A stretch of 34,759 nt of DNA, taken from contig JAJFUG010000018.1 in assembly GCA_021372515.1 (NCBI GenBank), positions 1 through 34,759 on the forward strand. Reading direction: 5' to 3'. Made by a program: the position numbers and the translations under genes. Under the pieces are notes generated by a model. It saw only the letters and a program-made list of their open reading frames with translations. It did no database searches and was not told the origin of the DNA. The DNA comes from a bacterium. Its GTDB lineage: Bacteria; Gemmatimonadota; Glassbacteria; GWA2-58-10. Positions 1 through 34,759 of this stretch are shown here, one piece after another. Position 1 is the stretch's first letter. Each line of letters starts with the position of its first letter.

Positions 1-960
1 GGTGAACACGCCGATCCAGTCGTTGACCTCGCCGCGCAGGAAACTGACCACCATGTATATCGTGATGCAGTTCATCCCCACCACGGTGAACACGAACGGC
101 CAGCGGCGCAGGTTCCAGACATCGATCAGCAGGTAGAACACTCCCAGGCTGAGCGCGGCCCAGCCGCCGCTGAACACCACCCAGGAGGGGGTCCAGATGC
201 GCTTGACCACCGGGATGAACGGGCTGAGCGCCAGGCCCAGGCTGATCGCCGCGGCGCCGAGGAGCATCAGCACGGCCGCTTTCCTGCGCTCCTCGATCCC
301 ACCGCGCAGCAGCTCGCCGGCCATGATCCCCAGGATCACCGTGGCCGTGGAGCCCCAGCAGTTGATCATCGTGTAGCCGCCCGGGTCGGTGTGCCCGAAC
401 ACCCACTGCTCCACCGCGCTGTGCCAGTTGGCGTTGATCGCGTAGGGCCCGCCCGGTCCCACGCCCGGCCAGAACTGGAACAGGGCCCAGTCGGAGAGCA
501 GGACGAACAGCACCGCGGCGAGTTGGACTTTCCAGCCCCGGCCCAGGACAAAGAAGGCCAGGAAATAGGCCACCGCTATCTGCTGCAGCACGGTGGTCAT
601 GTTCCAGACCAGCTCGTTCTGGTCGATACAGATCCGTCCCACACCCAGAAGCAACAGGAGCAGGGCGCGCCAGAAAGCGTGCTTGAAAAGCTGGGTGCGG
701 CTCTCGCCGCGGGAGCTTCGGATCGCGAAAGCGAACGGCATGGCCACGCCCACGATGAAAATGAACGAGGGCTGGATCAGGTCCCAGAGCACGCAGCCCT
801 CCCAGGCCACGTGGTCCACCTGACGGGCCAGCCAGGACCAGGTGGGGCTGCCGGCCAGGGAGTCCAGGCCGAAACCGGCCGAGACCATCAGGAACATGGT
901 CAGGCCGCGGTAGGCATCCAGGGAGAGCAATCTTTTCTGTTTGGTCAGTTCAGGACTCAT
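1..960 (-). CDS. DUF5009 / heparan-alpha-glucosaminide N-acetyltransferase-like membrane protein (3' end cut off)
   Basis: The reading frame opens at an ATG at 960 and stays open for 320 codons to the left edge, so the C-terminus lies outside the window. A GAGGAG Shine-Dalgarno lies about nine bases upstream of the start. The N-terminal stretch SLDAYRGLTMFLMV matches the hallmark opening of COG4299/DUF5009 proteins, the bacterial relatives of the lysosomal acetyl-CoA:heparan-alpha-glucosaminide N-acetyltransferase. At least six to eight hydrophobic helices follow (for example near residues 12-30, 66-80, 93-107, 125-160 and 200-280). Family members are inner-membrane proteins thought to move acetyl groups from cytoplasmic acetyl-CoA to sugars on the other side. 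The substrate here is unknown. It is divergent from the kinase gene at 1253, across a 292-bp spacer. Confidence 0.8.
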   Translation of the reverse strand, partial: MSPELTKQKRLLSLDAYRGLTMFLMVSAGFGLDSLAGSPTWSWLARQVDHVAWEGCVLWDLIQPSFIFIVGVAMPFAFAIRSSRGESRTQLFKHAFWRALLLLLLGVGRICIDQNELVWNMTTVLQQIAVAYFLAFFVLGRGWKVQLAAVLFVLLSDWALFQFWPGVGPGGPYAINANWHSAVEQWVFGHTDPGGYTMINCWGSTATVILGIMAGELLRGGIEERRKAAVLMLLGAAAISLGLALSPFIPVVKRIWTPSWVVFSGGWAALSLGVFYLLIDVWNLRRWPFVFTVVGMNCITIYMVVSFLRGEVNDWIGVFT

Positions 961-1252
961 TTCAACATGCTCCTCGACCGGGTTCCAGTGAAAACATGCG
1001 GGGATTGAGCGGGGACCGGACTTTTTCCATCCGGTGCTGAACATCGCTGCGGCAAGTCCGGGCATTAAGAATTATGCGGAAACCACCTAATTACAAGTTA
1101 ATTCAACATCCGGCCTCTCCCGGTCCGGCCCGTCTTGTTCAGAACCGGTTCAAAACCTAACCGGACAGACTGTCATGTTTCAAAAAAAGATAGTATAATT
1201 TAAAAAATGCGTCTTAGAATGGATTTTACGTAATTGTTCAATGGAGCGTGGA
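961..1252. other. Divergent intergenic spacer, AT-rich toward the kinase gene
   Basis: This spacer separates two divergent genes. Its right third is much more AT-rich than the surrounding coding DNA and holds the kinase promoter candidate. I see no RNA gene, ORF or clear inverted repeat in it beyond short GC-rich patches around 1110-1165. Confidence 0.5.
1170..1199 (+). promoter_or_regulatory. Candidate sigma-70 promoter for the hybrid kinase gene
   Basis: A perfect TATAAT (1194-1199) lies 18 bases after CTGTCA (1170-1175, four of six matches to TTGACA). The hexamers lie 40-80 bases upstream of the kinase start, in an AT-rich patch. Inferred from sequence only. Confidence 0.5.
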
Positions 1253-3745
1253 ATGAGGTTTATCTCCGGCGTGCGGAACACGATCAGCTTTGTCCTGGTG
1301 TCGCTTTTCTGCCAGTTGACACCCGCTGCCTCGCTGGCCGCCCCTCCCGCGGACAAGACCCTCCTGGCTCGTGGCGACAGCGCATTCCCGCCCTTCGAAT
1401 ACCTGGACGACCAGGGCCATGCGACCGGGTTCAACGTGGACCTGCTGCGCGAGGTGGCCGCGGTGATGGGGCTGAAACTGAACGTGGAGCTGGGCGACTG
1501 GAGCGAGGCACGCCACGAGTTGGAGGCCGGCCGGATAGACATAATCACCGGGATGTTCTACTCTGCGGAGCGCGACAGCCTGGTCGATTACTCGGCGCCG
1601 TTCATCACGGTGTCCTACATGGCTTTTGCCAGGACCAACCTGAAAATAGACTCCCTGGCCGACCTGAAAGGCCTGCGGGTGATAGTGCAGCAAGACGACA
1701 TCGCGGATGATCTTGTCACCCGGGGCGCCGTGGCCGACACCGTAATCCGGGTCAACAGTCCGGAACAGGCCCTGCGCCTGCTGGACGCGGGCGGCGGAGA
1801 TTGTGCCGTGATCTCCCGGATACAGGGCTTCTATTTCATCCAGCGTCTCGGCCTGGAGTACATCCAGCCGGTCGGCCAGCCGCTGGCCCGCCTGAATTAC
1901 TGTTTCGCTGTCCGGGAGGGCAACCGCGACCTGCTGATGAAGTTGAACGAGGGCCTGGCCCTGATCACCACCATGGACCGTTTCGACCGCATTTACCTGA
2001 AATGGTTCGGCAGCTATGAGGGCGGCCCGCTTTCCTCTCCCCTTTTCCGCTACATGCGCTACATCCTGCTCGGGTTCCTGGTGCTTATCGCCGCCAGCGT
2101 GGTCTGGAACTATTCCCTTCGTCGCCAGGTTGCCCTGCGGACCGCGGAACTGAGCCGCGAGCTGGCCGAAAGACAGAAATCGCAGAAAGCCCTGCACGAG
2201 AGTGAGGAGCGTTTTCGCCGCATCGCCGAGAACGCCCGGGATATTATTTTCCGTATGTCATTACCGGACGGCCGTTACGAATATCTGAACCCATCCGCGG
2301 CAAGAATCAGCGGTTACAGTCTGGAGGAATTTTACAACACACCGAAGATGATTGAGAAATTAATCCCTCCCTCTCAGCGCGAGCCGTTCCAAAAGACATG
2401 GCAGGCGATGCTGGCGGGAAATATTCCGGAGAGTATCGAATTCCTGATCATTACCCGCAGTGGCGAGGAAAGGTGGATCGAGCAGCGCAACGCGCTGATA
2501 AGGGACGAGAACGGCCGCCCGGTGGCACTGGAGGGTATTGCGACAGATATCACCGATCGCAGGAAGATGGAGGAGGAACGAGTCCGCGCCTCCAAGCTCG
2601 AATCCATCGGCCTGCTGGCCGGCGGGATCGCGCACGATTTCAACAACATTCTCACCACTGTGCTGGGCAATATCAGCCTGGCCCGGATGATTGCGGGAGA
2701 GGAGTCCGAGATGGACCGTATCCTGCAGGATGGTGAGACCGCCACCCTGCGGGCCCGTGACCTGACCGGCCAACTGTTGACTTTCGCCCGGGGCGGCGCG
2801 CCGGTCAAACGTCCCCTGACCCTGGGGCGTCAGATCGAGGAATCCGTGCGTTTCGCCCTGCGCGGGGCGAATGTCTCGTTCGAGACCCGGATCGCCCCCG
2901 ACCTGCGCCCGGTGGAGGGCGACCCCTCGCAGATTGGCCAGGTGCTGGACAACCTGCTGATCAATGCCCGGCAGGCCATGCCGAACGGCGGGAAAGTGAC
3001 GGTGCGGGCCGAGAACTGTCCCCCGGATGTGAAGAAAGGCCCCACCGGGGACAGGAACGGTGAAGCGGCGAGTTATATCCGACTGAGTGTGGAGGATGCG
3101 GGCGAGGGGATCCCGGAAGGGAACCTCGATCGGATTTTCGATCCCTATTTCACCACGCGCAAGGGTGGCACCGGCCTGGGCCTGGCCACCTCCTACTCGA
3201 TAGTCAAGCGCCACGGCGGCTGGATCGAGGTCGCTTCACAGCCCGGTAAAGGCTCGGTATTCAGCGTCTTTCTCCCGGCCTCGGACGCGCAGCCGGAGCC
3301 GGAGGAGCCGCAGGCGGTCTCGGGCAATCCGGGCAGGCACCGTATCCTTGTCATGGACGATGAGGATTCGGTCCGGAAAGTCTGCACCCAGATGCTGGAA
3401 CGCCTGGACCAGAAAGTGACCCAGGCCGCCGAGGGCGCGGAGGCCCTGCGCCTTTTCGAGGCGGCGCGCGCCGCGGGGGAGCCGTTCGAGATGGTGATCA
3501 TGGACCTGACCGTCCCGGGCGGAATGGGCGGCCAGGAAATGGTGATGCGGCTGCGCGAGATGGATACGGAGGTTTTCACCGTGGTCTCCAGCGGCTACTC
3601 CAGCGACCCGGTGCTTTCCAATCCGGCCAAATGGGGATTCAAAGCAGTGGTGTCCAAGCCCTACCTGCTGAATGACCTGCGCCGTCTGCTGCTCTGGATG
3701 GAAAAGTCCACGCACGGAAACGGCATCGCCGGTCAGGCGGGCTGA
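1253..3745 (+). CDS. Hybrid sensor histidine kinase with periplasmic solute-binding domain and C-terminal receiver
   Basis: This is an inner-membrane sensor. A signal sequence (about residues 1-29) is followed by a bacterial extracellular solute-binding family 3 domain (about 36-262), one transmembrane helix (about 269-287), a short coiled coil, a PAS domain (about 318-437), a HisKA dimerisation domain with phospho-accepting His461 in GGIAHDFNNIL, and a HATPase_c domain (DAGEGIPEG, GGTGLGLATS). A receiver domain (about 698-815) follows, with the acidic pair in MDDED, Asp751 in VIMDLTVPG, and the SK pair near the C-terminus. An ATG at 1241 is also in frame, but the ATG at 1253 has GGAG six bases upstream and is preferred. 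Ligands of such domains are usually amino acids or similar small molecules; this one is unknown. No separate response regulator or output domain is adjacent. The 3' end overlaps the convergent dehydrogenase gene by 13 bp. Confidence 0.9.
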   Translation: MRFISGVRNTISFVLVSLFCQLTPAASLAAPPADKTLLARGDSAFPPFEYLDDQGHATGFNVDLLREVAAVMGLKLNVELGDWSEARHELEAGRIDIITGMFYSAERDSLVDYSAPFITVSYMAFARTNLKIDSLADLKGLRVIVQQDDIADDLVTRGAVADTVIRVNSPEQALRLLDAGGGDCAVISRIQGFYFIQRLGLEYIQPVGQPLARLNYCFAVREGNRDLLMKLNEGLALITTMDRFDRIYLKWFGSYEGGPLSSPLFRYMRYILLGFLVLIAASVVWNYSLRRQVALRTAELSRELAERQKSQKALHESEERFRRIAENARDIIFRMSLPDGRYEYLNPSAARISGYSLEEFYNTPKMIEKLIPPSQREPFQKTWQAMLAGNIPESIEFLIITRSGEERWIEQRNALIRDENGRPVALEGIATDITDRRKMEEERVRASKLESIGLLAGGIAHDFNNILTTVLGNISLARMIAGEESEMDRILQDGETATLRARDLTGQLLTFARGGAPVKRPLTLGRQIEESVRFALRGANVSFETRIAPDLRPVEGDPSQIGQVLDNLLINARQAMPNGGKVTVRAENCPPDVKKGPTGDRNGEAASYIRLSVEDAGEGIPEGNLDRIFDPYFTTRKGGTGLGLATSYSIVKRHGGWIEVASQPGKGSVFSVFLPASDAQPEPEEPQAVSGNPGRHRILVMDDEDSVRKVCTQMLERLDQKVTQAAEGAEALRLFEAARAAGEPFEMVIMDLTVPGGMGGQEMVMRLREMDTEVFTVVSSGYSSDPVLSNPAKWGFKAVVSKPYLLNDLRRLLLWMEKSTHGNGIAGQAG

Positions 3746-4902
3746 AAGCTGCGTTCCAGCACCGCGGCCAGTTCAGAGGCGCCGAGCGTCGCCGGGTTGG
3801 CTTTCATGCTGCTGGCCTTGAGGCCCTTCTGAACGACCTCGTCGATCATCTCCCTCTTGAGTCCGAAATCCGCCAGCCCGGGCTGGCCCAGCTCACGGCA
3901 CAGCGCGCGGACAATCCCCGCCGCCTCCTCCGGCCCGGAGACCCTTTCGATCCCGATTAAAGACAAACCCTCGCGGAAACGCTCCAGCGCCCGTGCTGAG
4001 CCCGGCAGGCCGCTTTCCAGAGCGCGCAGGTTGGCCTCGATCACCGCGGGAAGGAGTGCGCCGCAGACCGCCCCGTGGGGTGCGCCCAGCATCCCGCCCA
4101 GGGGCGCTGCCAGGCCGTGCACCGCACCCAGCCCGGCGTTGGCCAGGGCCAGGCCGCCCAGCAGCGCGGCCAGGGACATGTCCTCGCGCGCGGCCCGGTT
4201 GGCCCCGTCATGGTAAGCCCGCCGCAGCGAGCGGCCCACCCGCGCCAGGCCCTCGCGGCAGAACCCATCCGTGAACGGGTTGGCCCGGCGGCAGACAAAG
4301 GCCTCAAACAACTGGGTCAGGGCATCCAGCCCGGTGGCGGCGGTGACCGCGGGCGGCAATCCGACAGTCAGCTCCGGGTCGACCAGGGCCACCGCGGGCA
4401 GCAGGAGCGGGCTGCGCAGGCTGACTTTCACCCCGCGTCCCGGCACACCCAGCACCGAGTTACGGGTCACCTCGGCCCCGGTCCCGGCCGTGGTGGGCAC
4501 AGCCACGCAGGGCGCGGCACGGTGGGTGAGCGGCTTGCCCGCGCCCACCACCTCCAGATAATCCAGCATCTCTCCCGGGTTGGTCAGAAGGGCGGCCACG
4601 GCTTTGCCCGTGTCGATCACGCTGCCGCCGCCCAGGGCGATCACACAATCGCAGCCGGACTGTCGGGCCAGGGCCAGACCTCGTTCCACTGTTTCGGTGG
4701 TTGGCTCACCGTGCACCGGGAACGCGCTCACCGCGCAGCCTGAGGTTTCCAGGCTCCCCAGCAGGGCGCTCCAGCGCTGCGGCGTGCTGCCGGTGACAGC
4801 GAGCACACGCTTGCCACCCAAGCCATGCACCAGCTCGGGAAGCTGCGCGGCGGCCCCCGGTCCGAACACGATCCGCCCGGCCGTGGCGAACTCGAAATTC
4901 AT
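3733..4902 (-). CDS. Iron-containing (group III) alcohol dehydrogenase family protein
   Basis: A 389-residue protein, normal length for group III alcohol dehydrogenases, which interconvert alcohols and aldehydes or ketones with NAD(P) and a divalent metal. The N-terminal Rossmann-like half carries [10 protein letters not shown] (91-100) and [11 protein letters not shown] (136-146). The helical C-terminal half carries the metal site: Asp193 in [10 protein letters not shown], His262 in [11 protein letters not shown], and His276 in APHGAVCG. The fourth ligand position, usually His, is Gln197; I recall a recurrent DALTQ subgroup with this change, so it may not mean inactivity. Its start overlaps the stop of the upstream ABM-domain gene by four bases, so the two are probably translated together. 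Substrate cannot be told from the sequence; lactaldehyde, glycerol-type or maleylacetate-type substrates are all possible. Confidence 0.88.
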
Positions 4903-5231
4903 CGCACGCTCCCCTTGACCGCGCTGTCCCAGCCATCCTCGCCCGGGAACACGTTGGCAAATTTTTCGGAGGTGCGCGGCGCGGCCATCAGCGGCTCCAC
5001 CGTGTCCCGCCAGCGGGCGTAATGCGCGGTCTGCTTGTGGAGCGCCGGGTCCCCGGCCGTGCGGTAGACCTCCACCAGCACGAAACGGGTCGGGTCATCC
5101 GCGCGCTGGAGGATGTCGAACCGCGCCACGCCCGGCTCACCCAGGCTGGCTCTGGCGTTGAGAACAGTGGCGGCCTTGAACGCCTCGACCGCCTCGGGCT
5201 TTACCTGTACGTTGACATGCACTGCCAGCAT
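4899..5231 (-). CDS. ABM-domain (antibiotic biosynthesis monooxygenase / LsrG-like) small protein
   Basis: A 110-residue single-domain protein of the dimeric ferredoxin-like ABM fold, reading [18 protein letters not shown] at the N-terminus, with FVLVEVYR and [11 protein letters not shown] in the middle. Such proteins include quinol monooxygenases, the autoinducer-2 isomerase LsrG, and small isomerases of sugar metabolism. The start at 5231 was chosen because GGAGG (5237-5241) sits five bases upstream; an in-frame ATG at 5261 would add ten residues with no good ribosome site. The stop overlaps the start of the dehydrogenase gene (ATGA), which suggests that the two act on the same carbonyl or hydroxy-carbonyl intermediate. 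That shared role is inference; the specific reaction is unknown. Confidence 0.85.
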
Positions 5232-5330
5232 GGGGGCCTCCTTTATCCGGAAAAACTTCAAGGTTGAGACGTTTGAATTAACGGCACTTTATAATCCTTC
5301 TTTCGTTTCGGGGCCGGTAGGCCAGACAGC

Positions 5331-5365
5331 CTCCCCCTTCGAAAAAGGAGGACTGAGGGGGATTT
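5331..5365. repeat. C-run/G-run intergenic element, copy 1
   Basis: Pyrimidine- and purine-rich arms (CTCCCCCTTC ... GAAAAAGGAGG, then GAGGGGGATTTA) make an imperfect hairpin. Related sequence recurs at 8821-8844 and 9253-9312. Similar C/G-run elements are scattered between genes in many bacterial genomes; their role is unknown. Confidence 0.55.
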
Positions 5366-5378
5366 ATCTTATCAATCG

Positions 5379-5396
5379 GGCACGGCATGCCGTGCC
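5379..5396. repeat. 18-bp perfect palindrome
   Basis: GGCACGGCATGCCGTGCC is its own reverse complement. It lies between the C/G-run element and the deleted repeat copy and is not at a position expected for an operator of either flanking gene. It is probably part of the same class of intergenic repeats. Confidence 0.6.
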
Positions 5397-5418
5397 ACTA
5401 CCCCAGATTTTCGGATTA

Positions 5419-5480
5419 CAGTGAAGATTCTATTCTGCGCGGCCCCCAAAGGCTGGGCTGCGGCGGCCTGGCAGCCGCAA
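5419..5480 (+). repeat. Internally deleted copy of the dispersed ~280-bp repeat
   Basis: The left end (CAGTGAAGATTCTATTCTG) matches the left end of the copy at 30433 (read on the minus strand). It then jumps directly to the right end (GCGGCCCCCAAAGGCTG, then the GCGGC...GCCGC hairpin) shared with the copies at 8873-9152 and 30152-30433. About 215 internal bases are missing. Confidence 0.65.
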
Positions 5481-5585
5481 ATGGGTTTTATATCTAAACA
5501 TCTTGACCCTGATCGGATACTATTCCCATCAATAGATACCTGAAGGAGTCCGGTGGGTCAAGTCCGCCGCCGGCTGCCACGGGAT

Positions 5586-5614
5586 TTGACATCCGGCAGT
5601 CCGTACGTTAAGAA
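5586..5614 (+). promoter_or_regulatory. Candidate sigma-70 promoter for sdaA
   Basis: A perfect TTGACA (5586-5591) is followed after 17 bases by TAAGAA (5609-5614), about 75 bases before the serine dehydratase start. Inferred from hexamers and spacing only. Confidence 0.45.
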
Positions 5615-5689
5615 TAATAAGCTCGTTTCAGTCCGGAAGGCACAAAAACATGGTCCGGCCCCGCGGGGCCGGGATGGAGATATTGAAGC

Positions 5690-6922
5690 ATGGAAGAGAG
5701 AATCCAACCGCCAGTACGAGGCATCCGCGAAATCTACCGGATCGGCATGGGGCCATCGAGCAGCCACAGCATGGGGCCGCGACGGGCGGCCGAGATTTTC
5801 CGGGACGGCCCGGGAAAGGGCGCCGCGCGCTACCGGGTGACCCTATACGGGAGCCTCGCCGCAACCGGCAAGGGCCACCTGACCGATGTCGCGGTGCACG
5901 AAGCCCTGCGTCCGGCCGAGTGCAGGATTATCTGGAAACCCGAGACTTTCCTGCCCCGGCACCCCAACGGCCTGAGGCTGGAGGCCCTGGACAGCCGTGG
6001 CAAGAGCGTCGCCGACTGGACCGTGTTCTCAACCGGCGGCGGCGAGTTGACCGATGACACGGGCGTGGTGGGGGAGAGTGAGCGGGTGGTCTATCCGTTC
6101 CAGCACCTGGATGACCTTCTGCTGGTCTGCGCCGAGGAACAGAAAGCGATCTGGCAGGTGGTCGAGGCCCTGGAGGGGGATATCCGTCCCTGGCTCGGCG
6201 GTATCTGGCGCGCCATGGTCCAGTCAGTGGAGCGCGGCCTGGGCCTGGAGGGGGTGCTCCCCGGGCCGCTCAAGGTGACCCGCCGCGCCCCGGACAAGTA
6301 TCGCCGGGCGGCGGAGATGAAAGGCCCCCTGCGCGAGACCGGGTTCATCAGCGCCTACGCCCTGGCCGTGATCGAGGAGAACGCCGCCGGCGGGACCATT
6401 GTCACCGCGCCCACCTGCGGCTCGGCCGGGGTGCTGCCGGGTCTTCTCTACTACCTGCACGCGCGCGAGGGCGTGCCCGAGGCGGATATTCTCAATGCCC
6501 TGATCGCCGCCGGGGCAGTGGGGGCGTTCATCAAGGCCAATGCGTCGATCTCGGGCGCGCAGGTGGGCTGCCAGGGCGAGGTGGGGGCGGCGTGCAGCAT
6601 GGCCGCGGCCGCGGCGGCCCAGGTGCTGGGCGGTACGCCGCGCCAGGTGGAGTACGCCGCCGAGATGGCGATGGAGCACTCGCTGGGCATGACCTGCGAC
6701 CCGATCCTGGGCTACGTGCAGATACCCTGCATCGAGCGCAACGCCGCCGGGGCCACGCGGGCGTTCACCAGCGCGGGCTACGCGCTGCAAGGGGACGGCA
6801 CCCACCGGATAAGCTTCGATGAGGTGATCGAGACCATGCGCCGCACCGGCGAGGACATGAGCGCCGACTACCGAGAGACCTCCCGCGCCGGGCTGGCCGC
6901 GCTCAGGCGCCGCGGTCGCTGA
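5690..6922 (+). CDS. sdaA: L-serine ammonia-lyase (iron-sulfur L-serine dehydratase), single-chain
   Basis: This cytoplasmic [4Fe-4S] enzyme converts L-serine to pyruvate and ammonia by way of 2-aminoacrylate. At 410 residues it is somewhat shorter than E. coli SdaA (about 454) but holds both the beta and alpha domains in one chain. The substrate-binding loop GPSSSHSMGP is near residues 21-30. The cluster cysteines are visible as Cys294 (VGCQGEVG), Cys336 (MTCDPILG) and Cys347 (IPCIERN), with the family's 11-residue spacing between the last two. PTCGSAGVLPG lies upstream of them. GGAG lies ten bases before the ATG. It stands alone, ending eight bases from the convergent DUF1330 gene. A RidA homologue, which removes the reactive intermediate of this reaction class, is encoded at 27600-28004. 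Confidence 0.93.
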   Translation: MEERIQPPVRGIREIYRIGMGPSSSHSMGPRRAAEIFRDGPGKGAARYRVTLYGSLAATGKGHLTDVAVHEALRPAECRIIWKPETFLPRHPNGLRLEALDSRGKSVADWTVFSTGGGELTDDTGVVGESERVVYPFQHLDDLLLVCAEEQKAIWQVVEALEGDIRPWLGGIWRAMVQSVERGLGLEGVLPGPLKVTRRAPDKYRRAAEMKGPLRETGFISAYALAVIEENAAGGTIVTAPTCGSAGVLPGLLYYLHAREGVPEADILNALIAAGAVGAFIKANASISGAQVGCQGEVGAACSMAAAAAAQVLGGTPRQVEYAAEMAMEHSLGMTCDPILGYVQIPCIERNAAGATRAFTSAGYALQGDGTHRISFDEVIETMRRTGEDMSADYRETSRAGLAALRRRGR

Positions 6923-6930
6923 GGGTATGC

Positions 6931-7242
6931 TCAGCAGGCCGCGCCGGGTTCCGGGGCGCAACCCTCGATAATGATCGCCCGGCTCTCCGTGGACACCTCG
7001 CGGAACTGCTTGACATGGCTGTATTCGGGCGAGTCCAGGAACGCGTGGGCCTGGGCGCGGCTGGTGAACTCGATCAGGATCAGGCGCTCCGGGCTCCAGC
7101 CGCCGAACACGCTCTCAATCGCGCCGCCGCGGCTCAAGTAGCGCCCGCCCGCGGCCCGGACCAGGTCCGGCACGGCGCTGACATATTTTTTGTAGGTTTC
7201 GGGGTCCTTGACCGTTATCTCGGCGATGAAATAGACCGGCAT
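6931..7242 (-). CDS. DUF1330 family protein
   Basis: A 103-residue single-domain protein with the DUF1330 pattern: MPVYFIAEITVKDPETYKKY at the start, then AAGGRYLSRGG, WSPERLILIEFTS, and SPEYSHVKQFRE. This is a dimeric alpha/beta ferredoxin-like fold related to ABM proteins. Its biochemical role is not established. GGAGAG (7251-7256) lies eight bases upstream of the start. The gene is convergent with sdaA (eight bases between stops) and divergent from the secreted protein gene at 7431. Confidence 0.85.
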   Translation of the reverse strand: MPVYFIAEITVKDPETYKKYVSAVPDLVRAAGGRYLSRGGAIESVFGGWSPERLILIEFTSRAQAHAFLDSPEYSHVKQFREVSTESRAIIIEGCAPEPGAAC

Positions 7243-7430
7243 TTTCAGTTCTCTCCTTCAGCTCGCTTGATTGTTTGCATGGCTTTCCGGCTGTGTCCGC
7301 CGCACTGGATCGGGCGGATGGAAAGCCCGTGTGCGGTCCGGTAAATATAATCCGGACACCCGCTCGGCGCAGTGAAAAACTCCGCGCCCGCTTCTGCCAA
7401 CCCGCCACCGGCCGCCCGGCCGAGGAGCGT

Positions 7431-8294
7431 ATGAGAAAAGCACCGCTTGCTGTCCTGACCGCACTTGTCCTTTCGGCTTGTCTTGCCCGGCCGTGCTTTC
7501 TGTGTGCTGAAACGATCCTGAGCGAGGATTTCGAGTCCGGGGTGCTGGGGCAGTCTTGGGAAAGCCTGAGCCAGGACAGCGCACGGGCCTCGTTCGAGAC
7601 CCGTCCCGAGTTCGTGCACTCTGGAAATAGCTCCTTCCGCCTGACCTCTTTCGCCCACAGCGGGCCGGCGGAGCAGATCAACGGTTACGCCTACAAGGAG
7701 TCGGATTCCTGGATCATGACCTGGTTCCTGCCGGGAGTGGACCGGGTCTACGTGCGCTGGTACGCCAAGTTCGCCCAGGATTTTGACCAGGGCCACCAGA
7801 TGCACTGGTGCGGGCTGGGCGGGCACCGCACGGATGACCCGCGCTCGGGGTTCGGGCGGGCTGGGGAGCGGCCCAACGGCACCGACCGGTTCGGCACCAG
7901 TGTGGAGCCGGCCCGCGTGGACAGCCTGGCGCCCCCGGGGCGGATGTGTTTCTATTCCTACTGGCCCGACATGGCACAGTCGCCGGATGGCCGCTACTGG
8001 GGCAACCGTATCTACTCCGAGCCGCCGCTGTTCATCGAGCGCGGGCGCTGGTACTGTTTCGAGATGCTGGTGAAGCTGAACGAGCCGGGCAAGTCCGACG
8101 GCGAGCAGGCGCTCTGGGTGGACGGGGCCAAGGTGATCAGCCAGACCGGCATCCGCTGGCGCGACAGCGACATCCTGAAGCTCAACGTGTTCAAGTTCGG
8201 CCTCTACATTCATTACTGCGAGCACGACTGCACCTACTGGGTGGATGACCTGGTTATCAGCACCGACCCGGTGGGCCCGCTCGAAAGCCGCTGA
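7431..8294 (+). CDS. Secreted lectin-like (probable concanavalin-type jelly-roll) protein of unknown function
   Basis: A 287-residue exported protein. The first 27 residues form a signal sequence; LSAC at 14-17 could be a lipobox, or signal peptidase I could cut before ETILSEDFE. The opening LSEDFESGVLGQSW, the Trp/Tyr-rich middle (VYVRWYAKFAQDF, MHWCGLGG) and the late RWYCFEMLVKLNEPG ... ALWVDGAKV and YWVDDLVIS segments resemble polysaccharide-lyase-like and LamG-like jelly-roll proteins that bind or cut glycans. I cannot assign a CAZy family or catalytic residues. A frame continues upstream to 7275, but the ATG at 7431 has GAGGAG just before it and is the one followed by a signal peptide. 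The membrane protein at 8340 follows after 45 bp and may be co-transcribed. Confidence 0.75.
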   Translation: MRKAPLAVLTALVLSACLARPCFLCAETILSEDFESGVLGQSWESLSQDSARASFETRPEFVHSGNSSFRLTSFAHSGPAEQINGYAYKESDSWIMTWFLPGVDRVYVRWYAKFAQDFDQGHQMHWCGLGGHRTDDPRSGFGRAGERPNGTDRFGTSVEPARVDSLAPPGRMCFYSYWPDMAQSPDGRYWGNRIYSEPPLFIERGRWYCFEMLVKLNEPGKSDGEQALWVDGAKVISQTGIRWRDSDILKLNVFKFGLYIHYCEHDCTYWVDDLVISTDPVGPLESR

Positions 8295-8339
8295 GACAAT
8301 CCATCTCGCGTCCGGGAATCCGTTTCCCGCGGAGGAAAC

Positions 8340-8741
8340 ATGTTCATCACCTTGCTGGCGGTGACTTTCGTAGTCTCTCTTGGCGTTTCGCTGATAGTGT
8401 CGCGCCTGTTCCGCGACTCGATCCGCCGTATCCTGTCGCGCATCATCCAGGATGAGATCGCTTCGAGCTGGGTGCGCTACATCCATTTCGCGATCCTGGT
8501 GGTGGGGGTCTCGAGCGGGGTGCGTGTCTATGACCTGCAGCAGTATGTCCTGCCCCGGGAGACCAAGGAGGGGTTCGAGGCGGCCCTGCCGGCCCTGACC
8601 ACCGAGCGCTGGGTGCTGGAGGTCTACCGCACCGTGATCGGCACGGCCAGCGGGGTGGCCTGGATGCTGCTGGTGTTTTTCGTTTTCGCCCTGATCGCCT
8701 ACGTGATCGTGCGGGTGTTCGAGAGCCGCAAGGCCGGCTGA
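8340..8741 (+). CDS. Small two-helix membrane protein, unknown function
   Basis: A 133-residue protein with a hydrophobic N-terminal helix (about 2-22), a second weaker hydrophobic stretch (about 48-62), and a strong C-terminal helix (about 104-127). A soluble loop rich in Glu and Arg separates them. GGAGG (8331-8335) sits four bases before the ATG. It lies 45 bp after the secreted lectin-like gene on the same strand. I do not recognise the family. Confidence 0.7.
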   Translation: MFITLLAVTFVVSLGVSLIVSRLFRDSIRRILSRIIQDEIASSWVRYIHFAILVVGVSSGVRVYDLQQYVLPRETKEGFEAALPALTTERWVLEVYRTVIGTASGVAWMLLVFFVFALIAYVIVRVFESRKAG

Positions 8742-8820
8742 GATGAGGGTTGAAGACTGGGCAATAAAGCAGGGGCGGTCGGACGGTCATCACGCGGATG
8801 GATCGGGTGTAGGCCTTTGC

Positions 8821-8844
8821 CTCCCCCTTTCGTAAAGGGGGATT
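8821..8844. repeat. C-run/G-run intergenic element, copy 2
   Basis: CTCCCCCTTTCGTAAAGGGGGATTG forms a compact hairpin closely similar to the elements at 5331 and 9253. Confidence 0.55.
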
Positions 8845-8872
8845 GAGACAGCAATGTCAGGTTAGGAGCTTA

Positions 8873-9152
8873 CAGTGAGAAGTCAGACTCTTTCTGCTTT
8901 GGTTTCGGCCAAAGCAGCAAAGCCAGCTGGGGCCGCAAACTCGCCCCGACCGCGACTCCTCTTGAACCTGTGGTGTGCCCGGAGCCTCGATTCCGCTGCC
9001 GCGATGCAGCGGCGGCGCTGGCGCGAATCGCCGCCGGGCGGCGCTGCATTTCCAACCCCGGCCGTTTCAGGCTCGATTACACGCTGCTCTGGCGTGAGGC
9101 TCAGACAGGTGCGGCCCCAAAGGCTGAACTGCGGCGGCCTGACAGCCGCAAG
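8873..9152 (+). repeat. Dispersed ~280-bp intergenic repeat, copy A
   Basis: This block aligns almost without gaps to the reverse complement of 30152-30433. The best conserved stretches are the left end (CAGTGAGAAGTC, then CTTTGGTTTCGGCCAAAGCA, a hairpin-forming segment), a middle block around the GCGAATCGCCGCC core, and the right end (CAGGTGCGGCCCCAAAGGC, then a GCGGC...GCCGC hairpin). Segments in between have diverged. Homology extends weakly to about 9215, with CTTGTGTTCGCCCGTAA shared by both copies. It carries no transposase gene. Confidence 0.75.
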
Positions 9153-9189
9153 CGGGCTTAGTTTTCTGGGATGCCGGGCAATGTCGTAG

Positions 9190-9210
9190 GGGCGAACCTT
9201 GTGTTCGCCC
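9190..9210. repeat. GGGCGAAC short inverted repeat
   Basis: GGGCGAACCTTGTGTTCGCCC forms an eight-base-pair hairpin with a five-base loop. The same kind of sequence (GGGCGAACACAAGG) borders the other repeat copy at 30097-30110. Confidence 0.5.
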
Positions 9211-9252
9211 GTAAAACCGATATGCAAAAACCTTACCGGATATCGCTGTATC

Positions 9253-9312
9253 GAGGGGGATTCGAGTCTTTGACTGGTTAAATCCCCCCTGGCCCCCCTT
9301 GGGAAAGGGGGG
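9253..9312. repeat. C-run/G-run intergenic element, copy 3
   Basis: GAGGGGGATT (9253-9262) faces AATCCCCCC (9281-9289), and an inner CCCCCCTTGGGAAAGGGGGG (9293-9312) makes its own hairpin. It is the same family as the elements at 5331 and 8821. Confidence 0.5.
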
Positions 9313-9332
9313 AAACTAAGCTAAAACAATTT

Positions 9333-9357
9333 AGGGGAGGGTTTTAAACCCTCCCCT
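9333..9357 (-). terminator. Hairpin downstream of the beta-helix gene
   Basis: AGGGGAGGG and CCCTCCCCT pair perfectly around TTTTAAA. On the minus strand the hairpin is followed by a T-rich stretch (TAAATTGTTTTAG). It lies 31 bases past the stop of the gene at 9389 and is a plausible rho-independent terminator. Confidence 0.6.
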
Positions 9358-9388
9358 GCGCACTTGAGGACCAGAAGCGCTAACCGCC

Positions 9389-10702
9389 TCAGCGCAACGC
9401 CGCCCCGCCGTTCTCGTCCTGCGTCTCGCCCTTGATATTGCCCTCGAAAGTGTTCCCGGCCAATTTCACCGAGCTGTCGCCCTTGTACACGTACACGCCG
9501 TAGCGCTGGGTGCGCTCCTCGCCGGAGCGGGTTTCGGCGATACGGTTGTTCTCGAACACTTCATCCTGGTTCGCGGGACGCACCAGCACACCGTAACCTT
9601 CCTGGGCGTTGCCGTTGTCATAGATCTGGTTGTCGCGGAACACGTTGCGGTGGCCGCCCACCAGCGGCTCATCCGGGCGGAAGAACACGCCGCTCGTGCC
9701 GTTGTAGCGGATGACATTGCCGGTGAACAGGTTGTCGCTGTCCTTGTGGCCCACCGAGATGCCGTGGTCGCCGTTGTACTCGATCAGGTTGTCGCTGAAA
9801 GCGCCCAGGCGCACGCGGTAGCAGAGGAAGAACCCGATAGAGCCGTTGTGGTGGAGGTGGCAGCCGCGGATGACCGAGCGGGCGCTGCCGGTGCCGGGGT
9901 GCGCGCCGAACCCGCTGTTGCCGCTGGCCTCGCAATTGGTCACGCTGATACTGTCCGTGATCTGCCACGAGATGCCGTCACCGTTGTAGTTACGGCCCAC
10001 GCAACTGTCCACCAGGCAGGCGCGGCAGTTGAACAGGTAGATCGCGCCGCCGCGGCAGCCGTCCAGCACGTACGGGTTCTGGTCCTTGTTGCCGTCCGCC
10101 GTGATCCCGCGGATGGTCAGGTCGCGCCGTCCGTAGGCCGCAAGCACCGGGAACGCGCTCTCCACCCGCGCCGTGCCGCCCACGTAGTCCAGGTCGCAGA
10201 TCGACCAGTTGCTCAGCTTCAGCGTGTCGCCGTCGATCCGCTCCACCGTGGCGGTCATCACGTTGTAGCCGCCCTCGTCGTTGCGGTCCTTGATCGCCAC
10301 GCCCATGCCGGGCTTGAACTTATCCGGCTCCTCCACGCAGAACAGCTTTTCGCCCCAGTCGCCGCCGTCATGCACCCGGCTGGTCACTGCCGGGGCCTTG
10401 AGCAGGATTGTCTGCCCCGGCTCGCCCAGGATCGTGACCCCGTCCACCGGGATCATCGCGGCGTTGTCCATCCGGTAGGTCCCCGCCTCGATCATCAGGG
10501 TGTCGCCCGGGCGGAGCATGTCCAGGGCTTTCTGGATCGCGGTGTTGTCATCGCCCACCACATCCGCCTGGCCCGATTGCGCCACCCGGATCGTGTGCGG
10601 CCCGGCGGCGGCCGGGGCCTGCCCCTGGGGGCATTGCCCGCAGGCGAGGACAGAAAGGGCGGCAGCCAGCGAAACGAGCAGAACCTGAGTGCGGGTTTTC
10701 AT
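9389..10702 (-). CDS. Right-handed parallel beta-helix lipoprotein (pectate-lyase-like fold)
   Basis: A 437-residue exported protein. It begins with a lipoprotein-type signal ending at VLAC (Cys21), then a linker, then the typical entry of beta-helix proteins (DDNTAIQKALDMLRPGDTLMIEAGTYR), followed by PbH1/NosD-like repeats rich in Asn and Gly (for instance GFGAHPGTGSARSVIRGCHL, NLIEYNGDHGISVGHK, NVIRYNGTSGVFFRP). Such folds are found in polysaccharide lyases, epimerases and glycosidases, and in glycan-binding proteins with no enzyme activity. No lyase catalytic set can be named here. The frame extends upstream to 10789, but the ATG at 10702 starts the signal peptide and has CGGAG about nine bases before it. 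It is divergent from the glycosidase gene at 10961. Confidence 0.82.
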   Translation of the reverse strand: MKTRTQVLLVSLAAALSVLACGQCPQGQAPAAAGPHTIRVAQSGQADVVGDDNTAIQKALDMLRPGDTLMIEAGTYRMDNAAMIPVDGVTILGEPGQTILLKAPAVTSRVHDGGDWGEKLFCVEEPDKFKPGMGVAIKDRNDEGGYNVMTATVERIDGDTLKLSNWSICDLDYVGGTARVESAFPVLAAYGRRDLTIRGITADGNKDQNPYVLDGCRGGAIYLFNCRACLVDSCVGRNYNGDGISWQITDSISVTNCEASGNSGFGAHPGTGSARSVIRGCHLHHNGSIGFFLCYRVRLGAFSDNLIEYNGDHGISVGHKDSDNLFTGNVIRYNGTSGVFFRPDEPLVGGHRNVFRDNQIYDNGNAQEGYGVLVRPANQDEVFENNRIAETRSGEERTQRYGVYVYKGDSSVKLAGNTFEGNIKGETQDENGGAALR

Positions 10703-10960
10703 GCGTGTATCTCCGGGTGAGGGGGTGACTGGCATCGAGCCGGGCCGAGGGTCGCAGCGAAAGTTTCCGGAACAGGAAGATAGCACCACCTTAGTTCAGG
10801 GATCAAGACGAAAAACATTTTCCAGACGCCGGAAATACCTTATTTATATCCGCACCCGGTTTTCGGGCTTTTCTCTGCCCGCCGCCGGGGCTGTCAGACC
10901 GGGAACGAAGACGATGCTTAAACATAAACCGCAGTTCCACTTCCATCAGGGGGATTTACA

Positions 10961-12547
10961 ATGAAACTTCTTCTTTCTTCGCTCCAGCCGGCGTTACTGG
11001 TCGCGGGCCTGCTGCTGGCGGCATTGGCCGCCTGCTCCGGCGCCGGTGCGGGCAAGAGCGCGGTTGCGGTGCGGGTCGCGGCCGACAGCACGCTGCACAA
11101 GATGGCCGGCGGACTGGGCGCCTCCTGGCACGCCATCGAGGACTCGATCCCGTTCGATGGCGAGCGCAGCCACGGCGGCAGTGCCTGGGGCGCCAACCCT
11201 GACCCGGCGGACGGTCCGGCCTGGGCCGCTCTGGAGAGCCACGCCGACTGGCTGGGCCTGGATTTCATCCGCGTGGAGCTGGAGGCCCGCATGTACGAGC
11301 CCGAGCGCGGGGTGTTCACCTGGGACAGTCGCGAGATGCAGGTCCTCTGCCGCATCCTCGACTGGTGCCAGAGCCGCGGGGCGGATGTGTTCCTGCAGCA
11401 GATGTGGGTCAACGCCGACTGGAACGCCTATCCCGAGTTCCGGGGCGATCCGGTCAAACGGGTGCACAGCGCCCCCTACTCGCTGGAGGATTTCGCCACG
11501 GGCTACGCCGCCCTGGTCAAATACCTGACTGTCGAGCGCGGCTACACCTGCATCAAGTGGCTCTGCATCAACAACGAGCCGGGTTGGGACTGGTCGTGGT
11601 GGCAGATGCCGCCCAACGAGACCGCCCCGTTCACCCCGGGCCTGGCCGCGGTGCGCGCCGCCCTGGACAGCGCCGGAATCAACCTGCCGATCTCCGGCCC
11701 GGACTGGACCGACACTCCGGCCCTGGACCAGTCGAAGCTGGATTTCGACCCCTATCTGGGGGCCTACGACATCCACAGCTACTACAGCCGGTTCGACTGG
11801 GACAATTCGATGACCACCGGCCGTCCCGACCTGCCGCTCACCCTGGTCGCGGGCCGTCTGGCCGACTGGGCCGGATGGGCGCACGAGCGCGGCAAGCCGT
11901 TTTTCCTGAGCGAGGTGGGGACCATGTATTACGGCTGGGGCAAATCCGACACCGGTCCCTCGCTCTGGCTTTCGGCGCTCAAGGACGCCGAGCTGACCCT
12001 GCGCGGGATCAACGTGGGAGTGGACGGGTTCAACCGCTGGAGCTTCATCAACCGCGGCGACCTGGACGGCACCTGGCAGATGGTCGAGACCTGGGACCGC
12101 GAGAACCGACGTCTGCGCTCGGAGTTCACGCCCTTCCCGAACAGCTATTTTGTCTACGGCCTGCTCACCCGTTTCATCGCCAAGAACTCCGAGGTCCTGG
12201 CCACGCACGTGACCGGCGGGGCGGACTCCAGCGGCGTGCAGAGAGTGGTCGCCGCAAGCCTGCGCGCGCCGGACGGTGCGCTGACCGTGGCCGTGCTGAA
12301 CGACGAGGACAAGGACCAGGAGACCTCCCTCGACCTGACCGGCCTGGGCCAGGCTTGCAAGCTGTATGTTTACTGCGTAACTCCCGAGGGCAAGGACAAC
12401 CCCGCGCTGCAGATCGAGCCGCTGGACTCGCTCGATGTGGCCGCGGGCGGAGGGAGCCTGACGCGCGTGCTGCCGCCCTCCAGTCTGACCGTGCTCTCCA
12501 CCCGCCGTCTGGCGCACGCCGAGCCCTCGCTCAGCGCCGCGCCCTGA
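10961..12547 (+). CDS. Lipoprotein clan GH-A glycoside hydrolase (GH30/GH39-like)
   Basis: A 528-residue lipoprotein with a perfect lipobox (LAAC, Cys25). A TIM-barrel segment follows, from GGLGASWHAIED (about 51-62) to about residue 390. Clan GH-A catalytic residues are recognisable: acid/base Glu206 in CINNEPGWDW at the end of strand 4, and nucleophile Glu318 in FFLSEVGTMYY at strand 7. A C-terminal beta-sandwich (about 400-515) is of the type found after GH30 and GH39 barrels. Substrate is not predictable; xylan, glucan or galactan are possible. A strong terminator follows at 12575. It is transcribed away from the beta-helix lipoprotein gene, suggesting that the two share a divergent control region. 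Confidence 0.82.
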   Translation: MKLLLSSLQPALLVAGLLLAALAACSGAGAGKSAVAVRVAADSTLHKMAGGLGASWHAIEDSIPFDGERSHGGSAWGANPDPADGPAWAALESHADWLGLDFIRVELEARMYEPERGVFTWDSREMQVLCRILDWCQSRGADVFLQQMWVNADWNAYPEFRGDPVKRVHSAPYSLEDFATGYAALVKYLTVERGYTCIKWLCINNEPGWDWSWWQMPPNETAPFTPGLAAVRAALDSAGINLPISGPDWTDTPALDQSKLDFDPYLGAYDIHSYYSRFDWDNSMTTGRPDLPLTLVAGRLADWAGWAHERGKPFFLSEVGTMYYGWGKSDTGPSLWLSALKDAELTLRGINVGVDGFNRWSFINRGDLDGTWQMVETWDRENRRLRSEFTPFPNSYFVYGLLTRFIAKNSEVLATHVTGGADSSGVQRVVAASLRAPDGALTVAVLNDEDKDQETSLDLTGLGQACKLYVYCVTPEGKDNPALQIEPLDSLDVAAGGGSLTRVLPPSSLTVLSTRRLAHAEPSLSAAP

Positions 12548-12574
12548 GCGGCTTCGGAATTGTAATCACTTTCG

Positions 12575-12618
12575 CGGAGGCGGCCTGTCAACCGATGACC
12601 GGCCGCCTCCGTTTGTTT
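12575..12618 (+). terminator. Rho-independent terminator after the GH-A gene
   Basis: CGGAGGCGGCC (12575-12585) pairs perfectly with GGCCGCCTCCG (12601-12611) across a 15-base loop and is followed by TTTGTTT. It lies 27 bases after the glycosidase stop. Confidence 0.8.
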
Positions 12619-12720
12619 GCCGGTCTGCGCGGACTCGTTAAGGAAGCGGGGAGCGATACGAGGCGTGCGGAAAGGGTGGAAACACTTCTGCATATCCCTG
12701 CGCGGCGTACACCACTCAGT

Positions 12721-12984
12721 TCAACGCCGGTAAATGTCCTTCCTGTGGCCGAGACGGATCACCAGCACGACCAGCACCGCGTCCCGGACCTCGTAAACGA
12801 CCCGGTAATCACCCTGACGGAGCCGGTAGAGATTGTCCGAGCCAGCCAGTTTGCGGCATCCCTCCGGGCGGGGATTGTCGGACAGGCTGTCGATCCCGGC
12901 CGCGATACGGCGGCGGATGCCGACCGGGAGGGATTCGAGCTGCTTGAGCGCCGCGGGCAGGATCGTGATTTCGTAGCGGCTCAC
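12721..12984 (-). CDS. RelE/ParE-superfamily toxin
   Basis: An 87-residue protein with the RelE fold signature: YEITILPAALKQLESLP at the N-terminus, NLYRLRQGDYRVVYEV in the centre, and VIRLGHRKDIYRR at the C-terminus. The basic and aromatic residues used by ribosome-dependent RelE mRNases (central Arg, then Arg/His/Arg/Lys and a terminal Tyr) are present, favouring an mRNA-cleaving toxin over a gyrase-directed ParE. The start is a GTG overlapping the antitoxin stop by four bases (GTGA), so translation is coupled to the antitoxin gene. It is the second gene of the operon. Confidence 0.88.
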   Translation of the reverse strand: MSRYEITILPAALKQLESLPVGIRRRIAAGIDSLSDNPRPEGCRKLAGSDNLYRLRQGDYRVVYEVRDAVLVVLVIRLGHRKDIYRR

Positions 12985-13238
12985 AATCCCAACCTCTTTT
13001 TCGCCTCATCCCAGGCCAGGGGGGATTCGCCTTTGGCTTTCATTTCCTCAAGCGCTTTATGGACAGCCTGCAGGTCGAGCAGGTCCTCGGCGGTTTCCAG
13101 CAGCTCCATATCCTCGGCTGAAATCAGAAACAGCGAGGCGCCGCTGCGGTGATGAATCTCCACCCGCTCACCGTTGTAGGCCACCCGGTTGAAAGTGTCC
13201 GGTGGTATCCTTGTCTTGGAGGCATTGAGCGATGACAT
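12981..13238 (-). CDS. Phd/YefM-type antitoxin
   Basis: An 85-residue protein. The N-terminal half (TFNRVAYNGERVEIHHRSGASLFLISAEDMELLE) matches the DNA-binding, dimerising Phd/YefM fold. The C-terminal half is acidic and helical (AVHKALEEMKAKGE ... WDEAKKRLGL) and should wrap the toxin. The ATG at 13238 was chosen because GGAGG (13244-13248) lies five bases upstream; the much longer frame running to 13643 lacks such support. The gene comes first and overlaps the toxin start, as usual. Autoregulation by the antitoxin-toxin complex is expected from the family. Confidence 0.87.
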   Translation of the reverse strand: MSSLNASKTRIPPDTFNRVAYNGERVEIHHRSGASLFLISAEDMELLETAEDLLDLQAVHKALEEMKAKGESPLAWDEAKKRLGL

Positions 13239-13252
13239 TTGACCCTCCGATG

Positions 13253-13267
13253 GTACGAGTTGTACAA
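13253..13267. promoter_or_regulatory. Candidate antitoxin operator
   Basis: GTAC (13253-13256) and the eight-base palindrome TTGTACAA (13260-13267) lie between the promoter candidate and the antitoxin ribosome site, a position where Phd/YefM proteins bind. Inferred from position and symmetry. Confidence 0.4.
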
Positions 13268-13284
13268 TTTGATCCATTTGAACA

Positions 13285-13313
13285 AATATGCCTTTACCGG
13301 GAAATAATGTCAA
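13285..13313 (-). promoter_or_regulatory. Candidate sigma-70 promoter of the toxin-antitoxin operon
   Basis: On the minus strand a perfect TTGACA (13313-13308) is followed after 17 bases by CATATT (13290-13285). It lies 47-75 bases upstream of the antitoxin start. Confidence 0.5.
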
Positions 13314-13398
13314 GTTCCTGCCCCCCTTCCGCGACCAGCCATCCGGACTGATGAGCCCATTCTTCCCTCCCGCTTCCCGGACGGTCGGCTTTGTGTCC

Positions 13399-13426
13399 TT
13401 GACAAAACAGGACAGTCCGGTATAGA
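13399..13426 (+). promoter_or_regulatory. Candidate sigma-70 promoter of the DUF5916-GH2 operon
   Basis: TTGACA (13399-13404), 16 bases, then TATAGA (13421-13426), in a locally AT-rich patch about 100 bases before the TTG start at 13526. Confidence 0.5.
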
Positions 13427-13525
13427 TATTCTCATTTTGCGGCGCAGACGCGTTTATTTTCACGCCGGGCAACGAATTATCCGTTTCCGTGCGATTGATG
13501 CCACCCAGCCCCCGAGGAGAGGTCT

Positions 13526-15778
13526 TTGATCCGGTCGAGAGCAGTTGTGAGCGTAGCGCAGACAGTCGTTCTGCTGGCAGGTCTGGGCCTGGCCGGGCCG
13601 GTCCGGGCGCGGGACAGTCAGGAGACAGGCCTCCGGAGCGCACCGATCGAGGCCTCGGACCGCGAGGTGTTTGTCAGTCGGGCCACTGGGCCGATCCGGG
13701 TGGACGGCCATCTGGATGATCCGGCCTGGGAGTCGGCCCGGGCCTGGAGCGGACGGTTCTACCAGCAGGAGCCCCTGGACCGGGAGCCCTCCAGCCAGAT
13801 CACCGAGATACGGGTGCTGCAGGATGAGCACAACCTGTATTTCGGCATCAACTGCCGTGACACCGAGCCCGGCCGTATCTACGCCTCGGTCAAGCGTCAC
13901 GACGGCAGCTTTCTGAGCGATGACGCTCTGGAGCTGCTCATCGACACGTTCCACGACCGCCGCAACAGCTACGCTTTCGGCACCAACCCGTTCGGCGCCA
14001 TGGTGGACGCCATCATCAGCGATGAGGGCGACCATATCAACAAGAGCTGGGACTGCGTCTGGTGGTGCAAGACCTCGGTCGACAGCCTGGGCTGGAACGT
14101 CGAGATGTCGATCCCGTTCAAGTCGATCCGCTACCTGGAAGGCGAGAACGTGGACTGGGGCCTCAACATCACCCGCGAGGTCAAGCACTGCAAGGAGATC
14201 ACCTACCTGGCCCCGATCCCGCGGGGGCTGGGGCACAACGGCAAGTTCAAGGGCTCGCTGTTCGCCACCCTGCGCGGGATAAACACCCCCAAGGGCGGGC
14301 TTAACCTGGAGCTGGAGCCCTCCCTGACCACCGGCAAAACGTACGTTTACGACCCACGCAATTTCGACTCGCAGTTCGATGGCGGCCTGGATGTGCGCTA
14401 CCACGCCACACCGCAACTCGCGTTCGATTTCTCCTACAACACCGATTTCGCCCAGGCCGAGGCCGAGGAAGCCGTGGTCAACGTGACCCGGTTCAACGTG
14501 GACCTGCCCGAGAAGCGTGACTTTTTCCTGCAGAGCGCCGGGATGTTCCAGTTCGGCTCCACCGGCCAGAGCGGCGGCACCCTGGTTGGGGTGAGCAGCT
14601 CCAGCCTCTACACGCTGTTCGAGTCGCGCACGATCGGGATCGTGGACGAGCAGCGGGTGCCGCTCTACGGCGGGGCCAAGATAGCCGGGCGCGCCGGCGG
14701 CTGGTCGCTGGGTGTGCTCAATTTCCAGAGCAAGTCGGCCGAACTGGAGGGGGGTGAACATTCGTCCTCGACCAATTTCACCGCAATCAAAATCCGGCGT
14801 GACTTTCTGCGCAACTCCAATATCGGCATGATGTTCCTGAACAAGCAATCCTCCGGCGACAGCTATTCGCGGGCCGTGGGCTCGGACTGCTTTTTCGCCC
14901 TCACCCCGGAGTTCAGCCTCAACGGCTCGATGGCGGTGAACATGGCCCCCGGGGTCAGCTCGCGTAACTGGGCCGGGGATGCCGGTTTTATCATTAACAA
15001 GGACTGGGTGGATTTCGCCCTGCACTACGCTTTCATCGACACCCTGTTCCGTCCCGAGATGAGTTTCATCGCGCGGGAGAATGTCCGCAGCACGGATGCA
15101 ACGCTCAGTTTCACCAAGTGGCTGAACAACGAGTATTTCAAGAGCCTCTCCCTGGTCAGCGACAACGACTACCTGACCGACAACCACAACACGTTGCTCA
15201 CCCGCGAGTTCCGGATCAACACTCTGTTCACCCTGAAGAGCGAGGACTATTTCGATTTCGGGGTGCACCGCAAGCTGGATTACCTGCCGGAAGAGGATTA
15301 CATCCAGGATATCCCGATTGAGCCCGGGAGCTACCTGGGGACCCACTACCACGTAAATTTCAACTCCTACCGCTCGCGCCCGCTGGCAGGCAGTGTCTCG
15401 CTGCGCTGGGGGGACGAGCTGGACGGCCGGACCTACAGCTACAGTTTCACCAGCAACACCAAGGTCTCCAACAGCCTGAACATGGACCTGGGCTACACCT
15501 ACGAGCACCTGGACCTTCTGCGGGGCACGTTCAACGCCAATATCCTGATGGGCCGCTGGACCTGGTCGTTCAGCCCGGACCTGTTCGCCAAGTGCTACGT
15601 ACAGTGGAATGACGCGGACAACAAGGTGCGGACCAATTTCCTGCTGGATTACATTTACAAGCCTAAAAGTCACATCTATCTTGTATTCAATGAAAATCGC
15701 AACACCTACGCCTCGGCCCTGCACGATGTCCAGGACCGGATGCTGGTGCTCAAGTTCACCTACTTATACAGCATGTAA
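13526..15778 (+). CDS. DUF5916-type secreted/outer-membrane protein with N-terminal CBM9-like domain
   Basis: A 750-residue exported protein. A signal peptide (about 1-28) precedes a CBM9-like/DUF1083 domain (about 45-245) with the typical IRVDGHLDDPAWESA opening, VLQDEHNLYFGINCRD, and LELLIDTFHD. The remainder (about 260-750) is rich in alternating hydrophobic and aromatic beta strands and ends in the aromatic strand MLVLKFTYLYSM, consistent with an outer-membrane beta-barrel. DUF5916 proteins share this layout; their function is not established, though the CBM9-like part suggests glycan contact. The start codon is TTG, supported by GAGGAG (13514-13519) six bases upstream and the signal peptide directly after; no in-frame ATG fits better. 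The GH2 gene follows after 47 bp, making an operon likely. Confidence 0.85.
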   Translation: MIRSRAVVSVAQTVVLLAGLGLAGPVRARDSQETGLRSAPIEASDREVFVSRATGPIRVDGHLDDPAWESARAWSGRFYQQEPLDREPSSQITEIRVLQDEHNLYFGINCRDTEPGRIYASVKRHDGSFLSDDALELLIDTFHDRRNSYAFGTNPFGAMVDAIISDEGDHINKSWDCVWWCKTSVDSLGWNVEMSIPFKSIRYLEGENVDWGLNITREVKHCKEITYLAPIPRGLGHNGKFKGSLFATLRGINTPKGGLNLELEPSLTTGKTYVYDPRNFDSQFDGGLDVRYHATPQLAFDFSYNTDFAQAEAEEAVVNVTRFNVDLPEKRDFFLQSAGMFQFGSTGQSGGTLVGVSSSSLYTLFESRTIGIVDEQRVPLYGGAKIAGRAGGWSLGVLNFQSKSAELEGGEHSSSTNFTAIKIRRDFLRNSNIGMMFLNKQSSGDSYSRAVGSDCFFALTPEFSLNGSMAVNMAPGVSSRNWAGDAGFIINKDWVDFALHYAFIDTLFRPEMSFIARENVRSTDATLSFTKWLNNEYFKSLSLVSDNDYLTDNHNTLLTREFRINTLFTLKSEDYFDFGVHRKLDYLPEEDYIQDIPIEPGSYLGTHYHVNFNSYRSRPLAGSVSLRWGDELDGRTYSYSFTSNTKVSNSLNMDLGYTYEHLDLLRGTFNANILMGRWTWSFSPDLFAKCYVQWNDADNKVRTNFLLDYIYKPKSHIYLVFNENRNTYASALHDVQDRMLVLKFTYLYSM

Positions 15779-15825
15779 ACTGTTGCTGGGAAAGAACTCA
15801 CGGACTGTAACCCGAGGGGACGCCG

Positions 15826-18021
15826 ATGAACAGAATTTTTCTTTCCGTATGTCTGTGCCTGGCGGCGGCCGCGCCCCTGGCCGCGCAGGAGGGGCGCACG
15901 CGGATCGACCTGAACGGCACGTGGGAGTTCGCCCAGACTGCTGAGGCGTTCCCGCCCGCCAAGTTCAGCCGCAAGATACCGGTGCCGGGGCTGATTTTCC
16001 TGGCCGAGCCGAAGATCGAGCAGTTGGAGGCCTACTACAAGGGCGACTATCAGCCACGCTACAACTGGTACCGCCGCAAATTCAGCGTGAGCGCCGCCCT
16101 GGCCGGACGCGAGGCAGTGGTGACCCTGCTCAAGAGCAAGTACGTGACCACTGTCTACCTGAACGGGCGCAAGCTTGGTGAGTCGATGGCCTGCTACACG
16201 CCGGTGGAGTTTCCGGCAGGAACGGCGCTTCGCCCGGGGGCGGAGAACGAGATACTGGTCTGCGTGGGCGACCGCAAGTGGCTGCCCTCCCAGGCCCCGG
16301 GCAGCACGGACAAGGAGAAAGTCACCTACTGGCCGGGCATCTGGGATGACGTGTTCGTCACTTTCAGCGGCAACTACCGGGTGGACCGGGCCCTGGTCCT
16401 GCCCGAGCTGGCCGCGAAAAAGGCTACGCTCAAGCTCCTTCTGCGCGATTTCTACCCGGCCCAGATCCGCTACGGCGACCGTATGTGGGACTCCTGCCGG
16501 GTGGAGGCCGTGGTGCGCGAAAAGCTGAGCGGCGCCCGGGCGGCCGGGCCGTTTGTCACCACTGTCGCCCTAAAGCGCGACAACCTTACCGAGCTGGCCC
16601 TTGAGATGCCGTTCGCCGCAGCGCATCCCTGGACCCCGGAGGACCCGTTCCGCTACACGGTGACAGTGAGCCTCAAGGACCAGTCCAGCAAACTGAGCGA
16701 CCGGGTGGAAAAGACTTTCGGCCTGCGTGATTTCGGCCGCCGGGGCAAGCATTTTACGCTCAACGGTCAGGAAACTATTCTGCGCGGGACCAATATCACC
16801 CTGCACCGGTTCTTCGAGGACCCCGAGTGCCGCGCCCTGCCCTGGGACCGCGAGTGGACCCGCCGTCTGATGGCCGAGATCCCCAAGAAGCTGGACTGGA
16901 ACGCCATGCGGGTCTGTGTGGGTATCTGCCCCGATTTCTGGTACGACATCGCCGACTCCTGCGGCCTGATGCTGCAGAACGAGTGGCTCTACTGGCAGAA
17001 CCACGGCTGGGACGAGGAAACGCGCACCGAGTACCGCGACTGGGTCTGGTCGGATGGCAGCCACCCGAGCATAATCATCTGGGACGGGATCAACGAGAAC
17101 TGGGATGACTATATCGGCAACCACCTGATCCCGGAGCTGAAACGGCTCGACCCGACCCGTATCTGGGACGCCGGCTACATGACCTCCGAACAGATGCAGC
17201 AGGACGAGATGGACGAGCCGCACCCGTACCGGGCGGTGAGCCACCACGATCAATTTGTCCAGGATATCGAAAAAGAGCCCTATGACCTGGGCCGTCTGGA
17301 CCGCTGGCCCGCCGATTTCAGGGATTTTCTCTACAGCAGCTCGGCCCAACTGGTCAACGAGTACGGCTGGATCTGGCTCTGGCGCAACGGGCTTCCTGCC
17401 AAGCTCACGGTGAACGGGTATAACTACTACACCGGGCCGGACGCCACCCCGGAGCAGCGCCGCGAACTGCAGGCCTACTGGCTGCAGGCCGAGACCGAAT
17501 GGTTGCGCGCCGAGCGCTCGTTCGCCGGGGTGCTGGCTTTCTGCTACCTGACCAACGACCTGGGGTTCACCGGCGACTGGTTCCTGAACCCGATCGCCAA
17601 GCTCGAACCCTCACCGACCCTCAAATGGTTCAAACACTGTTTCGCTCCGGCCGCGGTATTCCTCAACCTGACCGACCAGCGCTGGATGAAGCACGTGCCG
17701 CCGCTGGAGCCGGGGAGCGAGCTGGTGGTGAACCTGGTGGGGGTGAACGACCTGCCCGCGGATGCGAGCGGTGCGGTGAAAGTGCGCCTTCTGGATTCGA
17801 CCGGCCGGGAGGTCTTGTCGCAGAGCCTCACCATGACCATCCCACGGTTCTACCGCGAGAACCGCGCCACCATGCTGAGCCTTCCCGCCCAGCCCGGCGG
17901 CTACCTCCTGCTGGCCGAGTTTACCCCCGCGGGCAGGAGCGAGCCGGTGGTCAGCCGACGGTATATCAGGGTGGGTAAGCTGGAGAAATACGAATTCTAC
18001 GACCTGACGCCGTCCTGGTAA
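15826..18021 (+). CDS. Exported glycoside hydrolase family 2 enzyme
   Basis: A 731-residue protein with a signal peptide (about 1-20, cut near LAAQEG). The GH2 modules appear in order: sugar-binding jelly roll (about 24-180, opening RIDLNGTWEFAQ), immunoglobulin-like domain (about 185-305), TIM barrel (about 310-600), and a C-terminal beta domain (about 620-715). FTLNGQETILRGTNIT marks the barrel entry. The acid/base is Glu424 in IIIWDGINENWDD and the probable nucleophile Glu512 in LVNEYGWIWLW. GH2 enzymes are exo-acting beta-galactosidases, beta-glucuronidases or beta-mannosidases; the specificity cannot be read here. It is probably co-transcribed with the DUF5916 gene 47 bp upstream and ends at a clear terminator. 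Confidence 0.9.
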   Translation: MNRIFLSVCLCLAAAAPLAAQEGRTRIDLNGTWEFAQTAEAFPPAKFSRKIPVPGLIFLAEPKIEQLEAYYKGDYQPRYNWYRRKFSVSAALAGREAVVTLLKSKYVTTVYLNGRKLGESMACYTPVEFPAGTALRPGAENEILVCVGDRKWLPSQAPGSTDKEKVTYWPGIWDDVFVTFSGNYRVDRALVLPELAAKKATLKLLLRDFYPAQIRYGDRMWDSCRVEAVVREKLSGARAAGPFVTTVALKRDNLTELALEMPFAAAHPWTPEDPFRYTVTVSLKDQSSKLSDRVEKTFGLRDFGRRGKHFTLNGQETILRGTNITLHRFFEDPECRALPWDREWTRRLMAEIPKKLDWNAMRVCVGICPDFWYDIADSCGLMLQNEWLYWQNHGWDEETRTEYRDWVWSDGSHPSIIIWDGINENWDDYIGNHLIPELKRLDPTRIWDAGYMTSEQMQQDEMDEPHPYRAVSHHDQFVQDIEKEPYDLGRLDRWPADFRDFLYSSSAQLVNEYGWIWLWRNGLPAKLTVNGYNYYTGPDATPEQRRELQAYWLQAETEWLRAERSFAGVLAFCYLTNDLGFTGDWFLNPIAKLEPSPTLKWFKHCFAPAAVFLNLTDQRWMKHVPPLEPGSELVVNLVGVNDLPADASGAVKVRLLDSTGREVLSQSLTMTIPRFYRENRATMLSLPAQPGGYLLLAEFTPAGRSEPVVSRRYIRVGKLEKYEFYDLTPSW

Positions 18022-18047
18022 GTTTAGACAGAAAGCAGAAAACATAA

Positions 18048-18084
18048 GGCGGGAGGCACGGTGCGCTGTGCCTCTCGCCTTTTT
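18048..18084 (+). terminator. Rho-independent terminator after the GH2 gene
   Basis: GGCGGGAGGCAC (18048-18059) pairs with GTGCCTCTCGCC (18068-18079) with one G-U pair and an eight-base loop, followed by five T residues (18080-18084). It lies 26 bases past the stop. Confidence 0.88.
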
Positions 18085-18125
18085 GTGTGGATTCGAGTTT
18101 TACTTGCGGAGCCGAACAAAACAGG

Positions 18126-18213
18126 GGGGCGGGCCGGCAGCCTTTTTGCATGAGCCGCGGCCGGCAGGCCTCGCACCTCCGGCGGGCGGGCAAAAAGGAT
18201 GCCGGCCCGCCCC
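18126..18213 (-). repeat. Long imperfect inverted repeat (24-base arms), probable terminator of the GH4 gene
   Basis: The left arm (18126-18149) and right arm (18190-18213) are complementary over 24 bases with a single mismatch, around a 40-base GC-rich centre that can itself fold. On the minus strand it starts 12 bases past the GH4 stop and is followed by TGTTTTGTT, so it can serve as a terminator. The arms are much longer than an ordinary terminator stem. Confidence 0.7.
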
Positions 18214-18224
18214 GCACGCCCGTG

Positions 18225-19595
18225 TCAAATCTTCGGCAGGTATTCTTTATGCGCCTGCAAGAGGTCATCCGCAAGGGCGGTCGCCTCGGAGGGTGATTTC
18301 ACCGCCCCGTCTAAAATCAGCGCCTGGATGAACTTGTCCCGGCTGCCCTCCATCGCGGCCTCGGCCAGTGTCTCGATCCAGGCCAGACGTTGCGCGATCA
18401 CACCAGCCGCTCCGGATGGCAAAGCGGCGACTTTCAGCGGCTCCATCCCCTTTGTGGTCGCCCGGCAGGGACATTCGAGCACGGCGTCCGGGGGAAGGTT
18501 GGGCGCCTGGCCGGTGTTGGGCACGTTGGCCGAGTAGACACGGCCGTTGCCCGTGCGCAGGCTCTCGATAATGTCCATCACCTGCTCGTGTTCGCCAGAG
18601 AAACGCTCGAAATAGTGCGCGCTCAAGGGTCCCGCGGCGACGGCCTCCTCGCGCATGGCCTCGAACTCGTTATCGCCCTTGGCGATAGTGCGCTCGAAAC
18701 TGAAAGCCTCCGTGCCCAGGGTCTTGCCGTAGTAGGTCCCCTCGCGGCTGAACATTGAGGGGAAAAACTCGGTGATATGACGGTCCATCGGGGCGGGGAA
18801 CGCGCCGAACTGAAGGGTCAGCTCCAGGGTGGCCGGGTGGCGCGGCGGCTGTTCGCCGGGGAGGGCCTCCCAGGAGCCGCGGGCCAGGAACAGCTCACCC
18901 AGGGCGCCCTCGGCCAGCGGTTCGGCCAGTCCCGCCCGGCAGGTGTCGAACAGGTGCTCGGTCAGGTCGGTCCGGCCCTGGCGGGGCTGGATGATCCAGG
19001 TCAGGTGGTTGAGGCCCACGGCGGTGTACTCCAGTTCGGCGAACGGGACATTGAGCTGCTCGGCCAGGAAATGCGCCGCCTCGGTCACCCCGTGGCACAG
19101 GCCGACCATATTGGCCGGGGTATATTTGCGCACCGCCCGGCAGATCGCGGCCATGGGGTTCGAGTAGTTGAAGAACAGGGCCTCCGGGCAAAGTTCGAGC
19201 ACATCCTGCGCCACGGCCACCATCACCGGGATCATGCGCATGGCGCGCGAGGTGCCGCCGGGAAGGGCGGTGTCGCCCACGGGCTGGAAGATACCATGCT
19301 TGCGCGGGATGAACACATCCTGCTCCCAGGCGCGGCGGCCCCCCACGCCGATAGTGCAGATCACGGCCGTGGCCCCGGGCAGGGCAGTGCGGCGGTCGGT
19401 GTGGGCGCTGATCGTGACCGGCGCGTTGTGCGCGGCCACCATCTTGCGGGCCAGACGCTCGGCCACCTCCAGGGCGGACGGGTCGATATCGACCAGGGCC
19501 ACCTCGGCCGGCCAGCCCTTGCGCAGGAGGTCTCCCAGCAGGCCGCAGGTGAACATGGCGCTGCCCGCGCCGATCATCACTATTTTCTCTCGCAT
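18225..19595 (-). CDS. Glycoside hydrolase family 4 (NAD- and Mn-dependent alpha-glycosidase)
   Basis: A 456-residue cytoplasmic enzyme. GH4 proteins cleave glycosides by a redox mechanism needing NAD and a divalent metal. The nucleotide-binding loop IGAGSAMFTCGLLGDLL is at residues 8-24, followed by VALVDIDPSALE. NYSNPMAAICRA, GLCHGVTEAAHF (metal-binding Cys and His) and AVGLNHLTWI follow in the expected order. The CHGV form of the metal motif fits alpha-galactosidase, alpha-glucosidase or alpha-galacturonidase members better than the 6-phospho-beta-glucosidases. No signal peptide is present, so its substrate must be taken up first, which fits the sugar importer at the right of the window. 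It stands alone, convergent with the GH2 gene. Confidence 0.9.
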   Translation of the reverse strand: MREKIVMIGAGSAMFTCGLLGDLLRKGWPAEVALVDIDPSALEVAERLARKMVAAHNAPVTISAHTDRRTALPGATAVICTIGVGGRRAWEQDVFIPRKHGIFQPVGDTALPGGTSRAMRMIPVMVAVAQDVLELCPEALFFNYSNPMAAICRAVRKYTPANMVGLCHGVTEAAHFLAEQLNVPFAELEYTAVGLNHLTWIIQPRQGRTDLTEHLFDTCRAGLAEPLAEGALGELFLARGSWEALPGEQPPRHPATLELTLQFGAFPAPMDRHITEFFPSMFSREGTYYGKTLGTEAFSFERTIAKGDNEFEAMREEAVAAGPLSAHYFERFSGEHEQVMDIIESLRTGNGRVYSANVPNTGQAPNLPPDAVLECPCRATTKGMEPLKVAALPSGAAGVIAQRLAWIETLAEAAMEGSRDKFIQALILDGAVKSPSEATALADDLLQAHKEYLPKI

Positions 19596-19740
19596 GGCTC
19601 TGCCTCACTTTCGGGCTTGAATTGGCGGGTTGTCTCGGGATTGCTCAGAAGATAATGCGGGTTGCGGCAGGTGCAAGGGGGAGTGTCGTGGGCTGTTGCC
19701 GGTTCTGTTTCTTGGATTGTTGAAAAGCGGTAAAACATTA

Positions 19741-19769
19741 TTGACAAACGATAAAAATGGTAGTACGGT
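19741..19769 (+). promoter_or_regulatory. Weak promoter candidate before the DUF2975 gene
   Basis: A perfect TTGACA (19741-19746) is followed after 17 bases by TACGGT (19764-19769), a poor -10. The stretch is AT-rich and lies 46 bases before the start. Confidence 0.3.
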
Positions 19770-19814
19770 TGAGCATCCCTTTCATCTCAAACCCTCAACC
19801 GACAGAGGTCAGTG

Positions 19815-20438
19815 ATGAGTGAGGAACGCCCTGTACATGTGTCCAAACTTCTGTCTTTTTGTGTCCGCGCCAATTGGGTTCTTTCAATAGTATTTATGAT
19901 CGTTATTCCGCTACTCTTTGTTTTTTGCCAGATAAAGCTGAAAGGGTTCTTTCTTCCTGGTGGGGAATCATTCCAACTGCAATTCAAAGATGTGCTTCCA
20001 AAAATAGTCGACTGTGCGAAAGGCGATGTTTTTATTGAAAGCTACGGCAATGTGACAATGATCGGTAATATCCCGGCTGTTGTCTATCCGCAGTGGGTTG
20101 TATTTTTTTTAGAAGCACTGATAGGCTATTTTCTGGCCGTGCGTCTAAAACGACTGCTCCAGAGAGTGCGAGAGGGGCGGCCGTTCGATCCGGCGAACCC
20201 TAAGGACATAAGAGATATCGGATGGCTGGTCATTTCCGGCACAGTTCTTCAGTCTGTCCTTAGTACCTACGCAGCTTTATATCTGAGAAAACACGTTCCC
20301 GTCCCTGTGGATTGTACTTTGACTGTTATGCCGCAAATAGATTTGTTGTTCATTTTCCTCGGTCTGGTCATCCTGCTGCTTGCCAGTATCTTCCAGGCCG
20401 GCGTCGACTTGCAGCAGGAACACGACCTGACTGTCTAA
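19815..20438 (+). CDS. DUF2975 four-helix membrane protein
   Basis: A 207-residue inner-membrane protein with four hydrophobic helices (about 21-38, 88-110, 134-156, 175-196), the layout of the DUF2975 family. The motif RLLQRVREGRPFDPANPKDIRDIGW between helices 2 and 3 is the most typical segment. Members are usually encoded directly beside a small HTH regulator, as here. They are thought to control it or respond with it to membrane or envelope conditions, but the role is unproven. The ATG at 19815 was preferred over the GTG at 19812 because AGAGG (19804-19808) is then better spaced. The gene is visibly more AT-rich than its neighbours, hinting at a different origin. It ends eight bases before the HTH gene. 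Confidence 0.85.
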   Translation: MSEERPVHVSKLLSFCVRANWVLSIVFMIVIPLLFVFCQIKLKGFFLPGGESFQLQFKDVLPKIVDCAKGDVFIESYGNVTMIGNIPAVVYPQWVVFFLEALIGYFLAVRLKRLLQRVREGRPFDPANPKDIRDIGWLVISGTVLQSVLSTYAALYLRKHVPVPVDCTLTVMPQIDLLFIFLGLVILLLASIFQAGVDLQQEHDLTV

Positions 20439-20446
20439 GGCGCGAC

Positions 20447-20671
20447 ATGCCAATATTTATAAATCTCGACCTGATGCTGGTGCGCCGCAAGATGAGCCTG
20501 ACCGAGCTGGCCGAGCGGGTGGGGGTGACTATCGCCAATCTCTCCGTGCTCAAGACCGGCAAGGCCCGTGCCGTGCGTTTTTCCACCCTGGAGGCGATCT
20601 GCGCCGCCCTGGAGTGCCAGCCCGGCGACATCCTCGAATACCGGCCGGAGGACCAGACAGCGGAGGGCTGA
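20447..20671 (+). CDS. Small Cro/C1-type (XRE) HTH regulator, YozG-like
   Basis: A 74-residue single-domain protein. The helix-turn-helix is seen in MSLTELAERVGVTIANLSVLKTGKARAVRF (about 16-45), followed by the dimer-stabilising FSTLEAICAALECQPGDILEY. This is the YozG-type short form that pairs with DUF2975 proteins. It starts eight bases after the DUF2975 stop and is almost certainly in the same operon. It probably regulates its own operon; other targets are unknown. Confidence 0.9.
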   Translation: MPIFINLDLMLVRRKMSLTELAERVGVTIANLSVLKTGKARAVRFSTLEAICAALECQPGDILEYRPEDQTAEG

Positions 20672-20745
20672 AATAGTTGGCCCCACGGCTTCGGGATTGT
20701 ATCTTTAGCGGACCAATCCACCCGAACGCCACCCCGAGGCCGAAC

Positions 20746-22506
20746 ATGAAACCCATCCGCTGCCTGTCTGTCCTTTGCGCCTGTCTTGCCCTCAGTTCAC
20801 CGGTGCGTTCCGCCCAATTGCCGGTGAGCGGCCTTGCGGCCGAGTTCCGTCACGGCCAGGTGTTTCTCACCTGGCGTGAGCCGGCCGGCGCCCATGGCGG
20901 CACGTTCAATGTCTACATCGGCGACAGTCCGCTCGAAAGCCTCGGCCGGGCGCGGCTCCTGGCCAGCCGCATCGAGGCCAACTCCGCCCGCGATTGGTGG
21001 GGCGACCCGGCCACCTATTTCGAGGACGATTCCGCTGGATCGTACAAACCGACTGGTTTCGTGATCCGCGAGGGCGGCCCGGCCCTGGACCCGCAGATGG
21101 GGCTGTTCGTACACACGGTCGCACCGGGTGATCCGGGGAAAGCCTTCTACGCGGTCACGATGACTGCCGGCGGCGTGGAGGACTCCCGTGTCGTTCTAGG
21201 GGTGAACAGCCTGGCGAACCCCGTGGAGCAGGCTGTCCAGCCGGTGGAGCCGGTCTGGCAGGGCGCTCCCGGAGACAAGCCCGCCGTCGGCGCGGCCGAG
21301 GGCCTGCCCGTGGTGATGAGCCTTCACGGCCGCGGCGGACGGGAGAAAGTCGGCTGGCTGGCTTTCGGCGGCCCCGAGACCGGCTGGCGCGAGGGACTGC
21401 CGTTCAAGTTTTTCGCCGCAGTGACTGACAGTCACCTGCAGATCACCCCCACCGACCGGACCTGGGTCGGCCGCACGCTCAGGGAGAGCTGGGACAAACG
21501 CGATCATTTCTCCCCGGCCATCGACACTTTCTGGTACGGCTACAACGACCGTATCTTCGACCCGGACTCCATGGCCCTGGGCACGCCGGTCAATTTCACC
21601 GAGCGGCGCAACCTCTGGCTCATGGGCTGGGCGCGGCGGTATTTTCGCCCCGACATCACCCGCATGGTCCTGGAGGGCGGCTCCATGGGCGGCTGCGGCG
21701 GCCTGTCCTGGGGCCTCAGGCATCCCGAGCTTTTCTGCGCCGTGGTCTCGGATGTTCCGCTGGTCGGCTATTTCGGCCCGGAGTGGGGCGGCAGCGAAAA
21801 GCGTCTTGCCGCTTTCTGCGGTCCCCTCGACCGCCCGTGCAGCGACAGCCCCAGCCTGCGCACCCGGATGGACTCCCGCTCGGTCCTGGCCGAATCCGCC
21901 GCCAGCGGCCGCGACCTGCCGTTTCTGGTGATAAGCAACGCACGTCATGACATGTCTATCCCCTGGAAACCAAACCCGCGCTACTACCGTTTCCTGGACA
22001 GTGTCCGCGCCGGTTGCCTGATCGCCTGGGACAACCGCGACCACGCCACCTGCATGAGCGGCCCCGAGCCCTGGTTCCGCAAATGCCACGACCCCGCATG
22101 GCTGGCCGGCCTTCTTCCGTTGGACCGCAGCTACCTGGCGTTCAGCCGGGCCTCCCACGACAGCGACCCCGGCGCGGGTGATACGGCGGCAGGCGACTCG
22201 GCCGGGTTTTTCAACTACGGCCTGGAGTGGAGCGATATCCTGGACACCCCCGGGCGCTACGAGGCCACTGTCCGCTATGAGGGCGCGGGCGGGATTTTTC
22301 CGCTCGGCGTGGATATCACCCCGCGGCGGGTCCAGCATTTCCGGGTTTCGCCCGGTGCGCGCGTGCGGCTGGTGGAGTGCGCTCCGGACAGCGCCGCGCT
22401 GATCGATACTGTCACCACGGCCGACCGCAGCGGGCATGTCACTTTTGGCGGGTTCCGGCTGGAAAGCCCGGACGGCGGGCGCCTGATAATCCTGCCCGTG
22501 GAGTAA
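20746..22506 (+). CDS. Exported alpha/beta hydrolase with N-terminal fibronectin-like domain
   Basis: A 586-residue exported protein. A signal peptide (about 1-23, ending RSAQ) is followed by a beta-rich, fibronectin type III-like region (about 27-165; VFLTWREPAG, TFNVYIG, GKAFYAVTM). An alpha/beta-hydrolase domain (about 185-470) has VVMSLHGRGG near its start, the nucleophile elbow GGSMGGCGG with Ser313, and acid/base candidates in ARHDMSIPW and NRDHATC. A C-terminal beta domain (about 490-585) follows. It resembles the peptidase S9/esterase group of secreted hydrolases and may be a carbohydrate esterase, but peptidase activity cannot be excluded. The frame continues upstream to 20677; the ATG at 20746 has GAGG six bases before it and starts the signal peptide. 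Confidence 0.78.
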   Translation: MKPIRCLSVLCACLALSSPVRSAQLPVSGLAAEFRHGQVFLTWREPAGAHGGTFNVYIGDSPLESLGRARLLASRIEANSARDWWGDPATYFEDDSAGSYKPTGFVIREGGPALDPQMGLFVHTVAPGDPGKAFYAVTMTAGGVEDSRVVLGVNSLANPVEQAVQPVEPVWQGAPGDKPAVGAAEGLPVVMSLHGRGGREKVGWLAFGGPETGWREGLPFKFFAAVTDSHLQITPTDRTWVGRTLRESWDKRDHFSPAIDTFWYGYNDRIFDPDSMALGTPVNFTERRNLWLMGWARRYFRPDITRMVLEGGSMGGCGGLSWGLRHPELFCAVVSDVPLVGYFGPEWGGSEKRLAAFCGPLDRPCSDSPSLRTRMDSRSVLAESAASGRDLPFLVISNARHDMSIPWKPNPRYYRFLDSVRAGCLIAWDNRDHATCMSGPEPWFRKCHDPAWLAGLLPLDRSYLAFSRASHDSDPGAGDTAAGDSAGFFNYGLEWSDILDTPGRYEATVRYEGAGGIFPLGVDITPRRVQHFRVSPGARVRLVECAPDSAALIDTVTTADRSGHVTFGGFRLESPDGGRLIILPVE

Positions 22507-22510
22507 ACTA

Positions 22511-22535
22511 CCGCCGAGCAAGCTCGGCGGCTTTT
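22511..22535 (+). terminator. Hairpin with T-run after the alpha/beta hydrolase, also at the edge of the IS200-like element
   Basis: CCGCCGAG (22511-22518) pairs with CTCGGCGG (22523-22530) across CAAG and is followed by CTTTT. It starts four bases past the hydrolase stop. It has the same CAAG-loop design as the hairpins at 22538-22557 and 23081-23100. Confidence 0.65.
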
Positions 22536-22536
22536 G

Positions 22537-22971
22537 TCAGCCGAACAAGTTCGGCTGATCGTTTGCGGCCGTCCCCGGCCTCTGTTCTTTGATATATTGC
22601 CGTATCATTTCGTCTGTGGTGCCTGTACCCGAACTCATTACGAAATAGCCTCGCTCCCACAGTGCGCCACCCCACAACTGGCGCTTGATGCTCGGATACT
22701 TTTTGAACAGTTCTCGCGCGGTTATACTTTTTATCGTTTGGATTAACCCTGATGGACTGTCATCCGGATTCGCACTTACGAACATATGTACGTGGTCCGC
22801 GAGAACTGCCAACTCCACCACCTCAAATTCATATCGCTCGGCTATTTCATATATCAGGTGCGATAAATATTCCCCTATATTGCCAGACAACACCACTTTG
22901 CGATACTTTGGGCACCACACGAAATGATACTTCAAATCGTATTTTGTGTGTGAACCACTCTTTAAGCTCAT
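22537..22971 (-). CDS. tnpA: IS200-type Y1 (HUH) transposase TnpA
   Basis: A 144-residue transposase of normal length for IS200 TnpA. It acts as a dimer on single-stranded DNA, cutting with one tyrosine. The pattern KYHFVWCPKYRKVVLSG opens the protein; the metal-binding HUH pair is His60/His62 in LADHVHMFV; the catalytic tyrosine is Tyr126 in IRQYIKEQ. ARELFKKYPSIKRQLWGG and WERGYFV are typical of the family. The ATG at 22971 has GGGAGG (22980-22985) eight bases upstream; a TTG two codons earlier is a weaker start. The last codons form one arm of the hairpin at 22538-22557. All key residues are intact, so it may be active. Confidence 0.93.
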   Translation of the reverse strand: MSLKSGSHTKYDLKYHFVWCPKYRKVVLSGNIGEYLSHLIYEIAERYEFEVVELAVLADHVHMFVSANPDDSPSGLIQTIKSITARELFKKYPSIKRQLWGGALWERGYFVMSSGTGTTDEMIRQYIKEQRPGTAANDQPNLFG

Positions 22972-23080
22972 GGTCAAATCCTCCCGGAAGCTAAATTACC
23001 TCCCGTCGGATTTGACCGCAAACGATTATTAGGGGGCGCGCTGCCCCCTAAAAACCCCTGCTAAAATGGATGCCATTCAT

Positions 23081-23100
23081 CCCACAAGCAAGCTTGTGGG
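23081..23100. repeat. CAAG-loop hairpin at the tnpA 5' side
   Basis: CCCACAAG pairs with CTTGTGGG around CAAG. It shares its architecture with the hairpins at 22511 and 22538 and is a candidate left-end recognition hairpin for TnpA. Confidence 0.55.
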
Positions 23101-23260
23101 TTTTCTGGCATGGCTTTATAAAGGAAACCTCTGCCGTCTTTCGGATTGCATCCGGGAGCGAAAAGTATAGATTGTCAGGGCTGGCCTGACAGGCCGGACC
23201 GCACCCGTAAACAACCCCTGCCGTTACATTTCAGCCACCCGTTTCCGCCGGAGAGAGACG

Positions 23261-24565
23261 ATGAAACGCCTGCTTGTCCTCCTGTTTCTGACACTGGCCG
23301 CGGTGAGCCTGTATGCCGCCGCGCCCGACACGGAAAAGAAAGCCCCCCTCGAGATCAACGCCAGGCTGGACCACGCCGACTGCCTTTACAGTCTGGGCGA
23401 CAGCGCGTTGTTCAGTGTGGAGATCATGCGTAACTCCGGCAGGAAAGCCCCTTTCACGGTCAGCTACCGTCTTAGCGAGGACGGGGAGCGCACTCTCGAT
23501 GAGGGGAGCCGCGGGAGCAAGGACGGCCGCCTGAGTTTCAGCGGCAAGCTCGACCGTCCCGGTTTCCTGCGCCTGGAACTGACCGCGGTCTCGGGGGCTG
23601 ACACGGTGCGCAAGACAGTGGCCGGCGGTTTCGACCCGCGCGCCATCCGTCCGACCAACATCCTGCCCGAGGATTTCGACCGTTTCTGGCGCGAGGCCCG
23701 CGCCCAGCTCTGGCGCACCCCGGTTGACGCCCAGGTGCAGCCGGTTGCGGATACCACGTTGCCCGGCGCGGCCCACTATCTTGTGAGCCTGGGTAACGTG
23801 AACGGCACGCGGGTCTACGGCCGTCTGGCCGTGCCCGAGGGCCAGGGGCCGTTCCCTGCCGTGCTGATGGTGCCCGGGGCGGGAGTGGGTGTGATCAAGC
23901 CCTGGGGTGACTATATCCGCGCCGGTTTCCTCTGCCTGGCCATCGATGTCCACGGCATCCCGCAGGACCGCGAGGACAGCTACTACCGCAACCTGAACGA
24001 CGCCCTGCTGTCCGGCTACCAGCTTTTCGGCTGCGATGACCCCTACCAGTACTACTACCGGCGGGTGATCCAGGGTTGTTTCCGTGCCCTGGACTATCTG
24101 GCCTCGCGGCCGGATGTGGACACCACCCGCCTGGCCATCGCCGGCTCCAGCCAGGGCGGGGCCCTGAGCCTCCTGGTTGCCGGTCTGGACAGCCGGATCA
24201 AGGCCCTCACCGCCAACGTGCCCGCCATGTGCGATCACACCGGCAGTCTGTACGGACGGCCCTCGGGCTGGCCGCGGCTGCTGCGCGCCGACAGCCGCGA
24301 TTGCGTGCGCCGCACCAGCGCCTACTACGACGCCGCCCTGAACGCGGGCCTGATCAACGTGCCGGCGCGCCTGGCCGTGGGCTTCATCGACCGGACCTGC
24401 GCCCCGACCTCGGTCTATGCCGCGTTCAACAATATCAAGGGCCCCAAGATCATCGACAATTACCCGGACATGGGCCACTCGTTCGGGCCGGACTGGCAGA
24501 AAATCGCCGGGGCCTGGCTGCTCGAGCGTCTTAACGAGAGCAAGGCCGCCAGGGGAGGCAAGTGA
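23261..24565 (+). CDS. Exported CE7-type (acetyl xylan esterase) hydrolase, copy 1
   Basis: A 434-residue exported protein. A signal peptide (about 1-20) is followed by a beta-sandwich-like N-terminal domain (about 28-125) and a carbohydrate esterase family 7 alpha/beta-hydrolase domain (about 130-430). NILPEDFDRFWREARAQL marks the CE7 entry. The triad is Ser297 in GSSQGG, Asp377 in GFIDRTC and His406 in DMGHSFG. CE7 enzymes remove acetyl groups from xylo-oligosaccharides and similar esters. Family members without the extra domain are about 320 residues, so the N-terminal 110 residues are an addition. It is the first of two tandem paralogs, with four bases between its stop and the next start. 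Confidence 0.88.
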   Translation: MKRLLVLLFLTLAAVSLYAAAPDTEKKAPLEINARLDHADCLYSLGDSALFSVEIMRNSGRKAPFTVSYRLSEDGERTLDEGSRGSKDGRLSFSGKLDRPGFLRLELTAVSGADTVRKTVAGGFDPRAIRPTNILPEDFDRFWREARAQLWRTPVDAQVQPVADTTLPGAAHYLVSLGNVNGTRVYGRLAVPEGQGPFPAVLMVPGAGVGVIKPWGDYIRAGFLCLAIDVHGIPQDREDSYYRNLNDALLSGYQLFGCDDPYQYYYRRVIQGCFRALDYLASRPDVDTTRLAIAGSSQGGALSLLVAGLDSRIKALTANVPAMCDHTGSLYGRPSGWPRLLRADSRDCVRRTSAYYDAALNAGLINVPARLAVGFIDRTCAPTSVYAAFNNIKGPKIIDNYPDMGHSFGPDWQKIAGAWLLERLNESKAARGGK

Positions 24566-24569
24566 CGCC

Positions 24570-25871
24570 ATGCGTAAATTATTGCTTCTTAATACAGTTA
24601 CGGCGGCGCTTCTGCTCAGCTTTGCGATAGCCCAGGCACAGACCGCCGCGGGGCCGGACAGCCTTCGCCTGACAGTCAGCGCCGACCGGCCGGACCATAT
24701 CTACAGCCTGGGCGACAGCGCGCGGTTCAGCGTGGATATCCGTCCGGCGCTGAGTCGTGACCAGGAAATGACCCTGGAGTACAGCCTCAGCCTGGATGGG
24801 GCGGACCGGATCGCCCAGGGCCGCCTTGCCACCCGTGGCGGAAGGATCGACCTGGCCGGCAGCCTCGACCGTCCGGGGTTCCTGCGCCTGGACCTGACCC
24901 TGGCCGCCGGGCCCGACACACTCCAGACCGCCTGCGGCTGCGGTTTCGACCCCTACGCGATCCGTCCGACGGGCGTGCTGCCGGTCGATTTCGACCGTTT
25001 CTGGCGCAACGGCCGCGCCGAGCTTCTGCGCTTGCCGATGGACCCGCGTTTGGAGGAGGTGGAGCAGAATGAGATACCGGGCGCGAAGCGCTACAAGCTC
25101 AGCCTGGTGGTCAACGACGGGACCCGGATCAGCGGCTGGCTGACCGTGCCGCCGGGCAAGGGGCCTTTCCCGGCCGCGATCTACGCCCCCTACGCCGGAG
25201 TATACGACCCGGACACACGCACGATCATGGCCCGCGAGGGCCTGGTGACCCTGGCCCTGGAGATCCACGGCCTGGAGCTGGGTCGAGAGGCCGAATATTA
25301 CCGCTATCAGGAGAACGGGGTGCTGGACGCCTACCGCGGCTTCGGCGCGGATGACCCTTACCGTTTCTACTACCGTCGCGCCGTGCTGGGCGTGATCCGC
25401 GCCATCGACTACCTCTGCTCGCGGCCGGATGTGGACAGCAGCCGTATCGGCATCACCGGCGGCAGCCAGGGTGGCGGGCTCAGCCTGATCACCGCCGGGC
25501 TGGACAGCCGGATCAAGGCCGTGGTGGCCAACGTGCCGGTCATGTGCGACCATACTGGCCGCTTTCACGGCCGGCCCTCGGGTTGGCCGGGCATCTTCCA
25601 GTACGCCGCCCGGGAGCGCATCGAGCGCACCTGCGGCTATTACGACGCCGCCCTGATCGCCGGGTTCATCAATGTCCCCGCCCGGATCGGCGTGGGCTTC
25701 ATCGACCCGTTCTGCCCCCCGACCACCGTGTTCGCCGCCTACAACAACGTCAAGGGACCCAAGCGGATCGACTGCCACACCCTGGTCGGGCACGGCGCTT
25801 CTGAGGGCTGGTACGAGGATTCGATCCGCTGGCTGGCCCGGCAGCTTTCAGCCCCCGTCAAGCAGCCTTGA
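24570..25871 (+). CDS. Exported CE7-type hydrolase, copy 2
   Basis: A 433-residue paralog of the preceding gene with the same layout: signal peptide (about 1-23), N-terminal beta domain, and CE7 domain with Ser299 in GGSQGG, Asp379 in GFIDPFC and His408 in VGHGA. The two share long blocks, for instance IYSLGDSA/LYSLGDSA, LDRPGFLRL, and MCDHTG followed by GRPSGWP. They diverge in the oxyanion-side loops and around the final histidine (MGHSF versus VGHGA), which suggests different substrates. The frame is open upstream inside copy 1, but the ATG at 24570 begins the signal peptide and follows an AGGGGAGG site (24551-24557, rather distant). Translation is probably coupled to copy 1. Confidence 0.88.
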   Translation: MRKLLLLNTVTAALLLSFAIAQAQTAAGPDSLRLTVSADRPDHIYSLGDSARFSVDIRPALSRDQEMTLEYSLSLDGADRIAQGRLATRGGRIDLAGSLDRPGFLRLDLTLAAGPDTLQTACGCGFDPYAIRPTGVLPVDFDRFWRNGRAELLRLPMDPRLEEVEQNEIPGAKRYKLSLVVNDGTRISGWLTVPPGKGPFPAAIYAPYAGVYDPDTRTIMAREGLVTLALEIHGLELGREAEYYRYQENGVLDAYRGFGADDPYRFYYRRAVLGVIRAIDYLCSRPDVDSSRIGITGGSQGGGLSLITAGLDSRIKAVVANVPVMCDHTGRFHGRPSGWPGIFQYAARERIERTCGYYDAALIAGFINVPARIGVGFIDPFCPPTTVFAAYNNVKGPKRIDCHTLVGHGASEGWYEDSIRWLARQLSAPVKQP

Positions 25872-25899
25872 GACAAAGCTTGATCCGCGGAGTGTTTTT

Positions 25900-25905
25900 T
25901 ATAAT
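25900..25905 (+). promoter_or_regulatory. Perfect -10 hexamer before the HD-GYP-like gene
   Basis: TATAAT lies in an AT-rich run 125 bases before the start at 26030. No good -35 is found at 16-18 bases, so the call is weak. Confidence 0.25.
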
Positions 25906-26029
25906 AATTAGAACGATGGTCGGATAAGCTATCAATTCAGGAAAAACCAACCCCTCGTCTTTGGTCTCTTGACGCTCGAGTGAAGGATGCAGAGTCCCCC
26001 CCCTCTTGGGCTGAAACGGAAAGAAAAAG

Positions 26030-27571
26030 ATGTCGTTCACCTTCGATAAGGATGTCATCGAGGTCCAAAACCTCGACACCATGGCCTCGTTCGCACGTTT
26101 CCACGCGATCAACGCCGGTGTTTTCCTGGACGGGATCATCCTGGCCGAGGATCTGCTGCGCGACAAGGGCGCCATTGTCCTGTCGCATGACACCGAGCTG
26201 ACCCACGAGAATTTCAAGCGCCTGCTCAGCATGCGCGAGGCCAACCCCAAGATCAATTTCTGCTTCCGTCTCAAACGCGGGGACAAGATCCTCGCCAAGT
26301 TCCGCCAGGAAATCATGGAACGGCTGATGGTGATCATGGACCGGCGGATCAAGACCAAGTTGTTCCGTGACCTGTTCTCCCTGGTGAGCGCCGACCTGAC
26401 CGCCGTGGCCGACCTGGCCCTGGCCTCGCCCGACCTGGTGTTGACCGTGCACCAGATGCGGCTGAGCTGCGAAAGCTCGAAACTGAAAAAATCCCTTTCT
26501 TTCCTGGACCAGGCGCTCAATTCGGCGATCCTGGCCCTGGCGCTGACCCGCACCCCGCTGCTGAAAGAATATTTCGGCAACGAGCGCGAGAAAGCGGTGC
26601 CGCTGTTCAGCGCCGCCCTGATCCACAATTACGGCGCGATAATGAACCTGGCGGCCCTGGCGGAGCAGGCGGACCAGGACCGGGCCAAGCTTTACTGGAC
26701 CCTGATCCTGAAAGACCTGAAGAAGATTGAGAAGACGCTCGTGGACGAAAATCTCAGGTACTGCCTGGAGGCCCTGTGCAGCTATCAGCTCGGGCGGCGC
26801 GATTTCGTGACCGGGGAGGATTACCAATCCATCTGCGCCAATATCCTGGTGGTGGTGGAATATTTCCTGCGGCGGGAGTGCGGTTTGTTCGGCGAGCCGG
26901 ATGAGCCGCGCCGGGTGGTGGACCGGATGAATGTCAAAGCCTTCGAGCACCAGCTCAACGACAGGTCGGTCCAGGCGCTCACGCTCAGCCTGAACCTGAA
27001 AGACATATTCGACTTTTACTCCGAGATGGAACGCCTGCTGGCCGAATGCCCCTACGATTCGGCCACGGCTTACCCGCTGACCGGGTTCCGCAGCCCGACC
27101 CTGTTTGTGTGCCGCAAGCGGGTGACCGCCTGCCGCTGGATCGAGCTTTCGGTCCGGGCGGTCAAGCTGATTGTCAAGCTGGGTGAGCTGGCCCCCAACG
27201 ATTACCACCGCTGCAAGCTGCTCACCCCCAAGCTGATGGATTTCTACAGCGAGTTCTACGACGAGATCAAGGAAGAGACCTCCGGCCAGCAGCCCAAAGC
27301 GGTCGAGCCGATCAAGGTCACCGCGGGTCCGCCGCCGGAGAACGCCCCCAAGCCCGGTGAGGTCGCGCCGGCCAAAGCCGGGGAGACGCCGGCGCAGGAG
27401 GGCGTCGCCGAGGCCGCGCCGGCTGCGGAAGCCGCTGGTGGCGACAAGAGCGCTCCATTCAACGACAGCCTGTCACAGATGTTCAACAAGTTGTCGCAGG
27501 AGAACGCATCCAAGGAAGGGGAGCCCTCGGCGGCGAAATCCAAGACCCAGGATACTCCTGCCGCCGGTTGA
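26030..27571 (+). CDS. Degenerate HD-GYP-like protein with Ala/Pro-rich tail
   Basis: A 513-residue cytoplasmic protein without signal or membrane segments. The segment GIILAEDLLRDKGAIVLSHD (about 35-54) resembles the N-terminal module that precedes many HD-GYP cyclic-di-GMP phosphodiesterase domains. The helical core (about 145-310) follows HD-GYP order, but the metal-binding HD of the usual HDIGK is HN (His199-Asn200 in ALIHNYGAIMN). The HHE and GYP motifs are not found. EDYQSICANILVVVEYF aligns with the usual ARIL-VAD helix. The last 110 residues are low-complexity (Ala, Pro, Glu, Lys). If related, it has lost phosphodiesterase chemistry and would be a binding or scaffold protein. The family assignment is my inference from pattern only. 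The ribosome site is weak (GGAAAG). It is convergent with ridA, 28 bp apart. Confidence 0.65.
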   Translation: MSFTFDKDVIEVQNLDTMASFARFHAINAGVFLDGIILAEDLLRDKGAIVLSHDTELTHENFKRLLSMREANPKINFCFRLKRGDKILAKFRQEIMERLMVIMDRRIKTKLFRDLFSLVSADLTAVADLALASPDLVLTVHQMRLSCESSKLKKSLSFLDQALNSAILALALTRTPLLKEYFGNEREKAVPLFSAALIHNYGAIMNLAALAEQADQDRAKLYWTLILKDLKKIEKTLVDENLRYCLEALCSYQLGRRDFVTGEDYQSICANILVVVEYFLRRECGLFGEPDEPRRVVDRMNVKAFEHQLNDRSVQALTLSLNLKDIFDFYSEMERLLAECPYDSATAYPLTGFRSPTLFVCRKRVTACRWIELSVRAVKLIVKLGELAPNDYHRCKLLTPKLMDFYSEFYDEIKEETSGQQPKAVEPIKVTAGPPPENAPKPGEVAPAKAGETPAQEGVAEAAPAAEAAGGDKSAPFNDSLSQMFNKLSQENASKEGEPSAAKSKTQDTPAAG

Positions 27572-27599
27572 TCAGCAGCCCCACCCGCCGCCACAGGGA

Positions 27600-28004
27600 T
27601 CACCCCTGATAGCGCGTAACCTTGGCTTTCGACTGCGGATCCACCGCCACCGCCTCGATCTCCACCGCTATGCCCATGGGCAGGGCCGCGGCCTGCACCG
27701 TGGTCCGGGCGGGCTTGACCTGGCCGAAAAACCCGGCGTAGACCTCGTTCATCCGGCCGAAATCGGCCATGTCGGTCAGGAACACGGTGGTCTTGACCAC
27801 ATCGGCCAGGCCCGCGCCAGCATCCTGAAGGATCGCCTCGATGTTCTGCAGGCAGAGGCGGGTCTGGGTCTGGATGTCCTGGAGCACCACCTGCCCGGTC
27901 TCGACATCCAGCGGGCCCTGGCCCGAGACATAGATGAAATCGCCCGCCTTGACCCACAGCGAATAAGGCCCCTTGGCCTGGGGCAGCTTTCTCTTTTCCG
28001 ACAT
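27600..28004 (-). CDS. ridA: RidA family (YjgF/UK114) enamine/imine deaminase
   Basis: A 134-residue trimeric cytoplasmic protein. RidA hydrolyses reactive enamines/imines such as 2-aminoacrylate, made by PLP-dependent and other serine/threonine dehydratases, to the keto acid and ammonia. The expected residues are seen: GPYS near the N-terminus, the YVSGQGPLD loop, Arg100 in PARTTVQAAALPMG (the substrate-carboxylate arginine) and Glu115 in VEIEAVAV. GGAGGG precedes the ATG at 28004. It stands alone. A serine dehydratase lies about 21 kb to the left in the same window, giving a plausible source of its substrate. Confidence 0.92.
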   Translation of the reverse strand: MSEKRKLPQAKGPYSLWVKAGDFIYVSGQGPLDVETGQVVLQDIQTQTRLCLQNIEAILQDAGAGLADVVKTTVFLTDMADFGRMNEVYAGFFGQVKPARTTVQAAALPMGIAVEIEAVAVDPQSKAKVTRYQG

Positions 28005-28219
28005 GTGTCCCTCCGGTCTTTTCCCGATTGTCCAAAGTGAGAGTTACGGGCTAACGCTAATAGGTGCAGCGCACGGTGTCAACCGGATTGCCCGCGGGGT
28101 GCGCGAGCGGCCCACGGGCGGATTGACGCGCCGCCGGGATGCGGCTAATATTGTGCGGCGGAGGTTGGGTGTTCCGGGGCTCTGCGATGCCGGCCGCACC
28201 ACTTGTGGAGGACGCCGTT

Positions 28220-29251
28220 ATGAAAGCTCTGCTGCTTGAGGCTTACAGCAGTCTGGTGCTGAGAGAGTTGCCCGGCCCGACGCCCGGACCGGGGGAAATC
28301 CTGGTGCGGGTGCGCGCCTGCGGAATCTGCGGCAGCGATGTCCATGGGCTGGACGGCAGCACGGGGCGGCGCGTGCCACCGCTGGTGATGGGCCACGAGG
28401 CGGCGGGAGAGGTGGCGGTCCTGGGACAGGGCGTCTCCGGCCCGGCGGTGGGTGCACGGGTGACTTTCGATTCCACGATCTATTGCGGCGAATGCCGTTT
28501 CTGCCAGGCCGGCAAGGTCAACCTCTGCGACAGCCGCCAGGTGATTGGCGTCTCCTGCGACGAGTACCGCCGCGACGGGGCTTTCGCCGAATATGTCTGC
28601 GTGCCGGCGCGCTGTGTCTACGAGCTGCCCGCGGGACTCACATTCGAGCAGGCCGCGGTGGTGGAGCCGCTCTCCGTGGCCGTGCACGCGGTGGAGCGCG
28701 TGCCGCTGGAAATGGACGGCACGGCGCTGGTGGCCGGGGCCGGCATGATCGGCCTTCTGCTCGTGCAACTGCTCAAGCTGCGCGGGTTCCGGCGGGTCCT
28801 GGTCAGCGACCCCGATCCCTCCCGCCTGGCCCTGGCCCGCGAGCTGGGGGCGGATGAGGTTCTCGATCCGGGAGCGGGGCCGGTCATGGAGCGGATCGAG
28901 CGCCTGACCGCCGGCCGCGGGGTGGATGCCGCGTTCGACGCTGTGGGCCTGGAGGCCTCGTTAGGCGCATGCGTGGGCTCGCTGCGCAAGGGCGGGGCAC
29001 TCTGCCTGATCGGCAATATCAGCCCGAAAGTCAGCCTGCCCCTGCAGCGGGTGGTGGCCCGTGAGCTGACCCTCTACGGCTCCTGCGCCTCCGCGGGCGA
29101 ATACCCCCTCTGCCTCGACCTCCTGGCCGGAGGCGCGGTGAGAGTGGAGCCGCTGATCAGCGCCGCCGCCCCGCTGGACGAGGGCGCGCTCTGGTTCGAG
29201 CGACTGCGGGCCGGAGGCAGGGGACTGATCAAAGTCATCCTGCAACCTTGA
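28220..29251 (+). CDS. Zinc-dependent medium-chain (MDR) alcohol/polyol dehydrogenase
   Basis: A 343-residue cytoplasmic NAD(P)-dependent dehydrogenase of the sorbitol/threonine dehydrogenase type. Catalytic zinc residues are in ACGICGSDVHG (Cys37) and MGHEAAGE (His59, Glu60). The structural zinc cysteines are Cys89, Cys92, Cys95 and Cys103. The Rossmann loop is VAGAGMIGLLLVQLL, and SDPDPSRL suggests an NAD-preferring acidic residue. GGAGG (28207-28211) is eight bases upstream of this ATG, so the longer frame back to 28139 is not used. It ends 16 bp before an SDR gene, so the two probably work in one pathway, for example stepwise oxidation or reduction of a sugar acid or polyol. The exact substrate is unknown. 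Confidence 0.92.
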   Translation: MKALLLEAYSSLVLRELPGPTPGPGEILVRVRACGICGSDVHGLDGSTGRRVPPLVMGHEAAGEVAVLGQGVSGPAVGARVTFDSTIYCGECRFCQAGKVNLCDSRQVIGVSCDEYRRDGAFAEYVCVPARCVYELPAGLTFEQAAVVEPLSVAVHAVERVPLEMDGTALVAGAGMIGLLLVQLLKLRGFRRVLVSDPDPSRLALARELGADEVLDPGAGPVMERIERLTAGRGVDAAFDAVGLEASLGACVGSLRKGGALCLIGNISPKVSLPLQRVVARELTLYGSCASAGEYPLCLDLLAGGAVRVEPLISAAAPLDEGALWFERLRAGGRGLIKVILQP

Positions 29252-29267
29252 AAACCTGGCGGTTACG

Positions 29268-30065
29268 ATGAGCGGCAAGCTGTTCGATCTTAGCGGACGG
29301 GTGGCGCTGGTGACCGGGGCCAGCCGCGGCCTGGGCCAGTATTTCGGACGGGCGCTGGCTCGCGCCGGGGCCGACCTGGTGATAACCAGCCGTAATCTGG
29401 AAGCCTTGGAGCCGTTCCGGCGCGAGATCGAGGCCCTGGGACGGCGCGCGGCGCCCCTGGAGCTGGACGTGCGCCGCGAGGAAAGCATCACGGCCATGGC
29501 CGCCGCGGCCGAGGCCGCCTACGGGAAAATCGATATCCTGGTCAACAACGCCGGCTGCAACGTGCGCAAAAGTTCACTGGAAATCACCTGGGACGATTGG
29601 AACACCGTGCTCGACACCAACCTGCGCGGCACTTTTTTCGTGGCGCGCGAGGTGGCCCGCGGGATGATCGCCCGCGGCTACGGGCGCATTATCAACATCG
29701 GCTCCGTGACCAGCGTGTTCGGCTACGCCGGGCTGGCCCCCTACTGCGCCAGCCGCGGCGGAGTGCGCCAGCTCACCATGAGCCTGGCCGATGAGTGGGG
29801 CCTGCACGGAATCACGGTCAACTGCCTGGCCCCGGGCTGGTTCCGCACCGAGCAGAACAAAGTGCTGTACGAGGACCGCGAGTGGGTCGAGTACCTGCTG
29901 GACCGCATTCCGCTCAAACGCCCCGGAGCGCCGCCCGACCTGGACGGCGCGGTGGTGTTCCTGGCCAGCGAGGCCAGCGCCTATGTCACCGGCCAGACTA
30001 TCCTGGTGGATGGTGGAATCTCCACCGGGGCGACCCGCGCCCTGCCGAAAAAGAAAGCCCCCTGA
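29268..30065 (+). CDS. SDR-family oxidoreductase with Arg at the catalytic Lys position
   Basis: A 265-residue classical short-chain dehydrogenase, near 3-oxoacyl-ACP-reductase/gluconate 5-dehydrogenase types. The cofactor loop TGASRGLG is at about 16-23, NNAG at about 92-95, and the catalytic Ser is in IINIGSVTS. The active-site motif, normally YxxxK, reads Tyr159-Cys-Ala-Ser-Arg163. The C-terminal ITVNCLAPGWFRTE and VTGQTILVDGGIS are typical. The conserved Lys usually lowers the Tyr pKa and binds the nicotinamide ribose; Arg may partly replace it or change activity. It lies 16 bp after the MDR dehydrogenase gene on the same strand, so an operon is likely. The ribosome site is weak, suggesting coupled translation. 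Confidence 0.9.
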   Translation: MSGKLFDLSGRVALVTGASRGLGQYFGRALARAGADLVITSRNLEALEPFRREIEALGRRAAPLELDVRREESITAMAAAAEAAYGKIDILVNNAGCNVRKSSLEITWDDWNTVLDTNLRGTFFVAREVARGMIARGYGRIINIGSVTSVFGYAGLAPYCASRGGVRQLTMSLADEWGLHGITVNCLAPGWFRTEQNKVLYEDREWVEYLLDRIPLKRPGAPPDLDGAVVFLASEASAYVTGQTILVDGGISTGATRALPKKKAP

Positions 30066-30621
30066 GCCCAGCTTTGTCCGGTTAGGTAATGTTACGGGCG
30101 AACACAAGGATTGTCCCTGTATGTCTTGACCCAGTCTCACGGCCAAACCTCATGCGGCCGGACGGCCGCCGCTGTTGCCTTTGGGGGCCGCACCTGTTTG
30201 AGCCTGCAGCATGGGCAGCGTGTAATTGCTCGTGAAGAGTCGAAGCTTGAAAGCGCTCCAGCGCACGGCGGCGATTCGCGGCAGCGCAGCCGCTGCACCG
30301 CGGGAGCGGAGCCAAGGCTCAGTAAACACTTAAGGTTGCAGTGGAGATGTGGCCGGGACGAGTTTGCGGCCCCCGCTGGCTTTGCTGCTTTGGCCGAAAC
30401 CAAAGCAGAACAGAATCTTTCGACTTCTCACTGCAAGTCCCTGACCGGACACTACTGCCCTGAGCCACTTTCAGTCCGGCGCCGGACGGAACGGAATTTG
30501 CAACCTTTTCCGGCCAGCTTAGGCTTTCAATCCCAAGGGAACGACAGGCTGCACCGCCCCCCGCGGTCAGTTTCCCGAGATCACGACTGGCAGACATCCA
30601 ACGCGCACAGGGAGGTGTGGC
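30066..30621. other. Intergenic spacer with repeat copy B and a leader for the MDVS genes
   Basis: This 556-bp gap holds the second full copy of the dispersed repeat (30152-30433), a 14-bp palindrome GTCCGGCGCCGGAC (30474-30487), and about 130 bp of unremarkable leader. I see no tRNA, riboswitch or credible ORF other than frames that read through the repeat. Confidence 0.6.
30152..30433 (-). repeat. Dispersed ~280-bp intergenic repeat, copy B (inverted relative to copy A)
   Basis: The reverse complement of this block aligns end to end with 8873-9152, with the same conserved ends and middle and no obvious indel over most of its length. Weaker similarity extends to 30091 (GTTACGGGCGAACACAAGG), matching the far flank of copy A. 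Confidence 0.75.
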
Positions 30622-31293
30622 ATGGACGTGTCCTCGGTCAGTTCTATAGTCACCGCCTTACAATCTTATCTAACCTCGGCTACCTCAAGCAGTTCCGAAT
30701 CGGGGACCACCTCCGGCACACAGAGCGGTTCCGAGACTGAGGGCAGCGGCTCGACCGATCTGGTCCAGCTCAGCGCCCAGGCCAAGGCCCTGGCCGAGGG
30801 CGCCGCCAGCTCGGTCGCCAGCTCGTTTTTTTCGAGCATCGACGCCTCGGACGGCATCTCGATGGATGAACTTATCAGCCTGATGCGGGAAAAAACTACC
30901 AGCCTGCTCGACTACCTCGACAACTCCTCTGATATCTACGGCCTGGACAACTCCTCCCAGACCCAGTTCGGCCTGGACTCCCTGGGCAACGTGAATGTCC
31001 TGAACGGCACCGGCGCGAACAAGTCCGCCTATGAATCCCTGTTCTCGCAGAACAACCAGATGAGCGAGCTGTTCCAGCAGATCAGCTCGCTGGCCTCGAC
31101 TGTCAGCGCCTCGCAGCAGGCGCTCGAATTCCGCGAGGCCTACGAGGCCGACCCCCAGGCCGCGCTCGAAAAGTACTCGTACCTGTTCGACGAGGGCTAC
31201 GACCCCCAGGTGAGCCTGGGCTATTCCGAGGGCTCGCTCCAGGCCTGGCTCACGGGTCAGAACGGGACCGAGGCTCAGCAGATAGTCGCTTAA
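30622..31293 (+). CDS. Protein of unknown function, paralog 1 of a tandem MDVS pair
   Basis: A 223-residue protein with no signal peptide or membrane helix. The first 45 residues are Ser/Thr/Gly-rich and look disordered. A DLVQLSAQAKA motif follows (about 46-56), then a helical middle, a segment rich in Asn/Asp (FGLDSLGNVNVLN), and a C-terminal block (about 160-205): SASQQALEFREAYEADPQ, then YSYLF and LGYSEGSLQAW. The same order occurs in the gene at 31405. The D-x-V-x-L/I-S-x-x-A-K motif recalls short motifs in flagellar and other bacterial small proteins, but I cannot name a family. AGGGAGG lies seven bases before the ATG, within a 14-base leader also present before paralog 2. Confidence 0.78.
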   Translation: MDVSSVSSIVTALQSYLTSATSSSSESGTTSGTQSGSETEGSGSTDLVQLSAQAKALAEGAASSVASSFFSSIDASDGISMDELISLMREKTTSLLDYLDNSSDIYGLDNSSQTQFGLDSLGNVNVLNGTGANKSAYESLFSQNNQMSELFQQISSLASTVSASQQALEFREAYEADPQAALEKYSYLFDEGYDPQVSLGYSEGSLQAWLTGQNGTEAQQIVA

Positions 31294-31320
31294 GACCCGC
31301 ACGCCAGGCGCCCCCCGGAC

Positions 31321-31338
31321 TGTACTGTCTGTACTGTC
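31321..31338. repeat. Two tandem copies of a 9-bp unit
   Basis: TGTACTGTC is repeated twice in direct order between the two paralogous genes. It could be chance, slippage or a binding site; nothing else supports a role. Confidence 0.4.
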
Positions 31339-31404
31339 CATGTCCGCCCTGCGCGCTGCGGCATTCCGGCCGAATTTCAAGCCTTGACACAGGGAGGTGT
31401 GTGC

Positions 31405-32043
31405 ATGGATGTCTCGACGATCGCGTCCGCCTGGGAGACCACCCGGGTCGGCTCCACCAGCGCCGTGGGTTCCGCCGCGCCGCCGGCGGAGGATGAAAAC
31501 GCGAACGTGACCACTCAGGAGGATACGGTCGATATTTCGCCGGAGGCGAAGGACAAAGCCGAGAAGGACCCAGGCGCTCAAGCCAGGGGCCTGTTGGAGA
31601 GTCTCAACATCCTGGATGGATTTTCACCGGAGGCGCTCAAGGAAAAATCCACGGCCCTGAAAGAGGACCTGGATGAACTGTTCCAGCGGGCCGGGATCGA
31701 CACCTCGACCGAGATCAGCCTGACCACGGGCTATGACGGCAGCGTGCTGGTGAGCGGCGAGCACCCGGACAAGGCCAAGATCGAGAAGCTTTTCGCCGAT
31801 AACCCCGAGCTGGCCAACCGGTTCCGCGAGGTGAGCGGCATGGCCTCGATGATCCGCGCCTGCCAGGAGGGTATCGCGTTCCAGAAGGCTTACGCCCAGG
31901 ACCCCGAAGCCGCTGTGGCGCAGTACTCTTACCTGTTCAACGACAATTACCAGCCCCAGTTCAATATGAGCTACACGGAAGATTCGATGTCGTTCTACTT
32001 CACCGACCTGTTCCACCAGGGGCGGCAATATCTGGAGTATTGA
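31405..32043 (+). CDS. Protein of unknown function, paralog 2 of a tandem MDVS pair
   Basis: A 212-residue soluble protein that begins MDVS like its neighbour. It has a low-complexity linker (about 15-38), the motif DTVDISPEAKDKAEK (about 40-54), and helical segments with LLESLNILDGFSPEALKEK. GYDGSVLVSGEHPDKAKIEKLF and DNPELANRF follow, then the C-terminal block GMASMIRACQEGIAFQKAY, YSYLF and MSYTEDSMSFYF. The paralog aligns over the full length, best in the C-terminal 60 residues. The ATG at 31405 follows AGGGAGG and matches the start of paralog 1; the longer frame from 31384 is a TTG overlapping the ribosome site. The two genes are 111 bp apart. Absence of a signal peptide suggests a cytoplasmic role or a non-Sec export route; no function is known to me. 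Confidence 0.78.
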   Translation: MDVSTIASAWETTRVGSTSAVGSAAPPAEDENANVTTQEDTVDISPEAKDKAEKDPGAQARGLLESLNILDGFSPEALKEKSTALKEDLDELFQRAGIDTSTEISLTTGYDGSVLVSGEHPDKAKIEKLFADNPELANRFREVSGMASMIRACQEGIAFQKAYAQDPEAAVAQYSYLFNDNYQPQFNMSYTEDSMSFYFTDLFHQGRQYLEY

Positions 32044-32068
32044 ACCGGTAAGAGCCTTAAATTCATGT

Positions 32069-32114
32069 ATAACGCCCGGCGGATAACATTGACTATTCAT
32101 TCGCCGGGCGTTAT
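32069..32114 (+). terminator. Perfect 13-bp hairpin after paralog 2
   Basis: ATAACGCCCGGCG (32069-32081) pairs perfectly with CGCCGGGCGTTAT (32102-32114) around a 20-base loop, 25 bases past the stop. Only a weak T-rich tail (GCTATTTAG) follows, so it may be a terminator or an mRNA-stabilising stem. Confidence 0.6.
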
Positions 32115-32202
32115 GCTATTTAGCCTTGATGCCGCAGCGCATTCCGTGACGGCCGCCCGCAGGCCGCAACAGTCCTGAGCCAGCAGACCAGGTTTCTATT
32201 CC

Positions 32203-33759
32203 ATGGACATTCCCCAGACAAAAGATGATACCAAAACGTCGCCGCTTCTCAGCCTGAGCGGTATCGGCAAGAGTTTCGGCGGGGTGAGCGTGCTCGCCGA
32301 TGTCCCGCTCGATCTGTTCCCCGGCGAGGTGCATATCCTGGCCGGAGAGAACGGCGCTGGCAAGAGCACCCTGATCAAGATCATGGCTGGGGTGTACCCC
32401 GATTTCGAGGGCCGGATCGTGCTGGACGGACGCGAGGTGCGGTTCCGCACGCCCCAGGAGGCCCTGGCCGCCGGGATCGCGGTGATCTACCAGGAAATTT
32501 CGCTGGTGGGCACGTTGAGTCTGGCTGACAACATGTTCCTGGGCCGCGAGATACACGCCCCGGCCGGAACTTTCGACCGTCGGGCACAGCAGGCCCGGGC
32601 GCGCGAGGTGCTTTCCGGCATGGGCCTGGACCTGGATGTCACCCGCCCGGCCGAGGAGTACCCCATCTCGATCCAGCAGATGGTGGAAATCGCCAAGGCC
32701 CTCTCCTGCAACGCCCGGGTGATCGTGATGGACGAGCCGACCAGCTCGCTCAGCGCCCCGGAGGTGGAGCGCCTGTTCGGGCTGATCGAGGGCCTCAAGC
32801 GCCGCGGCTGCGCGGTGGTCTATATCTCGCACAAGATGGAGGAAATCTACCGCATCGCCGACCGGATCACGGTGCTGCGCGACGGGCGCTGGGTGGGCTG
32901 CGCCCCGGCCGCCGAGTTGCCCGAGCCGGAGCTGGTGCGCTGGATGGTGGGCCGCGAGCTTTCCAGCCAGTTCCCGCCGCGCCGCGGACGGCGCGGGGCC
33001 GAGGCCCTGCGCGTGGAGGGCCTCACCCTGCTCGACAGCGCCGGCTCGGGCCGTCCCCTGGTCGAAAACCTCAGTTTCAGCCTGCGCGAGGGAGAAATCC
33101 TCGGCCTGGCCGGATTGCAGGGCTCCGGGGCCAGCGAGGCCCTGGGCGCGGTGTTCGGGGTCTACGGCGTCCCGGCGGCCGGACGGGTGAGTCTTTTCGG
33201 TGAGCCCCTGCCGCTCGGCTCGCCCGCCCGCTCGATCCGCCGTGGCCTGGCCCTTCTGACCAGCGACCGCAAGACCAACGGTTTCGTGCCGGAGATGGAC
33301 ATCACGCGGAATATCAGCCTGGCCTCGCTGCATCGTTTCTCGCCGGGCGGCTGGCTCCGTCACCGTGAGGAGCGCCGCGCCGCAGAGGCCCAGGCCGCGA
33401 GCCTCCGCCTCAGGGCCGCCTCGCTGGGCCAGCTCGTGGTCACCCTATCGGGCGGCAACCAGCAGAAAGTGATCCTGGCCAAGTGGCTGGAGACCGGACC
33501 CCGGGTGCTTCTTCTGGATGAGCCCACCCGCGGGGTGGATATCGGCGTGAAGCACGAAATCTACGAGCTGATGAACCGCTGGACCTATGACGGCTTGGCT
33601 GTGGTGCTGATCACCTCCGAGATGCCCGAGCTTCTGGCCATGAGCGACCGTATCCTGGTGCTCAGCCGTGGCCGGGCCACGGCCGAGTTCAACCGGGCCG
33701 AGGCGACACAGGAGAATATTCTTCAGGCGGCCATGGGCCGTTCTTCTCAGATTGCCTGA
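32203..33759 (+). CDS. Sugar ABC transporter ATPase with two ABC domains (RbsA/MglA/XylG type)
   Basis: A 518-residue cytoplasmic ATPase that powers monosaccharide import (CUT2 family). Domain 1 (about 14-245) has Walker A GENGAGKST (48-56), the sugar-type signature ISIQQMVEIAKAL and Walker B VIVMDEPTSSL. Domain 2 (about 262-510) has the usual degenerate P-loop (LAGLQGSGASE in place of GxxGxGKS), LSGGNQQKVILAKWL and VLLLDEPTRGVDIG. The degenerate second site is normal for this family. A permease gene follows after 17 bp. The sugar-binding protein gene is not in the window and probably lies to the right. No ribose kinase or regulator adjoins it. Confidence 0.95.
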   Translation: MDIPQTKDDTKTSPLLSLSGIGKSFGGVSVLADVPLDLFPGEVHILAGENGAGKSTLIKIMAGVYPDFEGRIVLDGREVRFRTPQEALAAGIAVIYQEISLVGTLSLADNMFLGREIHAPAGTFDRRAQQARAREVLSGMGLDLDVTRPAEEYPISIQQMVEIAKALSCNARVIVMDEPTSSLSAPEVERLFGLIEGLKRRGCAVVYISHKMEEIYRIADRITVLRDGRWVGCAPAAELPEPELVRWMVGRELSSQFPPRRGRRGAEALRVEGLTLLDSAGSGRPLVENLSFSLREGEILGLAGLQGSGASEALGAVFGVYGVPAAGRVSLFGEPLPLGSPARSIRRGLALLTSDRKTNGFVPEMDITRNISLASLHRFSPGGWLRHREERRAAEAQAASLRLRAASLGQLVVTLSGGNQQKVILAKWLETGPRVLLLDEPTRGVDIGVKHEIYELMNRWTYDGLAVVLITSEMPELLAMSDRILVLSRGRATAEFNRAEATQENILQAAMGRSSQIA

Positions 33760-33776
33760 CACAAGGGGAGACTGAA

Positions 33777-34759
33777 ATGCAGTCTGGTTCCACCACCAAT
33801 GCCGGAGCCGGCTCCAGCCTCAAGACACTGTTGGCCTCGCCCACAGTGCGGGCGCTGGCCGCCCTTATCGTGGTGTTCGCCCTGGGGCTGGTTTTCAACG
33901 CGGATGGCGCTTTCTACAAGTGGGGCACCCACCGCGACATGTTCCGCCAGGTTTCGGTCTACGGCATCCTGTCCTGCGGCATGACCCTGGTGATCGTGAC
34001 CGGCGGGATCGACCTTTCTGTGGGCAGTATCCTGGCCCTGGATGCCGTGCTGTTCAGCCTGTTCTCCATCCAGTACGGCTGGCCGGCCTGGATGGCGCTG
34101 CTTGCCTGTGTTGTGGCCGGAGTGGGCCTGGGTGCGGTCTCGGGCGGGATAATAGCAAAATTCCGGGTCCAGCCGTTCATCGCCACGCTGGCCATGATGG
34201 TGTTCGCGCGGGGGCTGGCCAAGCTGGTCTCGGGTGGACAGAAAGTCAGCACCGCCGTGCTCCAGGCGGATGGCTCCTACAAGTACGTGGATACGCCTAA
34301 ATTTTTCGATTTCCTCAATTCAAAAATCCTGGGCGACAACCTGGCCGTGGTCACGGTGGTGCTGGTGCTCTGCCTGCTGGTGAGCTGGGTCGTGCTCGAC
34401 CGTCTGCGCTGGGGACGGTACCTGTTCGCCCTGGGCGGCAACGAGGAGGCGGCCCGTCTGTCCGGCGTGCCGGTTGGGTTGGTCAAGGTGCTGGCCTATG
34501 GACTGAGCGGGTTTTTCTGCGCCCTGGCCGGAGTGTGCCAGGCGGCCCAGGAGCTGCAGGGCGATCCGGAGGCTGGTAACGCCTACGAGCTGTCGGCCAT
34601 CGCGATCGTGGTGATCGGCGGGACCAGCCTGCGCGGCGGCCGCGGCGGAGTGGGCCTCACCCTGCTGGGCATCCTGACTATCGGCTACCTCGAAAAAATA
34701 CTGAGCATCAACGCGGTGGGCGAGGAGAGCCGCCTGATGCTGACCGGCCTGATAATAAT
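33777..34759 (+). CDS. Sugar ABC transporter permease (RbsC-like), cut off at the right edge
   Basis: The frame opens at an ATG with AAGGGGAG (33763-33770) six bases before it and remains open for 327 codons to the window edge, nearly a full-length CUT2 permease. Multiple transmembrane helices are visible, and the family motifs MTLVIVTGGIDLSVGSILAL, FRVQPFIATLAMM, ALGGNEEAARLSGV, and IAIVVIGGTSLRGGRGG are all present. It should form the channel for the ATPase encoded just upstream. The substrate cannot be inferred from the permease. Confidence 0.93.
   Translation, partial: MQSGSTTNAGAGSSLKTLLASPTVRALAALIVVFALGLVFNADGAFYKWGTHRDMFRQVSVYGILSCGMTLVIVTGGIDLSVGSILALDAVLFSLFSIQYGWPAWMALLACVVAGVGLGAVSGGIIAKFRVQPFIATLAMMVFARGLAKLVSGGQKVSTAVLQADGSYKYVDTPKFFDFLNSKILGDNLAVVTVVLVLCLLVSWVVLDRLRWGRYLFALGGNEEAARLSGVPVGLVKVLAYGLSGFFCALAGVCQAAQELQGDPEAGNAYELSAIAIVVIGGTSLRGGRGGVGLTLLGILTIGYLEKILSINAVGEESRLMLTGLII

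Follow-up and report, generated by a model that had tools for sequence, protein, structure and literature searches.

Tandem genes P1 and P2 encode an unnamed protein family with a FlgM-type N-terminal motif and a tentative link to flagellar export

The P1 and P2 genes

The window analysed here, a stretch of 34,759 nucleotides from a bacterium assigned to the Glassbacteria (Gemmatimonadota), contains at 30622-32043 the two open reading frames that had been singled out from the sequence alone, which we call P1 and P2 (Table 1). They are separated by 111 bases and flanked by genes for a short-chain dehydrogenase and an ABC transporter ATPase. An alternative start of P2, a TTG at 31384, is offered by the ORF list, but the ATG at 31405 is preferred because its ribosome site and the MDVS that follows match those of P1. 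The claim that 14 identical bases precede both ATGs was borne out: the shared 14-mer ends 2 bases before the ATG of P1 and 3 bases before that of P2, and its core, GGGAGGTGTG, has no further copy within the window. At both positions the 14-mer can be drawn as a small hairpin (CACA/TGTG) with the ribosome site GGGAGG in its loop.

Table 1. Features of the P1/P2 locus (positions in the window)
Feature	Position	Strand	Description
Weak sigma-54-like element, CGGAACGGAATTTGCA	30487..30502	+	135 bases before the P1 ATG; PWM scan
Ribosome-site leader of P1, CACAGGGAGGTGTG	30606..30619	+	same 14-mer precedes P2
P1	30622..31293	+	223 aa; N-terminus disordered, then DLVQLSAQAK (residues 46-55) and an alpha/beta domain at the C-terminus (~residues 81-211)
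P1 FlgM-type motif, D-L-V-Q-L-S-A-Q-A-K	30757..30786	+	regex scan; cf. FlgM of the same genome
Ribosome-site leader of P2, CACAGGGAGGTGTG	31388..31401	+	same 14-mer precedes P1
P2	31405..32043	+	212 aa: disordered N-terminus, DTVDISPEAK (residues 40-49), C-terminal domain (~residues 75-200)
P2 FlgM-type motif, D-T-V-D-I-S-P-E-A-K	31522..31551	+	regex scan; cf. FlgM of the same genome

P1 and P2 are true paralogs, as had been proposed (BLASTP: 30% identity over 211 aa, 102 bits, E = 9e-32). When either protein was searched against the 4.87-Mb genome the other one was its sole paralog (E ~1e-25), and their likeness is thus above chance. The motifs read by eye are all present in both proteins, namely MDVS, D-x-V-x-[LI]-S-x-x-A-K, LF..N and the C-terminal block Q..[AI].F..AY..DP.AA...YSYLF...Y.PQ. 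Identity is highest in residues 1-8 (62%), the DxVxxS block (47%) and the C-terminal block (41%). The sequence-only reading had seen strong divergence in the middle of the proteins, but this part is moderately conserved (27-29%), and it is the N-terminal linker (13%) and the C-terminal tail (19%) that diverge most.

Just 3' of P2, at 32071-32112, two arms of 11 bases (AACGCCCGGCG/CGCCGGGCGTT) form a perfect inverted repeat around a 20-base loop; it has no T run and is possibly a transcript end. Elsewhere in the window (26030-27571) a 513-aa protein with an Ala/Pro/Glu-rich C-terminal tail is encoded, which has no significant Pfam match.

Predicted structures

Structures of both proteins were predicted with AlphaFold2 from an alignment of three sequences. 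The N-terminus (~residues 1-45) is disordered in both models (pLDDT <50), while confidence in the C-terminal domain is mostly high (pLDDT mostly 74-94 in P2). In P1 as in P2 this domain opens with a helix and a beta hairpin, continues with a short helix, a helix of 32 residues and two more short ones, and closes with a second beta hairpin; with this agreement in topology the unrelated folds that might have spoken against a common family were not seen. A fold comparison with the PDB and the viral library BFVD yielded nothing significant.

Identity and distribution of the family

Searches of Pfam, NCBIfam, PDB sequences and fold libraries were all empty, and the P1/P2 family is therefore unnamed, in keeping with its earlier description as an unrecognised soluble family. 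A known-family identity is ruled out by the Pfam, NCBIfam and PDB sequence searches; the profile search, run as a possible refutation of that description, brought back no characterised family, and a literature search found the family not described. A profile built from P1 and P2 led to a protein of Colwellia (L005). We counted ~19 family members in 397 genomes of the taxonomic family of Colwellia, a few in a 398-genome sample of its phylum and ~10 in 347 genomes of one alphaproteobacterial order. Among the 395 genomes searched from the window's own phylum, the family is present in the P1/P2 genome only. Relatives with the C-terminal domain of P1 and P2 are thus patchily spread over Gamma- and Alphaproteobacteria, with horizontal transfer probably involved. 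One of them, WP_165090114.1, annotated as "hypothetical protein," is encoded on plasmid pA of Methylobacterium. The single-copy alphaproteobacterial relative L093 aligns with P2 over 135 aa at 40% identity (E 3e-34), and a tree groups P1, P2 and L093 without fixing the branching order among the three.

P1 and P2 belong to this family by homology of the C-terminal domain and by the same predicted topology. The domain is common to them and to the relatives from Colwellia, other Alteromonadaceae and Methylobacterium as well as to L093, but P1 and P2 are paired whereas these relatives are single-copy. With the start codons of the relatives picked by eye or by rule, those from Alteromonadaceae have an extra N-terminal segment and carry the pattern FxxxPhi in place of DxVxIS, whereas P1 and P2 have DxVx[LI]S.

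An origin of the genes in phages or plasmids was considered and rejected: tblastn against phage records gave no significant match, and plasmids yielded one real relative, that of Methylobacterium, and one weak match in Niveispirillum. Two further weak matches, L006 and L068, were rejected as members; they look like chance similarities in frames of other, larger proteins. Three 213-aa proteins (L030, L031 and L034) may be distant relatives. A set of 207-209-aa proteins from Alteromonadaceae (L052, L053 and L054; ORFs near 9719, 17429 and 9173) has the C-terminal block SQEL..F...YEK.RQQALH.YRHF and is possibly another distant relative of the P1/P2 family.

A FlgM-type motif at the N-terminus

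The genome that holds P1 and P2 also encodes a FlgM of 171 aa (L063, G000:C193:1672-2187; 33.8 bits against a Pfam cut-off of 25), which carries DTVTISEQAR at residue 44, and its Pfam FlgM match begins exactly at the D. The segment D-x-V-x-[LI]-S-x-x-A-[KR], a short motif, is thus found at residue 46 of P1, 40 of P2 and 44 of FlgM. Like FlgM (PF04316/TIGR03824), P1 and P2 are small and soluble, have no signal peptide, and carry the motif at residues 40-46 behind a short non-polar start and a disordered linker of ~40 residues. They differ in lacking the C-terminal helices of FlgM, in having a separate alpha/beta C-terminal domain and in lacking a sigma-28 promoter. The FlgM profile (PF04316) did not match P1 or P2 even at E up to 10, and they are therefore not FlgM. 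The FlgM of this genome is itself unusually long, the Pfam profile aligning in two stretches with an insert between them.

Within the family, P1, P2, L050, L071 and L093 have the full D-form of the motif joined to the domain, and L069, L073 and L091 a shorter form, [VF]x[LI]SxxA. Where the family protein lacks the motif, it is found in the product of the adjacent upstream gene at four Alteromonadaceae loci (L005, L040, L043 and L049); these products are otherwise unrelated to the family protein that they adjoin. Among 14 neighbours, four carry the motif, as against two of the other small ORFs (Fisher 5e-4), and 178 small ORFs gave seven matches, one of them spurious, against 0.2 expected from shuffled ORFs. 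Five motif-bearing small proteins (L005 6989-7480, L040 9066-9548, L049 10069-10593, L043 8954-9421 and 14286-14801) have three unrelated C-termini behind the DxVxxS leader and no Pfam or NCBIfam match.

FxxxPhi and the signals of early export substrates

Of the 13 full-length Alteromonadaceae members, 12 conserve FxxxPhi at residues 26-32, and L050 has DTVTISNTAK in its place. FxxxPhi is a loose pattern, frequent by chance in any single sequence, and gains its weight from being retained within the clade. A regex scan of the family found no member with both FxxxPhi and the DxVx[LI]S motif, and P1 and P2 lack the phenylalanine of gate recognition. Early flagellar substrates carry an N-terminal non-polar signal followed, at least 30 residues on, by a docking motif (PMC8983047) with a critical phenylalanine (PMC9307174), and judged by its sequence the FxxxPhi of Alteromonadaceae resembles the FlhB docking signal of rod and hook subunits. 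Following the rule in PMC8983047, we find non-polar residues near the start of both P1 (V3, V6, I9, V10) and P2 (V3, I6, A7), and the spacing of their leaders fits the published layout of signal plus docking site (PMC8983047). The family thus shares with the rod and hook substrates FlgB, FlgD and FlgE (PMC8983047, PMC9307174) a two-part N-terminus with non-polar residues near the start and, restricted to Alteromonadaceae members, an F that is conserved ~26-32 residues in and followed at +4 by a hydrophobic residue. It differs from them in that it has no rod/hook domain, is not encoded with flagellar genes and is patchily distributed, and in that P1 and P2 themselves lack FxxxPhi.

Promoters and co-occurrence with flagellar genes

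TGG-N8-TTGC is the core of the textbook sigma-54 consensus (-24/-12). This element lies at most 110 bases upstream of 14/27 family genes, compared with 6/427 same-locus controls, a difference whose p-value (4e-15) is not blind, since a weight-matrix scan had already brought the element up in these genes; collapsed to lineages the count is 6/13 (p 1.5e-7). Spacers vary among the elements, with GG and TTGC constant, and the element also precedes three of the five motif-bearing neighbour genes. Family genes of Proteobacteria seem to use sigma-54 promoters for their transcription; such promoters often serve flagellar genes, and sigma-54 drives non-flagellar genes as well. This evidence transfers only weakly to the window: the score of the putative sigma-54-like site of P1 in the PWM scan is equalled by 2.9% of control genes and by 17/1000 shuffles, making it suggestive only, and P2 is not preceded by such an element of its own. 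Control by sigma-28 was rejected, since no site was found before P1, P2 or nearly all relatives; here the flgM of the same genome served as a positive control, with a sigma-28-like promoter, TAAA-N16-GTCGATAA, 143 bases upstream.

The P1/P2 genome encodes FlhA (E 1.7e-278) within an export-gate cluster of flhB-flhA-flhF-fliA type, in which FlhB, FlhF and FliA were named by eye from their sequences. Among 80 genomes tested, FlhA was found in all 21 that bear the family and in 41/59 others (Fisher 0.0018, stratified 0.0028); like the other p-values given here, these overstate independence because the genomes and genes are related. Flagella are common among Proteobacteria regardless of the P1/P2 family. 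No flagellar genes were seen beside P1 and P2 or in the inspected neighbourhoods of relatives, and we found no conserved operon except for the motif-bearing upstream gene at the four Alteromonadaceae loci. Five flagellated genomes from the taxonomic family of the P1/P2 genome lack P1 and P2, and the pair is therefore not a core part of the flagellum.

Possible roles of P1 and P2

A flagellar link of the P1/P2 family, which the sequence-only reading had offered as speculation, now seems rather likely: it has gained the FlgM motif, the presence of FlhA in every family-bearing genome tested and the sigma-54-type promoters of relatives. We favour, at a little short of an even chance, an accessory role for P1 and P2 that is linked to the flagellar type III export apparatus, with each protein built from a leader and a family-specific domain, because the layout of the leader matches that of early substrates and because FlgM is itself exported, as a late substrate (PMC13344023). 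In such a scheme the leader, consisting of non-polar residues at positions 3-10, a Ser/Thr/Ala-rich linker of ~35 residues and the FlgM-type D-x-V-x-[LI]-S-x-x-A-K, would dock P1 and P2 at the apparatus; Alteromonadaceae members would dock through FxxxPhi as an FlhB-type signal, and the C-terminal domain would then be exported or act at the apparatus. That family members are indeed exported is conceivable, if on the doubtful side.

The motif could instead merely cap a helix where the linker meets the domain, with the sigma-54 control non-flagellar and P1 and P2 cytoplasmic and unrelated to export. The shortness of the motif, the non-flagellar neighbourhoods and the many roles of sigma-54 are in line with this, but we regard it as unlikely given that FlgM has the same motif at the same position, that the motif recurs in unrelated small proteins adjoining family genes and that FlhA accompanies the family in 21/21 genomes. 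Nor does it seem probable that P1 and P2 are cytoplasmic regulators whose motif binds sigma-28, another sigma factor or an export chaperone, so that they tune flagellar expression without being exported: the motif is common to them and the FlgM of their genome, which apparently encodes FliA, and the family is flagella-associated, but they lack the sigma-28-binding C-terminal helices of FlgM and a sigma-28 promoter, and Alteromonadaceae members keep the domain without the motif. Quite improbable, in our estimate, is the reading, in line with the partnership suggested from the sequence alone, that P1 and P2 would be obligate partner subunits of a heterodimer with different roles. They are adjacent, likely co-transcribed and diverged, and share one predicted fold; relatives are mostly single-copy, however, which argues that the domain needs no partner, and the tree of P1, P2 and L093 lends no support to a local duplication.

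Beyond the accessory role favoured for P1 and P2, the DxVx[LI]SxxA leader, with its motif after ~40 disordered residues, occurs in FlgM, ahead of the P1/P2 domain and in three or more other types of small protein beside or near family genes. It might be a general address tag on several unrelated C-terminal domains, often behind sigma-54-type promoters, that marks overlooked export substrates or regulators of the export gate, an idea we consider somewhat unlikely. If these readings are true, the flagellar export system would gain an unnamed accessory family, and the front end of FlgM would be a reusable leader, not private to FlgM. The role of the conserved DxVxISxxA segment in FlgM would then become directly testable, and a route would open to further overlooked export substrates of flagellated bacteria.

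A consensus sigma-54 element, TGGCACGAGTATTGCC, was also observed at position 3357 of L059 (G000:C103:23357), ~100 bases upstream of a gene whose 721-aa product resembles a pilus-type secretin; this contig is the one with the flagellar export genes.
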